DNA from: Balneolales bacterium
Lineage (GTDB): Bacteria; Bacteroidota; Rhodothermia; Balneolales; Natronogracilivirgulaceae
Assembly: GCA_007132975.1 (NCBI GenBank)
Contig: SLNO01000042.1
Coordinates: 44,137 to 108,136 of the forward strand
Direction of reading: 5' to 3'
Length of the DNA stretch: 64,000 bases
Positions 1-64,000 of the stretch are shown one piece after another. Under the pieces are notes generated by a model. The model worked only from the letters and a program-made list of their open reading frames with translations, made no database searches and was not told where the DNA came from. The translations under genes and the position numbers were made by a program. How positions within the stretch are numbered: the first letter of the stretch is position 1; every line of letters starts with the position of its first letter.

Positions 1-152
1 TTAATCACATTGGCGGGATTCCACTTCTTTTTGTCAGAAAGGATTTTCTTCAGCGCCTTGTAGCCACCATTTTTCTCATAGACCTTGATTTCATGCAGGT
101 CCGGAATGGCCGGGACAAGAAGGGGTTTGTATGATTTCCAGTCGGTGCTCAT
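1..152 (-). CDS. nuoF: NADH-quinone oxidoreductase subunit NuoF (N-terminal part; truncated by window start)
   Basis: Reverse-strand translation from ATG at 152: MSTDWKSYKPLLVPAIPDLHEIKVYEKNGGYKALKKILSDKKKWNPANVI; follows nuoE in a nuoA-E series. Confidence 0.85.
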   Translation of the reverse strand, partial: MSTDWKSYKPLLVPAIPDLHEIKVYEKNGGYKALKKILSDKKKWNPANVI

Positions 153-159
153 GCAGATA

Positions 160-699
160 TCAGGACTCTTTTTGGTGTTGGGGCATGGGGTTCGATTCAA
201 ATTCCGGCTCTTTTCCAGCCCGGAGATCCTCCAGCAGTTTGTCTATTTTCTCGCGGGTCAGATGGTTCACGAACTTGTCGTTGGTGACCTGCAGCATGGG
301 TGCGTAACCACAAGCACCAAGGCATTCCACGGATTGCAGAGAGAACTCACCATCCGGGGTGGTCTCACCAGCCTTGATTCCCAGCCTCTCCTCCAGATAG
401 TGGAGCATGTCGTATCCACCCGACACATGACAGCTCAGACAGGTGCAGACATCGAGGACATTTCTGCCTATTGGCTTCTCATAATACTGGGTGTAGAAGG
501 AAACCACGCCCCGAATGTGTGCCTCCGGTACGTCAAGCGTCTCGGATACCAGCTTTTGCACTGATGGATCGGAGTGTCCGAACTTGTCCTGCGCATACCA
601 GAGTACAGGAAGCACGGCCGCCTGCTTTTCAGGATATTTTTCGATCAGTTTTTTGATCTCTGCGAGATCTTTGGCGTCAAAAGTGTAGGTTTCAGCCAT
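160..699 (-). CDS. nuoE: NADH-quinone oxidoreductase subunit NuoE (2Fe-2S thioredoxin-like)
   Basis: 179 aa; conserved cysteine pattern CTCLSCHVSGG / SVECLGACGYAPMLQV; gene context. Confidence 0.95.
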   Translation of the reverse strand: MAETYTFDAKDLAEIKKLIEKYPEKQAAVLPVLWYAQDKFGHSDPSVQKLVSETLDVPEAHIRGVVSFYTQYYEKPIGRNVLDVCTCLSCHVSGGYDMLHYLEERLGIKAGETTPDGEFSLQSVECLGACGYAPMLQVTNDKFVNHLTREKIDKLLEDLRAGKEPEFESNPMPQHQKES

Positions 700-701
700 G
701 A

Positions 702-1997
702 TTACTTATCTGAGTCTCCCATTACCGGATCGAACCCGCCAATTATGACAACCGTGTCGGCGACCATTTCTCCGTCTAATACTGTTTCTAGTCCCTGCAA
801 ATTGCTGAAGGACGGGGATTTAATTTTCAGGCGCCAGGGATGCCCGGTGCCATCGCTCTGGATGTAAAAACCAAGCTCGCCTTTTGGCGCTTCGATGGCA
901 TTATAACTTTCGGCGCCCTCCGGAGGACAGACGCCGGTGTCGGTCATCATGAAATCGTGGATGAGCCCTTCCATGGAGTAGTAAACCTCATCCTTGGACG
1001 GATAGCTTTTCTTGGCGTCATCTGTGCGTATGGGACCTTTTCTGGGCATTTTTTCAAAGCACTGCTCTATGATCCGTATGGACTCGGCCATTTCTTCCAT
1101 GCGGCAGTAGTAGCGGGCCAGATTGTCGCCCTCGGTCCGCGTTGGCACCATGAATTCCATCTGATCGTAGAACATGTAGGGCTCAAAAGTGCGGATGTCA
1201 TATGCAATGCCTGTTGCCCTGAGTGACGGTCCGGCCAAACCGATGGCGATCGCTTCTTCGTGTCCTATCGCTCCAACATTATTATTTCTGTCAACGAAAA
1301 TCCGGTTGCGGTCAAGGATTTTGTGCCAGCCTTTCAACTCATCGGGAAACTCGCGCACGAATTTCCGGATTTTTTCTTCTGCTACAGGCGTGAAGTCATT
1401 GTTCAAACCACCAATGCGAGAGTGGGAAACGGTAAAACGGTGTCCGGCGACTTCATCGAAGATGTCGTAAATCTTTTCCCGTTCACGAAACGTCCAGAGG
1501 AAGAACGAAAGAGCACCCGCATCCATGATCATGGTTCCAAGCCATAAAAGATGTGAGGAAATACGCGCTAACTCACAGCATATCATACGGATATAGGTGG
1601 CACGATCGGGTACTTCAATTTTGGCGATCTTCTCAACGGCAAGGCAGAGCGCAACGTTATTGCTGTAAGGGGAGAGGTAGTCCATGCGATCCGTGTAAGG
1701 CATGAATTCCTGGTAGGTCTTGTTCTCCGCCATCTTTTCGATCCCGCGGTGCAGATAACCTGTATCAAGACGGCACTTTGTGATCACCTCACCGTCAAGC
1801 TCCATTAGTACGCGAAGCACACCGTGCGTTGCAGGGTGCTGTGGACCCATGTTCAGCGTCATACGTGTTGAAAGGGGGTCGCTTTGGTCGATTTCAACGG
1901 TGGCGTGCTTATCCTCAAGGCTTTTATAAAGTGCCTCCTGGTGCTCCTTGAAGTAGGTGGGTTTCTTTCGTGGTATGGTGGGATCGGGTTGCATCAT
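702..1997 (-). CDS. nuoD: NADH-quinone oxidoreductase subunit NuoD
   Basis: MGPQHPATHGVLRVLMELDGE...TGYLHRGIEK and C-terminal GGFDPVMGDSDK typical of NuoD. Confidence 0.97.
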   Translation of the reverse strand: MMQPDPTIPRKKPTYFKEHQEALYKSLEDKHATVEIDQSDPLSTRMTLNMGPQHPATHGVLRVLMELDGEVITKCRLDTGYLHRGIEKMAENKTYQEFMPYTDRMDYLSPYSNNVALCLAVEKIAKIEVPDRATYIRMICCELARISSHLLWLGTMIMDAGALSFFLWTFREREKIYDIFDEVAGHRFTVSHSRIGGLNNDFTPVAEEKIRKFVREFPDELKGWHKILDRNRIFVDRNNNVGAIGHEEAIAIGLAGPSLRATGIAYDIRTFEPYMFYDQMEFMVPTRTEGDNLARYYCRMEEMAESIRIIEQCFEKMPRKGPIRTDDAKKSYPSKDEVYYSMEGLIHDFMMTDTGVCPPEGAESYNAIEAPKGELGFYIQSDGTGHPWRLKIKSPSFSNLQGLETVLDGEMVADTVVIIGGFDPVMGDSDK

Positions 1998-2008
1998 GGC
2001 ACAGGCCG

Positions 2009-2512
2009 TCAGTCGTGGTCAGGTGTAGAGTTGGGCATTTCAAGGGATCCGGGAACCCCAAGCAGGGGAAATTCCTTGCGAAGGGGGTAGTATTTGAAAT
2101 CCTCGGGAAGGAAGATACGGCGCAGGTCCGGGTGACCATCAAACCGGATCCCGAACATGTCAAAAACCTCGCGTTCATTCCAGTTCGCGCTTTGCCAGAT
2201 AGTGGTAACGGTAGGAAGAACAGGGTTTTCCTCTTCAACCCGGACCTTCAAGAAAAGCCGCTGGCGGTCTCTGAGCGAAACCAGATGGTAGATCACCTCA
2301 AAACGATCCTCGGATGTGAACCGGTCTGTTCCGATGATTTCGTTCAGGTAGATGAAGTGCATGGTGTTTTTAAGAAAACGGCAGGTGTCCAGCAACCGGT
2401 CCCGCTGAATGAGCAACAGGGGGTGCTTGTACGCCACGGACAGATCAATCAGGGCGTCGCCAAGGAATTCCTGGATATCCTGAAGCAGGTTATCTCTGGT
2501 ATCGGTGTTCAT
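2009..2512 (-). CDS. nuoC: NADH-quinone oxidoreductase subunit NuoC
   Basis: WNEREVFDMFGIRFDGHPDLRRIFLPEDFKYYPLRKEFPL motif of the 30 kDa subunit. Confidence 0.95.
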   Translation of the reverse strand: MNTDTRDNLLQDIQEFLGDALIDLSVAYKHPLLLIQRDRLLDTCRFLKNTMHFIYLNEIIGTDRFTSEDRFEVIYHLVSLRDRQRLFLKVRVEEENPVLPTVTTIWQSANWNEREVFDMFGIRFDGHPDLRRIFLPEDFKYYPLRKEFPLLGVPGSLEMPNSTPDHD

Positions 2513-2521
2513 TATTCGTGC

Positions 2522-3004
2522 CTAAAAGTCAAGCTTGAGGGATTGTTGCTCTTTGATCTTGTCCTGTATTTTCAGGATCGCGTTAATAATGGATTCCGGC
2601 CTCGGCGGACAGCCGGATATATAGTAGTCTACGGGAAGGAAATTGTCTACGCCCTGGACCACGCCGTAGCATCGGTGCATTCCTCCGGTGGATGCGCAAG
2701 CACCCATGGCAATGCACCATTTGGGATCCGGCATCTGGTCCCAGACGCGGCGGATGGCATGCGACATTTTATAGGTACACCACCCGGCCACAATCATCAC
2801 ATCACTCTGGCGAGGAGAGAACCGGAACACCTCGGAGCCAAAGCGGGCCGCATCGTACTTTGGCCCGGCAAAGGCCATCATCTCAATAGCACAGCACGCC
2901 AGACCCATTGGCATCGGCCAAACAGAGTTGGCTCTGCCCCATTTGGTCAGTGCGTCTATTGTAGTGGTGAAGTATCCTTCACCCATCACACGATCAAGAC
3001 TCAT
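2522..3004 (-). CDS. nuoB: NADH-quinone oxidoreductase subunit NuoB
   Basis: [24 protein letters not shown] and [17 protein letters not shown] motifs. Confidence 0.97.
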
Positions 3005-3013
3005 AATTGCTTA

Positions 3014-3421
3014 TCAGGATATTTCGTAACTCTTTTCTTGACTTTTCCTCTCCTGCAGCGGTTCGGCAGCCCAGTCAAAACTGCCTTTTTTCAGAGTGTA
3101 GACAAGTCCGAGGAAAAGTATAAAAATAAATAGCATCATGGCCCAGAACGTTCCCGCTCCAAACTCATGCATGCGGACGGCCCATGGGTATATAAATATG
3201 ACCTCAAGGTCAAATACGATGAATTCCATGGCAATGATGTAGAAACTGACAGAGTAGCGGTCTCTTGCCTGGCCGACCGGATCCATTCCGCTTTCATAGG
3301 CGCCAAGCTTGTTTGAGGCCGGACGCCTTGGTCCAAGCAGCCGTGATAAAGCTATGAAAGCCAGTGCAGTTACAATGGCCAGGGCAACGAGCAGGAGAAC
3401 GGGTATGTATTGTTCGAGCAT
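3014..3421 (-). CDS. nuoA: NADH-quinone oxidoreductase subunit NuoA
   Basis: YESGMDPVGQARDRYSVSFYIIAMEFIVFDLEVIFIYPWAV signature, three TM segments. Confidence 0.95.
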   Translation of the reverse strand: MLEQYIPVLLLVALAIVTALAFIALSRLLGPRRPASNKLGAYESGMDPVGQARDRYSVSFYIIAMEFIVFDLEVIFIYPWAVRMHEFGAGTFWAMMLFIFILFLGLVYTLKKGSFDWAAEPLQERKSQEKSYEIS

Positions 3422-3717
3422 TTTCCGTTTCAGAGATATGTAAGAGGCAGATTTTCGGCACTAAAATTACTTCCGATATGGGCTAATGTCAATCAAAACA
3501 GACAATATGCACGGGCCTTTTAAAAAAAAGTGCTTTTCTGCAGCGAATTGACTCCATAGGCAACGCTTCCGGGCTTTTGTCTGTTTAAGAGAGTGCGAAA
3601 AATCATTACCTTAACAAGGTATACAACACGATAAGGTGTAATCGTTGACACTGACAGATGTATGAACGTCCAGTTTGCGGAACACCCCCTAATCCCAACA
3701 TATAATTCAGAGCGGTT

Positions 3718-4326
3718 TTGAGCAAGATTCAGATGGACATACTGGGCCTTTCCACCAGTCCAAGCAGCGGCGGAGCTTATGCACTCATTTTGAATGAAAC
3801 GGATGGGAAGCGCAGGCTTCCTATCATAATCGGGACATTTGAAGCACAGGCCATTGCCCTGGAGCTGGAGAATATCAAGCCGCCCAGGCCCATGACACAC
3901 GACCTGATGCGCAACATCATCCAGAGTTTCAATACCTTCGTGAAAGAGATCTACATTAATGATCTCAGGGAGGGCACATTCTATGCGCAGATCGTATATG
4001 ACAACAACGGGGAAACGCTCACCCAGGACTCCCGACCCAGTGACGCCATAGCTCTTGCGATCAGGTTCAATGCCCCCATATTCGTCTCGGATCATATCGT
4101 CGAGGAGGCCGGTATCGAGACAGATCCACAAGTTGAAGAGCAGGAGGAAGGTCCCTCCATGGCAGAACCTCAGGGTTCTGTGGAAAGCAGGGAAGAACCT
4201 GCATCATCAACGAGCCGGGAAAGCCGCATCCGGATGCTGGAAAAGAACCTGACAGCTGCCATAGCAGAAGAAGATTACGAAAAAGCGGCAAAAATCCGTG
4301 ATGAGTTGAACCGCCTCAAGGGATGA
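3718..4326 (+). CDS. Bifunctional nuclease (BFN/DUF151) domain protein with C-terminal UVR motif
   Basis: TTG start; DUF151-like N-terminus MDILGLSTSPSSGGAYALILNETDGKRRLPIIIGTFEAQAIALELE; C-term LEKNLTAAIAEEDYEKAAKIRDELNRL resembles a UVR domain. Confidence 0.88.
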   Translation: MSKIQMDILGLSTSPSSGGAYALILNETDGKRRLPIIIGTFEAQAIALELENIKPPRPMTHDLMRNIIQSFNTFVKEIYINDLREGTFYAQIVYDNNGETLTQDSRPSDAIALAIRFNAPIFVSDHIVEEAGIETDPQVEEQEEGPSMAEPQGSVESREEPASSTSRESRIRMLEKNLTAAIAEEDYEKAAKIRDELNRLKG

Positions 4327-5969
4327 CACCCACAAAAACCAAGACATTGGATATTGAAAAACTGGATTTCCGGGACTTGCCGTTTTCCAAGCTCTTCCAG
4401 GACTATATCGATAATGGCGAGTCACTGACCGGTTTCTACGATCATCGCCACACCTATGACGATCTCATAAAGGCGGTTCAGTCATTCCAGGAACGCGGCG
4501 ACCGGGCGCAACCGGCACGCATCATTGCAGAATTCAACAAACCGTTTCTCAACGGACGAAGTGCAGATGAGCTCGCCGAACTTCTGGCCCGTAAAGACAC
4601 GGTGACTATCACCACAGGCCAACAGCTGAGCCTGTTTGGCGGACCGCTCTACACCGTCTTCAAAACCATTTCCACCATTCATCTTGCGCGATCATTAAGC
4701 CGGGATACCGGGAAAAAGGTTATCCCCGTTTTCTGGCTCGCTGATGAAGATCATGACTTTGACGAGATCGCAGCCGTATCCCTGCCCGCAGGCAACGAAA
4801 TGAAGAAAATCACGCTGCCATGTGACACCTGCGCCCGTCATGCCGCCGGAAAGATCCGTGTGGACGATGCATTCGAAGCATTTCGGTCCGGAGTATCCGA
4901 AGCGCTCCAGCCAACGGATTTCAATCCAGAATTGACTACTCTGCTGGACGAGGCCTATGCCCCGGGGCAAAGCTACCGCGAAGCTTTCGGCCATCTACTT
5001 TCACGATTGTTCTCACACCATGGCCTTGTGTTTGCAGGCAGCAACGATTACACCGTAAAAAAACACACATCTGAGTGCATAAGAAAGGCAATTACCATGG
5101 TGGATGATATCAGTGAGAAACTGATTGGCCAGAGCGAACGGATCGCTGGCCAGCATCATCAGCAGGTACAGGTCACGGACAGCCTGCTCTTCTGGCACGA
5201 TGATGAACATGGCAGGCTTCGACTGCGTTTTGAAAATGGTCTTTGGAATACCGATACGGGTTTTTCTGCCACTACGGAGCAGCTTCTGGACCGCTTGGAG
5301 AAGGAACCGGAGCGTTTTTCACCGAATGTTTTTCTGCGACCTCTGATACAGGACGTATTGCTTCCGAATGCTGCTTATGTTGGTGGTCCTGCTGAGATTG
5401 CCTACTATGGGCAAATGAAGCCGCTATACGAGTTATTCAGTATGGATATGCCTTTCATTGCTGCACGTTTGTCTGCCACCCTTGCCGAACCATCGGTGCA
5501 GCGCTCTCTGGATGAGCTTCCCTTCCGTTTTTCAGAATTCAAAAATCGCCTTGAAGACCTTGAGCAGCACTATCTTCGGACCCATGGCAATCCGGAGCTT
5601 GACGGCCAATTTGAAACGTGGGCAAAACGGGTGGAGACTCTTACTGGTGAAATGACAGAAATAATCGGCATGGATGATCCCGGCCTGCAGAAACATGCCC
5701 TCGCCATTACAAGGGAACATGTGAAATCCATCGAGAAATTGAGGAAGAAGATGGTCAACGCCATCCGGCTGAAGGAGGAAGTGCAAATCAACCGCATTAA
5801 AAAGGTAAAGCTGGCCCTGTTCCCGAACGACCGACTGCAGGAGCGGGAAATCTCCTTTATTTATTATATGAACAAGATCGGGATGGATATCTGGGACAGG
5901 CTGCTCGAACAACTTGATGAAGAGGGTGTGACCCTGTTTGACAGGCATTTTGTGATACGTTTCCACTGA
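4323..5969 (+). CDS. bshC: Bacillithiol biosynthesis cysteine-adding enzyme BshC
   Basis: 548 aa; VTITTGQQLSLFGGPLYTVFKTIS and PVFWLADEDHDFDEI motifs; overlaps previous stop by 4 nt. Confidence 0.93.
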   Translation: MTPTKTKTLDIEKLDFRDLPFSKLFQDYIDNGESLTGFYDHRHTYDDLIKAVQSFQERGDRAQPARIIAEFNKPFLNGRSADELAELLARKDTVTITTGQQLSLFGGPLYTVFKTISTIHLARSLSRDTGKKVIPVFWLADEDHDFDEIAAVSLPAGNEMKKITLPCDTCARHAAGKIRVDDAFEAFRSGVSEALQPTDFNPELTTLLDEAYAPGQSYREAFGHLLSRLFSHHGLVFAGSNDYTVKKHTSECIRKAITMVDDISEKLIGQSERIAGQHHQQVQVTDSLLFWHDDEHGRLRLRFENGLWNTDTGFSATTEQLLDRLEKEPERFSPNVFLRPLIQDVLLPNAAYVGGPAEIAYYGQMKPLYELFSMDMPFIAARLSATLAEPSVQRSLDELPFRFSEFKNRLEDLEQHYLRTHGNPELDGQFETWAKRVETLTGEMTEIIGMDDPGLQKHALAITREHVKSIEKLRKKMVNAIRLKEEVQINRIKKVKLALFPNDRLQEREISFIYYMNKIGMDIWDRLLEQLDEEGVTLFDRHFVIRFH

Positions 5970-5982
5970 CAGGAAATCTGCA

Positions 5983-6549
5983 ATGAACCGCCAAGATATC
6001 AGAAAGCAGGTACTTGCCTGGCGCAGGCAGATGGAACCAGAAGAGCTGGAACGACTTGGCAACCTCATCGCCAGTAAGATTTTGCAGTCCGAATGGTACC
6101 AGCAGGCACACTGTGTACACTGCTTTTACGGCGTAACCGCAAAAGGGGAGATACCTACCGTGCAGATTATCCAACACGCCATCGACGCCGGTAAAGTCCT
6201 TGCGATGCCCAAAGTGACCGACAGTGAAGGCGGCATGATTCATACAAGGGTGGAAGATCCGGGACTTTTACAACCCGGCCCATGGGGCATACCCGAGCCC
6301 GCTGGTACAGAGGAGGTTCCGGTGGAGGATATTGATCTGATCCTGGTCCCAGGTCTCGCTGCTGACTGCAGTGGGAACCGGATTGGCTATGGAAAAGGAT
6401 ATTACGACCGGTTTCTGGGCCAGGCACGGCGGGCGGTAAAGGTAATGCTGGTTCCTGAAAAGTTCATCTTTGATCAGATACCCGCTGAGGACCATGATGT
6501 GCCCGTCGATTTGATTGTCACGGATAAGCGTATTCATACCTGTGATTAG
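5983..6549 (+). CDS. 5-formyltetrahydrofolate cyclo-ligase
   Basis: LILVPGLAADCSGNRIGYGKGYYDRFL signature. Confidence 0.93.
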   Translation: MNRQDIRKQVLAWRRQMEPEELERLGNLIASKILQSEWYQQAHCVHCFYGVTAKGEIPTVQIIQHAIDAGKVLAMPKVTDSEGGMIHTRVEDPGLLQPGPWGIPEPAGTEEVPVEDIDLILVPGLAADCSGNRIGYGKGYYDRFLGQARRAVKVMLVPEKFIFDQIPAEDHDVPVDLIVTDKRIHTCD

Positions 6550-6697
6550 ATAGTCACAGCAACCTGGAATCTGGTGTGATATATGGCGTTCATGCCTGCC
6601 GGCAGTCTCTTCTGGCAAAAGTTATGCCCGCAGATCATATTGATTTTTCAGGTTTTGCTTGTTTACGTGAAAATCTGATTCACATTGCAAACCGATG

Positions 6698-6721
6698 CCG
6701 TGGTAACATTACGGTTTTTTC
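6698..6721 (+). terminator. Probable intrinsic terminator after bshC/cyclo-ligase
   Basis: CCGTGGT-AAC-ATTACGG hairpin (with G-U wobbles) followed directly by TTTTTT. Confidence 0.5.
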
Positions 6722-6823
6722 TCCGTATGCCAATCATAGAGGATGTCAGCTAGACTATTAAACCTTTTCTGCCATCCATACTCACCGGAAAGTACAACCA
6801 AACATCCCAAACAGGGCACAACG

Positions 6824-7585
6824 ATGAAATCAACGTACGGCACAGGTCATTTGCATAATCATCTGGACCCGGCATCATACGCTGCGGACGATGACTTTGA
6901 CAACATGAGCTTTGAATATGAAAACCAGGGCAATGATAGTGCCAAGAGGGGTCGTTTCGCTAGAGGCGCCGGTCTTATCATACTGCTGCTGGTAGTCCTG
7001 TTTGTGCTTCAGCGGTTTTTTCTGCCCGTGGGTCCCGACCTCACATCCATCCTCCAGCTGGTTCCGCTCTCTGGAGCTGTATTAGTGCTGATAATTGGAC
7101 TGGGACTTATAAGCCGGGCACGGTCTGTGCGGAAAAGGAATATGGCTTCAGACTGGGAGCTGAAACAGGAGGATACTGATTACACGGTCAACAGCCCTGG
7201 TATAAATGTTGATGCAAGCCCTGGAACAGCCAGGGAATCTGTTTTTCAAGGTCCGGATACCAGTGCGAAAAGCCCGTTCTCTGGGACAGGAAAAGGCAAG
7301 AAACAGAAGCGGGCGGAGTCGGCCCACTCCTCTGGGAAAGATAGTGGATCGCAGGATTCCCAGGAAGATACATATGGCTTCGAAACATACCGGAAGTGGT
7401 ATCGGTCACGTGATGAAAAAATGCTTTTTGGCGTTTGTGGCGGTATCGCCGAGCGGCTCGATATGGATCCCACCATAGTCCGCGCTCTTTTTGCACTGGC
7501 TTTTTTAAGTTACGGGTTCAGTTTAGTAATTTACGTGGTACTGGCTGTGATCCTGCCGAAAAAACCGCTTCACAGCCTGTCATAG
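6824..7585 (+). CDS. PspC domain protein with long N-terminal extension
   Basis: C-terminal DEKMLFGVCGGIAERLDMDPTIVRALFALAFLSYGFSLVIYVVLAVILPKKP = PspC domain. ORF opens at 6743; ATG at 6824 (MKSTYGTG) is the likelier start. Confidence 0.85.
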   Translation: MKSTYGTGHLHNHLDPASYAADDDFDNMSFEYENQGNDSAKRGRFARGAGLIILLLVVLFVLQRFFLPVGPDLTSILQLVPLSGAVLVLIIGLGLISRARSVRKRNMASDWELKQEDTDYTVNSPGINVDASPGTARESVFQGPDTSAKSPFSGTGKGKKQKRAESAHSSGKDSGSQDSQEDTYGFETYRKWYRSRDEKMLFGVCGGIAERLDMDPTIVRALFALAFLSYGFSLVIYVVLAVILPKKPLHSLS

Positions 7586-7630
7586 TCCGGCAGACCCATG
7601 CCGGTATTTGCCAACCAGCTGTAGGAGCCT

Positions 7631-8245
7631 GTGTTAATTACTTTTGAAGGTATTGATGGATGTGGTAAATCCACGCATATTGTAAAAGTCAAATCCTGTT
7701 TGTCAGAAATGGGGTATGATGTTCACGTATTCAGAGAACCTGGAGGCACACCGGTTTCGGAAAAAATCCGAGATATCCTGCTGAACAGCAAAGATGAAAT
7801 CCACCCGCTGGCCGAATCGCTTCTGTTTTCAGCAGCACGCGCTCAGCTGGTCGCCACCCGAATCCGGCCGCTCCTGGAGAAAGGGGCCATTGTCATCCTG
7901 GACCGATTTTTTGACTCGACAACGGCGTACCAGGGATATGGGAGGCAAGTCATCCCAGTTCAGGATATCGAAAAACTGAACGCACTGGCAACTCAGAATC
8001 TGGAACCGGATCTTACAATTTACTTGAAAATTGATCCAGAAACTGCTTATATGCGACGCAGAAAGGTGCGGCAGGAAGATAGGATGGAACGGGCTGGGGC
8101 CGATTTTTTTAAACGCGTCAGTGCGGGATTTGATGCTCTTGCCTCTCGTGAGGATCGTATTGTCGCACTTGATTCTTCGCGTTCACCGGAAGAGACGTTC
8201 CTGGCGATAATGGAGTATCTTGAGAAGAGGTTGCCACCGCTGTAA
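7631..8245 (+). CDS. tmk: Thymidylate kinase
   Basis: MLITFEGIDGCGKSTHI P-loop, VHVFREPGGTPVSEKIRDILL, DRFFDSTTAYQGYGR. Confidence 0.96.
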   Translation: MLITFEGIDGCGKSTHIVKVKSCLSEMGYDVHVFREPGGTPVSEKIRDILLNSKDEIHPLAESLLFSAARAQLVATRIRPLLEKGAIVILDRFFDSTTAYQGYGRQVIPVQDIEKLNALATQNLEPDLTIYLKIDPETAYMRRRKVRQEDRMERAGADFFKRVSAGFDALASREDRIVALDSSRSPEETFLAIMEYLEKRLPPL

Positions 8246-10586
8246 TGTCGGGGTTCATCCAGTAAATGAGTGCCGGCAGGAAGATCAGGTCGGCTGCCAA
8301 AGCAGTAAGGATCGTCAAGCAGGTGAGAAGACCCATAAGCATGTTGGACTCAAACGAGCTTGTGCCAAGCACTCCAAACCCCACAAGCAGTATGAGGCTT
8401 GTCAGTACTATGGCTCTTCCGGTATGGATCGTGGTGTTCTTGACTGCCTCATCGAGTGAAAGGCCGCGCAGTGTCTCCATACGGAATCGGGCCAGATAGT
8501 GAATGCTGTCATCAACAGCAATACCAAAAGCTATGGTGAATATGACTGCCGTGGACGGACGTATGTCGATTCCAGCATATCCCATGAAACCGGCTGTGAC
8601 AAGAAGTGGTATCAGATTGGGCAGCAAAGATATCAGCACAAGCTTGATGTTCCGGAAGAGCAGGGCCATTACCAGTGAGATGAACAGAAATGCGAGACCG
8701 ATACTCCAGGTCAGGGCTTTGACAATATTACCCGTCAGGTCAGCTGACAGTATCGTGGAACCCGTCAGGAGAACGTTCTCATCAGGAAAAAGATCGGCAA
8801 GGTATGTCTCAAGATCAGCGCGCATGCGGTTGATCCTCCAGGAACCGGCATCATAAACCCGTGCAATGATCCGGGTCTGGCGGTTGTCGAAATCATTGAA
8901 GCCAAAATCTTCGCCGCCTCCGGTCATCTCCAGAAGCAGGTCGTACTGAGCGATCAGCGGTCGGGAGTCGGGCAGGGAACCGGGTTCGCTTTCACGCATG
9001 ATATTGTCCAGGCGGGACATGAGGGTTGCGAAAGAGACACTCTGTTCAATTTCGTCATAGGAAGAGAGGTGGTTTTCCAGCAATGTTATCCGTTGAAGCA
9101 ACTCTGGGTCATACACGCCATCTTCCATGCCGGTATCCACTATGATTTCAAGCGGAAACTGCGGGGCCAGATATTTGTCGAGGAAACGGCTTTGCTGAAT
9201 AAGCTCCGAGTTCTCGCCAATGTCGTCAAATACACGGCTGTTTGTCCTGAGCTGGGTGATCCCCGCAGAGAAAATGATTGTCACAAGCAAGGTCACCATA
9301 ACCACTTTTCGCGGGTGCATGCGTGCCATGCGGTGGGTGCTTGAGAGCAGCGATCCGATCTTCCTGAAGAATATGCGGCTTTTGTCCTCGACAGGAGTCG
9401 TATTACGAAGCAGCTTCAAAACCGATGGAAGCACGAATATTGTGATCAAAAAAGCAATCAGTACTCCGGCAGCTGTATAGAGACCGAATCGGCGCATTGG
9501 CATCACATTGCTTGTCATCAGTGTGAGGAAACCAATTGCCGTTGTTATGCTGGTGAGCAGTGTGGCCGTGCCAAGTATCAGAATGGTTTGACGCAATGAC
9601 TGCTCACGGCTTTTGTTCTGCAATCGAAGGTCCTGGTACTTTGAGAGCATGTGCACAGAGTCTGCCACACCAACACACAACAGTATGGGGGCGATAGTGC
9701 TGCTCAGGATCTCAAAGAATCCACCAGTGAGCACAAGAATGGCTGTCACAAAAAGTATGGTAAGCCATACAATGCTGATGGGCAGTATGACGCCAAGCAT
9801 CGTTCGGAAGAGCAGCCACAAAATGGCAACAATCAGCAGCGAGGCAATGGAGACATAAAAAAGGATCTCTCTGTTCAGCGTTTCGACATAGCGTGTCCGG
9901 AAGTATGGGAGACCGGATTTATTGAATTCGTAGTCCGAACGGTAAGATTCCAGGACTTCGTTTATCCGGGCGATCAGCTCCCGGCGGTTGGAGAATGTAT
10001 TATATTGGTCGCTGATCTTCAGGTATATCGCAGTAGCGGTACCTTCGGATCCCAAATAGGTGCCGGCAACGAATGGATCGTCCAGCATTCTGTCGCGGAT
10101 GCGCTCAAGGTGATTTTCTGAGGAATTGTTGTTTTCTGACCACCCGGGAGCGTTCCTGTCCAGTGATGGGAGGGAGGGAAGCTTATTAATATCCAGATAT
10201 GTCTGCGCCTTCAATGCCCCGCCCTCGGCCACAAACTCGTTAAGAGACCATATGCTCCTCACATCCACAAGAAAGGGCAGTGTTTCCAACTCGAATGCCA
10301 TTTCGCGAACCTGCATCAAATGCCGGGGTGTGAAGAGGGAATCATGCCGGAATGCTATGATGATCAGGTTATCATCCCTCCCGAACTCTTCAGCAACCCG
10401 CTGATAGGCAACAATGGTTTCCGCATCTTCGGGATAGAAGCCCTCCAGGTCGAAATCTGCACGGATGTGCCAAGCCGGTATGAGCGCAAGGATGGCAAGC
10501 AGGCCCACTACGGCAAGCCATGTCCTCGGGCGGGACAGGATAAACCGGATGACCGGCGAGAGATATTTCTTCTCAAGATATTTCAA
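8118..10586 (-). CDS. MMPL/RND-superfamily exporter
   Basis: 822 aa, two repeated RND halves with sterol-sensing-like TM clusters (VGVADSVHMLSKY; FGIAVDDSIHYLARF). C-terminus overlaps tmk. Confidence 0.9.
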   Translation of the reverse strand: MKYLEKKYLSPVIRFILSRPRTWLAVVGLLAILALIPAWHIRADFDLEGFYPEDAETIVAYQRVAEEFGRDDNLIIIAFRHDSLFTPRHLMQVREMAFELETLPFLVDVRSIWSLNEFVAEGGALKAQTYLDINKLPSLPSLDRNAPGWSENNNSSENHLERIRDRMLDDPFVAGTYLGSEGTATAIYLKISDQYNTFSNRRELIARINEVLESYRSDYEFNKSGLPYFRTRYVETLNREILFYVSIASLLIVAILWLLFRTMLGVILPISIVWLTILFVTAILVLTGGFFEILSSTIAPILLCVGVADSVHMLSKYQDLRLQNKSREQSLRQTILILGTATLLTSITTAIGFLTLMTSNVMPMRRFGLYTAAGVLIAFLITIFVLPSVLKLLRNTTPVEDKSRIFFRKIGSLLSSTHRMARMHPRKVVMVTLLVTIIFSAGITQLRTNSRVFDDIGENSELIQQSRFLDKYLAPQFPLEIIVDTGMEDGVYDPELLQRITLLENHLSSYDEIEQSVSFATLMSRLDNIMRESEPGSLPDSRPLIAQYDLLLEMTGGGEDFGFNDFDNRQTRIIARVYDAGSWRINRMRADLETYLADLFPDENVLLTGSTILSADLTGNIVKALTWSIGLAFLFISLVMALLFRNIKLVLISLLPNLIPLLVTAGFMGYAGIDIRPSTAVIFTIAFGIAVDDSIHYLARFRMETLRGLSLDEAVKNTTIHTGRAIVLTSLILLVGFGVLGTSSFESNMLMGLLTCLTILTALAADLIFLPALIYWMNPDITAVATSSQDTPLSPGTSLPVNAKNQVRQYDPHERQEHQIPH

Positions 10587-10642
10587 GGAGTGAAGGCAGG
10601 TGATTTCTGGTGAAGACCGGCTGTCAGCATGCTTCTTGATAG

Positions 10643-12034
10643 TCAGAAGAAGCAGCGAATCCCGGTGTATATCAGACTGTTGCTGCGATAGGAACCGAAA
10701 CTTGCATGTCCATAGTTCGCCTCAGGAGCAGGTCCGCCAAAAAAATGTGCGCCCAGCGTTATGGTTACGTTATCCATGAGATCATAGGAATGTTCCGTGC
10801 GGACCCAGAAATCGCTTCCCCACGGCTGGAATACCGTGGTTAGTTCACTTTGCAGCCGTTGGCGGAAAAAATCCCGGCGTGCCGTAGCTGCGAGAGTGTG
10901 GAACACAGACTCCTGTATCACGTCCGGGTGTGGATCGTAGATGATCTGAGCACTCCAGTGCGCCCCTATTGTCAAAAAAGTTCCGGTATAGAGCAGTTCA
11001 AGCGCGGTTTCAATGGTCTGGTGCTTTGATATGAATCCATCCTCTTCTTCTCCAATAATCTGCAGTATGCGTGGAAGCGAGATCAGCACAGGATTTTGCA
11101 AGTCAAAAAGCAGCAGCTCTTCTGGAATTCTGTCGAAAGCCCGTTTTTGGAACCAGGCTGCTTCAGCCACGGCAGTAAAACTAGGGGTAAATTCCCATGA
11201 AAGGCCGCCGGTAAGCACCCAGCCTGGAAACCAGGATTCCTGGAGCAGCAGCTCAGGTGTATGAAACGGATTCTCCAGACCGGGCAAGAGGATTTCCTTA
11301 AAATATACAGGTTGGGAAGGGGTCCAGTAGAGCACGCCTGCCTGGAGCTCAAATCTGCCGGGCCTTGCATTATTCCAAAGCAGAGCCGCTTGGGCATTCT
11401 GGTCATTTGGAGTGGACTCAATCCGGAACGGCAGGCCGCCAGGCACCGGAATGTGGAAAAACCAGCGGTTTTGGGGGTCGGGAAGCAGGGTTTCTGTGAA
11501 AACGGGAGTGACAATGAGGCGGATTCGATGATTTCCGGCATACAGGGAGTAATTCGCTGCGATGGTACCGCGGCGAAGCACGGGTTCTGGTTCCAGCAGA
11601 AAATTTCTCAAATCCAGTGGCTGCAGACGATTGACCGGTGACTGAAAAAGGGACAAACCCGGCATGATTACCTGGCGGCCGATCCTCAGGTCGCCCCTGT
11701 TAAAATATAGTTCTACCCATGCCTCTGGAAATGCCCACTCCAGGGAGTCGGAAGATGCTTCAAATCGATTCCGGAAATCATTGCGAACAAAAAGACGTGC
11801 CGAATCAAGCCGGTAGTCAAGATTTACGGAAAGGCGCTGAATACCAGGAACCAGCTCGGGCCGGGAGGACAGGGTGGCACCGGAAAGAAGGTGGTAGTCA
11901 CCCGTCAATGCTGGTCTGGATGCAGCTGGTGTCGCAAAGGGGAAATGCATCAAAAACGCCGCCAGAATGGGCATAATCGTGTTAAATAGTATCCTGGAAC
12001 GGAGTGGCACGGCTACAAAACTGTAAATTTCCAA
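10643..12034 (-). CDS. Putative outer-membrane beta-barrel protein (function unknown)
   Basis: 463 aa; alternating amphipathic strands, C-terminal aromatic residues (GIRCFF), directly upstream of the MMPL gene on the same strand. Confidence 0.6.
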   Translation of the reverse strand: MEIYSFVAVPLRSRILFNTIMPILAAFLMHFPFATPAASRPALTGDYHLLSGATLSSRPELVPGIQRLSVNLDYRLDSARLFVRNDFRNRFEASSDSLEWAFPEAWVELYFNRGDLRIGRQVIMPGLSLFQSPVNRLQPLDLRNFLLEPEPVLRRGTIAANYSLYAGNHRIRLIVTPVFTETLLPDPQNRWFFHIPVPGGLPFRIESTPNDQNAQAALLWNNARPGRFELQAGVLYWTPSQPVYFKEILLPGLENPFHTPELLLQESWFPGWVLTGGLSWEFTPSFTAVAEAAWFQKRAFDRIPEELLLFDLQNPVLISLPRILQIIGEEEDGFISKHQTIETALELLYTGTFLTIGAHWSAQIIYDPHPDVIQESVFHTLAATARRDFFRQRLQSELTTVFQPWGSDFWVRTEHSYDLMDNVTITLGAHFFGGPAPEANYGHASFGSYRSNSLIYTGIRCFF

Positions 12035-12167
12035 TTGCTGATGTTACGAAAAATGCTTATTTTTGATTTATTGTGCGACAACTTGAATGTCCTGCGTGCA
12101 ATCCTACGGTGATACCAGCCGCAAATCACACGAACCAATCAACTTTACAGAAGTATAATAGTACATT

Positions 12168-12650
12168 ATGGCGCATCAAAGAATTGAAGTTGACCTGCCC
12201 TTGGCCAAAGTTTACGAGTTGATGAGCTCTCCCACTGATTTCCCGAAGTTTCTCTCCTCGCTCAGGGAGGTCAATAAAATCAACTCGCAGACTTTTGAAT
12301 ACGTAACTGAAATTGGTGGAGAAGAATTCCGGTGGACCACCAATATAATTGATGATCTGCGTAACACCCGTTTTGCATGGATCACCATCAATGGTAATCT
12401 GAATCAGACCGGAACCATCCGTTTTACCCCCCTGAACAACGGCTCCCGTACAAGGGTAGATTTCAGCCTCGATTACCGGACGTTCTTTGGTGAACCCTCC
12501 TCAGATATGGCGAAATTCATCGAGGAACTGCCAGATCAGCTCATGGGAGATCTTGAGAAATTCAAGAATCTTGCTGAGAGCGGCAGTTTCAAGGATGAAA
12601 GTGAGAAGGAAGAAGTTGTTTCCGAGAAAAAAGAGGAAGTAACAGCCTGA
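12168..12650 (+). CDS. SRPBCC / START-like (polyketide cyclase-like) family protein
   Basis: HQRIEVDLPLAKVYELMSSPTDFPKFLSSLREV...FRWTTNI...GTIRFTPLNNGSRTRVDFSLDY. Confidence 0.75.
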   Translation: MAHQRIEVDLPLAKVYELMSSPTDFPKFLSSLREVNKINSQTFEYVTEIGGEEFRWTTNIIDDLRNTRFAWITINGNLNQTGTIRFTPLNNGSRTRVDFSLDYRTFFGEPSSDMAKFIEELPDQLMGDLEKFKNLAESGSFKDESEKEEVVSEKKEEVTA

Positions 12651-12667
12651 TTTTTCAGGCAGGATTT

Positions 12668-12697
12668 AAAAAGGGGTGAAAGGCCCCTTTTTTTTTA
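12668..12697 (+). terminator. Intrinsic terminator downstream of SRPBCC gene
   Basis: AAAAAGGGG-TGAAAGG-CCCCTTTTTTTTT, 9-bp stem with T run. Confidence 0.8.
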
Positions 12698-12737
12698 TCC
12701 GTTTTTACCCGGTCGCACCACGCATCCCCAGACCTGA

Positions 12738-13613
12738 ATGCTTCTCTCCGACTTTTTGCAAAGCGAGCACGTTTCGAGCCCATTTGCAGCAGTATTGGGA
12801 CACCCGGTTGCTCACAGCCGCTCGCCAGGGATACACAATGCCTCACTTGCCTATCACGGTATTCCGGTTCGTTACCACGCAGTTTCTTGTCCTGAAACTG
12901 AGTTCGGATTACTGCACAGGCTATTCTCGTGCCCGGAGTTCAGAGGCGCTAATGTGACCATTCCCCTCAAGGAGAAAATGGTTGGCCTGATGGATGAGAT
13001 TGATGGCACAGCCAAAAAGATTGGAGCCATCAACACGGTTGTAATCAATCCAAAGAACCGGCGTCTCAAGGGTTTCAACACCGACGCCTACGGGTTCATG
13101 AAACCATTGGAGTCGTACGGCCATATAAGAAGTGCTGCCATTCTTGGCACTGGTGGAGCCGCCAGAGCCATTGTCCATGCGCTGCTGGAGCAAGACTGCC
13201 AAATGATCTCCCTTGTAAGCCGTAAAAAAGCGCAGATCGAATTGGCCTCAGCCCATCCTGAAAAAATCCGCCTGCTTACCTATGACCAGCTTGATGATGC
13301 CATACGGAAGTCCGAAATGATCGTAAATACCACACCGGTGGGAATGCACCCTGACATGGAAAACACACCCGTACCCTCATCCATGACGCCTCTTTTAAAG
13401 GGAAAAATCTGCTATGACATAATATATAATCCACTGGAGTCCAGGTTGATTGTGGAGGCGAGGCAACACGGGGCGAGGACGATAGGCGGACTCGACATGT
13501 TCCTGCACCAGGCGGCCCGCTCGTTCGAGTTGTGGTTCGGCAAGTCAATGCCTCTTGACCTGGCAAGGAGCATGATCCTTTCATCCCTGAAAGAAAACGG
13601 AGCACCTGCCTGA
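12738..13613 (+). CDS. aroE: Shikimate dehydrogenase
   Basis: AAVLGHPVAHSRSPGIHNASL, ILGTGGAARAIVHAL, NTTPVGM motifs. Confidence 0.95.
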   Translation: MLLSDFLQSEHVSSPFAAVLGHPVAHSRSPGIHNASLAYHGIPVRYHAVSCPETEFGLLHRLFSCPEFRGANVTIPLKEKMVGLMDEIDGTAKKIGAINTVVINPKNRRLKGFNTDAYGFMKPLESYGHIRSAAILGTGGAARAIVHALLEQDCQMISLVSRKKAQIELASAHPEKIRLLTYDQLDDAIRKSEMIVNTTPVGMHPDMENTPVPSSMTPLLKGKICYDIIYNPLESRLIVEARQHGARTIGGLDMFLHQAARSFELWFGKSMPLDLARSMILSSLKENGAPA

Positions 13614-14338
13614 TGCCCACTATCTGGACGGATTTAAAGGAGCTGCAAGCGGCATTTATCACACGCGAAATTGAGCGGACAGGTGATTTTTTCCAGTCCG
13701 TCACCAACCATGAGCATGTCGATGACGCCCTCAAGGCACTTGACAACAATCGACGAATTGCATCGGAATATCCAGGGTTTACCGAGGACATGAAATTGTG
13801 CATGGCCAGACAGGTGCATGGCAGCCAGGTGCGGTACACGGACAAAGCGGGCATAGCCGGAGATGCTGATGGACTGGTCACAGACAAACCGAATTTGGCC
13901 CTCGGAGTGCTTGTTGCCGATTGTGCGGCTTTGTTGATTGCCGATCCGGCAAACAAAGTTGTGGCTGCTGTTCACGCCGGATGGAGAGGGGCAGTTGCCG
14001 GGATCATTCCAGAAGCTGTTCGCCAAATGGAAAAAATCGGAGCTGAGCCCGATCTGATCCGCACATATATCAGCCCATGCATCTCACGCGAAGCCTTTGA
14101 GGTGGGCGAGGAGGTCGCATGCCGCTTTCCGGACAAATTCGTGGACCGGACCCGTTCCAAGCCACATGTGGATCTGCGTGGCTTCGTTCTCCATCAGCTG
14201 CGTAAAACCGGGATTCCCGAATCATCCGTGGCTCGTGATGATTCTTGCACGGTTAGGAATACGACCTTGCACTCACACCGAAGGGACGGGAACAAGAGCG
14301 GACGCATGCTTGCAGTGATCTGTCTGTCAAGCAAATAG
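13613..14338 (+). CDS. pgeF: Peptidoglycan editing factor / polyphenol oxidase family (YfiH/PgeF)
   Basis: QVHGSQV, DGLVTDKPNLALGVLVADCAALLIADP, AAVHAGWRGAVAGI motifs; TGATG overlap with aroE. Confidence 0.92.
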   Translation: MPTIWTDLKELQAAFITREIERTGDFFQSVTNHEHVDDALKALDNNRRIASEYPGFTEDMKLCMARQVHGSQVRYTDKAGIAGDADGLVTDKPNLALGVLVADCAALLIADPANKVVAAVHAGWRGAVAGIIPEAVRQMEKIGAEPDLIRTYISPCISREAFEVGEEVACRFPDKFVDRTRSKPHVDLRGFVLHQLRKTGIPESSVARDDSCTVRNTTLHSHRRDGNKSGRMLAVICLSSK

Positions 14339-14494
14339 CATAGTTGCCATTTAGAAAAAAAGTATCCGATCGGGGAACAATTTCAGCCCGTTTTTTTTTA
14401 TGGTATCTTACCATGCCGGTTTGATAAAAGCAATGCGCTCCGCCGCAACTGCACAAACAAGATTGACGGCCGGCTCAAATTTTTTCATGCAAAA

Positions 14495-15643
14495 GTGAAC
14501 ATACAACGATTACTTATCCTCGGATCCACCGGTTCCATCGGCACACAGACACTGGATATTGTCCGTGCCCATCCGGAAAAACTTGAAGTGTTCGCCCTTA
14601 CGGCCCATACGAACTGGGAAACCCTGGCCAGGCAGACAAATGAGTTCAAGCCTGAATACTCTGTGCTCGTAGACGAAGCAAATTTCGACAAGCTCAAAGA
14701 AGCCGTAACCCACAAAAGAACCAAACTATTATATGGACAGCAAGAGCTGATGGGCCTTGTGACAGCCAATGAAATCGACACAGTAATCAACAGCCTGGTC
14801 GGTTTCTCCGGGTTTATGCCCACGGTGACCGCACTCAAAGCCGGAAAGAAAGTGGCTTTGGCGAACAAAGAATCACTGGTTGTCGGAGGGCAGCTGCTTT
14901 CTCCGTACCTGAACGGGAGTTATGACCGGCTCATCCCCATAGACTCAGAACACAGTGCCATCCTTCAGTGTCTGGCTGGTGAAAAACTCAAAAATATCGA
15001 GAAGCTGATCATTACAGCCAGTGGCGGGCCCTTTCGGACGTGGGATTTGGACAAAATCCACAACGCCAAGGTCCATGACGCCCTGAAGCACCCTAACTGG
15101 GATATGGGAGCCAAAATCACGATCGATTCGGCTACGATGATGAACAAAGGTCTGGAAGTAATTGAAGCGCACTGGCTGTTTGGTCTGCCACTGAGCCGGA
15201 TTGAAGCGGTGGTTCACCCTCAGAGCATCGTACACTCCATGGTCTTGTTCAATGACGGCTCCATGAAAGCGCAACTGGGCTTGCCCGATATGCGCCTTCC
15301 CATTCAATATGCCCTTACTTTTCCCGATCGCTGGCCGCTTCCGTCCCGCCAGATTGACTGGACCGTTCCTCATCAGTTCTCCTTTGAACCAGTCGATTTG
15401 GATCGATTTCCATGCTTTGAGCTGGCGCTTAAAGCGATAGATGCCGGCGGGTACGCTCCGGCCGTGCTGAATGCCTCCAACGAAGTGGCCGTGGAGAGGT
15501 TTCTCAAAGAAGAAATTTCGTATATTCAGATTTCCGAAATCGTGGCCAAAAGTTTATCTCATATTACAAATTCAGATACGTTATCAGTAGAGTCGCTGGA
15601 AGCGGTTGACCGGGAGGCGCGTGCGTTTGCCCGGTCCATCTGA
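14495..15643 (+). CDS. dxr: 1-deoxy-D-xylulose-5-phosphate reductoisomerase
   Basis: LLILGSTGSIGTQTLDIV, ALANKESLVVGG, SGGPFRT, SATMMNKGLEVIEAHWLF. Confidence 0.97.
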   Translation: MNIQRLLILGSTGSIGTQTLDIVRAHPEKLEVFALTAHTNWETLARQTNEFKPEYSVLVDEANFDKLKEAVTHKRTKLLYGQQELMGLVTANEIDTVINSLVGFSGFMPTVTALKAGKKVALANKESLVVGGQLLSPYLNGSYDRLIPIDSEHSAILQCLAGEKLKNIEKLIITASGGPFRTWDLDKIHNAKVHDALKHPNWDMGAKITIDSATMMNKGLEVIEAHWLFGLPLSRIEAVVHPQSIVHSMVLFNDGSMKAQLGLPDMRLPIQYALTFPDRWPLPSRQIDWTVPHQFSFEPVDLDRFPCFELALKAIDAGGYAPAVLNASNEVAVERFLKEEISYIQISEIVAKSLSHITNSDTLSVESLEAVDREARAFARSI

Positions 15644-15664
15644 TGCTAACAACAATCTTTTTTC

Positions 15665-17017
15665 ATGGAAGTGATTCTCAGTATACTTCAGACCATCCTA
15701 ATTTTTGTAGCGGCAATATTCGTACTTGTGCTGGTACACGAACTTGGGCATTTTCTTGCAGCAAAATTGTTCGGGATGCGGGTTGAACGCTTTTCCATCG
15801 GATTTCCGCCCAGGCTTTTCGGCATAAAAAAAGGTGACACCGACTACTGCATTTCAGCCCTTCCGCTGGGAGGCTATGTGAAGATCTCCGGGATGGTGGA
15901 TGAAAGCATGGACGACAGCTTCACAAAATCCGAGCCCAAGGATTACGAGTACCGCAGCAAACCGGTATGGCAGCGCATGATCGTGATCACGGCCGGGGTC
16001 ATCTTCAATATGCTGCTTGCCTACATTATTTTTGCGGTCATCACCTTTTCGCATGGCGTCAATCAGATTCCCGCAGAGAATATCAAGGGGCTTTATGTAC
16101 CTGAGAACTCGACTGCGGAAAGAGTGGGTTTTGAGACAGGTGACCGCATCGTAGCTGTCAATAACAAGGAGATAGAATATATACGCCGCGGACAGTTCTT
16201 CTCCATGGCGGACATCACAAGCAGCTCCCTCAGCTTCACTGTGGACAGGAACGGTGAGATGGTCACCATTCGTCCACCGGATGATTTTCTGGATCATCTT
16301 GCCCGAAACCCGGAGTTCCTTGAACTGCAGAATGCTTTGCCCAGCAAAGTAGGTGCTGTATCAGACGGATCACCTGCGGAGAGGGCAGGCCTCCAGCCGG
16401 GCGATGAAATCGTGGCCATAGATGGCGAGCAGGTCGGGTTCTGGCTTCAGATGGTCGACAAAATCCAGACAGGCGGTGATGAAATGGTGTTTACGATACA
16501 AAGGGACGGTGAGGTCATGGATGTGGCCATTGCCCCGGATCCCGAGCGACGCATCATCGGAATTGCCATTGTCGATCCGCACGAGTTTTTTGGCTTCGAG
16601 ACCATCCGCTTCGGCTTCTTAGCATCACTGAGGGAGGGCGTCTCGCAAGCGCATGACACTCTCATGGGGATTATTAACGGTTTTCGCCAGCTGCTGACCG
16701 GGTCCATATCCATACGGGAAAACCTGGGCGGACCCGTTGCTATTGCATCTGTGACAGCCGATGTCACCGAGCGTGGTGGGGCTCTTGGATTCTGGAGTTT
16801 TACAGCATTTCTCAGTATTACACTGGCCCTGATGAACATCCTCCCAATCCCCATGCTTGACGGCGGTCACCTGATGTTCCTTATATATGAGGCCGTAACT
16901 CGCAGGGAGCCCTCAATCAAAGTTCGCATGGCTCTACAGCAGATTGGATTCATACTGCTGATCAGTCTCATGATTTTTGTTACATTCAACGATATACTCA
17001 GGCACGTAGTCAATTGA
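15665..17017 (+). CDS. rseP: RIP metalloprotease RseP (site-2 protease with PDZ domains)
   Basis: VLVHELGHFLAAKLFGM; two PDZ-like regions; NILPIPMLDGGHL. Confidence 0.95.
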   Translation: MEVILSILQTILIFVAAIFVLVLVHELGHFLAAKLFGMRVERFSIGFPPRLFGIKKGDTDYCISALPLGGYVKISGMVDESMDDSFTKSEPKDYEYRSKPVWQRMIVITAGVIFNMLLAYIIFAVITFSHGVNQIPAENIKGLYVPENSTAERVGFETGDRIVAVNNKEIEYIRRGQFFSMADITSSSLSFTVDRNGEMVTIRPPDDFLDHLARNPEFLELQNALPSKVGAVSDGSPAERAGLQPGDEIVAIDGEQVGFWLQMVDKIQTGGDEMVFTIQRDGEVMDVAIAPDPERRIIGIAIVDPHEFFGFETIRFGFLASLREGVSQAHDTLMGIINGFRQLLTGSISIRENLGGPVAIASVTADVTERGGALGFWSFTAFLSITLALMNILPIPMLDGGHLMFLIYEAVTRREPSIKVRMALQQIGFILLISLMIFVTFNDILRHVVN

Positions 17018-17021
17018 ACTT

Positions 17022-17669
17022 ATGAGATTTGCCAAGGATGGTGTTCCTGTCATAGTTGCCGCTCTGTTCCTCTCGCTGGTCCTCGTTCTCATCGGGTGGC
17101 TGCTCAACAACAGCGCTTCACTGCCTCTTTATCTGGTCGCCGTCTTTATTTCGGGGTTCACTCTGTTCTTTTTTCGCGACCCGGAACGTAACATACCTGA
17201 GGGCTCTTACATTCTTGCGCCTGCCGATGGTAAGATCATATCCATAGAACAGGTGCGCGAGGATATCTATCTGGGGGCGCCGGCAAAGCAGATCAGCATA
17301 TTCCTCTCCATAATGGATGTGCATGTCAACCGCTACCCGGTTTCCGGCAAGGTTGAGCATGTAACCTATCATCCTGGCAAATATCTCGTTGCATGGCATC
17401 CAAAAGCATCTGAACTGAATGAGCGGGCTGAATTTGGAGTTGTCCATGAGTCTGGGTTGAAGGTGTTTTTCCGGCAGATAACGGGTCTGGTGGCTCGCAG
17501 AATTGTGTTTCACACCCGGGAAGGGGATGAGGTCAGGGCTGGAGACAGGTTTGGGCTCATGAAGTTTGGATCAAGAATGGATATCCTGCTCCCTGCGGAT
17601 ATGGAGGTTCTTGTTAAAACCGGCGACAAAACGATTGGTGGGGAAACCATTATCGCAAAACTTGACTGA
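17022..17669 (+). CDS. psd: Phosphatidylserine decarboxylase family protein
   Basis: APADGKIISIEQ, SIMDVHVNRYPVSGKVEHVTYHPGKYLVAWHPKAS, FGLMKFGSRMDILLP (LGSS/FGSR-type processing site). Confidence 0.93.
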   Translation: MRFAKDGVPVIVAALFLSLVLVLIGWLLNNSASLPLYLVAVFISGFTLFFFRDPERNIPEGSYILAPADGKIISIEQVREDIYLGAPAKQISIFLSIMDVHVNRYPVSGKVEHVTYHPGKYLVAWHPKASELNERAEFGVVHESGLKVFFRQITGLVARRIVFHTREGDEVRAGDRFGLMKFGSRMDILLPADMEVLVKTGDKTIGGETIIAKLD

Positions 17670-17690
17670 CGCTGGTGACCAGGCGAAGCT

Positions 17691-18488
17691 ATGAATTCTG
17701 AAAAAAGACTTTTACGAAGACAGCTGCGAAATCAGCACTTGAGGAGGAAATTCAGAAAACCAATCCCAAGGACCGTTGTTCCCAGTTTTTTTACGCTTAT
17801 GAACCTGTTTTGCGGTTTCGCGGCACTGGTTCAGATCTATGAGGGGAAACTTGAGTTCGGGGCATGGCTGATCGTAATCGCGGCCGTATTTGACTTGATG
17901 GATGGCTTTATGGCCCGGTTGGCCAATGCCAATACCGAATTTGGTATCGAACTGGATTCCCTGAGTGACATAGTTTCTTTTGGCGTTGCTCCCGCATTTT
18001 TGTTTTACAGCTTTTCGCTGCATGAAATGCTGTTTATTGGAATCATCATTTCCTCTTTTCCTGTACTATGCGGCGCGGTGAGGCTGGCACGCTTTAATGT
18101 AGATGCAAGGATTGAGGACCCGGGGTACTTCAAGGGCCTGCCGATTCCTGCCGTTGCAATGATGCTGGTGGCACTGTTTCTGATATTCCAGCCAAGTCCC
18201 GAATTATTTGAAGGATTCAAGTACGGTTTCAACAGCGTGATAGTCCCGGTTATCCTGCTTCTGTCTCTTCTTATGGTAAGCACGGTTCCATTTGACAAAA
18301 TACCCAAATTCAAAAAGCAGCACCTGCAGCAAAATCGTGGTAAAGTCTATCTGTTTATCTTTTATTTCATTGCCGTTGTGAGCCTCCAGGAGTATGGACT
18401 TATCCTGGTTTTCAGCATATTCATCGCAAAGGGTGTGATCGTTGCATTGGTGCGATTCTGGAAAGAGATCCACGAAGATCCCATCTGA
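17691..18488 (+). CDS. pssA: CDP-diacylglycerol--serine O-phosphatidyltransferase
   Basis: CDP-alcohol phosphatidyltransferase motif DLMDGFMARLANANTEFGIELDSLSDIVSFGVAPA. Confidence 0.95.
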   Translation: MNSEKRLLRRQLRNQHLRRKFRKPIPRTVVPSFFTLMNLFCGFAALVQIYEGKLEFGAWLIVIAAVFDLMDGFMARLANANTEFGIELDSLSDIVSFGVAPAFLFYSFSLHEMLFIGIIISSFPVLCGAVRLARFNVDARIEDPGYFKGLPIPAVAMMLVALFLIFQPSPELFEGFKYGFNSVIVPVILLLSLLMVSTVPFDKIPKFKKQHLQQNRGKVYLFIFYFIAVVSLQEYGLILVFSIFIAKGVIVALVRFWKEIHEDPI

Positions 18489-18538
18489 TTTCAAGAAGAG
18501 ATGCGTGAGCCAAACGCTTTTGCAAAGGCATGCCTTCT

Positions 18539-19519
18539 TCAGAAGTAGTACTGGAGGCTCACTGCATGTGCCACACCAAAGCCGTCCTGGAACGGGAGAA
18601 AAGCGTAATTAAAGTAGAAATCACTTACGAATATGCCAGCCCCGAAACTGAACCTGCGCTGTGTATCCCCGGTGCGCAGACCTGTTCTAATGTCGATAAT
18701 GTTGGCGATGTTAACTTCAATTCCGGCATTCAGGTAACCGTCATCTTGTCCGATGATAGATCCGTCATCTGCCGATGAAACCTCATTGAGTGGAATATTG
18801 TAATCAGCGGTTACAGAAACCAGAAATGGAATCTCGTCATCTATTGCGGAAGTGGAAAACTGGAGCAGTTGTAAATCCGTGCCGAAACTGAGCATTGAGG
18901 GCAGTCGCGTCGCCGTTTCAGCCAGGTCCTGCATGGATCCAAGATTTCTCGCAGATGCGCCCAGGCGGAGCCTTTCATCCAACAGGGTGAGGCCAAGGCC
19001 TGCGTTCATGGCAAACCCGGAAGCATCTTGTTGGAAAAACTGTTCGTACAGATACATCCCGGTTACACCTAATGCCAGCGGACCAATACTCCGGGAATAC
19101 GCGCCTGCCAGGGAAAAGTAACGAACGGCAAAATATCCGTCCGGATTGGAAGTGGGCCCGCTTCGAAATGGGATGTCATCATTCAGTGAGGAGAGCAGTG
19201 CAACGCCAAAAGCCTGCTGGCCAGATTTATAGACCATTCCGGCAAAGCTGTTCTGAGTATCCGTGGCAGGCCAAAGCATGTAGGAAAGGGTAGCGCTGCT
19301 CCGTTTTTCAAGTGACAGCATGGCCGGGTTCAGGTAGATGGCAGAGGCTCCCGTCAGGGCTGCCGTGTGTCCGTCCGAGGCGCCCATGTTATGCGCAGAA
19401 GGCCCGACTAGCAGGAAATGCATTCCCGTCGATTCCCGCCCTTGAGCGGAGCTCGGCAGGGTAAAGGTATAAAGCGCAACCAAAATGAGTGCCGAGATAA
19501 ACCGGGGAAGTGATTTCAT
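18539..19519 (-). CDS. PorV/PorQ-like (UPF0164-type) outer membrane protein
   Basis: Signal peptide; MGASDGHTAALTGASAIYLNPAMLS...; GVALLSSLNDDIPFR. Start codon lies in the end of repeat copy A. Confidence 0.75.
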   Translation of the reverse strand: MKSLPRFISALILVALYTFTLPSSAQGRESTGMHFLLVGPSAHNMGASDGHTAALTGASAIYLNPAMLSLEKRSSATLSYMLWPATDTQNSFAGMVYKSGQQAFGVALLSSLNDDIPFRSGPTSNPDGYFAVRYFSLAGAYSRSIGPLALGVTGMYLYEQFFQQDASGFAMNAGLGLTLLDERLRLGASARNLGSMQDLAETATRLPSMLSFGTDLQLLQFSTSAIDDEIPFLVSVTADYNIPLNEVSSADDGSIIGQDDGYLNAGIEVNIANIIDIRTGLRTGDTQRRFSFGAGIFVSDFYFNYAFLPFQDGFGVAHAVSLQYYF

Positions 19520-19617
19520 GTGTTAAAACTTTGGATTGCTAAGGCCACATGGAATGACCATGACGTTTTTATCATACTCCTGTGTGACCGGGAGATGCCC
19601 GGTCATGGACATTTCAT
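19514..19617. repeat. Interspersed structured repeat, copy A (tandem with B)
   Basis: tttcatgtgttaaaactttggattgctaaggccacatggaatgaccatgacg...tgtgtgaccgggagatgcccggtcatggacatttcat; aligns along its length to copies B, C and D. Confidence 0.9.
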
Positions 19618-19714
19618 GTGTTTAAAAATTTTGGATTCATATCGTCACATAGAATGACCATGACACTTTTAACCATGCTCTTGTGTGACCGGGCTACGGT
19701 CATGGTCATTTCAT
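19612..19714. repeat. Interspersed structured repeat, copy B (tandem with A)
   Basis: tttcatgtgtttaaaaattttggattcatatcgtcacatagaatgaccatgacac...tgtgtgaccgggctacggtcatggtcatttcat; 12-bp perfect inverted repeat AATGACCATGAC/GTCATGGTCATT. Confidence 0.9.
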
Positions 19715-19742
19715 CTGCAGATATTCGGTTGGTTTCATGATT

Positions 19743-20855
19743 CTAAAGGAAAAGCCTGAGCGTGAGAACATGCATACCGGCAATGCCCATTGGCTCCCTT
19801 ACAAAAGCATAATCTATAGATGGACGCATCGCATCATAAGGAAGATGTACCGAAAAGCCGGCACTTAATTTATGGGTCTCGGCAACGTAGTCCAAATCCA
19901 TGATCTCCCACCCCCCACGTACCGTGAGGCGCTCGTGGGCATGCCATGCCGCACCTATTCGAAACAACTGGCTGCTGGTCGTGACATCATCAAGTCGGGA
20001 TGTGTTACGGGGGGGAACAACCCCACCTGCATGAACTCTTTCAATTATCTCAGACTCTTGCCTTTGCACTTCGTATTCACTGCTTACAATCAGCCCGAGA
20101 TCAGGCAGCGCATACGAGCTGCTGAACCGGAAACGAACCGGTATGGGGTCGCTTCGACTGCGTCCGCCAAGCGTGCCGTAAAGCGGGTTGGTGTTCCAAG
20201 TGTAAGAAGAGATTAGATCCTGTACAGCCAGACCGATACGCCAGTTCCGGACCGGTTCTGCAATCAATCCTATATCAAAACCTGCTCCTGTCGCATTGTC
20301 TATATCGTCAAAAAAGCTGGCGTAGTGGAGTTTTGCGGATATGCCAAGATGAACGCGTGGACTCAAGCTGATTCCAAATGCTGCAAAAAGTTGAAATTCG
20401 TGGGTGGACAGCATCTCGGTGTGGTATCCGCTGGATGTACGTCCGTCGATATCGTACACGTTGGCATTCAGAAGGCCGATATTCAGCCCGGCGCTTGGTG
20501 GCAGGGGAAATGTGACATTCAGGGAGTGCAGGCTACGGTCGAAGGACATGAGAGCCGTTCCGAGATCGATCTGGTTCCCGGTAGCAAAGGCGGCAAGCGC
20601 AGGATTGTAATGTGAAAAAACACCTTCCTGAGTAACCGTACCCATGGCATTGCCCATGGCCATACCCCTTGCCCCGAAGCCCATGCGAGTGTAGGCAGCA
20701 CTGAATCCACCGCTTTGTGCCAGCGTATCCTGAACAGGAATCCAGGCAATGATAACAACCCAAAGCGCAGTCCTGATGGACTTTCCAACTTTGCGGCCAA
20801 ATCCAGCAGAACTGCCGTAATCTGAGGTCTTTTGCTTTACAACTGCCATAATCAT
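19743..20855 (-). CDS. PorV/PorQ-like (UPF0164-type) outer membrane protein
   Basis: Signal/TM N-terminus; AAYTRMGFGARGMAMGNAMGTVTQEGVFSHYNPALAAF. Confidence 0.75.
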   Translation of the reverse strand: MIMAVVKQKTSDYGSSAGFGRKVGKSIRTALWVVIIAWIPVQDTLAQSGGFSAAYTRMGFGARGMAMGNAMGTVTQEGVFSHYNPALAAFATGNQIDLGTALMSFDRSLHSLNVTFPLPPSAGLNIGLLNANVYDIDGRTSSGYHTEMLSTHEFQLFAAFGISLSPRVHLGISAKLHYASFFDDIDNATGAGFDIGLIAEPVRNWRIGLAVQDLISSYTWNTNPLYGTLGGRSRSDPIPVRFRFSSSYALPDLGLIVSSEYEVQRQESEIIERVHAGGVVPPRNTSRLDDVTTSSQLFRIGAAWHAHERLTVRGGWEIMDLDYVAETHKLSAGFSVHLPYDAMRPSIDYAFVREPMGIAGMHVLTLRLFL

Positions 20856-22411
20856 TCCAGTAGAAGTATTTTGCCAACAGTTCTGCGGTCACCTGAATCC
20901 ACCTCGTAAAAAACGGTGCCGTTGGCAACCTTGCGGCCTTGCTGGTCGGTGCCGTCCCACACCGCTTCATAAGTACCGGTTTCCAGTTCCCGTTTGTCGT
21001 CAAGTATCCTTATGAGATTCATTCCGAAATCGTACAGCCTCACGGTGACGGCAGAAGCGTTGCGGTTTTCAAATTTTATGCGCACAAGATCATGCTGGCG
21101 CGGCGAAAACGGATTAGGGTAGGCATAGGAACGGACACTGGGAGCGTCGTCCTGGTATCTGTTTTTGCCGTCAAGCGGAAAATCCACCCGGGAGATTTCC
21201 CAGCTCTGCCCATTGTCGGCCGTTGATGCAAGACCGTCGCTTGTTCCGATCCAGACCCTGCCAGCTGCTTTGCTGACCGCATAGTATGTGGTCCCGGGTT
21301 TCATCAACGTATTGGCACTACGAACCTGGCGTATCTGGCGCCAGGAATCACCGTTGCCGGTGCTAATGAATACGCCGTTGTTCCCGGCTGCAAAAATTGT
21401 TTCCCCGTCAAAACCGATATCATACAGGCGTTCCCCGGCGAGATGCTGCTCAAATGTGACCCCGCCGTCCCTGGTGACCACGATTCCTTCGATATCCTCT
21501 CCCGAGATGGCTGTCCAGTTTGTCATCCAGACCGCACCATCGTGCGGGTTTTCACGGATGGATGTGATCCAGTTGCCCAGGAGCCCGTCCGGCCTGCCCG
21601 CCTGTCGGATGTGCCGCCAACGGATGCTGTCAGCCGGGGCGGAGAGCGCATTGTCCGATACGTTGAGTCCACCCGCTGTTCCGGCATACACGTTGCCGTC
21701 GCTGCCGATGAGCACGGAAAAGCCGAGAAAATTCAGGAAGTCGTTGGTCTGGCCGTCTCCGCGCGGATCGATCCGGAAGTTGTAGGTTTCCTCCGGGTCA
21801 AGTTCGTCCAGACTGAAAGGAGGAAGCACGATCCGTTCCCACGACTGACCAAAGTCGGTACTCCTGCGGATGCCGGAAGCCCATCCGGCAAAGAAGATGA
21901 CATCGTTTTTGAAGTCGACCATGTAGGGTGGTGACTGCTGCGGGACAATTACGGGGATAATCTCAAGATCCTGCCCGCCGTATCGTATGGTGTTTGCTTC
22001 CGGTTGGTCCAGTGTGCGCGAGGTGTCGATCAGCTCCCAGTTGAGTCCTCCGTCGGTCGTGATGTAGAAGCCCATTTGTGCCTGAACGGATTCCTCACCG
22101 ACAACCTGTGAGTATCCGATGCCCGCTACAACGGTATCCGGGGCAAGGGCGATTGAAAACAGTCGTCCACGACCATCTGTCACGGAGTCGGCACCCTCCG
22201 CAAGGCGCCATTCCAACTCGTTGGCAATGTTGTAGTTCATGCGCGGACCGATCCACAACGTATCACCAAGAGAGCCCATGTTGGAAATCGAATTCTGGGA
22301 AATGGAATTGAACTGAGGGGGTGGAAGCGGTCCCGGCATGATCTGCGCCTGCGTCGGCAGAACGGGCAGCATTAACAGGAAAATTGGCAGCAAGAATGAT
22401 AAGAATCTCAT
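20852..22411 (-). CDS. Secreted BNR/beta-propeller-like protein with C-terminal FlgD/T9SS type A-like sorting domain
   Basis: Signal peptide; repeats such as ITTDGGLNWELI, STDFGQSWERI, STGNGDSWRQI, STADNGQSWEIS; C-term YAYPNPFSPRQHDLVRIKFENRNASAVTVRLYDFGMNLIRIL...WDGTDQQGRKVANGTVFYEV. Confidence 0.85.
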   Translation of the reverse strand: MRFLSFLLPIFLLMLPVLPTQAQIMPGPLPPPQFNSISQNSISNMGSLGDTLWIGPRMNYNIANELEWRLAEGADSVTDGRGRLFSIALAPDTVVAGIGYSQVVGEESVQAQMGFYITTDGGLNWELIDTSRTLDQPEANTIRYGGQDLEIIPVIVPQQSPPYMVDFKNDVIFFAGWASGIRRSTDFGQSWERIVLPPFSLDELDPEETYNFRIDPRGDGQTNDFLNFLGFSVLIGSDGNVYAGTAGGLNVSDNALSAPADSIRWRHIRQAGRPDGLLGNWITSIRENPHDGAVWMTNWTAISGEDIEGIVVTRDGGVTFEQHLAGERLYDIGFDGETIFAAGNNGVFISTGNGDSWRQIRQVRSANTLMKPGTTYYAVSKAAGRVWIGTSDGLASTADNGQSWEISRVDFPLDGKNRYQDDAPSVRSYAYPNPFSPRQHDLVRIKFENRNASAVTVRLYDFGMNLIRILDDKRELETGTYEAVWDGTDQQGRKVANGTVFYEVDSGDRRTVGKILLLE

Positions 22412-23208
22412 CGGGTAATGATCAATGTAGAGCTGAGGGTGTCACTGACGGTGCCGGCAATGTCAACGGCATGCACTTCGATCCGGTAGTTTTCTGGGGA
22501 GTTGCCGGAATTGATGCTGAAATCCTGCTCGTAGAGTCGGAAGGGTGGCACACTGTCTTCTTCTGCACCGGCATTGCGCATGTTCGATGCAAAAATCCGG
22601 TCACCGGAACGGTCGAAAAGTTCCAGGCGCACTATGTTGATGTAATCCAGTGCGATGGTGTGCGTAACCCAGGCGGAGATGGTGAACCGGTTCTCCGGTT
22701 CGCCAGGCATGGGAATAACAACGGCCTCCGGATGGATGATATCCAGTATTTCAGGCCTTCCGGTATCGATACCGCGGACAGTTATCGTGGATTCCACCCG
22801 GTCGTATATGGTGCCGTCAGGCGACAAGGGATACACATAGACTACCAGGTTTTCGAAGCGGTTGGTATTCATCAAGAGCTCAAGTGACCCTGTAAACCGG
22901 CCGGCACCGTCCGTGCTGGCTTCAAGCGTATCGCTGATACGAACCTCTCTGTCTCGTATTCCGGCAATTTCAGTTACAATTTGATAGTCATCGCTTATAT
23001 TGCTGCGAACTTGAACCTCAAAGATAACGAGGGTATCGCCGATTCCGTCATCGGCAGAGAACTGCAACTCGGATGGTGTGATCTGGAAATCGGAAATGGA
23101 GGGACGCTCGGCAATGGGGTTTGCAGGTCCGCTGGTCTCGTCGCATGAGGCGAGTCCGAGTGCCAACACAAGGAACAGCAGGGAAATGTACCGGAAATAT
23201 TGTCTCAA
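22408..23208 (-). CDS. Putative lipoprotein of unknown function
   Basis: MRQYFRYISLLFLVLALGLASCDETSG lipobox (LASC); 4-nt ATGA overlap with the downstream gene. Confidence 0.7.
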   Translation of the reverse strand: MRQYFRYISLLFLVLALGLASCDETSGPANPIAERPSISDFQITPSELQFSADDGIGDTLVIFEVQVRSNISDDYQIVTEIAGIRDREVRISDTLEASTDGAGRFTGSLELLMNTNRFENLVVYVYPLSPDGTIYDRVESTITVRGIDTGRPEILDIIHPEAVVIPMPGEPENRFTISAWVTHTIALDYINIVRLELFDRSGDRIFASNMRNAGAEEDSVPPFRLYEQDFSINSGNSPENYRIEVHAVDIAGTVSDTLSSTLIITR

Positions 23209-23445
23209 AACAGGGCTGAAGCTGGGTGGATATTCTTGAAGTAACGTCTTACGAACAGTAGAATTATATCATGCAATCTGTTTTGAGCATTTTTATTGCT
23301 TGTGGACAATCATCAATATTAGCTCTTGCACAATTGAATGTCAACTGGCAGGCTGTATTGTTACGTTGCAGCTGGCACATTAGCCAGGCAGGAAGGACAC
23401 CCGTTCACTTTTATTGCCGGCATGCCGGACATTGTGAAAAAAACG

Positions 23446-23476
23446 TTGCATCGTGAAAAAAACTTGATTACATTTG
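23446..23476 (+). promoter_or_regulatory. Candidate Bacteroidota-type promoter of the trp operon (TTG-N20-TACATTTG)
   Basis: TTG at 23446-23448 and TACATTTG at 23469-23476 match the TTTG / TAnnTTTG boxes at canonical spacing. Confidence 0.55.
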
Positions 23477-23481
23477 CGCTC

Positions 23482-23535
23482 ATGTTTAACAGAAACACAC
23501 ATATTTCGAATTGGTGGTGGTGGCCTTTCTGCTGA
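23482..23535 (+). CDS. trpL: trp leader peptide MFNRNTHISNWWWWPFC
   Basis: 17-codon ORF with four consecutive TGG codons (23512-23523), 143 nt upstream of trpE and followed by an antiterminator/terminator arrangement. Confidence 0.88.
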   Translation: MFNRNTHISNWWWWPFC

Positions 23536-23622
23536 AAGCGGATAGTTACCCGTGTGTGTACTGTATAGACAACCGAGTTTTCTTCAACCCGCTTTCAGAT
23601 ATCTGGATGCGGGTTTTTTTTT
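23525..23622 (+). promoter_or_regulatory. trp operon transcription attenuator (ribosome-mediated)
   Basis: 1:2 hairpin CTTTC(23525-29)/GAAAG(23534-38); antiterminator CTGAAAGCGG(23532-41)/CCGCTTTCAG(23589-98), 10 bp perfect; terminator AACCCGC(23586-92)/GCGGGTT(23609-15). Confidence 0.88.
23586..23622 (+). terminator. Attenuator terminator of trp operon
   Basis: AACCCGC-TTTCAGATATCTGGAT-GCGGGTT plus run of nine T; inner CAG/CTG arms extend the hairpin. Confidence 0.88.
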
Positions 23623-23677
23623 GCAAAGCGTATCCAGTCCATGTCCGAAAGAAAAAGCAAGTGAATGACTTCAGACC

Positions 23678-25222
23678 ATGAACTCAGAAACCTTTAAACA
23701 ACTGGCGAAACGCTACACGGCCATACCCGTGTATCGGGTGATGATGGCCGATACGGTCACGCCCGTGTCGCTGTTCCTTAAAGTAAGGGAGCAGGGGCAT
23801 TACCCATTTCTGCTTGAATCGGTGGAAGGTGGCGAACAACTGGCCAGATATTCATTTATCGGCCGGAATCCTTACCAGGTCCTTCGTTTTCAAGGTGGCA
23901 GGGTTACCCTGGAGACACTCCGCAAAAATGGTCATAATCGTTCACGCGTCGACGATTACCAGGAAAATGCGAGCGGCTCCATGAATATCCCTGAAGAGGC
24001 CGCGCAGGGAGAGCAGGAGCTTGACGATTCCTATTTTGATGCGCTCCGCCGCCTGTGCCACAAATATGAAGAGCCGGAGATACCTGATTTGCCGCGTTTG
24101 ACAGGAGGAGCAGTCGGTTTTTCAGCCTACGATACCATACGGCAGGTAGAACACCTCCCGGACGTCCCGCCGGACGACCTGAACCTGCCTGAAGCCCTGT
24201 GGGGATTTTACGACGAGGTTTTTGCTATCGACCATGTCAAGCACCGGGTTGTGCTCATTCATACCGTTTTTACAGATACTGACCAGGACCATGACATGCA
24301 GTTTCGGAATGCCATGGTTTGCCTGGACGATATGGAGAGGATAATGAAGCAACCAGTTCCAGATGGTGACGGATACCGCCGCACCTCTGAGCGGCTTGAG
24401 AGCAATGTTACACGCGAGGAGTTTCACAAAAACGTGGATAAAGCCCGGGAATACATCCACGCAGGGGATATTTTCCAGGTTGTTCTTTCTCAAAGGTTTG
24501 AGAGCCGGTTTTCCGGCGACCGTTTCATGCTCTACCGGGCCCTGCGCATGGTAAACCCGTCACCCTATCTTTTCTACCTGGATTTTGACGACTTTGCCCT
24601 GGTTGGCTCCTCGCCGGAAGTGCTGGTCCAGGTGCAGGATGGTACCGTCCGTCTGCTTCCTATTGCCGGTACGCGTCCGCGCGGCGGCACCACTGAGGAA
24701 GACCTGGCGCTGGAAAAGGACCTCATGTCGGATCCCAAGGAGCTGGCCGAGCATATTATGCTGGTAGATCTTGGAAGGAACGACCTGTCGCGCGTTTGCC
24801 GTCCCAATTCAGTCAAGGTCACACGCGACCGGGTTGTTGACCGTTACTCCCATGTGATGCACATCGTTTCCGATGTAAGTGGACGTCTGGCTGATGGAAT
24901 GACCGCTGTGGATGCTCTCCAGAACTGCTTTCCGGCCGGCACGGTATCCGGCGCCCCCAAAGTGCGTGCCATGGAGATCATCGATGAGATGGAGGTAACC
25001 AAGCGGGGGCCATATGCCGGTGCGGTGGGATACTTTGACTTTTCCGGCAACATGGACACCTGTATTGCCATCCGCACCATGATAGTCACCGGAGACACCA
25101 TCTACATCCAGGCGGGTGCCGGCATTGTGGCCGACAGCAACCCCGACCTTGAATACGACGAAACGGTTAACAAGGCACGGGCACTGGTCGAAGCGCTTGG
25201 TATCGCACTTCAGCTGGAGTGA
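23678..25222 (+). CDS. trpE: Anthranilate synthase component I
   Basis: LLES motif (YPFLLESVEGGEQLARYSFIGRNPY), FQVVLSQRFE, LVDLGRNDLSRV, ALQNCFPAGTVSGAPKVRAMEII. Confidence 0.97.
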   Translation: MNSETFKQLAKRYTAIPVYRVMMADTVTPVSLFLKVREQGHYPFLLESVEGGEQLARYSFIGRNPYQVLRFQGGRVTLETLRKNGHNRSRVDDYQENASGSMNIPEEAAQGEQELDDSYFDALRRLCHKYEEPEIPDLPRLTGGAVGFSAYDTIRQVEHLPDVPPDDLNLPEALWGFYDEVFAIDHVKHRVVLIHTVFTDTDQDHDMQFRNAMVCLDDMERIMKQPVPDGDGYRRTSERLESNVTREEFHKNVDKAREYIHAGDIFQVVLSQRFESRFSGDRFMLYRALRMVNPSPYLFYLDFDDFALVGSSPEVLVQVQDGTVRLLPIAGTRPRGGTTEEDLALEKDLMSDPKELAEHIMLVDLGRNDLSRVCRPNSVKVTRDRVVDRYSHVMHIVSDVSGRLADGMTAVDALQNCFPAGTVSGAPKVRAMEIIDEMEVTKRGPYAGAVGYFDFSGNMDTCIAIRTMIVTGDTIYIQAGAGIVADSNPDLEYDETVNKARALVEALGIALQLE

Positions 25223-25346
25223 GGCGATGAATCCGCTTGACAACGAAAGTGCGACACAACGCTTCCCAGACTGTCCAATTAATAGATTATTAGGCAGTAT
25301 GTAATTGACATTACCAAATAACAATAAACTGTATTTCATAACGAAT

Positions 25347-26378
25347 ATGATGAGCAAGCAGAAGCACATTGAAGGGCAGGCATCAACCCGAACGAAAACC
25401 ATTTTATCGGGCATTCAGCCATCGGGCAGGCTGCATCTTGGAAACTATTTCGGCGCCATTCGGCAACACCTTGACTTCCAGGAAAAGGGGGATGCGTTCT
25501 ATTTCATAGCAAACTACCATTCTTTGACTTCCGTCCAGGACGGTGAACAGCTGCGGCAGTACACCCTTGATGTGGCGTTGGACTATCTGGCCTTGGGCAT
25601 GGATCCTGAAAAGTGCACTTTCTTCGCCCAAAGTGATGTCCCGCAGGTTCTGGAACTCGCATGGATACTTGGAACGCTTACGCCTGTCAGCATGATGGAA
25701 AAGGGGGTATCCTACAAGGACAAGGTGGCACAGGGACTTCAACCCAACATCGGCCTGTTCACCTATCCTGTGCTGCAAGCGGCGGACATCCTGATCTATC
25801 ACTCGGATATCGTGCCGGTGGGGGCGGACCAGAAACAAAACATTGAAATCTCTCGAGACCTTGCTGCCCGATTCAACAGAATTTATGGAGGGGAGTACCT
25901 GCGCATCCCCGAACCCTTCATCGTGGAGTCGGTAGCTACGGTTCCCGGCACTGATGGACGCAAGATGAGCAAGTCCTACGGCAATACCATCGATATTTTT
26001 GACAGTGGAAAGACTTTGAAAAAGAAAGTAATGGCTGTCGTTACGGATTCGACGCCCTTGGAGGAACCCAAGGATCCCGACACCTGTAACATCTACGCAC
26101 TTATCCGCCTCTTTGCAGCAAAAGAGAAGCAAATGGAGGTCCGGGAGAAATACAAAGCGGGTGGATTTGGCTACGGGCACGCAAAAAAGGAACTTCTGAT
26201 GCTTGTTGAGGATTATTTCGAAGAAGCCAGAGCGCGAAGAGAGGAGCTGGTCCGCAGTCCGGACACGGTTCGGGAACTGCTTCGCGACGGCGGCAGGAAA
26301 GCCCGTGAACGCGCCGAGCAGGTCATGGGGCCTGTTCGCGAAGCAACCGGGATCATTCGTCATTATTCAACGCAGTAA
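25347..26378 (+). CDS. trpS: Tryptophanyl-tRNA synthetase
   Basis: SGIQPSGRLHLGNYFGA (HIGH-like), GTDGRKMSKSYGNTI (KMSKS). ORF opens at TTG 25305; ATG 25347 or 25350 likelier. Confidence 0.96.
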   Translation: MMSKQKHIEGQASTRTKTILSGIQPSGRLHLGNYFGAIRQHLDFQEKGDAFYFIANYHSLTSVQDGEQLRQYTLDVALDYLALGMDPEKCTFFAQSDVPQVLELAWILGTLTPVSMMEKGVSYKDKVAQGLQPNIGLFTYPVLQAADILIYHSDIVPVGADQKQNIEISRDLAARFNRIYGGEYLRIPEPFIVESVATVPGTDGRKMSKSYGNTIDIFDSGKTLKKKVMAVVTDSTPLEEPKDPDTCNIYALIRLFAAKEKQMEVREKYKAGGFGYGHAKKELLMLVEDYFEEARARREELVRSPDTVRELLRDGGRKARERAEQVMGPVREATGIIRHYSTQ

Positions 26379-26398
26379 AACGGAGTGAAACGATAGAT

Positions 26399-26977
26399 AT
26401 GGTGCTGATCATCGACAACTACGACTCATTCACCTACAACCTGGTTCATTTGGTTGCCAGGCACTCGGAAGTGTATCAGGTAATCCGAAATGACAAGATT
26501 ACCGTCGATGAGGTGAGAAGGCTTCAGCCCGAAAAAATACTGATATCACCCGGGCCAGGCAGACCGGAGGATGCGGGGATTACCGTTCCCCTGGTGTCGG
26601 AACTCGGCAGCGAGGTTTCCATACTTGGTGTCTGTCTTGGCCATCAGGCGATTGGGCATGCATTCGGAGCCAGCGTCGTTTCTGCACCATCCCTGATGCA
26701 TGGCAAAACATCGTGCATTCTGCATGACGGACGTACAATATACAAGGACGTGCCACAATCATTTACCGCAACAAGATATCATTCTCTTGTACTTGAGGAG
26801 TCGACCATCCCTGAAGAATTTGAGGTGACATCCAGAACAGAAGATGGTGTTGTCATGGGGATACGGCACAAGGCTTACCCTCTAGAAGGGATCCAGTTTC
26901 ATCCTGAAAGCATACTCACTTTAGAAGGTCCCCGGCTTATCCAGAATTGGATGGAGCGGGATTTCGTGAACAAATAA
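26399..26977 (+). CDS. trpG: Anthranilate synthase component II (glutamine amidotransferase)
   Basis: VLIIDNYDSFTYNLVH, ISPGPGRPEDAG, ILGVCLGHQAIGHAFG, GIQFHPESILT. Confidence 0.97.
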   Translation: MVLIIDNYDSFTYNLVHLVARHSEVYQVIRNDKITVDEVRRLQPEKILISPGPGRPEDAGITVPLVSELGSEVSILGVCLGHQAIGHAFGASVVSAPSLMHGKTSCILHDGRTIYKDVPQSFTATRYHSLVLEESTIPEEFEVTSRTEDGVVMGIRHKAYPLEGIQFHPESILTLEGPRLIQNWMERDFVNK

Positions 26978-26984
26978 CGTGCAT

Positions 26985-28022
26985 ATGAGTGACTTCACTT
27001 ACATTTTACAAAAAATCACAGCTGGCGATGATCTTCTGGAAGAAGAAGCAGGTTTTGCCTTGCAGGAAATCATAAGCGGCAGTGTCAATCCGTCTCGCAT
27101 CGCAGCATTCCTGTTTGGCATGAGCTGCAAAGGTGAAACCGTCACTGAGCTGACGGCATTTGTCAATGTCATGCGCAGAGCGGCGGTACCGGTGATAGCG
27201 GAGACGGATTCGGCTATTGACCTTTGTGGCACGGGTGGAGATCATTCTGGCACCTTCAACATATCAACCGCGGCCATGTTCGTGGCTGCAGGAGCGGATG
27301 TTCCGGTCCTGAAGCACGGCAATGCCGGTGTTTCAAGCAGGAGCGGCAGCTTTGACGTGCTTCGCTGCCTTGGAGTCCGGCCTGATTTGGAGAAAGACCA
27401 GGTTGAGACATGTTTTCGCCAAACCGGCATGGCATTCATGTTCGCACCGCTATTTCATCCCGCAATGGCTCGCGTGATGCCGGTGCGCAAGGAACTCGGA
27501 CTGCGTACCTTTTTCAATATAATGGGCCCCATGCTGAATCCAGCCGGTGTTCGTCGCCAAATGGTAGGCGCCTTCAGCAGGGAAACAGCTGTGAATATCA
27601 TTCGTATTCTCAGCAATCTGGAAACGGAATTTGCTTATACCGTCCATGCGGAAGATGGTCTGGATGAGCTCTCCACCACGGCTCCATCTCATGTTTTTCA
27701 ATTGAAGGATGGTAACGTTTCCAATGGACGCATTTTTGACGCCGGCGTGTTCGGATTGTCCGCTTCCACCCGCAAAGAGCTCATCGGCGGATCTCCGGAA
27801 GACAACGCCGCGATTATCCGGGCCGTACTTGATGACAAAGCGACCCGGGCCCAAAGGGAAATCGTACTTCTGAATGCCGCTTTTGCCATTCACGCTTCCG
27901 GACTCCAGGATGATATCCAGCAAGCTTTTTATGCCGCCGAGGAAAGTCTGGAATCTGGCAGCGCCAGGGCAGCTCTTGAGAATTTTGCAACCTGTACTTC
28001 CGATTTACATAATAAATCATGA
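26985..28022 (+). CDS. trpD: Anthranilate phosphoribosyltransferase
   Basis: DLCGTGGDHSGTFNISTAAMFVAAGADVPVLKHGNAGVSSRSGSFDVLRCLG. Confidence 0.97.
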   Translation: MSDFTYILQKITAGDDLLEEEAGFALQEIISGSVNPSRIAAFLFGMSCKGETVTELTAFVNVMRRAAVPVIAETDSAIDLCGTGGDHSGTFNISTAAMFVAAGADVPVLKHGNAGVSSRSGSFDVLRCLGVRPDLEKDQVETCFRQTGMAFMFAPLFHPAMARVMPVRKELGLRTFFNIMGPMLNPAGVRRQMVGAFSRETAVNIIRILSNLETEFAYTVHAEDGLDELSTTAPSHVFQLKDGNVSNGRIFDAGVFGLSASTRKELIGGSPEDNAAIIRAVLDDKATRAQREIVLLNAAFAIHASGLQDDIQQAFYAAEESLESGSARAALENFATCTSDLHNKS

Positions 28023-28068
28023 TGATTGAGTTCCTGCAACTACTTTATTTCTGCAGATTCAAGAATGA

Positions 28069-28908
28069 ATGGATTTGCACCATTATGTCTTAGAAGTAAT
28101 GAACAACAAAGAAACCGTTTTGGATAAAATTGTCGAGCAGACCAGGCTTGATAACACTGCGCGACAAAGATCCGTGTCTACCAGTGATTTTCACTCTTTT
28201 GAGGCCTGGCATCGCCAACGGAGGGACTTCACCGAGGCTTTGCGCAAGTCCGGCAGCGTTTCTGTCATTGCGGAAATAAAAAAGGCTTCACCATCCAAAG
28301 GAATCATAAGAGAAGATTTTGATCCGGTGGCAATCGCCCAATCCTACGAGCGTCATGGCGCCTCCGCTCTTTCCGTACTTACGGACCAGCCCTTTTTTCA
28401 AGGATCTCTTGCATACATGGATGCGGTATCCTCTTCATCCGCCATTCCGGTACTGAGAAAAGACTTCATCATAGATCCCTATCAGGTATATGAAGCTCGT
28501 GCCTATGGCGCCGACGCGTTGCTTCTGATTGTTCGGATACTAAGTGACCGTCAGCTCGGTGAGCTCCATGCCTGTGCCGCTGAAGTGGGTTTGCAAGTGC
28601 TCACCGAATGCTACGATCAGCATGACTGGGACCGTCTGGACTTTGACACGGTCAAGATCGCAGGTGTGAACAATCGCGATCTCGACACGTTCAAGGTGGA
28701 CCTTCATCACGGTGTTTCCTTGCTCTGTCAAGCACCTGATGGTGTAGTAAGGGTATCTGAGAGTGGTATTTCAAAACCTGACGACATCAAATATCTGCAG
28801 GAACATGACATCCACAGTGCGCTTGTTGGGGAGTCGCTTATGCGAGCTGAAGACCCTGGGATTGCATTGTCTGCACTTACAAACAGGTTCATAACAAACA
28901 CCGAATAG
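28069..28908 (+). CDS. trpC: Indole-3-glycerol phosphate synthase
   Basis: VIAEIKKASPSKGIIREDFDPVAIAQSYERHGASALSVLTD, VLRKDFIIDPYQVYEARAYGADALLLI, GVNNRDLDTFKVD, SESGI. Confidence 0.97.
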   Translation: MDLHHYVLEVMNNKETVLDKIVEQTRLDNTARQRSVSTSDFHSFEAWHRQRRDFTEALRKSGSVSVIAEIKKASPSKGIIREDFDPVAIAQSYERHGASALSVLTDQPFFQGSLAYMDAVSSSSAIPVLRKDFIIDPYQVYEARAYGADALLLIVRILSDRQLGELHACAAEVGLQVLTECYDQHDWDRLDFDTVKIAGVNNRDLDTFKVDLHHGVSLLCQAPDGVVRVSESGISKPDDIKYLQEHDIHSALVGESLMRAEDPGIALSALTNRFITNTE

Positions 28909-28953
28909 TGAATAAGAATTTTGTAATATCTAAATACAGAATACAATAGTATA

Positions 28954-29628
28954 ATGTCATCCACTGCCCCCGTTTCATCTAATCGAATATTTCCTAAGCT
29001 GAAGATATGTGGCATAACCACGCTTGAAGATGCCAGGTTTGTCGCAGGCGCCTTAGCTGATTACATAGGATTCGTATTCGCAAGTGGCAGTCCTCGCCTC
29101 ATATCCGCAAGGGATGCCGCGGAAATCAGCGGGTGGATCCATGGACCTGAGAAAGTCGGCGTTTTTGTGAACCAGCCGGCAGATGAGATCAATGCTACTG
29201 TTGAAAGAGTGGGACTGGATCTCGTGCAGCTTCATGGGGAGGAATCCACCACTGATGCAGCGCTGATCAAAGCCCCCATAATTAAAGCGTTTCGGATCAG
29301 AGAGGAGGCGGACCTTCCTGCAATCCGTGAACAGATGCTCGAGTGGGAATCCATAGCCAGATACTATCTTTTTGATAGTCGCAATGACAAAATGCATGGT
29401 GGAACCGGTGCGACCTGGAACTGGAGATTTCTTAAGGATCTGGAACCGGAAAAACCGTTTTTCGTAGCCGGAGGCATTTCACATCAGAATGCTGGTGAAG
29501 CAATCCAGAATACCGCACCGTTCGCGATGGACCTGTCAAGCAGCCTGGAATCTGAACCCGGAATCAAGGATTTCGATAAAATGACCGACTTTTTTGAGAT
29601 CTGGAATGAGCTCAGGGATTCCTTCTGA
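28954..29628 (+). CDS. trpF: Phosphoribosylanthranilate isomerase
   Basis: KICGITTLEDARFVAGALADYIGFVFASGSPRLIS, VGVFVNQP, VQLHGEES, FVAGGISHQNAGEAI. Confidence 0.95.
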   Translation: MSSTAPVSSNRIFPKLKICGITTLEDARFVAGALADYIGFVFASGSPRLISARDAAEISGWIHGPEKVGVFVNQPADEINATVERVGLDLVQLHGEESTTDAALIKAPIIKAFRIREEADLPAIREQMLEWESIARYYLFDSRNDKMHGGTGATWNWRFLKDLEPEKPFFVAGGISHQNAGEAIQNTAPFAMDLSSSLESEPGIKDFDKMTDFFEIWNELRDSF

Positions 29629-29677
29629 CGTGCTTCCTTATGGAAACGTCATGTAAATCGGTGTCTATGAATCAAAT

Positions 29678-30925
29678 TTGTTACCCATAATTACAATCAG
29701 CAATATGAGTTCTTCCACAAAACAGATGAACCAACACAGCACTGTTCCCGATGCAAGGGGCTTTTTTGGCAGGTTCGGGGGCAGGTATGTTCCCGAAATA
29801 TTGATACCTGCGCTCCATGAGCTCGAAAAAGCATTCCGGGAGTGCCAGCAGGACCAGGCATTTCAGAATGAGTTCGAAACGCTTTTGCGCGAATACGTCG
29901 GAAGGGAGACACCGCTTACATACGCGGGACGCTTGAGCGAGCATTATGGTAAAGCCAGGATTTACCTCAAGCGCGAAGATCTCTGTCATACCGGGGCTCA
30001 CAAGATAAACAATGCGATCGGACAGGTGCTGCTGGCTCGCAGAATGGGAAAAACGCGTATCATCGCAGAAACGGGTGCTGGCCAGCACGGTGTGGCAACG
30101 GCGACGGTTTGCGCCTTTTTTGGGTTGAAATGCATCATCTACATGGGGTCCGAAGACATTTCGAGGCAGCGTCTCAATGTTGACAGGATGCGCCTGCTTG
30201 GTGCCGAGGTGCGACCTGTGGAATCCGGTGCCAAAACCCTCAGCAATGCCATCAACGAGGCGATCCGGGACTGGGTCAGCAATGTTGAGGATACTTTCTA
30301 TATAATAGGATCTGCCGTAGGACCGCATCCATATCCGATGATGGTTCGCGATTTCCAGTCGGTTATCGGAAGGGAAACCATCGACCAGTCCCTCGAACAG
30401 GAGGGACGCCTTCCTGACTACGTCCTGGCCTGTGTAGGCGGCGGCTCCAATGCCATAGGGATGTTCCACCCATTTCTTGAGCACGAGGAAGTACAACTGC
30501 TCGGTGTCGAGGCTGCCGGAGAAGGCGTGAATACGGAACGCCATGCCGCAACTCTTTCTGGAGGGGAGCCTGGGATTCTGCACGGGTCTCTTAGTTACCT
30601 GCTTCAAACATCTCATGGACAAATAGCAGAAGCGCATTCTGTAAGTGCGGGTCTCGATTATCCCGGAGTTGGGCCGGAACATTCTTTCCTGCGAGACTCC
30701 AGAAGAGTAACGTACGCCGCTGTAACAGATCAGCATGCCCTGGAAGGAGTGCGACTGCTATCATCCATGGAAGGTATCATACCGGCACTGGAGACAGCTC
30801 ATGCCATCGCATACCTGGACGAACTCATGCCGGAGACGAACCCGGATGAATTTGTGGTCGTCAACTGCTCTGGCCGCGGCGATAAAGACATGGAAACCAT
30901 ATCCAAACACTTGAAATGTCCATGA
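29678..30925 (+). CDS. trpB: Tryptophan synthase beta chain
   Basis: [63 protein letters not shown] at 29705 likelier than the upstream ORF start. C-terminal codons HLKCP* lie in repeat copy D. Confidence 0.97.
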
Positions 30926-31018
30926 TCGGTCATCTTCCGGTCACACAGGAACATGATTAAAAAAGTCATGTGGACATTCTACATGACGATATGAATCAAA
31001 AATTATAAACACTTGAAA
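30905..31018. repeat. Interspersed structured repeat, copy D (inverted relative to A-C) at the trpB/trpA junction
   Basis: Reverse complement tttcaagtgtttataatttttgattcatatcgtcatgtagaatgtccacatgac...tgtgtgaccggaagatgaccgatcatggacatttcaagtgttt aligns to copy B; bounded by perfect 12-bp direct repeats AAACACTTGAAA at 30905-30916 and 31007-31018. Confidence 0.88.
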
Positions 31019-31024
31019 CAACAC

Positions 31025-31852
31025 ATGACCAGTATAAAAGGTAGAATCAGCCGGGTATTCCGGAGCAGATCTGACGGTGATAAAATCATGAGCCTGTTCC
31101 TGACTGCCGGTTTCCCAGAGCCGGCCGCCACGGTGGAACTGGTGCGGAAGCTGGAGTCGTCCGGCGCAGATATCCTGGAACTCGGAATGCCCTTCAGCGA
31201 CCCCCTGGCCGACGGCCCCACCATCCAGTATGCCAGCAAGGTAGCCCTCGATCAGGGAGTAAACCTGGATGCCATATTTGGGATGGTTCGCGAGATACGC
31301 CGTGAGTCAGAAATACCTATTGTCCTGATGGGGTACATAAATCCGGTTTTAAGGTATGGATTGGAAGCTTTTTTCCTCAAAGCAAGTGAATCGGGGGTGG
31401 ATGGTATCATCATTCCGGACGTCCCGCCAGGGGAAATGCCGGAACTGGACGGGCTGTGTCAGCAGCACAACATCGACCCGATATATCTCGTGGCTCCGAA
31501 CACGTCTGATGAGCGCATGCGTGAGGTCGACCAGGCCAGCAGCGGTTTTGTCTATTGCGTTTCGGTTGCCGGAGTGACTGGTGCCAGAAGCGGTGATGAA
31601 GTAAGCCGATCGGTGGCAAAGTTCATCGACAGGGTACGGAAGAACGTCACACGCAACCCGGTGCTTGTCGGTTTTGGCATAAGATCGCATGCAGATGCCC
31701 TTGCTGTATCGGCGCGCGCAGATGGATTCATTGTGGGGAGCGCCCTGATTGACTACATTCGGAGTGTCTATCCCGAACCGGACTGGATGCAGCGCACCGG
31801 TATTTTTGTTCGTGAGCTGAAATATGGCCGGGACAGCAGCATCAAAGTGTGA
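31025..31852 (+). CDS. trpA: Tryptophan synthase alpha chain
   Basis: SLFLTAGFPEPAATVELVRKLESSGADILELGMPFSDPLADGPTIQ. ORF opens at TTG 31013; ATG at 31025. Confidence 0.97.
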   Translation: MTSIKGRISRVFRSRSDGDKIMSLFLTAGFPEPAATVELVRKLESSGADILELGMPFSDPLADGPTIQYASKVALDQGVNLDAIFGMVREIRRESEIPIVLMGYINPVLRYGLEAFFLKASESGVDGIIIPDVPPGEMPELDGLCQQHNIDPIYLVAPNTSDERMREVDQASSGFVYCVSVAGVTGARSGDEVSRSVAKFIDRVRKNVTRNPVLVGFGIRSHADALAVSARADGFIVGSALIDYIRSVYPEPDWMQRTGIFVRELKYGRDSSIKV

Positions 31853-32004
31853 TCGCAAGATTGGCAGCATTATTGGCGAAATAGAAAAACCGTTGACTTA
31901 TTTCAGTAGTTGCTGGCAAATGCCGTGATTTATGCAATTCGCTGCGGTGAACAAGGCATCATAAAGAATATGCAATCTTCGTTAGTGAATGAATGCAATA
32001 TATT

Positions 32005-32106
32005 TTTCATGTGTTTAAAACTTTGGATTTCTAAGGTCACATAGAATGCCCATGACGAATTTAATCAAACTCCAGTATGACCGGGCTACGGTCATGGACA
32101 TTTCAT
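32005..32106. repeat. Interspersed structured repeat, copy C
   Basis: tttcatgtgtttaaaactttggatttctaaggtcacatagaatgcccatgacg...tatgaccgggctacggtcatggacatttcat; near-identical in layout to copies A/B ~12.4 kb away. Confidence 0.9.
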
Positions 32107-32129
32107 CTATCAAAACAGTTAAACTGCTC

Positions 32130-33266
32130 ATGATCCGATATTCCTTTATATTGACTGCACTGTTGGGGTTATTCCTGCTGAATGCCTGTGACAACGACTA
32201 CAGGCGATCTGCACAGGGTGGACTTTCAGAAGTGCTGGTGGTCATGGATTCGACCCAATGGGACGGTCCCGTGGCTGATGCCATTCGCAATACATTTGGC
32301 CGTGAAATGATGACACTTCCCCGGCCGGAGCATCGGTACGATTTGCGGTTTATGGACCTGCGTACCAACCGTGACCTTGAGTATGCCAAGAGCTTCCGAA
32401 ATACCATTTTTGCAGCTCCTATTGATGAGCAAAGCAACGTGGCCTCGTTCATAAGGGCTATTTTGAGCGAGGAGATCAAGGAGCGCATCTCCGATGGCCG
32501 CAATTTCGCATTTCCGTTGCGAGATCGCTGGTTCCGTGACCAGTGGACGCTTTTTCTTTCGGCACCTGACGAGCAGACACTTGCCAGGAGGATTGTCGAG
32601 TCTGAGCGGTCACTAGTGAGTAGTCTTGATCAGACCGAGCGTGAGCGATGGAAAAGACAGGTGTTTCGCAGAGGAGAACAGGCACATCTTGCTGATTCCC
32701 TGATGCAAAATCACGGATTCAGTATCCGTGTACAGCACGATTATCGAATAGGCGTTGATACCACCGGCTTTGTCTCCATGAGGCGGTTCCTGCACGATAA
32801 TGATCGCTGGATATGGTTTGCCTACAAGGATGGGTTTGATGGGCTTGATGACATAGATTCGGAATGGATCAGTGCCGTTCGCGATTCGCTCAACCGGCAA
32901 TTCATCCGGGGGACCCGTGACGGATCATATGTCACCACTGAATACAGAGAACCGCGCAGGGTGGAAACAGTCAGGACGCGTGTCAATGGCCGCCCGGCAC
33001 TTGAAACCAGGGGGACGTGGCGAATGACAAATGACATCATGGGTGGTCCATTCCTCCACTACACCATTTTCGACGAGCACCAAAACCGCATATACATGAT
33101 GGAGTTTGCCCAATTTGCGCCCCGCTACAGCAAGCGCCGTTTCATGAACCAGTTCGAGGCCATGGCTCACACGTTTCAGACAGATACGACATTCGTACCA
33201 GAACCAATTGCCCTGAGACGCAAGGGACAGATCGACGTCTATGTTGAAAATCTGGGCGATGAATAG
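32130..33266 (+). CDS. DUF4837 family lipoprotein
   Basis: MIRYSFILTALLGLFLLNACDNDYRR lipobox; DUF4837-like LSEVLVVMDSTQWDGPVADAIRNTFGREMMTLPRPEHRYDLRFMD. ORF opens at 32046 inside repeat copy C; start 32130 preferred. Confidence 0.8.
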   Translation: MIRYSFILTALLGLFLLNACDNDYRRSAQGGLSEVLVVMDSTQWDGPVADAIRNTFGREMMTLPRPEHRYDLRFMDLRTNRDLEYAKSFRNTIFAAPIDEQSNVASFIRAILSEEIKERISDGRNFAFPLRDRWFRDQWTLFLSAPDEQTLARRIVESERSLVSSLDQTERERWKRQVFRRGEQAHLADSLMQNHGFSIRVQHDYRIGVDTTGFVSMRRFLHDNDRWIWFAYKDGFDGLDDIDSEWISAVRDSLNRQFIRGTRDGSYVTTEYREPRRVETVRTRVNGRPALETRGTWRMTNDIMGGPFLHYTIFDEHQNRIYMMEFAQFAPRYSKRRFMNQFEAMAHTFQTDTTFVPEPIALRRKGQIDVYVENLGDE

Positions 33267-33349
33267 ATGGCATCTCCCGGGATTTAGCAAGCCATGCCTT
33301 ACCCTAGATTCAGATCTGATTGAAACAAGCGGAACGTCTTTTCTGACGC

Positions 33350-34318
33350 TTAGTCCATGGACATGGGATTGCTGTCCGCAATACGGCGATACTCGATATA
33401 TTCGTCTGGTGTAAGGTCCGCAAACATGTAATTCAGAGGGTCAACCGGCCTTCCATTCTTGACAACTTCGTAGTGGAGATGCGGTCCGCTTGTGACGCCG
33501 GAGTTTCCGGATTGGGCAACGATTTGGCCACGTTCTACAGTGACACCAGGCCTTATTCCATCCGCAAGCCGGGACAGATGGGCATACCTTGTTTCATATC
33601 CGTGCCCGTGATCAATCACGAGCAGCAAACCGTATGTTCGCCACCTTCGGGCTGATTTCACCACACCATCTCCGGTTGCGTAGACCGGGGTACCGACTCT
33701 GGCCCTGAAATCCACCCCCTCATGCATGCGGTTATAGCCTAGCACGGGATGACGACGCATTCCGAAGCCGCTGAGTATGATTCCGGATACGGGACGGATG
33801 GCAGGTATGTTGCTCATCAGCTCCTTGTTTTGGTTGTAGTGCGCCTTGATCTCTTTGAAGCTGAGTTTTTGAATGTTTATGCGACGTTCAATGCTCTCGA
33901 GGTTGCTGGCAGTCCACCGCAGCAAGTCTGATGATGGATCGCTGTAGGCGTCAAATCGGGCGTAAATATCCGCACCGCCGATTCCTGCCTGTCTTTCATC
34001 GTCAGAAAGGGGATCGATTCCCAAAATAGTGCGATACATTTCGTTATCCATGTTCGCAATCATGGATATCTGCTCATCAAGGTGCTCAATACTTGATCGG
34101 GTTTGTTGGAGCTGCTCGTATAGAGCCCTGTTTTCAGCCTTTAGCGCTATTTCGGAAGGTGAGCCTACTGAGAAAGACAGAAGGGACAGGGACAAGGTTG
34201 TGATTACGGTGCCCACAAGTACCCATAGGCCTAAGGTGTAAACCACACGCTCTACCGGGCCGTAATTCACAGGAATGAACTGGCATTCCTTTTCATCATA
34301 ATAGTAGTAATTCTTCAA
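33350..34318 (-). CDS. M23 family metallopeptidase (cell-wall endopeptidase)
   Basis: GFGMRRHPVLGYNRMHEGVDFRARVGTPVYATGDGVV and GPHLHYEVVKNGRPVDPLNYM. Confidence 0.93.
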   Translation of the reverse strand: MKNYYYYDEKECQFIPVNYGPVERVVYTLGLWVLVGTVITTLSLSLLSFSVGSPSEIALKAENRALYEQLQQTRSSIEHLDEQISMIANMDNEMYRTILGIDPLSDDERQAGIGGADIYARFDAYSDPSSDLLRWTASNLESIERRINIQKLSFKEIKAHYNQNKELMSNIPAIRPVSGIILSGFGMRRHPVLGYNRMHEGVDFRARVGTPVYATGDGVVKSARRWRTYGLLLVIDHGHGYETRYAHLSRLADGIRPGVTVERGQIVAQSGNSGVTSGPHLHYEVVKNGRPVDPLNYMFADLTPDEYIEYRRIADSNPMSMD

Positions 34319-34429
34319 AACAGCCTTGTCTCGAAATATAGTGAGGCATGATCAGGACAACACTTTGCAGGGTAAAGATATTATTTCTGCAACATAATAC
34401 AAAATAATGTGCATATGTTGTTGATTACT

Positions 34430-35458
34430 TTACTCCAAATCCCCTTCAAAATATTCAACGGCCCGTTGAATCACGGGACTTCCCGGCTTCTTTTCTGAGA
34501 TACGTTGCTTGATTTTATCCTGGAATGCCTGTGCCGCGTCGTAACCGTAATTCAACAGCAGATGGTTCATGGCAATTACCTCTGCTATAACAGTGATATT
34601 TTTACCTGGGGTAATGGGGAGGTTGATGGTTGGGATATCGATTCCCAAAACGGAGATACTCTGTCTGTTAAGGCCGGTCCGGTCAACGTGGTGGGACTCA
34701 TCCCATAGACTGAGCTCGAGTATCACTTCCACTCGTTTCTGATAACGTATCGCGCGAATCCCGAACATGGACATCACATCCACAATTCCCAATCCACGTA
34801 TCTCCAAGAAGTGCTTGTTTATCTCGGTAGGGGAGGCAATCAGCACGTTGCTTTTCTTGGTCAGGATGATCACATCATCAGATACAACCCTGTGTCCGCG
34901 TTCCACAAGGTCAAGGGCCACCTCACTTTTTCCGATCCCGGACTTTCCGGTTATGAGAATGCCAATTCCGTAGACATCCACCATAGACCCATGAACCATG
35001 GTCTGCACAGCGAACTGATCCTCCAGAAAGTCGCGCACAAGAAACATGAACCGGGTCGTCTCCATGGGTGACTGGTAAATGGGAATCCGGGCCTTTTCCG
35101 CCAGCTGCAGAAAAGAATCGGGCAATACGTTGTTGTCTGTCAAAAAGATGACAGGAATGGGAAACTTGGTGATCTCGAGAAATGCTTTGAGGCAGATGTC
35201 TTTGCCAACATGATCGATGTATTTTCTTTCGCTGTTGCCAATGACCTGGATTCTGTGATGGGAAAACAGGTCTACGTACCCGGCGAGGGCAAGCCCCGGC
35301 CTGTGAAGGTCTGTATCGGTAATCAGCTGGTCATCGCTGGACGCTTCCGAGGCGCAGGGCCTTATATCCAGCTTCAACTTGTTTCGCAGCTGTTCAACCA
35401 GAAAGGAGACCGTAATGTGCTCCTTCCTGGGAACAGATTTCAGGTTTTTAAATGGCAT
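34430..35458 (-). CDS. hprK: HPr kinase/phosphorylase
   Basis: GIGILITGKSGIGKSEVALDLVERGHRVVSDDVI Walker A; LEIRGLGIVDVMSMFG signature. Confidence 0.95.
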   Translation of the reverse strand: MPFKNLKSVPRKEHITVSFLVEQLRNKLKLDIRPCASEASSDDQLITDTDLHRPGLALAGYVDLFSHHRIQVIGNSERKYIDHVGKDICLKAFLEITKFPIPVIFLTDNNVLPDSFLQLAEKARIPIYQSPMETTRFMFLVRDFLEDQFAVQTMVHGSMVDVYGIGILITGKSGIGKSEVALDLVERGHRVVSDDVIILTKKSNVLIASPTEINKHFLEIRGLGIVDVMSMFGIRAIRYQKRVEVILELSLWDESHHVDRTGLNRQSISVLGIDIPTINLPITPGKNITVIAEVIAMNHLLLNYGYDAAQAFQDKIKQRISEKKPGSPVIQRAVEYFEGDLE

Positions 35459-35501
35459 GCTGATGGGTTTGGGCCCGTTATGCGGTCATTATGTGAACAG
35501 G

Positions 35502-35801
35502 TCAATTGCGCGAGAAGCGTTTGTCTTTGTATTTGATCAGTTGACGTCGCATGTTATCCACTGCAGAGCGTACAGCCTGTTCGTAAGCCGGTCCTGATTC
35601 GGTGGCCTTAAGCAGTTCCTGCTTCACCTTGACTGTGAGTTCCGCTTTGGCCGGCTGGTCATTATCGGGAGACGGCTCCAGGACAATATCACAGGAGAAT
35701 ATTCCATCAAAAAAACGTTTGAGTTTATTAATCTCCTCAGATGTGAAATCCTGGAGATTCTGACTTGCTTCAAACTTTCGGGCTGTGAAATTGATGTTCA
35801 T
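35502..35801 (-). CDS. hpf: Ribosome hibernation promoting factor / RaiA family
   Basis: MNINFTARKFEASQNLQDFTSEEINKLKRFFDGI...SAVDNMRRQLIKYKDK. Confidence 0.93.
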   Translation of the reverse strand: MNINFTARKFEASQNLQDFTSEEINKLKRFFDGIFSCDIVLEPSPDNDQPAKAELTVKVKQELLKATESGPAYEQAVRSAVDNMRRQLIKYKDKRFSRN

Positions 35802-35873
35802 TGTCTGAAATGGATTAAGAGTTTATGGTTGCTGTAGGCGTTTCGTTTATTTATGACATAAAGTAACGTGATA

Positions 35874-36809
35874 TCATTCGGATTTTGTGGATTCGGCCCT
35901 TGGATGGGCGGTGCGATAGACATTTCTCAAGTGTTCCACGCTTGTTCCAGTATAGATTTGCGTTGCTGCCAGGTCGGCGTGTCCCAGCAGCTCCTTGATA
36001 ACCCGAATGCCTGCTCCGCGGTCCAGCAGGTGGGTGGCGAAGCTGTGCCTGAGCACATGAGGGCTTTTCTGGCTCACTTCGCTCACTCGCGACAGGTAAT
36101 GTGCGACTTTGCGCTGGATGAGCCTGGGGTAGACCCTTTTGCCTGTATCGGTGAGAAACAGGGCCAAATGGTCGTCCGATGCCGTTTTTTTGCCGATCAG
36201 TTGATTGCGCTCCAAAAGGTAATTTTGCAGGGCCAAGGCGGCCGGATTTCCGAAGGGAATGATACGTTCCCTGGAGCCTTTTCCGAAGACCTTCACCCGT
36301 CTTCGTCCCAGATCGACATCGCCGGTATTCAATCCAACAAGTTCTGCAAGCCTCATTCCTGTGCCATAGAGAAGTTCAAGAATCGCCAGATCTCTTTTGC
36401 CTGACGGTTCATCGGTATCAACCGTCTCCATCATCAGGGCAAGCTCTTCAGGTCGGACCGTCTTGGGAAGGCGGTGTTCTTTTTTGGGATTCATCAGGAG
36501 GTGGGCCGGATTGTGACTGATCAATCCTCGTTTGAAAGCGAATTTAAGGAAGGATCGAACAGATGCGGTCTTTCGTGCGAGGGTGGATTTTGCCGGCCTG
36601 GAGGACATGAGGGATCCGAGCCATAGCCGGATCATCAGGCGGTCGATGCGATCGTACCGAAGTTCGGTGGTTTCAATTTCCCACTCCGTGCAACAGAAGT
36701 TCAGAAATTGCCGGATATCACGCTGATAGGCCTCCACAGTCCTTTGGGAGGCATTACGCTCAATTTCAAGATACTTAGTAAAGCGGTCCAGCAGGAGGAA
36801 TTCACTCAT
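35874..36809 (-). CDS. xerC: Tyrosine recombinase XerC/XerD
   Basis: LLYGTGMRLAELVGLNTGDVD, HVLRHSFATHLLDRGAGIRVIKELLGHADLAATQIYTG; R-H-R-H-Y residues. XerC versus XerD not resolved. Confidence 0.88.
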   Translation of the reverse strand: MSEFLLLDRFTKYLEIERNASQRTVEAYQRDIRQFLNFCCTEWEIETTELRYDRIDRLMIRLWLGSLMSSRPAKSTLARKTASVRSFLKFAFKRGLISHNPAHLLMNPKKEHRLPKTVRPEELALMMETVDTDEPSGKRDLAILELLYGTGMRLAELVGLNTGDVDLGRRRVKVFGKGSRERIIPFGNPAALALQNYLLERNQLIGKKTASDDHLALFLTDTGKRVYPRLIQRKVAHYLSRVSEVSQKSPHVLRHSFATHLLDRGAGIRVIKELLGHADLAATQIYTGTSVEHLRNVYRTAHPRAESTKSE

Positions 36810-36838
36810 AATCCGACGTTCCTGTATTCATCCTATAG

Positions 36839-36868
36839 CAAAGATAATCAAAGCATTCTCATTACAAA
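36839..36868 (-). promoter_or_regulatory. Candidate Bacteroidota-type promoter for the xer gene (TTTG-N18-TATCTTTG)
   Basis: On the minus strand TTTG at 36868-36865 and TATCTTTG at 36846-36839, ~30 nt upstream of the ATG at 36809. Confidence 0.5.
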
Positions 36869-36975
36869 GCAGAAAATATCAGAATCTGAAAAAAAACTGT
36901 AAGGAACTGGTTTGTTTATGCTCATTAAGGGTACCGGGATGTATCAGATGTTGACTCAAAACCTAAAACAGAGTA

Positions 36976-37470
36976 ATGATGAAAGGGCTGAAAATGAAAA
37001 AGAACGAAAATCGAATCCAGGATCCTGCGTACAGACAGATGGAAATTGCCGTTGGTGTATTGATACAAAATATCCTTGATATCCGGAATGTATCGGAGTG
37101 GGCGGCTTTCATGGGTTATTCACGGTCTCACTTTTGCCGCAGTTTCAAGAAGAGATTCGGTGAGAATCCAAAGTTGGTACTTAGAAGGGCACGCTTGAGA
37201 AAGGTTTGCCGGGTTATTCAGTCCGACTGGTCTGCAACGGCCTACAAGGTAGCGCTTGAGTCTGGATTTGAAAATGACAAGGCCTTGCATAAATTTCTGA
37301 GCCGAAATTTTCAAAAAGGTTTTGTTTCACTCAAGGACGAGTTGAAGAGGGATGCTTTTCGTTCGAGGAAACTGATTTCCTATGCTGCCGAGGCCGATTA
37401 TGAGTACATTATCGGCATGGCCAGCTTCGGTTCAGACAGGGCGTCCCTTCCAGGTGGGCTTGGTTTTTGA
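36976..37470 (+). CDS. AraC-like helix-turn-helix protein
   Basis: VSEWAAFMGYSRSHFCRSFKKRFGENPKLVLRRARLRKVCRVI...SATAYKVALESGFENDKALHKFLSRNF. Confidence 0.7.
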   Translation: MMKGLKMKKNENRIQDPAYRQMEIAVGVLIQNILDIRNVSEWAAFMGYSRSHFCRSFKKRFGENPKLVLRRARLRKVCRVIQSDWSATAYKVALESGFENDKALHKFLSRNFQKGFVSLKDELKRDAFRSRKLISYAAEADYEYIIGMASFGSDRASLPGGLGF

Positions 37471-38700
37471 AAGGCGGTCGCGCAATACCACTGTGGCCAG
37501 CATGTGAAACCAAAGAATGCCTGGAAGATATAATAAAGCGGTGGAAACAGGCCAATTCAGAAACATTGAAATATAAAGTCTCTGTAATACTGTGATACCA
37601 AGCAGCGTGGTGTATCCACCGATTAGAACAGGCGTGTCTGGCAGACATGAAATGCAGATCAGAGCTGTGCCAAGCACAATGACCGGAACCACGAAAACGA
37701 CAAAATGCAGGAGCCAGGCCATGAGAAACGGCAAGTAGCGATAGCCGAACCCGGCAAAGAAGTTCTTCCTGAAACCGTTGAACAAATCGGATGGGGTGCG
37801 ATACATTCGGCACCACAGGTGGTCTGTACCGTGGAACATGCGCATCGTCTTCCCGGATCGGACAACCATTTTGGCCATTATCACATCCTCCACTACCTGA
37901 TCTCTTACAAGTTCGTGTCCGCCTGTATCAAGATAGGTCTGCCTGGTGAAAACCATGCATTGTCCGCATGCATTTGCGAACATGGGTTTAACCTTTTGGC
38001 GCAAACGGGCAGAAGGAATCCATGCCGGTGCGCGGTAACTGTAGAGGGTTGGAAGGTAATTGGCAATGGTAGAATATACAGTTGAAATTACGGCTTTCTC
38101 CGCAATCGATTCCATTATCTGATGCGGCCAGACGGTTGCAAAATCAAGTTTGAAGAGATCTACAGCCGAAACTATTCTGGATATGGTGTTACTGGCTAAC
38201 CATGTATCTGCGTCCAGGAATATAAACAGGTCACCGTTAGCGTGGCGGGACAACTGATGACAGGCCCAGTTTTTTCCAAGCCACCCGTCGGGTCTTTTCT
38301 GACCCTTATGGACAATGACCTGCATAGACTGCGAGTCTTGATTATATGAAGATGGCTCATGTTTTCCGTAAACAGTGTTTACATTTTTTTGAAATTCTTC
38401 AGCAATCTTGAGGGTATTGTCTTCGGAATGATCATCAAGGATATGTATCTCGAGTCTGGGCCAATCCTGTTCTTGAAGTGTTTTCAGAAGCCTTGGAAGG
38501 TTTTGCTCTTCGTTCCTGGCTGGTATGAGAATGGAGACAAGGGGAGGGCTATCGCTTTCCAGCCAATCCGGCTGGCAATTCTCTTCCAGAACAGTATCCC
38601 CCAAACCCAGGAAATGTATTCTATTGTGAAGAAGAATCAGTGTTGTGGTGATAATGAACAGCAGACCGGGGACGAGCAGTCCAAACAGCAGAACATCCAT
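37432..38700 (-). CDS. Family 2 glycosyltransferase (membrane anchored)
   Basis: PLVSILIPARNEEQNLPRLLKTLQEQDWPRLEIHILDDHSEDNT, FIFLDADTWL, N- and C-terminal TM segments. Confidence 0.9.
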   Translation of the reverse strand: MDVLLFGLLVPGLLFIITTTLILLHNRIHFLGLGDTVLEENCQPDWLESDSPPLVSILIPARNEEQNLPRLLKTLQEQDWPRLEIHILDDHSEDNTLKIAEEFQKNVNTVYGKHEPSSYNQDSQSMQVIVHKGQKRPDGWLGKNWACHQLSRHANGDLFIFLDADTWLASNTISRIVSAVDLFKLDFATVWPHQIMESIAEKAVISTVYSTIANYLPTLYSYRAPAWIPSARLRQKVKPMFANACGQCMVFTRQTYLDTGGHELVRDQVVEDVIMAKMVVRSGKTMRMFHGTDHLWCRMYRTPSDLFNGFRKNFFAGFGYRYLPFLMAWLLHFVVFVVPVIVLGTALICISCLPDTPVLIGGYTTLLGITVLQRLYISMFLNWPVSTALLYLPGILWFHMLATVVLRDRLSKTKPTWKGRPV

Positions 38701-38705
38701 TGAGA

Positions 38706-39158
38706 TCAGTTGATGGTTTCTGTTCCTTTGAGGAACAGGGATCGGTCGCTGCCAAGATACTCACTATCGAAAATCATACCGGCAACCCATTCCTTCACAT
38801 CGGGGACGTCAGTGATGTCTATGTCGAGTCGCAGCATCGCATATTCTATCAGGCGTTCCATGCGACGGGCATCAAGAATTCCCAGGTAGTAAAGCTCCAG
38901 CATGTAACCGTAAGCATCCGATGTGATACGTGTGCGTTCGTTGGGATGAAGCGCCCGGGGTGAGGGAATACTTTTTCTCGCATTGGGGGTACTGGCAAGT
39001 TCACCTGACTCGTTCTTTTGCATGAGCCATGAATACGCCGCACTTATCTCCGAGTTATTGTACCCGCGAAGCTTGTCGAGTTTGATGTCCTTTAATTGGG
39101 CACCGATGTGTATCCTTTTGACCAGATAGATTATTAGGTCTACAACGTTGTTTTGCAT
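38706..39158 (-). CDS. DUF494 (Smg-like) family protein
   Basis: MQNNVVDLIIYLVKRIHIG...LRGYNNSEISAAYSWL...LGILDARRMERLIEYAM. Confidence 0.75.
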   Translation of the reverse strand: MQNNVVDLIIYLVKRIHIGAQLKDIKLDKLRGYNNSEISAAYSWLMQKNESGELASTPNARKSIPSPRALHPNERTRITSDAYGYMLELYYLGILDARRMERLIEYAMLRLDIDITDVPDVKEWVAGMIFDSEYLGSDRSLFLKGTETIN

Positions 39159-39605
39159 TCAAGATTCCTGATAAAGCCTGATGTATTTATTTTCGAGAGA
39201 TCGCATCTGCTTACGTTGCTCAACGGTGGCATCATTGTATCCAACCAAATGAAGCATCCCGTGAACCACTACGCGAAGCGTTTCCGTTTCAAAAGTCGTC
39301 TTCAGTTCCTGTGACTGGCGCTGGATCTGAGTAATACAACAAAAAAGAGTGCCTTCAATCGGCTCTTTTTCCTCATGATAAGGGAATGTGATGATATCGG
39401 TAACGTAATCATGCCCTAGATATCTGAGGTTGAGCTCCTTTATCTTTTCATCATCGACAAAAACCACTTCCAGTTCCAGAAAATTCCTTTTCTCATTATT
39501 ACTGACAATGCCGGAGAGACGCAATAAATTATTTTGATTCAGCGGATTTTGTACCGTTGTTTCATTGTAAATTGCAATTTGCTGCGTAGCCATCAATGGG
39601 TGCAA
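39159..39605 (-). CDS. ybeY: Endoribonuclease YbeY
   Basis: VVHGMLHLVGYNDATVEQRKQMRSLE (HGxLHLxGYD-type motif). ATG at 39593 also possible. Confidence 0.92.
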   Translation of the reverse strand: MHPLMATQQIAIYNETTVQNPLNQNNLLRLSGIVSNNEKRNFLELEVVFVDDEKIKELNLRYLGHDYVTDIITFPYHEEKEPIEGTLFCCITQIQRQSQELKTTFETETLRVVVHGMLHLVGYNDATVEQRKQMRSLENKYIRLYQES

Positions 39606-39637
39606 GGAAGCTGGGTTGTCAGTAGCGGTAATGACGT

Positions 39638-40144
39638 TCAGTCTTCGTCAAAATGGAAGCCTTCAAAATCAATTGATTCCGTGAGCGACAGCGCGACACT
39701 GCACATCATTACTTCTGGTGGAAGCTTCGTAAAGTCACCTCCAAGAAGTGACTCATTAACATTGGCATAAAAACTGCATCCTGCTTCTCTTTCTATGATC
39801 AATCCGGATATTTTGGAACCGTCTTTTCCAAAAAACGTAATTTGGTGCAGTAAATCACTGGCAACAAACGCGGTGCAGTTGTGTAACTGAAGAAAGGTAT
39901 CCTGGGTATAGACGGAAATCAGATTGGTCGGCTCCTCATCAAGAAGAAGTCCAAGGTGTATTTCCAGCGCCATTTTACGCCTGGTTTCCTTGTCGGCAAT
40001 CTCAAAGCGGTAGACGTTTCCACTTTTCTTCGGATTGGCACCCAGTACACCGGCAATTTTGGAAATGTTCTCCTCTGTAAATTTGTGGATCATCGCATCA
40101 AGGAATTTTGGCAGGACAGCAAAGCTGCTGAGTTGCGTTTTCAC
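39638..40144 (-). CDS. Conserved hypothetical protein
   Basis: 168 aa ORF in operon-like run between ybeY and DUF2723 gene; no family recognised. Confidence 0.65.
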   Translation of the reverse strand: MKTQLSSFAVLPKFLDAMIHKFTEENISKIAGVLGANPKKSGNVYRFEIADKETRRKMALEIHLGLLLDEEPTNLISVYTQDTFLQLHNCTAFVASDLLHQITFFGKDGSKISGLIIEREAGCSFYANVNESLLGGDFTKLPPEVMMCSVALSLTESIDFEGFHFDED

Positions 40145-40184
40145 TTATAAATATACTGCATAGATGCGAATATTGGAACAGTCA

Positions 40185-43148
40185 TTACTCACCGAACATG
40201 CGGCTCACACGACGTCTGTTTTCTTCGCGATCACGGGGAAATGGCAACCTTTGATCCGAAACTTCCTGGATGAAATCTGCTATGGCGAGAGCATCCTGGT
40301 CCAGGTCGTTCATAAAGAATATCCTCTGCATGATCATGTACCTGCTCGTCTCAAAAGAGAGTTCCCGGACAAGTTGCTGACGTTCTCGGTTCAGCGTCTG
40401 AAGACGGTTCTGAAGCACACGTCTTCTGCTTGAATCCATACGGCGGCCTCCTTCGTCAATTCGCTGTTCAAGGCCAGTGATTTCCGCTTCGATGCGATCA
40501 AGGTCACGCAGAAAAGCCCGGAATGAAACATCCAGGTCGCGGCGGGCCATTCTGGCGAGATCCAGTGCTCTGTCGTTGACTCCCAGCTGTGCAAACCGGT
40601 AAGCATAATTGAGAATGGAAGTCGGATCTCCTTCAATGGAGGTAAAGGGAATATGCTCTTCCCCCCAATGGAGCCAATATCGTGCACTGTCTGGCTGGCC
40701 GCCTTCCATGAAGGCACCGGCTTGCCGGTTTATGATGGTCCGGTAATTGTCCATCATGCGACGGATATTTTCATCAAAGTAAGCCTTTTCATTGTTTATT
40801 TCTCTGAGCCGGAATGTTTTCAGGCGTTTGCCGTGGATATCGGTATCAACGCTGTTGCCAGTGCGGAAGGGCATGACACGGAATGCTTTTCCTTCCAGTC
40901 GGAAATAATCCTGAAGATTCATTTGTGCATCCCTGGCCACGGTGGTGGAGAAATAGACAGGACGAACCCAGCGGTTGGTCCTCAGTATCTCAAGAACCAT
41001 ATCATCCTGGATGCGAGTATAGTGCAGCTCTGTGCCATCCCTGTCGCGGCCCAGAAAAATGCCTTCCAGGTGCCAGGTAACTTCGTCATCCAACTCCTCG
41101 AGGGGCACTCCGAATCCCATTTCTTCAGGGATTTCCTTCGGTGCCCAAGGGAAGTCCACCTCGCCGGCATACACCTGGCGGAGAAATTCCCTGTCAACCG
41201 GTATAGTGATGTCCCCCGGACGGTGAAAATCAGAGGCCCTGCGGAACATGAATTTATCATTCAGGCGGTCCACTTCGGCATCTGTCAGGTCGATGGGCAC
41301 CGGCGGGGCGCCATGACGCCAGAAGTTTTTCATTTGCTTGATATACCATTCGGTATTCAAAAGGCTCAGGTTGACCACACGCACATCGGTCCGCAACCCC
41401 TCAACCTCCTGCAGGTACCAGAGCGGGAAGGTGTCATTGTCACCGTTAGTGAACAGTATGGAGTAGGGAGCGGTACTGTTCAAAAGGTTGAATGCATAGT
41501 CTGGAGCTACATAGCGAAGACTTCGGTCGTTATTATTGTAAGTCTGACTTCCAACCAGCACGGGCAATGCCAGCACTGTCAAGGCCAGTACCCCATAGGC
41601 GGCATATTGGTTGGATTTCAGGTAGTGCTTCACAAGCTCAACAAGTCCGGTAACCCCCAACCCGATCCATATGGAAAAAGCAAAGAAGGATCCTGTGTAG
41701 GAATAGTCCCTTTCGCGTGGCTGGAAAGGCGTCTGATTCAAATATGCGACAATGGCAAGTCCGGTAGCCGTGAACAACACAAGCACGGCGAGGGCGCGTT
41801 TCCAGTCTTTCCTGAAATGAAAAAACATGCCAATCAGGCCTATTGCAAACGGAAAGTAGAAAAACCTGTTATGGGCGCGATTATGGGAAAAGTCGCTTTG
41901 CTCAAACCCGGATATCCATCGGGCATCCTGAATATCACTGTCCCGGCCAATGAAATTCCAAGCGAAATACCTCAAATACATGTGATTTACCTGATAGCTC
42001 AGGAAAAAGTGAAGATCACTGCGATACTGGGCATATTTTTGTTGATGCCTCTGGTCGGGAGAGTAGCGTCTGGGAAACAATTTCGGGTTTTCACGATCAA
42101 TTCCGCCAATCTCATTCCGAAAACTTTCACCTCTGAAAAGCGGCTGCTGCCCGTACTGCTCGCGTTTGAGGTAACTGATAAAGGCATCCACATTGTCGGG
42201 GGAGTTCTGATCGATGGCAGGGTTGACCTGGGACCGGATGTACAACATGGAGTAGCTGGAATAGCCTATGAGGATCAGAAGATACCCAAGCAGGACTATG
42301 TTTGCAGCCCGGTAGCCTTTTTTATGAGAATAGTAAATACCATATACAATCAACCCGCCAAATAAGGCCAGGAATGCAAGAGGACCGAGCATGCCTCCGG
42401 TTACATTGGCAAATGTACCTGCCAGGGCCGGCAGCTGTATGATCGTGAGGGGATATATTAGGAAGAAGATACCAATGGAAATCGCAGAGGCGGTTACGAA
42501 GGAAACAATCTGGAACTCGTATTTGCGGAAGTAGATGATGAGCCCTACGAAAAATATGGCCAGAAGGCTGAGCAGGTGGACTCCAAATGCCAGACCAAAC
42601 AGGAATGTGATGAGGAGCAGCCACCGTTCATTGCGGAGACTGTTGTGATTTTCTGACCACTTAAGCACAAGCCAGACCACAAGCGCTGTAAATGTAAGAG
42701 ACAGGGCGTAGGTTTCCGCCTCGATCGAAGTAAACCAGTGGCTGTCCGTGACCGAAAAAGTGAGTGCGCCTATCAGACCGCCGCCGTACATGCCTATCCT
42801 GTCAATAAGCGGGTAGGCGTCTGCATCATGGCCTCGAAATTCCCGCACAAAGCGGACGATAATCAGGTACAAAAGCATGATAGTGGTGGCAGAAGCCAGT
42901 GCACTCATCAGGTTTATCATGTACGCAGCAGACAAAGGCCCCACAAACATCGAGAAAACTCGTCCAAGTAGCAGGTAAAAGGGGGTTCCGGGCGGATGCG
43001 GGATTTGCAACCCATAAGCACAGGCAATCCGCTCGCTGCAATCCCAGAAACTGGCCGTTGGTGGCAAGGTCAGCATGTACAGGACAAGGGCTACCAGAAA
43101 AGAAAAAGCTGCAAACGCCTTATTCAGCGATTTGTGGTCCGTTGGCAT
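40185..43148 (-). CDS. DUF2723 family multi-TM protein (glycosyltransferase-like)
   Basis: 987 aa; LPPTASFWDCSERIACAYGLQIPHPPGTPFYLLLGRVFSMF, ILFTNGDNDTFPLWYLQEVEGLRTDVRVVNLSLLNTEWYI. Confidence 0.9.
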   Translation of the reverse strand: MPTDHKSLNKAFAAFSFLVALVLYMLTLPPTASFWDCSERIACAYGLQIPHPPGTPFYLLLGRVFSMFVGPLSAAYMINLMSALASATTIMLLYLIIVRFVREFRGHDADAYPLIDRIGMYGGGLIGALTFSVTDSHWFTSIEAETYALSLTFTALVVWLVLKWSENHNSLRNERWLLLITFLFGLAFGVHLLSLLAIFFVGLIIYFRKYEFQIVSFVTASAISIGIFFLIYPLTIIQLPALAGTFANVTGGMLGPLAFLALFGGLIVYGIYYSHKKGYRAANIVLLGYLLILIGYSSYSMLYIRSQVNPAIDQNSPDNVDAFISYLKREQYGQQPLFRGESFRNEIGGIDRENPKLFPRRYSPDQRHQQKYAQYRSDLHFFLSYQVNHMYLRYFAWNFIGRDSDIQDARWISGFEQSDFSHNRAHNRFFYFPFAIGLIGMFFHFRKDWKRALAVLVLFTATGLAIVAYLNQTPFQPRERDYSYTGSFFAFSIWIGLGVTGLVELVKHYLKSNQYAAYGVLALTVLALPVLVGSQTYNNNDRSLRYVAPDYAFNLLNSTAPYSILFTNGDNDTFPLWYLQEVEGLRTDVRVVNLSLLNTEWYIKQMKNFWRHGAPPVPIDLTDAEVDRLNDKFMFRRASDFHRPGDITIPVDREFLRQVYAGEVDFPWAPKEIPEEMGFGVPLEELDDEVTWHLEGIFLGRDRDGTELHYTRIQDDMVLEILRTNRWVRPVYFSTTVARDAQMNLQDYFRLEGKAFRVMPFRTGNSVDTDIHGKRLKTFRLREINNEKAYFDENIRRMMDNYRTIINRQAGAFMEGGQPDSARYWLHWGEEHIPFTSIEGDPTSILNYAYRFAQLGVNDRALDLARMARRDLDVSFRAFLRDLDRIEAEITGLEQRIDEGGRRMDSSRRRVLQNRLQTLNRERQQLVRELSFETSRYMIMQRIFFMNDLDQDALAIADFIQEVSDQRLPFPRDREENRRRVSRMFGE

Positions 43149-43383
43149 CGTATGGTTTATTTGTAAAAATTGAGAAAATTCCCAAATTTGCGGATTCTGT
43201 CACAGCTAACAATAATAGGAAGAGCTGGCCCATTAATCAAAGCACAATTTACCGTATTCTATGTCATTATCTGCGATTTTCCCATTTATTTCCGGCATCA
43301 GCCACAACAATTTGAGCAGGAGTGTATCAGGGATGGTGACCAGCAACTGCAAAATCCGTTATCAGGATTCGATCTCATTTTCC

Positions 43384-45930
43384 ATGAAAAGGAAAAACGT
43401 ACTTTTTGCACTGGTTATTTTTACGGCATTCACTGCTGGGTCCTGTGCGCATCTGTTTTTCGATGACAGGGAGGAGGAAACCGTACTATTTGAGGAAGGT
43501 TGGATAGTCCCAGATGGTCCTATTCAGCTGCTCAGGGAACGCACCTGGGACCTGCATCACCAGAAGCTGCGTGTGAGGTTCCGGTTTGAAGAAGAGCAAG
43601 TCCTTGGACAGACAGAAATGCTTTTCACAAGCATGGAAAAGCAAAATGAATTGATATTTGACGCTAAAACAATGGTGTTCGACTCCATTTACGATGTGCG
43701 TGCCGGGAGAATTTTTGAATATGTCCAGGATTCAGCCATAGTTACGGTGCAACTGAACAAGCATTTTGACCCCGGGGACACGCTGGTGCTGGGTATTTCA
43801 TTTGTCTCAACTCCTCCTGAGCGTGGACTTTATTTTGTAAACCCACGTGGTGATGACCCAGTAAAACCGACACAAATATGGACGCTGGGTCAACCGGAAG
43901 ACAACAGCTTCTGGTTTCCCACCATCGATCATCCAGCCGAAAGGACTACACAGGAGACCTGGATCTCGGTTCCGGAGCGCTTCCAGACGCTATCAAACGG
44001 ACTTCTGCTTGATAGTCGTGTTTTTCCGGGAGACTCACTCCGCACGGATTACTGGAAACTCCACCAACCTCATGCGCCGTATCTTTTTGTACTTGCCGTT
44101 GGCGAATATGAGATCGTAGAGGAAAAAGTTGGTGACATGCTCTACCGCTATTATGTCGAATCACAGTTTGTGAATACTGTAGATTTAATTTACAAAAATA
44201 CTGCAGATATGGTGGTTTATTCCGAAGAGCTGACAGGTGTTCCCTGGCCATGGGATCCGGTTTACGCCCAGGCTCCTGTGCATGATTTCATTGCCCGCGG
44301 AATGGAGAACACGACAGCTACACTTCTTTATGACGCCGTGCAGTTTGATTTGAGGGGCTCGCAAGATCTCTCCAATCAGGACCTGATCATGCATGAGGTC
44401 ATCCACCAGTGGTTTGGCAATCTTGTCACTTGCAAGGATTGGGCGAATCTGCCTCTGAATGAAGGGTTTGCCAACTATTTTGAATCTGCATACCGCCTGC
44501 ACAACGATGGCCGCGATGAATACCTCTGGAAAAATCACAACGATCGGCTCCGTTATTTTTCCGAAGCGGAAACATATCGCCGTCCCTTGATTTTCTACAG
44601 CTACAACATACCGGAGGATATGTACGACCGGCATACATACCAAAAGGCCGGGCAGGTGCTGCGCATGCTTCATGATTACCTGGGAGATGAGCTATGGTGG
44701 GAGGGAGTCAATCTTTGGCTGGATCGGCATGCCTTTGATGCCGTTGATGTCTTTGATTTACAAAGTGTGTTTGAGGATGTAAGTGGTATGGATCTGTACT
44801 TTTTTATCGATCAGTGGTTTCTGAAACCTGGCCATCCATATCTGGAGCTATCTCACGAAATATCCGGCAGCAGGGCCGAACTGTTTGTCGAACAAATCCA
44901 TGACACTATCCGGCAGCCATTGTTTACGCTTTACCCTGAGGTGCTTGTTGTGACAACGGGTGGGGAAATGCGGGAAAGAATCCGAATAGACGGTCCTGTC
45001 CACACTTTTGATTTTGAGTCAAGTCATGAAATTTTAGATGTAATTGTAGATCCTGAACGAGTACAGTTAGCTCAATACTTCCACGACATTTCTGTCGGTT
45101 CGTTGCAAAGGCGGCTCCAAAGCAGGCATCTTTTGGTCAGGGCAGAGGCACTTTCACTTGCAGAGGATTTCATGGAATACCGCACCATTCGTGAGAAAGT
45201 TGCTCAAATGGCTCTTGGGGATCCTTTTTGGGGGATTCGGATGACAGCTTACGGACTGGTGTCCGACTATATCGGATTGTTTGAAACCGGGGATATTCTC
45301 CCAATGGCGATGAAAGCCAGTTATGATAACGAACCGGCCTATGAAGTGCGTAGGGAAGCCCTGAATGTTTTGCGCAATATGGAAATTGCATCTACAGAGA
45401 TACATATTATGGTACAACAGCATTTAACAGAAATGATGTCAGATACCAGCTACTTTGTTGCTGCTGATGCGATTGTCTCTGCCGGTGAGCTTTTTCCGGA
45501 GCATGTGGCCACTCTTGTTTTACCGTATGTGGAAAGAGAGTCATACCAGGATATCCTCAAAAATGCTGTTGCGCACGCGATGATCTTGTCAGGACAGCCA
45601 GCGGCCCAGCAAATCCTGATGAGGCTTGCAGAAGAACCTGGAGAAAGACGATTCAGGAACATGGCGTTGTCGTATCTGGGTGATAACATAAGACAGATGG
45701 AATCGGATATGCAGGAAATGGCTGTAGAGCTGTTTGGACGCATTGTCCATGATCCGTCCCGGATGTACCGCATTTTGGCATACGAAGCTTTGGGATCGGC
45801 TGGTGCTGCGAAGTACCTTGACGAGCTGAGAACAATTCTTGATACCGGCATATCAGATCCCGGAGAACGGCGGGAACTCAAGGACGTTATTCGTATCCTG
45901 GAGTACAACAAGTTGATTGACGGCGAATGA
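43384..45930 (+). CDS. M1 family aminopeptidase (lipoprotein) with C-terminal HEAT-like repeats
   Basis: Lipobox AGSC; GMENTTA; HEVIHQWFGNLVTCKDWANLPLNEGFANYFE (HExxH-x18-E). ORF opens at 43261; ATG 43384 precedes the signal peptide. Confidence 0.92.
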   Translation: MKRKNVLFALVIFTAFTAGSCAHLFFDDREEETVLFEEGWIVPDGPIQLLRERTWDLHHQKLRVRFRFEEEQVLGQTEMLFTSMEKQNELIFDAKTMVFDSIYDVRAGRIFEYVQDSAIVTVQLNKHFDPGDTLVLGISFVSTPPERGLYFVNPRGDDPVKPTQIWTLGQPEDNSFWFPTIDHPAERTTQETWISVPERFQTLSNGLLLDSRVFPGDSLRTDYWKLHQPHAPYLFVLAVGEYEIVEEKVGDMLYRYYVESQFVNTVDLIYKNTADMVVYSEELTGVPWPWDPVYAQAPVHDFIARGMENTTATLLYDAVQFDLRGSQDLSNQDLIMHEVIHQWFGNLVTCKDWANLPLNEGFANYFESAYRLHNDGRDEYLWKNHNDRLRYFSEAETYRRPLIFYSYNIPEDMYDRHTYQKAGQVLRMLHDYLGDELWWEGVNLWLDRHAFDAVDVFDLQSVFEDVSGMDLYFFIDQWFLKPGHPYLELSHEISGSRAELFVEQIHDTIRQPLFTLYPEVLVVTTGGEMRERIRIDGPVHTFDFESSHEILDVIVDPERVQLAQYFHDISVGSLQRRLQSRHLLVRAEALSLAEDFMEYRTIREKVAQMALGDPFWGIRMTAYGLVSDYIGLFETGDILPMAMKASYDNEPAYEVRREALNVLRNMEIASTEIHIMVQQHLTEMMSDTSYFVAADAIVSAGELFPEHVATLVLPYVERESYQDILKNAVAHAMILSGQPAAQQILMRLAEEPGERRFRNMALSYLGDNIRQMESDMQEMAVELFGRIVHDPSRMYRILAYEALGSAGAAKYLDELRTILDTGISDPGERRELKDVIRILEYNKLIDGE

Positions 45931-46198
45931 GTCAATGACTTCCTTAAGATTGCCTCGCAATCAGGAAAGCCTTGAAGTACATCTTGGTCTTTATGCAACC
46001 AACATATTCACAGGAATGCCTTCGACAGATAAGCAGCTGTGAAAGAAACGATCCATCCGGATTTGGCAGCTGTATTAAAAAGTCGCATAATTAATATTAT
46101 GTAAAGTAGTGGATTGAGAATTCAAGAATGAAATCAGTGATTCAGTACACTCCTGCCCTTGCATCTCCATGCTTCAATTTACATGCAACTCCAAGATA

Positions 46199-46846
46199 TC
46201 AAACAAACCAGGTTTCTCTGCGCTGTTCCTGGTCGAGCAGCTGTTCATCGAGATTGTATATCTGGTTGTAGCCAACGGTGACAATCAATATCCCGCAGCT
46301 CGTCAGAAGCATCCATGCGTATGCTGGAAAGTCGAAATACGTTTCCGGTATCCAGTACATAACAAAGGTGATTGCAAAAAACAACACGCCAACAAGCATG
46401 TAAGCATAGCTACCGTCTTTTTTAGTCCTGTAGCTGTAAATAAGTAATGATATCAGTAACGCGCTGCCTTGATACAATGCCAGTGCCCATTGCTTTACAA
46501 TTACAGTTTCAATAATGAGCGGATACACAAGGATGAGAATCAGCGGAGCAAATGTGAAAGATTTCGGGAATCTGGAAAAAACAGGCCTGAACTCGCGTAA
46601 CAGTGCCGCTGCAGCTGAAAGCACGAGGGAAACAGAAAAAACGGTGGACCACTCACCGATGAATAATGGATCCAGAACGGGGAAAAAAATGGCAAGGAAC
46701 GACGCTATCCCTATCAGTGCAAGGAAGGCAGCGGAAGTACCCAGACAGAAATGAATTATCCTTCTGTCAATGGAATAAAGCCTGTAAAAATTAATTGTGG
46801 CGTAAAAGGAAATGATAAAAAGGATTATACCTGATAAACCTTCCAT
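46199..46846 (-). CDS. Hypothetical membrane protein (about six TM segments)
   Basis: 215 aa, highly hydrophobic, no family recognised. Confidence 0.6.
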   Translation of the reverse strand: MEGLSGIILFIISFYATINFYRLYSIDRRIIHFCLGTSAAFLALIGIASFLAIFFPVLDPLFIGEWSTVFSVSLVLSAAAALLREFRPVFSRFPKSFTFAPLILILVYPLIIETVIVKQWALALYQGSALLISLLIYSYRTKKDGSYAYMLVGVLFFAITFVMYWIPETYFDFPAYAWMLLTSCGILIVTVGYNQIYNLDEQLLDQEQRRETWFV

Positions 46847-46910
46847 AATATTTTAATATGTGAAATGAAAAAGCAGCTATGCCTCCTTATCAGCTATAGA
46901 CGCAGTAATA

Positions 46911-47399
46911 TCAGCCATGGAGCTTTTCAATATCCATTGAAAGCATCCTTTCAGCTACCGATTTAAGCTGCTTTCTATCATAGCGTACCATGCTTTCGAC
47001 CAGTGCTGTCAAATCATAATCCCCATCCAGAAACACAAAGGTTTTTTGGAATTCCTGGCTGTCCAATTCCTCCAGCAGCCCTATAACCTCTCTCCTGCTG
47101 CTGATAAGACTGTCCAGTAGCACGTCTGGATCATCCAATTGAGTTCGGGATTTTTCCATGCGTGAATCGAAATCCCGGAAGCTCCATTCCAGGGGCTGGT
47201 CGTTGCCCTTTGTCATTTTCTGAATCAACGGCAGGAAAAAAACGTTTGCAGCCTCTCCAATCCGCGCAAGCAGATCCAGGACGGAGTCCTGTCCCATGGG
47301 CCTCTCATCAAATGGAACCTCCCTGACCATGCTTTTAAGCAGGGTCAGTTCGTCAACCAGCCATGCTGCGTCACCGATTAGTTGCTTGTGAGTGGTCAT
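46911..47399 (-). CDS. Hypothetical protein, possibly DinB-like
   Basis: 162 aa helical protein; layout compatible with a DinB-like four-helix bundle, not confirmed. Confidence 0.5.
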   Translation of the reverse strand: MTTHKQLIGDAAWLVDELTLLKSMVREVPFDERPMGQDSVLDLLARIGEAANVFFLPLIQKMTKGNDQPLEWSFRDFDSRMEKSRTQLDDPDVLLDSLISSRREVIGLLEELDSQEFQKTFVFLDGDYDLTALVESMVRYDRKQLKSVAERMLSMDIEKLHG

Positions 47400-47487
47400 C
47401 GGAGGGTGGATAATCTGTTAACCAAAATCTTGGGGATATTGCTGATTTCAAATTGCACAACAATGCCAGTGGCGCGGCACGGCATGG

Positions 47488-48174
47488 TCAGTCCCTTTTG
47501 AGTTCTGGCTGTTTGCCCTGTTTTCTTTGTTCTTCGATCATTTCAACCAGTGACAGACTCGTTTCCCAGCGTTTGTCGCGGTTTCGGACAGAGTGGATAT
47601 TGTTGTCTTCGTCAAAATTCCAAAACTGACCGAATTGACGATTTTTATATTCTCGGAGATACTCAAGGCGATCCCTGAGCTCTTCTTTTGATACCAGAAG
47701 CTTCGATTTGTCATAGACCGCCTCTTCCCTTGTCTCAAATACTAGGTCGTAATCCTTGCTCATGACAATCGCCTCTTCCGGACAAACTTCCTCGCAATAA
47801 CCGCAATAAATGCAACGGAGCATGTTTATTTCGAAGAAATCAGGATACCGCTCTTTGGGGTCATCGCTATTTTCAGATGCCTGCATGCTTATGGCAAGCG
47901 GTGGACATGCACGGGCACACAACCCGCAGGCCACACAGCGCTCCTGACCTTCATCCTCCACAAGAACAGGCCGTCCCCGGAATATGGACGGTGGATCGAA
48001 CCGCTCTTCGGGGTATTTCATGGTGAATTTTGGCTGGAACATCTGCTTCAGCGTGTACCACATCCCACGGAAAATTTCCGGGAAATAAATCCTTTCAAGA
48101 AAGTTCAGCGTCCGTTCTCTTGCTGGATCGCTAACTTTTGCATTGGTTCTTGGTATCTCGAGGTTTTCTGACAT
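47488..48174 (-). CDS. nuoI: NADH-quinone oxidoreductase subunit NuoI
   Basis: [16 protein letters not shown] and [24 protein letters not shown] two 4Fe-4S motifs. Confidence 0.92.
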
Positions 48175-48294
48175 TCTTTCTTACGTGTCGCAGTTGAAAA
48201 TTAGCCTGGATTAGTCCTGTACAAGGCATTCCAAAAATAACGCATGTCTGTGTTCCATCAAAGGATTCTGTTTCATTAAGCCAGGGCAAGGGGA

Positions 48295-49602
48295 TTATTT
48301 TTCCTTGAATACCATGGTAATGGGCACTCCTTTAAACTGGAACCATGCACGCAGCTGGTTTTCTATATATCGCCTGTAATTGGCCGGAAGTTCCCTGGGC
48401 ATGTTCATGAAAAAAGCGAACACCGGTGGACGGCTTTTCACCTGGGTGACATATTTGATGGTCAGTTGATGACCCCGTGCATAGGGAAGCGGGCGCTGGG
48501 ACGTGATCTCCTTGAGGAAACGGTTGAGTTCTGATGTCGAAATTTTTTTTGAGCGGTGTTGCAGGACCTCTTCGGCTTCATCAATGACACGGTGGATTCG
48601 TTGTCCGGAAACGGCCGAAATGGTGACCACGGGAACGTATTTCAGATTGGGTACCTTCCGGTAAACGGCTTCCATGAACTCCTTTGCCGTATTTGTCTCC
48701 TTTTCGATAAGATCCCATTTGTTAAGGGCTATTACCATGCCCTTGTTGAATTGTTCCGCCTGTCGCAGCAAGCGCGCTTCCTGGAGCTGGAATCCCTGGG
48801 GGGCGTCTACCAGCAGGATGGCAACATCGCATTCACGGATGCTTTTCTCGGTGCGTATGAGGCTGTAGAATTCGATGTTGTCTTGCACGCGGGAACGTTT
48901 GCGCAGCCCCGCAGTATCGATGAGCGTATAGGTGTTATCATTATACTTGAGCAGGCTGTTAACAGAATCCCGGGTAGTTCCTGCAATGTCTGTCACGATG
49001 CATCGATCGTCATTGAGCAAGGCGTTTATGAAACTGCTCTTGCCAACGTTTGGCCGACCAATCACAGCAAATTTCGGCCATTTTTCCGCCTCTGTGATCT
49101 CTTTTTGCTCAGGCAGCATGCCAGACAGGCGATCCAGCAGCTCGCCGCTGCCCATGCCGGAAAGAGCCGAAACCGGAAACAGGTCCTCAAATCCAAGGCG
49201 GTAAAATTCAGGTGCTAGCATGGCTTTTCCACTGTCGTCGGATTTATTGACGGCAAGGATTACCGGTTTGTTCTGTTTTCGAAGCAATTTGGCCACTGCG
49301 TCATCTTCTGTTGTAATCCCTTGCAGCACATCAACAACGAAAATGATAAGGTCGGCCTCGCGAATGGCCAATTCCACCTGGTTTCTTATCCCTTGAACAA
49401 TGGCGTCCCCTTTGTCCGGTAGCCAGCCACCTGTGTCGATAATGGTAAAATCCCGGCCGTTCCAAAAGCTTTCCCCATAATGGCGATCGCGGGTTACACC
49501 TGCCTCGTCATGTACGATGGCCTGTCTCTCACCGAGCAAACGGTTGAAAAGTGTGGATTTGCCGACGTTAGGACGGCCTACAATGGCAACTACAGGCAAC
49601 AT
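48295..49602 (-). CDS. der: Ribosome biogenesis GTPase Der
   Basis: Two G domains: VAIVGRPNVGKSTLFNRLLG and FAVIGRPNVGKSSFINALL; C-terminal KH-like domain. Confidence 0.97.
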   Translation of the reverse strand: MLPVVAIVGRPNVGKSTLFNRLLGERQAIVHDEAGVTRDRHYGESFWNGRDFTIIDTGGWLPDKGDAIVQGIRNQVELAIREADLIIFVVDVLQGITTEDDAVAKLLRKQNKPVILAVNKSDDSGKAMLAPEFYRLGFEDLFPVSALSGMGSGELLDRLSGMLPEQKEITEAEKWPKFAVIGRPNVGKSSFINALLNDDRCIVTDIAGTTRDSVNSLLKYNDNTYTLIDTAGLRKRSRVQDNIEFYSLIRTEKSIRECDVAILLVDAPQGFQLQEARLLRQAEQFNKGMVIALNKWDLIEKETNTAKEFMEAVYRKVPNLKYVPVVTISAVSGQRIHRVIDEAEEVLQHRSKKISTSELNRFLKEITSQRPLPYARGHQLTIKYVTQVKSRPPVFAFFMNMPRELPANYRRYIENQLRAWFQFKGVPITMVFKEK

Positions 49603-49650
49603 TCGGACAGTGATTTTTTATGAAATGTGACAACACAGCTGCATATTTTT

Positions 49651-49658
49651 TATCTTTG
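49651..49658 (+). promoter_or_regulatory. Candidate TAnnTTTG -7 box (TATCTTTG) for the 49696 gene
   Basis: Perfect TAnnTTTG 38 nt upstream of the ATG at 49696; no clear -33 box. Confidence 0.35.
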
Positions 49659-49695
49659 TGAAGATACACATCGTTATCTCAGTAAAAAAACAGAT

Positions 49696-49935
49696 ATGCT
49701 TCAAATCGTACATGAGCAATTTGGAACCGTTGGTTCCATTCTGGTCGCACTTATTGCCTTTACTTTTGTTATATTGTGGATTGCGGCTATTTCAGGCATT
49801 CAGGAGTACCCATACTCCGAAAAGCGGAAGCTCTTTATAACAGTATTGTTCATCCTGATCCCTCCCTACGCCCTGATCTGGCTGGGCAAAGATATGTACA
49901 GGCAGTACAAAATCCTGAAGCTTGAAAAGGATTAA
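49696..49935 (+). CDS. Small membrane protein (PLDc_N-like / cardiolipin synthase N-terminal-like)
   Basis: MLQIVHEQFGTVGSILVALIAFTFVILWIAAISGI...LFILIPPYALIWLGKDMYRQYK; ORF opens at 49627 but ATG 49696 lies downstream of the TATCTTTG box. Confidence 0.6.
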   Translation: MLQIVHEQFGTVGSILVALIAFTFVILWIAAISGIQEYPYSEKRKLFITVLFILIPPYALIWLGKDMYRQYKILKLEKD

Positions 49936-49972
49936 AATTGCCGGGAAGACGTATACTTTGTTTCTAAAAGTT

Positions 49973-51994
49973 TCATTGTTGGATATCTGAAGACAGGGAT
50001 CCATCGCTTATCTGTTTTATGGCGGGCTTTTCTTCTAAAAGCCATGTTTCCAGCACTTTTTCGGGGATTCCCTGCAGGAAACGCGAGGGATTTGAAAAAT
50101 ATTCACCATAAGAGCTTTCTTTTGTCACCGGATATGTCACGAAAAGCCTCTCTCTGGCACGGGTGCAAGCTACGTACAGCAACCTCAATTCCTCGTCCAT
50201 GGCGTCCGGGTCGTCCACGGCATATCCGGATGGAAGTATGCCTTCCAGACACTGGATCAGGAACACTGTATCCCATTCCAGTCCCTTTGCCGAGTGGATC
50301 GTGCTCAGGATCAATGGGTTTTCATCTTTGACGGAGCGTTCTGTGTCGACTGCAGTGGCATCGAGCGGATCCAGCGTAAGTTCTTGAAGGAGCTGGTCCA
50401 GATTACTGTAGGATGCAGCCAGGCCTGAAAAAGCCTCCAGATCCTTAAGCCGCTTCGGATGGTCATCGAAATGTTTGGCGCATATGGGTTTATAGTACTC
50501 CGCTGCAGCCTCAATAGCTTTACCGGGCTGGTTACGATTGGTTGCAATCTCGGATAGTGCCAAACTTAGCTGCTCAAGATGTTTCCGGTATGATCGGCTG
50601 GCCATTCCGCACTCGGCAAAATCTCGGGTTTTGTTACGTCTGAGCCAGGAAATAAGATCTTCAGCTGTTTTCGGTCCAATTCCCTCCAACAGAAGCAACA
50701 CCCTGTTCCATGAAATACTGTCATCTGGATTTACAATTATCTTGACATGCGCTAAAATATCGCGTATATGAGCCGCTTCAGCAAATTTCTGACCGCCGAA
50801 CTTCTGAAACGGGATATTTTTTCGATTCAGTTCCCACTCCAGGTCATAAGAGTCACGTCCATTTCGAAAGAGCACGGCCATATCACCCAGAGAAAGCCCC
50901 ATTTCTCTCATTTGAAGGATCATTTGCGAAACAAAGCGCGACTGGTCCCTTTCGCAGGGGGCTTTGACTATTCCTGGAAGATCCCCTCCCTCCTTGCGAG
51001 TGAAAAGTTTTTTGTCAAACTTTTTAGAAGCTTTGCTTATCAAAGTATTGGCGAGATCAAGTATGGGCTGAACAGATCGATAATTTTCCTCAAGGCGTAT
51101 AATCCTGCATCCCTCGAATCGGTCTGGAAATGTCAGAATGTTTCGGAAATCCGCACCACGAAAGGCATATATACTTTGAGCGTCATCCCCTACCGCCATG
51201 ATATTTCCATGTTCCGAACTGAAAAGATCTGCCAGTTCAGCCTGCAAAGCGTTGGTATCCTGGTACTCATCCACCATAACATGACGGTTGGCACATGCCA
51301 CTTTTCGGCGTATCTGTTCATTTTCCAGCAACAATTTTTTAGAATTAACAAGCAAATCGTCAAAATCCATTACACCATTCTCGCTTTTATAAGCAGAGTA
51401 TCTTGATTGCACCTCTTCAATGAGCTCATGATGGACAAGAAACTGAGGATATTCCGAGGCCAACACCTCATAGATTGGTACTTGACGGTTCACTGAGCTG
51501 GAGAAAATGGATAGCAGTGTCTGTTTTTGGGGGAAACGCTTGCCGCGGACTTGTGCAGCCAGGGGCCCCCTCACATAATGTATGGCGTCCGCAGCATCTG
51601 CCTGATCGAGCAGAGTGAATGAAGGTGGGTATGCGATATGGGTGGCATAGGTGTGGAGCAGCTGGTTACAGTAGTGGTGAAACGTGCCGCCCCTGACATG
51701 TGCACACCGTTCGTCAAGTACATCAGCGGCTTTATCCAGCATTTCTTTTGCCGCGCGACGGGTAAAGGTCAGCAGCAGTATATTGGAGGGAAGCACTCCG
51801 TCTTCCACGAGCCGTGCGACACGATAGACCAGGGTCCTGGTTTTTCCGGTTCCAGCACCTGCAATCAAAAGTGCCGGACCGTAATCGTGCATAACAGCAT
51901 CGTACTGCTGTTCGTTAAGCAGGTCAGTATAGGCGATACGATAATCAGATTCCCGCCGACTACCCTTGTCCTGTTCAAGTACAAAGCGTTTCAT
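49973..51994 (-). CDS. UvrD/Rep-family ATP-dependent helicase
   Basis: LLIAGAGTGKTRTLVYRVARLV, MVDEYQDTNALQAELA, AVGDDAQSIYAFRGAD, STIHSAKGLEWDTVFLI. ORF opens at 52066; ATG 51994 (MKRFVLEQ) likelier. Confidence 0.93.
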   Translation of the reverse strand: MKRFVLEQDKGSRRESDYRIAYTDLLNEQQYDAVMHDYGPALLIAGAGTGKTRTLVYRVARLVEDGVLPSNILLLTFTRRAAKEMLDKAADVLDERCAHVRGGTFHHYCNQLLHTYATHIAYPPSFTLLDQADAADAIHYVRGPLAAQVRGKRFPQKQTLLSIFSSSVNRQVPIYEVLASEYPQFLVHHELIEEVQSRYSAYKSENGVMDFDDLLVNSKKLLLENEQIRRKVACANRHVMVDEYQDTNALQAELADLFSSEHGNIMAVGDDAQSIYAFRGADFRNILTFPDRFEGCRIIRLEENYRSVQPILDLANTLISKASKKFDKKLFTRKEGGDLPGIVKAPCERDQSRFVSQMILQMREMGLSLGDMAVLFRNGRDSYDLEWELNRKNIPFQKFGGQKFAEAAHIRDILAHVKIIVNPDDSISWNRVLLLLEGIGPKTAEDLISWLRRNKTRDFAECGMASRSYRKHLEQLSLALSEIATNRNQPGKAIEAAAEYYKPICAKHFDDHPKRLKDLEAFSGLAASYSNLDQLLQELTLDPLDATAVDTERSVKDENPLILSTIHSAKGLEWDTVFLIQCLEGILPSGYAVDDPDAMDEELRLLYVACTRARERLFVTYPVTKESSYGEYFSNPSRFLQGIPEKVLETWLLEEKPAIKQISDGSLSSDIQQ

Positions 51995-52154
51995 GATCTG
52001 GAATATATGTAAAATATATGTTACCGGGAAACTGATAAAAGGCATCTTGAAAAACAGTAACACCAAAAAGGACTCTTCAGCCGGTGTTGGAAGCTGTGCA
52101 TAACAATCAGGGAAAGATTCTTATTTTACCATACATACCATCATTTATCGCTTC

Positions 52155-54038
52155 ATGAATATACGTACTCATTTTTTTTTAACCGTTCTGCTGCTTGCCT
52201 CCAGCCTTGCTGGTTGCGGAAAAACGGATGCGGACAAGGAAGCCAACCGGCTTTTTGTGGAGGCCTACCAGTTAACAGAGCAAGCTCACAGATCCGAGGC
52301 AAATGATCCGGCCGGTTCCTATGTGTATTATCGCAAGGCTGTTGAGAAAATTGATAATATAATTTCCAATTATCCAGGATCGGCAGTGGCTGTCGACGTT
52401 ACTCAGCGACGCACCAGAATTGGGGAAATAACTATAGGTGAGTTACGCGACAAGGTACCGCGTCTTGCCGCCAGGGCCAAAGCACTTGAGGGCTTTCATG
52501 ACCTTGCTCTTTTTCTTGCTGGTTTGGAGGATGATGAGGCGCACTTTTCCATGAAGCTGGCCCATGCCCGAAAGATGCATGAAAAAGGCTTTAACAACCG
52601 CCACGATGAACTTGTGGGAGAGCTTGCGGAGCGTGCCCAACGGCACTGGAACCGGGAGCTTACAGACCGTTTCTACTACGGACTGTCCACTCATTTTGCA
52701 GATCTGTCGCGCTGGGACGAAAGCTTGCGCTATACAGATCTGATACAGGATCATGCGCAGCTTTCAGATGCCTTGCATCACATGCTGGATCAGGGTTTCA
52801 TAGGTGAAGCTTCTTCCCGCCTGTTTCCGAGGATTACCGTATATCTGGATTACTTGGATGCCGTGAATCGCATCAGGCTTACAGAACGTTTGACCGATGG
52901 CATGCTGAGCGCAGGTTACAGGCCGCAGGCGATCGCAATCCTTCAGGAGGACCTTCCGGAACCTTCAGGCCCAGGAGCCCTGGACCACTTAACTGCACTT
53001 GTTGAACTCTCGTCTACCCTTGCAAGTCATGGTGAATATGATCTTAGTCTTTCAATTATAGAACTGATTGGAAAATATGATGCCAATTATGCTGATTTTT
53101 CGCGAAGAGATCTGGCTGTTGCCATGGCGAGACGTGGAGATCCTGATCGCGCCATAGAATTCGCTGGACAATTCGAAAGGGATCAGTTCAGATACACTGC
53201 ATTATCGTCAATTGCTCTTGAACTCTCAGAGTCTGATAGTATTGATGCCGCTTTAATGCTGCTCGACAGGATTCCGGACGACCTTGCAGAAAAAACGGAT
53301 GTCGTTCTTCGAATGGCGCTTTTATCAAATGAGCATGCCGACTCGCTGTTGAATATGGCGCTCCCGGGAATTGAGGCAGTGGATGCACCCATGATCCGAG
53401 CGGGATTGCACATCCGTGTTGCGGAGATTCATCTGCGGCAAAACCGCCGGTCCCTTGCGGCAGAAGCTATGGAATTGGCCGAAGAGCACGCCGCTGTGTT
53501 ATCAGATCCGGAAAACATCAACCATACTATCACTTCCATTATCAAAACCTGGTTGTCCCTTGGGCGACCTGACCGTGCCCTGGACGCCGCCTCATGGTTC
53601 CGGATGGACCATCCCTCCTTCGCACGCATCGCCCCGGATCTGTTTTCCCATTCCATCAACCGCGGTTTCCATGATTTTGCCAGGACCATCGCAGGCATGA
53701 CCGACCGAAGACCGTTTTTCCAGTTCAAGTTGATTTCCGTCTACCTTGATCAGGGTATGATCTCTCAACCATCTGAACTTGCGTACGAAATCCGTGATTT
53801 CTACTGGAGATCACGGGCAGTATCATTGTTAGTAAGCGATTTGAAAAACAAAGTCAATCCCGCTGCTGCAGAACGTGCAGCTACTGACGCTCTTCTGATG
53901 ATGCAGCGGATCCGCGATACATCCCAGAAAAAACAGGCTTTATTCCATGCTGCATCACTATTTGCGTCCGCCGACATGGTCATGGAGCAGGAGCTTCGAC
54001 TACTAGTAACGGAACTTATTAGTCAGATTGATACTTAA
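52155..54038 (+). CDS. Putative lipoprotein with TPR-like helical repeats
   Basis: MNIRTHFFLTVLLLASSLAGCGKT lipobox; long helical repeat-like sequence. Confidence 0.7.
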   Translation: MNIRTHFFLTVLLLASSLAGCGKTDADKEANRLFVEAYQLTEQAHRSEANDPAGSYVYYRKAVEKIDNIISNYPGSAVAVDVTQRRTRIGEITIGELRDKVPRLAARAKALEGFHDLALFLAGLEDDEAHFSMKLAHARKMHEKGFNNRHDELVGELAERAQRHWNRELTDRFYYGLSTHFADLSRWDESLRYTDLIQDHAQLSDALHHMLDQGFIGEASSRLFPRITVYLDYLDAVNRIRLTERLTDGMLSAGYRPQAIAILQEDLPEPSGPGALDHLTALVELSSTLASHGEYDLSLSIIELIGKYDANYADFSRRDLAVAMARRGDPDRAIEFAGQFERDQFRYTALSSIALELSESDSIDAALMLLDRIPDDLAEKTDVVLRMALLSNEHADSLLNMALPGIEAVDAPMIRAGLHIRVAEIHLRQNRRSLAAEAMELAEEHAAVLSDPENINHTITSIIKTWLSLGRPDRALDAASWFRMDHPSFARIAPDLFSHSINRGFHDFARTIAGMTDRRPFFQFKLISVYLDQGMISQPSELAYEIRDFYWRSRAVSLLVSDLKNKVNPAAAERAATDALLMMQRIRDTSQKKQALFHAASLFASADMVMEQELRLLVTELISQIDT

Positions 54039-54072
54039 ATTTACATTTTACGCTAAAAAACATTTCAAACGA

Positions 54073-55131
54073 ATGTCAGCGTCACGTTTCTATTTATCCT
54101 TACTGCTAACCGTTTGTTTCTTTGCAGCTTTCTCATGCACACGAGCGATAGTCTATGTTGACCAGGAGCCTGGAACAGGAGAATACCTCACCGGGTACCC
54201 TGTCGGAAATGCCGCTCCACAACTTGAACGGATCCAGAAATCAGTAAAAAGGATCACAAGCACGTCCCATTATCAAACTTATATCTTTTCCCCGGACAGC
54301 AATATCAGGGCAGAGCAGCTTTCTTCCATTCCTGACCTGGAATATGTGGCCTCCGCTGTCGTCCAAAGTCACACCACATCTTCCGGCACGGCTATCGTCA
54401 TCCACAATCAGGATCACCTTGTAGGCATGGTCACCGCGCGTCATGTCGTTTCATCTGCTGATACCTTGTACGAATACCTGGAGACAGGGCGCCCCTACCT
54501 TGGCAGTGTCACGATCAAAACGAATCAGGTGAACTGGCTATTTGACGCACCCTATGTCGGCACCTTCGAGATACTTGCGGAAGATGAATTTGCCGACCTT
54601 GCTATTATAGGGGCACGTGTGGACCCTAAGCTTCTGGATATTCCGGTGAGGGAGCAGTTTCCAGTCTTCCCGTATCCGTTTGGCCGTCCTGACCGCATGC
54701 GAATTGGAACCTTCACTTACAGTTTTGGCTATCCAAGAGGCTATCCCATGGTCACAACCGCCATAGTCAGCCAGGCAAGCAGGGATCGCCACCATTCTTT
54801 CGTAACGGACGGACTGTTCAACCCCGGTTTCAGCGGTGGTGCTGTTGTTGCTATCAATGGCGGGCTGCCTGCTTTTGAATGGGTGGGCATGGCAAGGTCC
54901 ACATCCGCGACTCGAGAATGGATTCTAGTCCCGGATGAGGATACTGCTGCAGAGCATCTGCTCCATCTTCCGTACGATGGTGAGGTCTTCGCGCAGGAAA
55001 AGGCACAGATCCACTATGGAATTACCCATGTGATCTCAAGCACACAAATCCGCAACATGCTCGAAGATAATGCTGTTTATCTGCTGACAAGAGGGTACAA
55101 CATTCTCCCCTTCATACAGAATCGCATGTGA
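54073..55131 (+). CDS. Putative trypsin-like serine protease lipoprotein
   Basis: Lipobox AFSC; SGTAIVIH...VTARHVVSS (His), EFADLAIIG (Asp), GLFNPGFSGGAVVAING (Ser). ORF opens at 54028; ATG 54073 used. Confidence 0.72.
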   Translation: MSASRFYLSLLLTVCFFAAFSCTRAIVYVDQEPGTGEYLTGYPVGNAAPQLERIQKSVKRITSTSHYQTYIFSPDSNIRAEQLSSIPDLEYVASAVVQSHTTSSGTAIVIHNQDHLVGMVTARHVVSSADTLYEYLETGRPYLGSVTIKTNQVNWLFDAPYVGTFEILAEDEFADLAIIGARVDPKLLDIPVREQFPVFPYPFGRPDRMRIGTFTYSFGYPRGYPMVTTAIVSQASRDRHHSFVTDGLFNPGFSGGAVVAINGGLPAFEWVGMARSTSATREWILVPDEDTAAEHLLHLPYDGEVFAQEKAQIHYGITHVISSTQIRNMLEDNAVYLLTRGYNILPFIQNRM

Positions 55132-55158
55132 CGCGGATCGGTGAACCTCCCGGCCCTG

Positions 55159-57066
55159 TCAGCGAAGCATCGCGCGGATGTCATCCACACTGAGGGAACG
55201 GAACGTGCGCTTGCCGAGCGGATCGCGGAACGGGTCGCGACAGGCGAATAGCTGATCTACCAGTGCCTCCATTTCCTCTCCCGCAAGCTTCTTGCCCCTT
55301 GGAATGGCAGCCTTGTTTGCGATAGCCAGGGCTACACGCTCTTTTTCATCCAGTGATACCGATTTGGCCATCATTTTGTACTGTTCCATGATGGATTCCA
55401 GCACATGCTGCTCATTATCGAGCCGGATATCGGACGGGACGCCCAGGATCATTGCCGAATTTCCACTGAGCAACTGAACGTTGAAACCCATTCTAGTGAT
55501 TACCTGATGAAGCTCCTTCAGCAGGCTGAAATCACTTGCTGAAAAATTGACATTGATTGGGAAAAGAAGCTGCTGAGTGCTGGGAAGACCGCTTTCGGCC
55601 TCATTCAGCACTTTTTCATAAATGATGCGCTTGTGTGCCGCGTGCTGGTCCATAACCAGCATACCGTTTCTTGTCTGGGATATGATGAACTGGTTGTGGA
55701 TTTGACTGAAGCGTGCTTCGGATGGATGTGCCATGCCTTTTTTATCCGGCCAGGATTCACTTCCAGGGCGTTGCTCTCGGCTGAAACCAGATTCTGATTC
55801 GGGGAATCCGGTCCTGCCTCCTTCTTTTTCGGGTTGCAGCCAGGCCGATGTGGGATCGGAATGATCTGTACCCTCCCCATAAAGCCGTTCCAGAGAGTCA
55901 GATGGAATATATTTTTTTGCATATCGTAAATCACCTTGAGGGATTGTACGCCTATCATCAAGATTTTGCCCGCTTTCGAACACTCTTCTGAAATGGTCCT
56001 GCCTGCCAACTTCTGTCTGCGGGATATCGGTTTCGGACGGATCCCACACAGGCACCCTCATATGGTCATTGAGCGCTTTTTTCACAACAGACCGGGTAAA
56101 TGTGGAGATCATCCGTTCATCTTCAAATTTGATCTCCTGCTTTGTTGGATGAACATTCACATCCACGCTCTCAGGATCGATTTCATAAAACAATGCGAAG
56201 AAAGGGAACTCGTTCTGTTCGAGCCAGTCGCGGTATATTTCCTGGATCACGTAGTTAAGGTGCCGGTGGTAGAATGGCCGCCTGTTCATAAACAGAAACT
56301 GCTCGCCACGGGTTTTTTTTGCCAGCTTCGGATCGGATATCAGGCCATGGATACGTACCATGCTTGTCGATTCGGCAAGGGGTATCAGGCTGGCTTTATA
56401 TGATTTCCCGAAAAGATCTGCAACGCGGGATTCCAGGTCCCCTGGGGAAAGGCGGTAGATGATCTCCCCATCAGCATCCATGTCAAAGGCGATTTCAGGC
56501 CATGCAAGAGCCGCCTGATGAAAAGAAAGCAGGATATGGCGGAACTCGGTGGCATCCGTCTTGAGAAAAGCGCGTCTCGCAGGCACATTGTAGAACAGGT
56601 TGCGTACGGTGACACTGGTGCCGTTGTCCGATGCTGCCGGTCTGAGGCCGATTTCCTCTCCGCCCCGAAGCTCATATTCGAGGCCGGACTCATCCTCAAT
56701 GCGTTTTGTGGTTACCGTCACGTGCGACACGGAGGCGATCGAAGCCATCGCTTCACCGCGGAATCCGAGCGTTCTGATTTTCTGCAAGTCATCGACGGAG
56801 CTCAATTTGGATGTGGCGTGGCGAAGAAAACAGAGCGGAAGGTCCTGCGGCGACATGCCGCATCCATTGTCCCGGACCTGGATGAGCGTGCGGCCGGCGC
56901 CCTGCAGCACAACGGTGATATGGTCGGCCCCAGCGTCTATGGCATTATCAAGAAGCTCCTTCACGACGGATGCTGGCCGCTGCACCACCTCCCCGGCCGC
57001 AATTTTATTGGAAACTTCCGGTGAAAGTATTTTTATAAGTGTGGAGGAGTCGCCTGACGTCGTCAA
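55159..57066 (-). CDS. mutL: DNA mismatch repair protein MutL
   Basis: IAAGEVVQRPASVVKELLDNAIDAGADHI, IRDNGCGM-type, TLGFRGEAMASI. Confidence 0.97.
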   Translation of the reverse strand: MTTSGDSSTLIKILSPEVSNKIAAGEVVQRPASVVKELLDNAIDAGADHITVVLQGAGRTLIQVRDNGCGMSPQDLPLCFLRHATSKLSSVDDLQKIRTLGFRGEAMASIASVSHVTVTTKRIEDESGLEYELRGGEEIGLRPAASDNGTSVTVRNLFYNVPARRAFLKTDATEFRHILLSFHQAALAWPEIAFDMDADGEIIYRLSPGDLESRVADLFGKSYKASLIPLAESTSMVRIHGLISDPKLAKKTRGEQFLFMNRRPFYHRHLNYVIQEIYRDWLEQNEFPFFALFYEIDPESVDVNVHPTKQEIKFEDERMISTFTRSVVKKALNDHMRVPVWDPSETDIPQTEVGRQDHFRRVFESGQNLDDRRTIPQGDLRYAKKYIPSDSLERLYGEGTDHSDPTSAWLQPEKEGGRTGFPESESGFSREQRPGSESWPDKKGMAHPSEARFSQIHNQFIISQTRNGMLVMDQHAAHKRIIYEKVLNEAESGLPSTQQLLFPINVNFSASDFSLLKELHQVITRMGFNVQLLSGNSAMILGVPSDIRLDNEQHVLESIMEQYKMMAKSVSLDEKERVALAIANKAAIPRGKKLAGEEMEALVDQLFACRDPFRDPLGKRTFRSLSVDDIRAMLR

Positions 57067-57109
57067 AATGTGTTCTTGCTTCTAATAGTTAGGTGACAAT
57101 TTTATGCTA

Positions 57110-57295
57110 TCAGGTGATGATCCACAATACCAGAAACAAAAGAAGTGCGTAAAGGAGGATGGATCCTCCCGTACCCCTGCGCGTGATTCTTCGGAACTTG
57201 ATGCGGTCCGGTCTCAACGGGTTCGGTTTGTAATACCGGTACTGGTAGTTGAATCTTTTGTGCTGGGGCCTTCTGCCCATCAGTGGTGAAAGCAT
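57110..57295 (-). CDS. Small basic single-TM protein upstream of mutL
   Basis: 61 aa MLSPLMGRRPQHKRFNYQYRYYKPNPLRPDRIKFRRITRRGTGGSILLYALLLFLVLWIIT; same strand, 43 nt upstream of mutL; reminiscent of small FNYxPRYY-type proteins near mutL in Bacteroidota (from memory, unverified). Confidence 0.6.
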   Translation of the reverse strand: MLSPLMGRRPQHKRFNYQYRYYKPNPLRPDRIKFRRITRRGTGGSILLYALLLFLVLWIIT

Positions 57296-57657
57296 GGTTG
57301 ATCTGTACGTTCTTTGGATTGTGAAGCGATGATATCAAACTTCTGCTTGTTTCTGGGGGCTGCAGGCAGCTGTCCGTGTGTCACTGAGCAGCAGCAAGAA
57401 CATCTGGCTGAAAAAAAAACGTTCGACATGCCGGGTTATTCTGTTTTACCGCTGCGGAGCCGGTTTCGCATTTGCTGACAGCAAAGTGTTGCAGTCCAGG
57501 CACAATATAGCAAATATAGCCGGCAACGGGAATCATCGACAATGTCAAATTTGTTACCTTTAGAGTTCAGAAAAAGCATCGGTCCGTAATTATTAGTTTC
57601 TTATCTTCGGAAGCCGAATAAAAACAACAAAAACAGAATCCTGCACATTTATCGATT

Positions 57658-58905
57658 ATGAAATTCGAGAAAATTGTAATACCAGATGACGGAAATCATA
57701 TTTCTTTGCAATCAGATGGAACACTTAAGGTTCCTGACCGTCCCATCATCCCGTATATCGAGGGAGACGGCACAGGGGTGGACATCTCGCCGGTAATGAA
57801 GAAAGTGGTTGATGAGGCGGTAGCCAAGGCATATGGAGGCAAGAAGAAGATCTCCTGGATGGAAGTATATGCCGGTGAGAAGTCGGTAAACTTCTACGGC
57901 AACGACACATGGCTTCCCGAAGACACGCTCAATGCGATCAGGGAATACCGTGTGGCCATCAAGGGCCCACTTACCACTCCTGTCGGCGGAGGTATCCGCA
58001 GCCTGAATGTGGCGTTGCGCCAGCTTCTGGATCTCTACGCCTGTGTGCGGCCTGTTCGCTACTACAAGGGCACGCCAAGCCCTGTCAAACAGCCGGAACT
58101 GACAGACATGGTGATCTTTCGTGAGAACACTGAGGATATCTACGCCGGTATCGAGTACCAGAACGGAACACCGGAGGCCGACAAGATCAAGAAATTTCTG
58201 CTGGATGAGATGAAAGCGACCAACATCCGCTTTCCCGAGAGTTCATCCATTGGCGTAAAGCCGGTTTCCGAGGAGGGCAGCAAGCGCCTCATCCGCTCGG
58301 CCATCGAGTATGCCATTGAGCATGGACGCAAAAGCGTGACCCTGGTCCACAAGGGAAACATTATGAAATTCACCGAGGGAAGTTTCAAGAATTGGGGATA
58401 CGAACTGGCCAAAGAGGAATTTGGTGCAAAAGAGATCGACGGCGGACCGTGGTGCGAGCTTCCGAATGGGATAGTGATAAAAGATGTGATTGCCGATGCC
58501 TTCCTGCAGCAGATCCTGACGCGACCGGCCGAGTATGATGTGATCGCCACGCTGAACCTCAACGGTGACTACATATCCGACGCCCTGGCGGCCTGTGTCG
58601 GCGGTATCGGAATCGCCCCGGGTGCCAACATCAATTATCAAAGCGGTTTTGCACTGTTCGAAGCTACGCACGGAACGGCGCCAAAATATGCCGGCAAGGA
58701 TATGGTCAATCCCGGTTCGCTGATCCTTTCAGCTGTTATGATGCTTGACCATCTGGGATGGTCAGAGGCTGCCAGGCTTATCGAGAAAGGCATGGAAACG
58801 GCCATCAGCAGCAAAGAAGTCACCTACGACTTTGAGCGGCAGATGGACGGCGCCACACTTTTGAAGACGTCAGAGTTCGGCGACAAGATCATCTCCTACA
58901 TGTAG
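57658..58905 (+). CDS. icd: Isocitrate dehydrogenase (NADP+)
   Basis: [63 protein letters not shown]. Confidence 0.97.
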
Positions 58906-59020
58906 CTCATCCGCGAATTATTTTTTTAATCGGGCACTGGAGCTGTACTGATCAGGCACAATGCCTGTCATGCCGTTTCTGCGATGGTGAAAACCGGGTG
59001 GCAGTACCAGGTTATACGGG

Positions 59021-59566
59021 TCACATGGACCTGATGGCTTGGATCAGGGCCGCCCGGTCGTAGCCTTTACGCATATAGAAACGGACCTGCCCGTTTTCAT
59101 GATGCCAGAATGTAGACTGTGAATCAGGATTGATCCCTTGAATGATCTCCTCATCCAAGGTCATAAGGCGTATAAGCTCCTGTCTCTGCCCTTCTGCATT
59201 GCCGGATGCATCGGTATCGGATAAAACGTCCAGTCCGGTCTCATCCAGCATCTGGTGGATCAGTTCCGTAAACCCGCTCCTCATTGCCTCTTTAAACCCC
59301 AGCTCGGCGATGGCGCGTGCATCAGAGGAGTCAGCGGCAAGTGCGGCAACCGTGATAAATAGTGAATCCCCTGTTACTTCATAAGAACGGCCAGGCTGAT
59401 GCCAGTCAGGTAAATCTGCCACTACATCCTCATCCGGTTTTTCGGGTACTTCCGCTTCTTCCACAACGGGAAGTTCTTCTTCCGTACTTTCATGGAGGTG
59501 TGCACACGATGCTGCCAAAAACAGGCCTGAGGCGATCAGTGTCAGAATGAAAGAGTATGCTCGCAT
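59021..59566 (-). CDS. Putative lipoprotein
   Basis: MRAYSFILTLIASGLFLAASCAHLHES lipobox; acidic linker; no family recognised. Confidence 0.65.
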   Translation of the reverse strand: MRAYSFILTLIASGLFLAASCAHLHESTEEELPVVEEAEVPEKPDEDVVADLPDWHQPGRSYEVTGDSLFITVAALAADSSDARAIAELGFKEAMRSGFTELIHQMLDETGLDVLSDTDASGNAEGQRQELIRLMTLDEEIIQGINPDSQSTFWHHENGQVRFYMRKGYDRAALIQAIRSM

Positions 59567-59673
59567 AGGGCAAACTGTGGTTTTCAGTGACTGTTACAGG
59601 TAAAGGAAGCACCATGTCCAAGAACAGCAGTGCTGCTATACTACAACACTGACAACTCGGATGACTAGCGACA

Positions 59674-61200
59674 TCAGCGTTCTGCGGGGATGGTAATGGA
59701 TAGTGTTCCCGTGTTTCGCTGGATACGCAGCGTCAGCTCCCTGCCACTACCCCCGTCCCATGAGCCGGCAAATGACCGGAGTGACTCCATCGGAACGCCA
59801 TCAAGGTGGGTAATCACATCTTCGGTGCGCAGACCCGCCTCGTAAGAGGCGCTACCCTGATCAACCCGTACTACCACCAGTTCATTACGTGGCATTTCTT
59901 CCAGCACAGCGAGTTCAGCAAGGGTAAAGCCGGCATCGAACGATTTCTGTGGAACTGCCGATTCCGAGTCGGGTTCGAATTCCATTGGCTCCCGGGACGG
60001 CGGTGCAGTACTTGCCCATTCCCTTATTGTATCATCCTCCAGCCCTTTCAGAGGAAAACTGATATCCACGAGCGAATTGTCACGCCACACGTTCAATTTC
60101 ACCTCCTCGCCCGGACGCATCAGGGCAATTCGTTCCTGAAGGCGGTTTGCCGCATCCACAGGAAATCCGTTCACGGCCAGGATCACATCACCCCGCCTCA
60201 GTCCGCCAAGGTCAGCGCTTCCCATCGGCACCAGGTTTCGCACTTCCACACCACCGACATGGCTGAGACCGCGCCTGCGCGCTTGCTCGTAGTCAACGGA
60301 CGTGATTTCCACTCCCAGAAAAGCCCGCTGGACGGAGCCGTGTTCGATCATATCCTGGCCAATTTTCATGGCCATGTTGACCGGCACGGCAAAGCCGTAA
60401 CCCTGGTATGTACCACTCTCCGATGCTATAGCGGTGTTGATGCCAATGAGTTCCCCATTGGTGTTGACGAGCGCCCCGCCACTGTTCCCACGGTTGATGG
60501 CCGCATCTGTCTGGATGAAGCTCTCAATCCGCATCCGGTCGGTGATAATATCCACATCCCTTCCGAGTGCGCTGACAATTCCGGCGGTAACTGTGGATCT
60601 GAGACGGAACGGGTTGCCGACTGCCATGACCCAGTCTCCTATCCTGACCTGGTCCGAGTTTCCGATGACTATTGGTGTGGCATCCTCAGTTTCAATTTTA
60701 ATAACAGCCAAATCAGTAGAAGGGTCGCTTCCAACGATGACGGCCTGGTATTGTTTGCGGTCATGTGTCATAACCCTGATTCGCCTGTCGGCGCCATCAA
60801 TTACGTGGTGGTTTGTGAGGATGTATCCGTCACGGGATATGAGCACACCTGAGCCGATACTCTGAGCCCTTCTGCGAGGCAGGAAACGATCCCAGAACTG
60901 ATTTTCGAACTGGTGGTGTTCGTCATTGGGCATAGCCTGCTGCATGGAAACCTCTGTTTCTATATAGACTACGGCGGGTATTACCTTTTCGGCAATGTCA
61001 CCAAAAAGCGATGCCGGACCTGAGAATGAAGTAGTTTGCATTGTATCTGGATGCTGCGAACTGCGCATTACTTCGGTGTACCGAACCTCCACCCGTTCAG
61101 GCGGCATCCAATTGCCTCGCATAAGCATGAGCAGGGCGCCCAGCAACATGCCGGTCAGCAGGACCAGGATGCCCGTTAAAATTTTTTGGTGGAGTGGCAT
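59674..61200 (-). CDS. DegP/HtrA-type serine endopeptidase with two PDZ domains
   Basis: SGVLISRDGYILTNHHVIDGA, DLAVIKIE, AINRGNSGGALVNTNGELIGINTAI. Confidence 0.94.
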   Translation of the reverse strand: MPLHQKILTGILVLLTGMLLGALLMLMRGNWMPPERVEVRYTEVMRSSQHPDTMQTTSFSGPASLFGDIAEKVIPAVVYIETEVSMQQAMPNDEHHQFENQFWDRFLPRRRAQSIGSGVLISRDGYILTNHHVIDGADRRIRVMTHDRKQYQAVIVGSDPSTDLAVIKIETEDATPIVIGNSDQVRIGDWVMAVGNPFRLRSTVTAGIVSALGRDVDIITDRMRIESFIQTDAAINRGNSGGALVNTNGELIGINTAIASESGTYQGYGFAVPVNMAMKIGQDMIEHGSVQRAFLGVEITSVDYEQARRRGLSHVGGVEVRNLVPMGSADLGGLRRGDVILAVNGFPVDAANRLQERIALMRPGEEVKLNVWRDNSLVDISFPLKGLEDDTIREWASTAPPSREPMEFEPDSESAVPQKSFDAGFTLAELAVLEEMPRNELVVVRVDQGSASYEAGLRTEDVITHLDGVPMESLRSFAGSWDGGSGRELTLRIQRNTGTLSITIPAER

Positions 61201-61206
61201 GCTTAT

Positions 61207-61995
61207 TTAAAGGATTTGTTCGAAAATAGCATCGGATCTTCTTCCCTTTACGCTGTCCAGATGGAACTGAAAGTAGGCATCCAGGTGGTGTATCAGGCTT
61301 TTGATCTCTGTTGCGGGAAAATCGGTGTGTGCAAGCATCATTGTCTTGCCGTCAGCAATATAACGCAGGTATTCGGCTTGAGATTTTGTAAGTCCGAAAC
61401 ACAGACCGCTGTCAGCTTTTTTTGTCACGCTGCCGCTTTCTACGTTCAGGTAACACACGAACCGCGCTTGTGGTTCACTGTCTGCGCTTATTGTGGTTGC
61501 CCTGTCACTGACACGGCCTGCATCGGCCTCGGGGATATGGAGGCTAATACCGATACCGGCTATAAGAGCAACCCGAAGCTGTATGTAGGGGAACAGAAAA
61601 CGCGGATTGGCCTCTGTATTATGCAGCCACCCCAGGAAGTCCATAAGAAAAACCGACATATCGGGCATGGGTTCGTAATCATGGCAGAGCTGTTCGCACA
61701 GTTCGAGGGTGGCCAGGCCCACGGCCATTTTCTCTATCTGCTGATGGATGCGCCAGGTTGGTGTTTTCTGAACGGCATCACTCAGGTTCTGTACATCCCT
61801 GGTTGATTTATGGTAATAGGAGACCTCAAGGATGGCACCCGGCTGAAGCAGTCCGCCGAATTTATTTTTGTTTCGTCTGGCACCCCGTGCCATAACAGCC
61901 ATCTTACCATGCTTTTCACTGAGAAGTGTCACGATCAGGCTGCTTTCACTGAAAGGGACAGTTCTCAGGACGATGGCGGTTGTATCCGTAATCAT
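61207..61995 (-). CDS. recO: DNA repair protein RecO
   Basis: TTAIVLRTVPFSESSLIVTLLSEKHGKMAVMARGARRNKNKFGGLLQPG. Confidence 0.92.
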   Translation of the reverse strand: MITDTTAIVLRTVPFSESSLIVTLLSEKHGKMAVMARGARRNKNKFGGLLQPGAILEVSYYHKSTRDVQNLSDAVQKTPTWRIHQQIEKMAVGLATLELCEQLCHDYEPMPDMSVFLMDFLGWLHNTEANPRFLFPYIQLRVALIAGIGISLHIPEADAGRVSDRATTISADSEPQARFVCYLNVESGSVTKKADSGLCFGLTKSQAEYLRYIADGKTMMLAHTDFPATEIKSLIHHLDAYFQFHLDSVKGRRSDAIFEQIL

Positions 61996-62024
61996 GGCTG
62001 TTCAAGGAAGGCTACGGTGCAGGT

Positions 62025-64000
62025 TCAGAACCGTATCCACCCTCTGTTTTCAAGTAACTGGACCATGGATGGCAGATATGTCAGTGCCGAAAACAGGGTC
62101 AGACCTATTCCCACCACGGCAAGCACGCCTATGGACGTCAATCCCGGATGGTTGGTCAGCAGAAGGCCGGCAAAGCCCAACATGGTTGTGAAGGATCCAA
62201 TGGAAATGTGCTGGCCTGTGCTTTTTAGTACGGCCGACATGCTTTTTTCTCCTTCCTCCCGGTATCTGCTGGCCAGGTGTACGCCATTGTCGTTGCCGAT
62301 TCCCAGAATAGCCGGCAGCACTACCAGGTTGTACATATTGAATGACAGACCCAGCAGCATCATGGCGCCGAAAGTCCAGCTCAACCCTATGAGCAGGGGC
62401 AGCATCGCTATGATGGTCCAGCGAAATGAGCGGAACCCGATATAGACCAGAATAAAGATCATGATGAAGGTTGCAGCAACCATGTAGGGGCTCTCATCCC
62501 TCATCAATTCCAGCATTTCGGCAGCTACAATAGAGGTGCTTGCAGCATGATATATGCTCCCATCTTCCGTCTGAATGATGCCGATCTCGTTTTTAAAGGC
62601 GATTGAGTTGCGTCCATCGGATAGACCGACGGCTGGATAGACCATGACAAACCTGCCTATTTCTCCGTCTCGCGTGAGGAATCTGTTCTTCAGAAACTCA
62701 GGCACGTCATCCACGCTTAGCGGCTCGGTAACACGCGATGCCCTGTACAGGATGTCGATGTATTCTCCCTCCACATCCTGCATGAACGGATCGCGCAGAA
62801 GTTCACGCACTTCGGCAATTTTGGCCAGCTTTATCTCTTCCTCTGCCTGATTGATCGGAAAGCGCTCCTGAAGCGCTTCTACGGCAAGGATGGTCGTTTC
62901 CGGATTGGCCTCCTTTTTTTCACGGATCGTCTGGAGGATCATCCGGACTTCCTCGTCGGTTTCGGCAAGGATATATGCTGGATTGCGCCTGCCACTGGTC
63001 TGATCAATATCTCCTCTCAGCGCACGATACTCTTCGAATTTTGGAAATTCTGGTTCCAGATTGCCAAAATTATATTCAAAATAGAGTTTGTCAGTATTGA
63101 AAAGGACAACCGCTACAATCAACGTACCCGCTGTAAAAATGACGCGTGCAAACGGAAATGGGCGGGCCTCGCCGGACTTTGTGTGAGTAGGGAAAAGGTT
63201 TTTGTTTATAAGGATGAGCCCGAATCGTTCAAATACGGTAATGATGGCCGGCATTATGAACAACATGGACAGATATGCCAGTACAATTCCGGTACCGGAG
63301 ATGAAGCCGAATTCTGAAAATCCGCGGAAATCGGCGATCACAAGAACGAACAGGGCCACAGCAGTGGTCGTAGCGCTTGTCATGATTGCGGAACCGGTGC
63401 TTTCGTAGGTCTGCAGCAGGGAGTTGCGAACCATCTCTCCCGCTGAACGCTTTTCCAGATATCGTGCATAGAAGTGAATGCCATAATCAATCCCAAGACC
63501 GAAGAGTATCACAAACAGCACCGAAGTCATGGTGTTGAGTGTCCCGAACGCGAAATAGGTAATGGCGAAAGTGATGCTCAGGCTGATCAGCAATGGAACT
63601 CCGATGACCAGTATGGGGACGGGAAACCGTATCAGGTGATCGAAAAGTCGATGGGTACGATGCCGATGGTGTCCCCTTCTGTAATTGATGATTTTTTTTA
63701 TGAGGAAGTAGAATCCTACAAGAAGGATCACCCCGGTAATACCCGAACCGAAACTCGTAATCACGTCTCTGATAATGGAATCGAGCTCCATCAAGTGCCG
63801 CTCCAGCCGTCCGCCAGCAACCGCTGCCATTTCCGGGTGAAAAGTAGCCGGCTCCATTTCGTCAATGAGCTGCTGGAAGGTTGAGAAAAGGTCCCTGATG
63901 TACGTTAGGTCGCTTTGCGACCCGGTGGGAAAGAAACTGAGCACCAGGCTTGAGCTGTCCTGGTTTACAGGGTATTCGGAGGGAATCAGTTCATGGTACA
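62025..64000 (-). CDS. MMPL/RND-superfamily exporter (5' end beyond window)
   Basis: Two RND modules (FGLGIDYGIHFYARYLEKRS; GIGNDNGVHLASRYREEG); the reading frame stays open to the window edge (YHELIPSEYPVNQDSSSLVLSFFPTGS...). Confidence 0.9.
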   Translation of the reverse strand, partial: YHELIPSEYPVNQDSSSLVLSFFPTGSQSDLTYIRDLFSTFQQLIDEMEPATFHPEMAAVAGGRLERHLMELDSIIRDVITSFGSGITGVILLVGFYFLIKKIINYRRGHHRHRTHRLFDHLIRFPVPILVIGVPLLISLSITFAITYFAFGTLNTMTSVLFVILFGLGIDYGIHFYARYLEKRSAGEMVRNSLLQTYESTGSAIMTSATTTAVALFVLVIADFRGFSEFGFISGTGIVLAYLSMLFIMPAIITVFERFGLILINKNLFPTHTKSGEARPFPFARVIFTAGTLIVAVVLFNTDKLYFEYNFGNLEPEFPKFEEYRALRGDIDQTSGRRNPAYILAETDEEVRMILQTIREKKEANPETTILAVEALQERFPINQAEEEIKLAKIAEVRELLRDPFMQDVEGEYIDILYRASRVTEPLSVDDVPEFLKNRFLTRDGEIGRFVMVYPAVGLSDGRNSIAFKNEIGIIQTEDGSIYHAASTSIVAAEMLELMRDESPYMVAATFIMIFILVYIGFRSFRWTIIAMLPLLIGLSWTFGAMMLLGLSFNMYNLVVLPAILGIGNDNGVHLASRYREEGEKSMSAVLKSTGQHISIGSFTTMLGFAGLLLTNHPGLTSIGVLAVVGIGLTLFSALTYLPSMVQLLENRGWIRF

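Follow-up and report, generated by a model that had tools for sequence, protein, structure and literature searches.

How transcription of a complete trp operon is adjusted to the supply of tryptophan, and by which kind of sensor, is the question raised by the analysed stretch of DNA (64,000 nucleotides, hereafter the window). Its trp genes follow the order trpE-trpS-trpG-trpD-trpC-trpF-trpB-trpA, with an attenuator-type leader 5' of trpE; these and all other features of the locus described below lie on the forward strand. trpE, anthranilate synthase component I (23678-25222; TIGR00564, 561.8 bits, above cut-off), is followed by trpS, tryptophan--tRNA ligase (25347-26378; TIGR00233, 287 bits, above cut-off), the sole copy over the family cut-off in the assembly, and by trpG, trpD, trpC, trpF, trpB and trpA (26399-31852). 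The latter were identified by NCBIfam matches, all above the curated cut-off except trpF, which was called by best match. The nearest named relatives retrieved by a trpE search are Balneolales MAGs, with 83-73% identity, which bears out the assignment to Balneolota made in the original prediction. Balneolota ranks in GTDB as a class within Bacteroidota.

Anatomy of the leader and its occurrence in relatives

The sequence was reread, and all the coordinates previously given for the leader were found correct to the base. The trpL leader ORF (23482-23535) starts with the ATG at 23482, encodes MFNRNTHISNWWWWPFC, carries four tandem Trp codons (TGG, 23512-23523; codons 11-14) and terminates, as proposed, inside segment 2, with the TGA at 23533-23535. 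The 12-mer TGGTGGTGGTGG, corresponding to the four TGG codons, is found at only three sites in the 3.24-Mb assembly. Segment 2 (CTGAAAGCGG, 23532-23541), the antiterminator's 5' arm, has its exact complement in segment 3 (CCGCTTTCAG, 23589-23598), which serves both as 3' arm of the antiterminator and as 5' arm of the terminator. The intrinsic terminator (23586-23622), also predicted by folding, consists of a hairpin (23586-23615), in which AACCCGC (23586-23592) faces GCGGGTT (23609-23615), and of a run of nine T (23614-23622). A generic terminator scan missed it, because of an internal mismatch in the hairpin.

The minimum free energy (MFE) structure of the window leader contains an outer stem, whose 5' arm, segment 1 (23483-23502, the AACAGAAACACACAT region), sits within the leader ORF, 5' of the Trp codons, and whose 3' arm is formed by the GTGTGTGTACTGT region (23552-23571). 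Within this stem lie the Trp codons and, 3' of them, an inner hairpin, TCTGC(T)/(A)GCGGA (23528-23542), which has the stop codon in its loop region and would sequester segment 2. The leader RNA as a whole folds 4.3 standard deviations below its dinucleotide shuffles, none of 200 shuffles being equally stable. A different 1:2 hairpin had originally been proposed, CTTTC (23525-23529) with GAAAG (23534-23538). It is present in the sequence and is not conserved: among the 11 nearest relatives it is paired in only 80% of the cells, with no covariation, and as a protector of segment 2 it was rejected. It represents a neighbouring register, overlapping by a few bases the TCTGC/GCGGA hairpin, which is 100% paired, yet invariant, in the same 11 genomes. 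As read from these sequences, the conserved 1:2 protector is a longer domain, stretching from the 5' half of the ORF to the region beyond the stop codon and enclosing TCTGC/GCGGA. Along the RNA, the order is segment 1, segment 2, 3' arm of the outer stem, segment 3, with no shared bases; the outer stem and antiterminator pairings therefore cross, and are topologically exclusive.

In order to evaluate how widely this arrangement is kept, the DNA upstream of trpE was read in 96 loci of the class, and 69 distinct leaders were compared. A covariance model built on the near group, which comprises the 11 nearest genomes, was discarded as evidence of distribution, as it also matches ordinary terminators elsewhere, at 25-47 bits; its weak matches were not used. 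A short Trp-run leader ORF precedes trpE in all of the 43 Balneolales relatives sampled, one of them with the run W-C-W, and a Trp-rich leader with terminator is found in 16 of 26 other genomes of the class, including Roseithermus (L053/L129), the Trp-codon leader being absent upstream of trpE in the remaining 10. Outside the class, within the same GTDB phylum, a Trp-rich leader was found in 22 of 40 sampled genomes. Relatives with a local trpE identity as low as about 35% show the same layout 5' of trpE. In these relatives, both the Trp-run ORFs and the hairpins flanked by a U run are equivalently placed. Most of the 69 distinct leaders (59) contain three Trp codons, while 7 contain two and 3 contain four; the Trp run is preceded by exactly ten codons in the window leader and in 41 of the 69.

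Some leaders depart from this scheme. In the W-C-W case (L007), TGG TGC TGG replaces the usual three Trp codons upstream of trpE, the structure being otherwise kept. The leaders from outside the class (L159-L198) are often longer, with 12-20 codons before the Trp run, and show interrupted runs, such as WAWFWF or WYWSYW. Three marine Balneola loci (L047, L048 and L049) keep the terminator upstream of trpE, with no Trp-codon leader ORF; judging from the sequence, the attenuator seems to have lost its sensor there, a natural loss. A WWW leader ORF, MMQTALLNNWWWQIQEEGFVRC, also lies upstream of trpE in Syntrophaceae bacterium UBA4767.

Predicted promoter and start of the leader transcript

A promoter is predicted immediately 5' of the leader ORF (23446-23476), with a -35 box TTGCAT (23446-23451), a 17-nt spacer and a -10 box TACATT(TG) (23469-23476). 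The window sequence TTGCAT-N17-TACATTTG ends five bases 5' of the ATG, so that transcription is predicted to start at about 23480-23483, i.e. about the leader AUG. A search for the full promoter-plus-ATG pattern through the assembly returned no match besides the leader site.

The position of the promoter is kept among the relatives. A TAnnTT box ends 6-10 nt 5' of the leader start in 68 of the 69 leaders, versus 1.6 expected from the upstream background, a count in which the choice of the start was partly guided by the box itself; with starts chosen independently of the box, it was present in 65 of 70 leaders on taking the most upstream ATG, and in 51 of the 53 that offer a single possible ATG. 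TTG is found at a 17-nt spacing from the box in 59 of the 68, and a Shine-Dalgarno-like tetramer in 3 of the 69. This position, which the original prediction overlooked, strongly favours a transcript starting at, or within a few nucleotides of, the leader start codon, and the leader mRNA would probably be leaderless or nearly so.

The most serious alternative leaves the attenuator as it is and provides its mRNA with an ordinary short 5' UTR. A spacing of 6 to 10 nt between -10 box and AUG leads to expected 5' UTRs of 0 to about 4 nt, and in the genomes outside the class, where the box lies up to 15 nt from the start, they are likely to measure as much as about 9 nt; an unrecognised upstream promoter may also exist. 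Against it, TTG-N17-TAnnTT is fixed in nearly all leaders, no room is left for a Shine-Dalgarno sequence and such motifs are almost absent. We regard a short 5' UTR as unlikely, and the leaderless start as the better reading.

Covariation, predicted switching and scope of the control

The pairings were evaluated by a swap test, which compares the pairing energy of the segments of each leader with that of segments exchanged between genomes. The test does not require an alignment, and was preferred because some genomes of the near group have their outer stem displaced, by two bases, in the MAFFT columns. For the pairing of segment 1 with the middle region, defined as the 5' half of the ORF with the region 3' of the Trp codons, the energy in 53 Balneolales was -13.2 kcal/mol for own segments and -9.4 for swapped ones (z -10.9), none of 5000 permutations being as good. 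The 2:3 pairing gave -16.5 versus -13.2 kcal/mol in the same set (z -8.2, again 0 of 5000) and a z of -6.0 in the other members of the class. In the near group, the 1:2 stem covaries (z -3.7) and shows two compensatory pairs, while the 2:3 pairing is almost invariant, and so uninformative. The region of the inner hairpin covaries in other Balneolales (z -5.0). Covariation of the pairings in relatives, which had been suggested as a check, is thus found by the swap tests, along with retention of terminator and antiterminator; the conservation of Trp codons and pairings, on which the original prediction had made its reading depend, extends across Balneolota and beyond.

The ability of the leaders to switch was analyzed by folding the 69 RNAs co-transcriptionally, with RNA polymerase just past segment 3 and the bases covered by the ribosome hidden, a footprint edge at 15 nt from the first base of the P site being assumed. 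A ribosome stalled at the first Trp codon leads to a predicted MFE structure with the antiterminator in 68 of the 69 leaders, and one placed at the stop codon in none, in line with the masking of segment 2 originally proposed for a ribosome that reaches the end of the ORF. The outcome of stalling is only partly specific, as a pairing of 5 bp with segment 3 is also attained by 77% of the shuffled middle regions. Untranslated leaders at the same stage form 2:3 in 32 of the 69, and in these models the 1:2 protector is not dominant in every leader. Equilibrium folding was rejected as a source of the antiterminator: with a stalled ribosome, the terminator beats the antiterminator in 64 of the 69 leaders, and the antiterminator is obtained at the co-transcriptional stage only. 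Switching must accordingly depend on kinetics, as it does in known attenuators.

Taken together, the conserved Trp runs, terminator and antiterminator and the covarying pairings support the classical trpL logic first suggested for this locus, and we are highly confident that the leader is a ribosome-mediated transcription attenuator of the trp operon, probably leaderless and with trpS included. As judged from the sequence, transcript start, stalling, termination and response to tryptophan would be as follows. Transcription by RNA polymerase probably begins at the leader AUG or no more than about 2 nt away from it, and ribosomes would load on a leaderless, or nearly leaderless, message. When charged tRNA-Trp is ample, the ribosome would pass the four UGG codons, reach the UGA, mask segment 2 and then leave; the outer 1:2 stem and the inner hairpin would hold segment 2, allowing the 3:4 terminator to form, and transcription would stop about 55 nt short of trpE. 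With tRNA-Trp uncharged, stalling on the UGG run would place the ribosome over segment 1; the free segment 2 would capture segment 3 as antiterminator, and trpE-trpS-trpGDCFBA would be transcribed.

It may be supposed, instead, that the leader controls translation rather than transcription, or that it is a decaying relic in the genome of the window. Decay does occur in the clade, as the terminators of the marine Balneola loci devoid of Trp codons indicate. The window leader, on the other hand, is intact and ends in a T9 terminator, the 11 nearest relatives retain ORF, pairings and terminator, and the structure lies well upstream of the trpE start, which makes either version very improbable. 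Least probable of all is a sensor of small molecules or proteins (riboswitch, TRAP or T-box) accompanied by a decorative ORF: such systems, too, have a terminator and competing structures, but neither a T-box nor any other Rfam family reaches its gathering threshold in the window, TRAP was not found in 61 genomes of the class, in a search which detected its positive controls, and UGG runs are retained while nearly every other leader codon varies, a pattern for which a codon-reading sensor is the only explanation.

The attenuator, so understood, would also reach trpS, whose position as second gene of the operon was overlooked in the original prediction. trpS is single-copy over the cut-off in 41 of 41 genomes of the class checked, and the trpE-trpS order is kept in those Balneolota and Rhodothermales loci that extend far enough to reveal it; in one family (f7), trpS is located away from trpE. 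A search for a further promoter of the leader type inside the operon, ahead of trpS, gave none in the window or in six relatives. trpS is probably under the same attenuator as trpE, and the conserved order predicts autoregulation of the synthetase via tRNA charging: with the only trpS in the attenuated operon, its expression should also rise when TrpRS activity runs short. TrpR was not found in the same 61 genomes either, its positive controls being detected. The DNA directly 5' of hisG, ilvB and leuA in the genome of the window showed no leader.

Known attenuators and a second leader

The window leader resembles the enterobacterial trp attenuator of E. coli (RF00513) in its short leader peptide with tandem Trp codons about ten codons in, in the 1:2, 2:3 and 3:4 segments with a U-run terminator before trpE, and in a stop codon placed so that the finishing ribosome masks segment 2. 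The Rfam model RF00513 (Trp_leader) aligns at full length to the window, with 27.5 bits (E 0.0016 in 501 bases), below its 41-bit gathering cut-off, which is reached in none of 101 genomes of the class. In the E. coli scheme, one segment 2 serves both the 1:2 and the antiterminator pairings, whereas here segment 1 precedes the Trp codons and pairs with an arm beyond segment 2; the leader is probably leaderless, trpS is part of the operon and no TrpR was found.

Leaderless starts are known from two other trp attenuators. In Sinorhizobium meliloti, rnTrpL begins at the trpL ATG, and attenuation is the only control described for trpE(G) (PMC7298713); the lineage is unrelated, and trpE(G) alone is attenuated there, the full operon with trpS here. 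In Streptomyces lividans, TrpL1 is leaderless (PMC8079986). The Streptomyces trpL1-trpE and trpL2-trpS units, with the leaderless TrpL1 MFAHSTRNWWWTAHPAAH, likewise place both trpE and trpS under the control of a Trp leader (PMC8079986, PMC1262725), but through two separate attenuators of monocistronic genes, while a single attenuator would here serve trpE, trpS and the rest of the operon. Bacteroides thetaiotaomicron shares the Bacteroidota-type promoter motif TAnnTTTG; it has sORFs resembling leader peptides, unvalidated and not tied to trp, and in Bacteroides only about 3.7% of the 5' UTRs measure less than 10 nt (PMC7366714). According to Naville and Gautheret (2010), Proteobacteria and Actinobacteria were the only groups in which leader-peptide systems had been shown; the authors added Bacillus hisS leaders (PMC2965389). 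For Balneolota and Rhodothermota, no description of a trp attenuator was found in the open literature, and subscription papers may contain earlier predictions.

The mechanism is the classical one; lineage and combination appear unreported in the open literature searched, and it is unusual to find an extended 1:2 domain and an operon-borne trpS together with a probably leaderless start. The comparison documents a classical trp attenuator across one class of the Bacteroidota (sensu GTDB) and also outside it, TrpR and TRAP being undetectable in these lineages. From where the promoter lies, the sensor peptide is predicted to be translated from a leaderless message, in a group where such mRNAs are thought to be rare. 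Along with the Streptomyces and S. meliloti cases, it suggests that leaderless starts suit attenuators, because the ribosome loads once the 5' end emerges.

A wider picture is offered tentatively, as one that we would not favour over its denial: a leaderless trp attenuator, old in the non-Bacteroidia Bacteroidota sensu GTDB, might be the main control of tryptophan supply there, might form a feedback loop on its own sensor, and its terminated leader might act in trans. If the loop is real, the level of charged tRNA-Trp sets the level of its charging enzyme through the single trpS, second in the operon. The action in trans is pure speculation, by analogy with S. meliloti rnTrpL/peTrpL, and would involve the terminated leader as a probable leaderless mini-mRNA of about 140 nt.

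A second attenuator-like leader was observed in the genome of the window (L209:663-779; G000:C64:33062-33178), where it lies upstream of a sulfite-reductase-like gene. It contains the ORF MMCCMPGIADGGGLSVT and a T9 terminator, and matches no Rfam family at gathering threshold. MCCM...GGGL leaders with the terminator are kept in three genomes of the same genus (L223, L224 and L225), and the leader may be considered a candidate cysteine-responsive attenuator.
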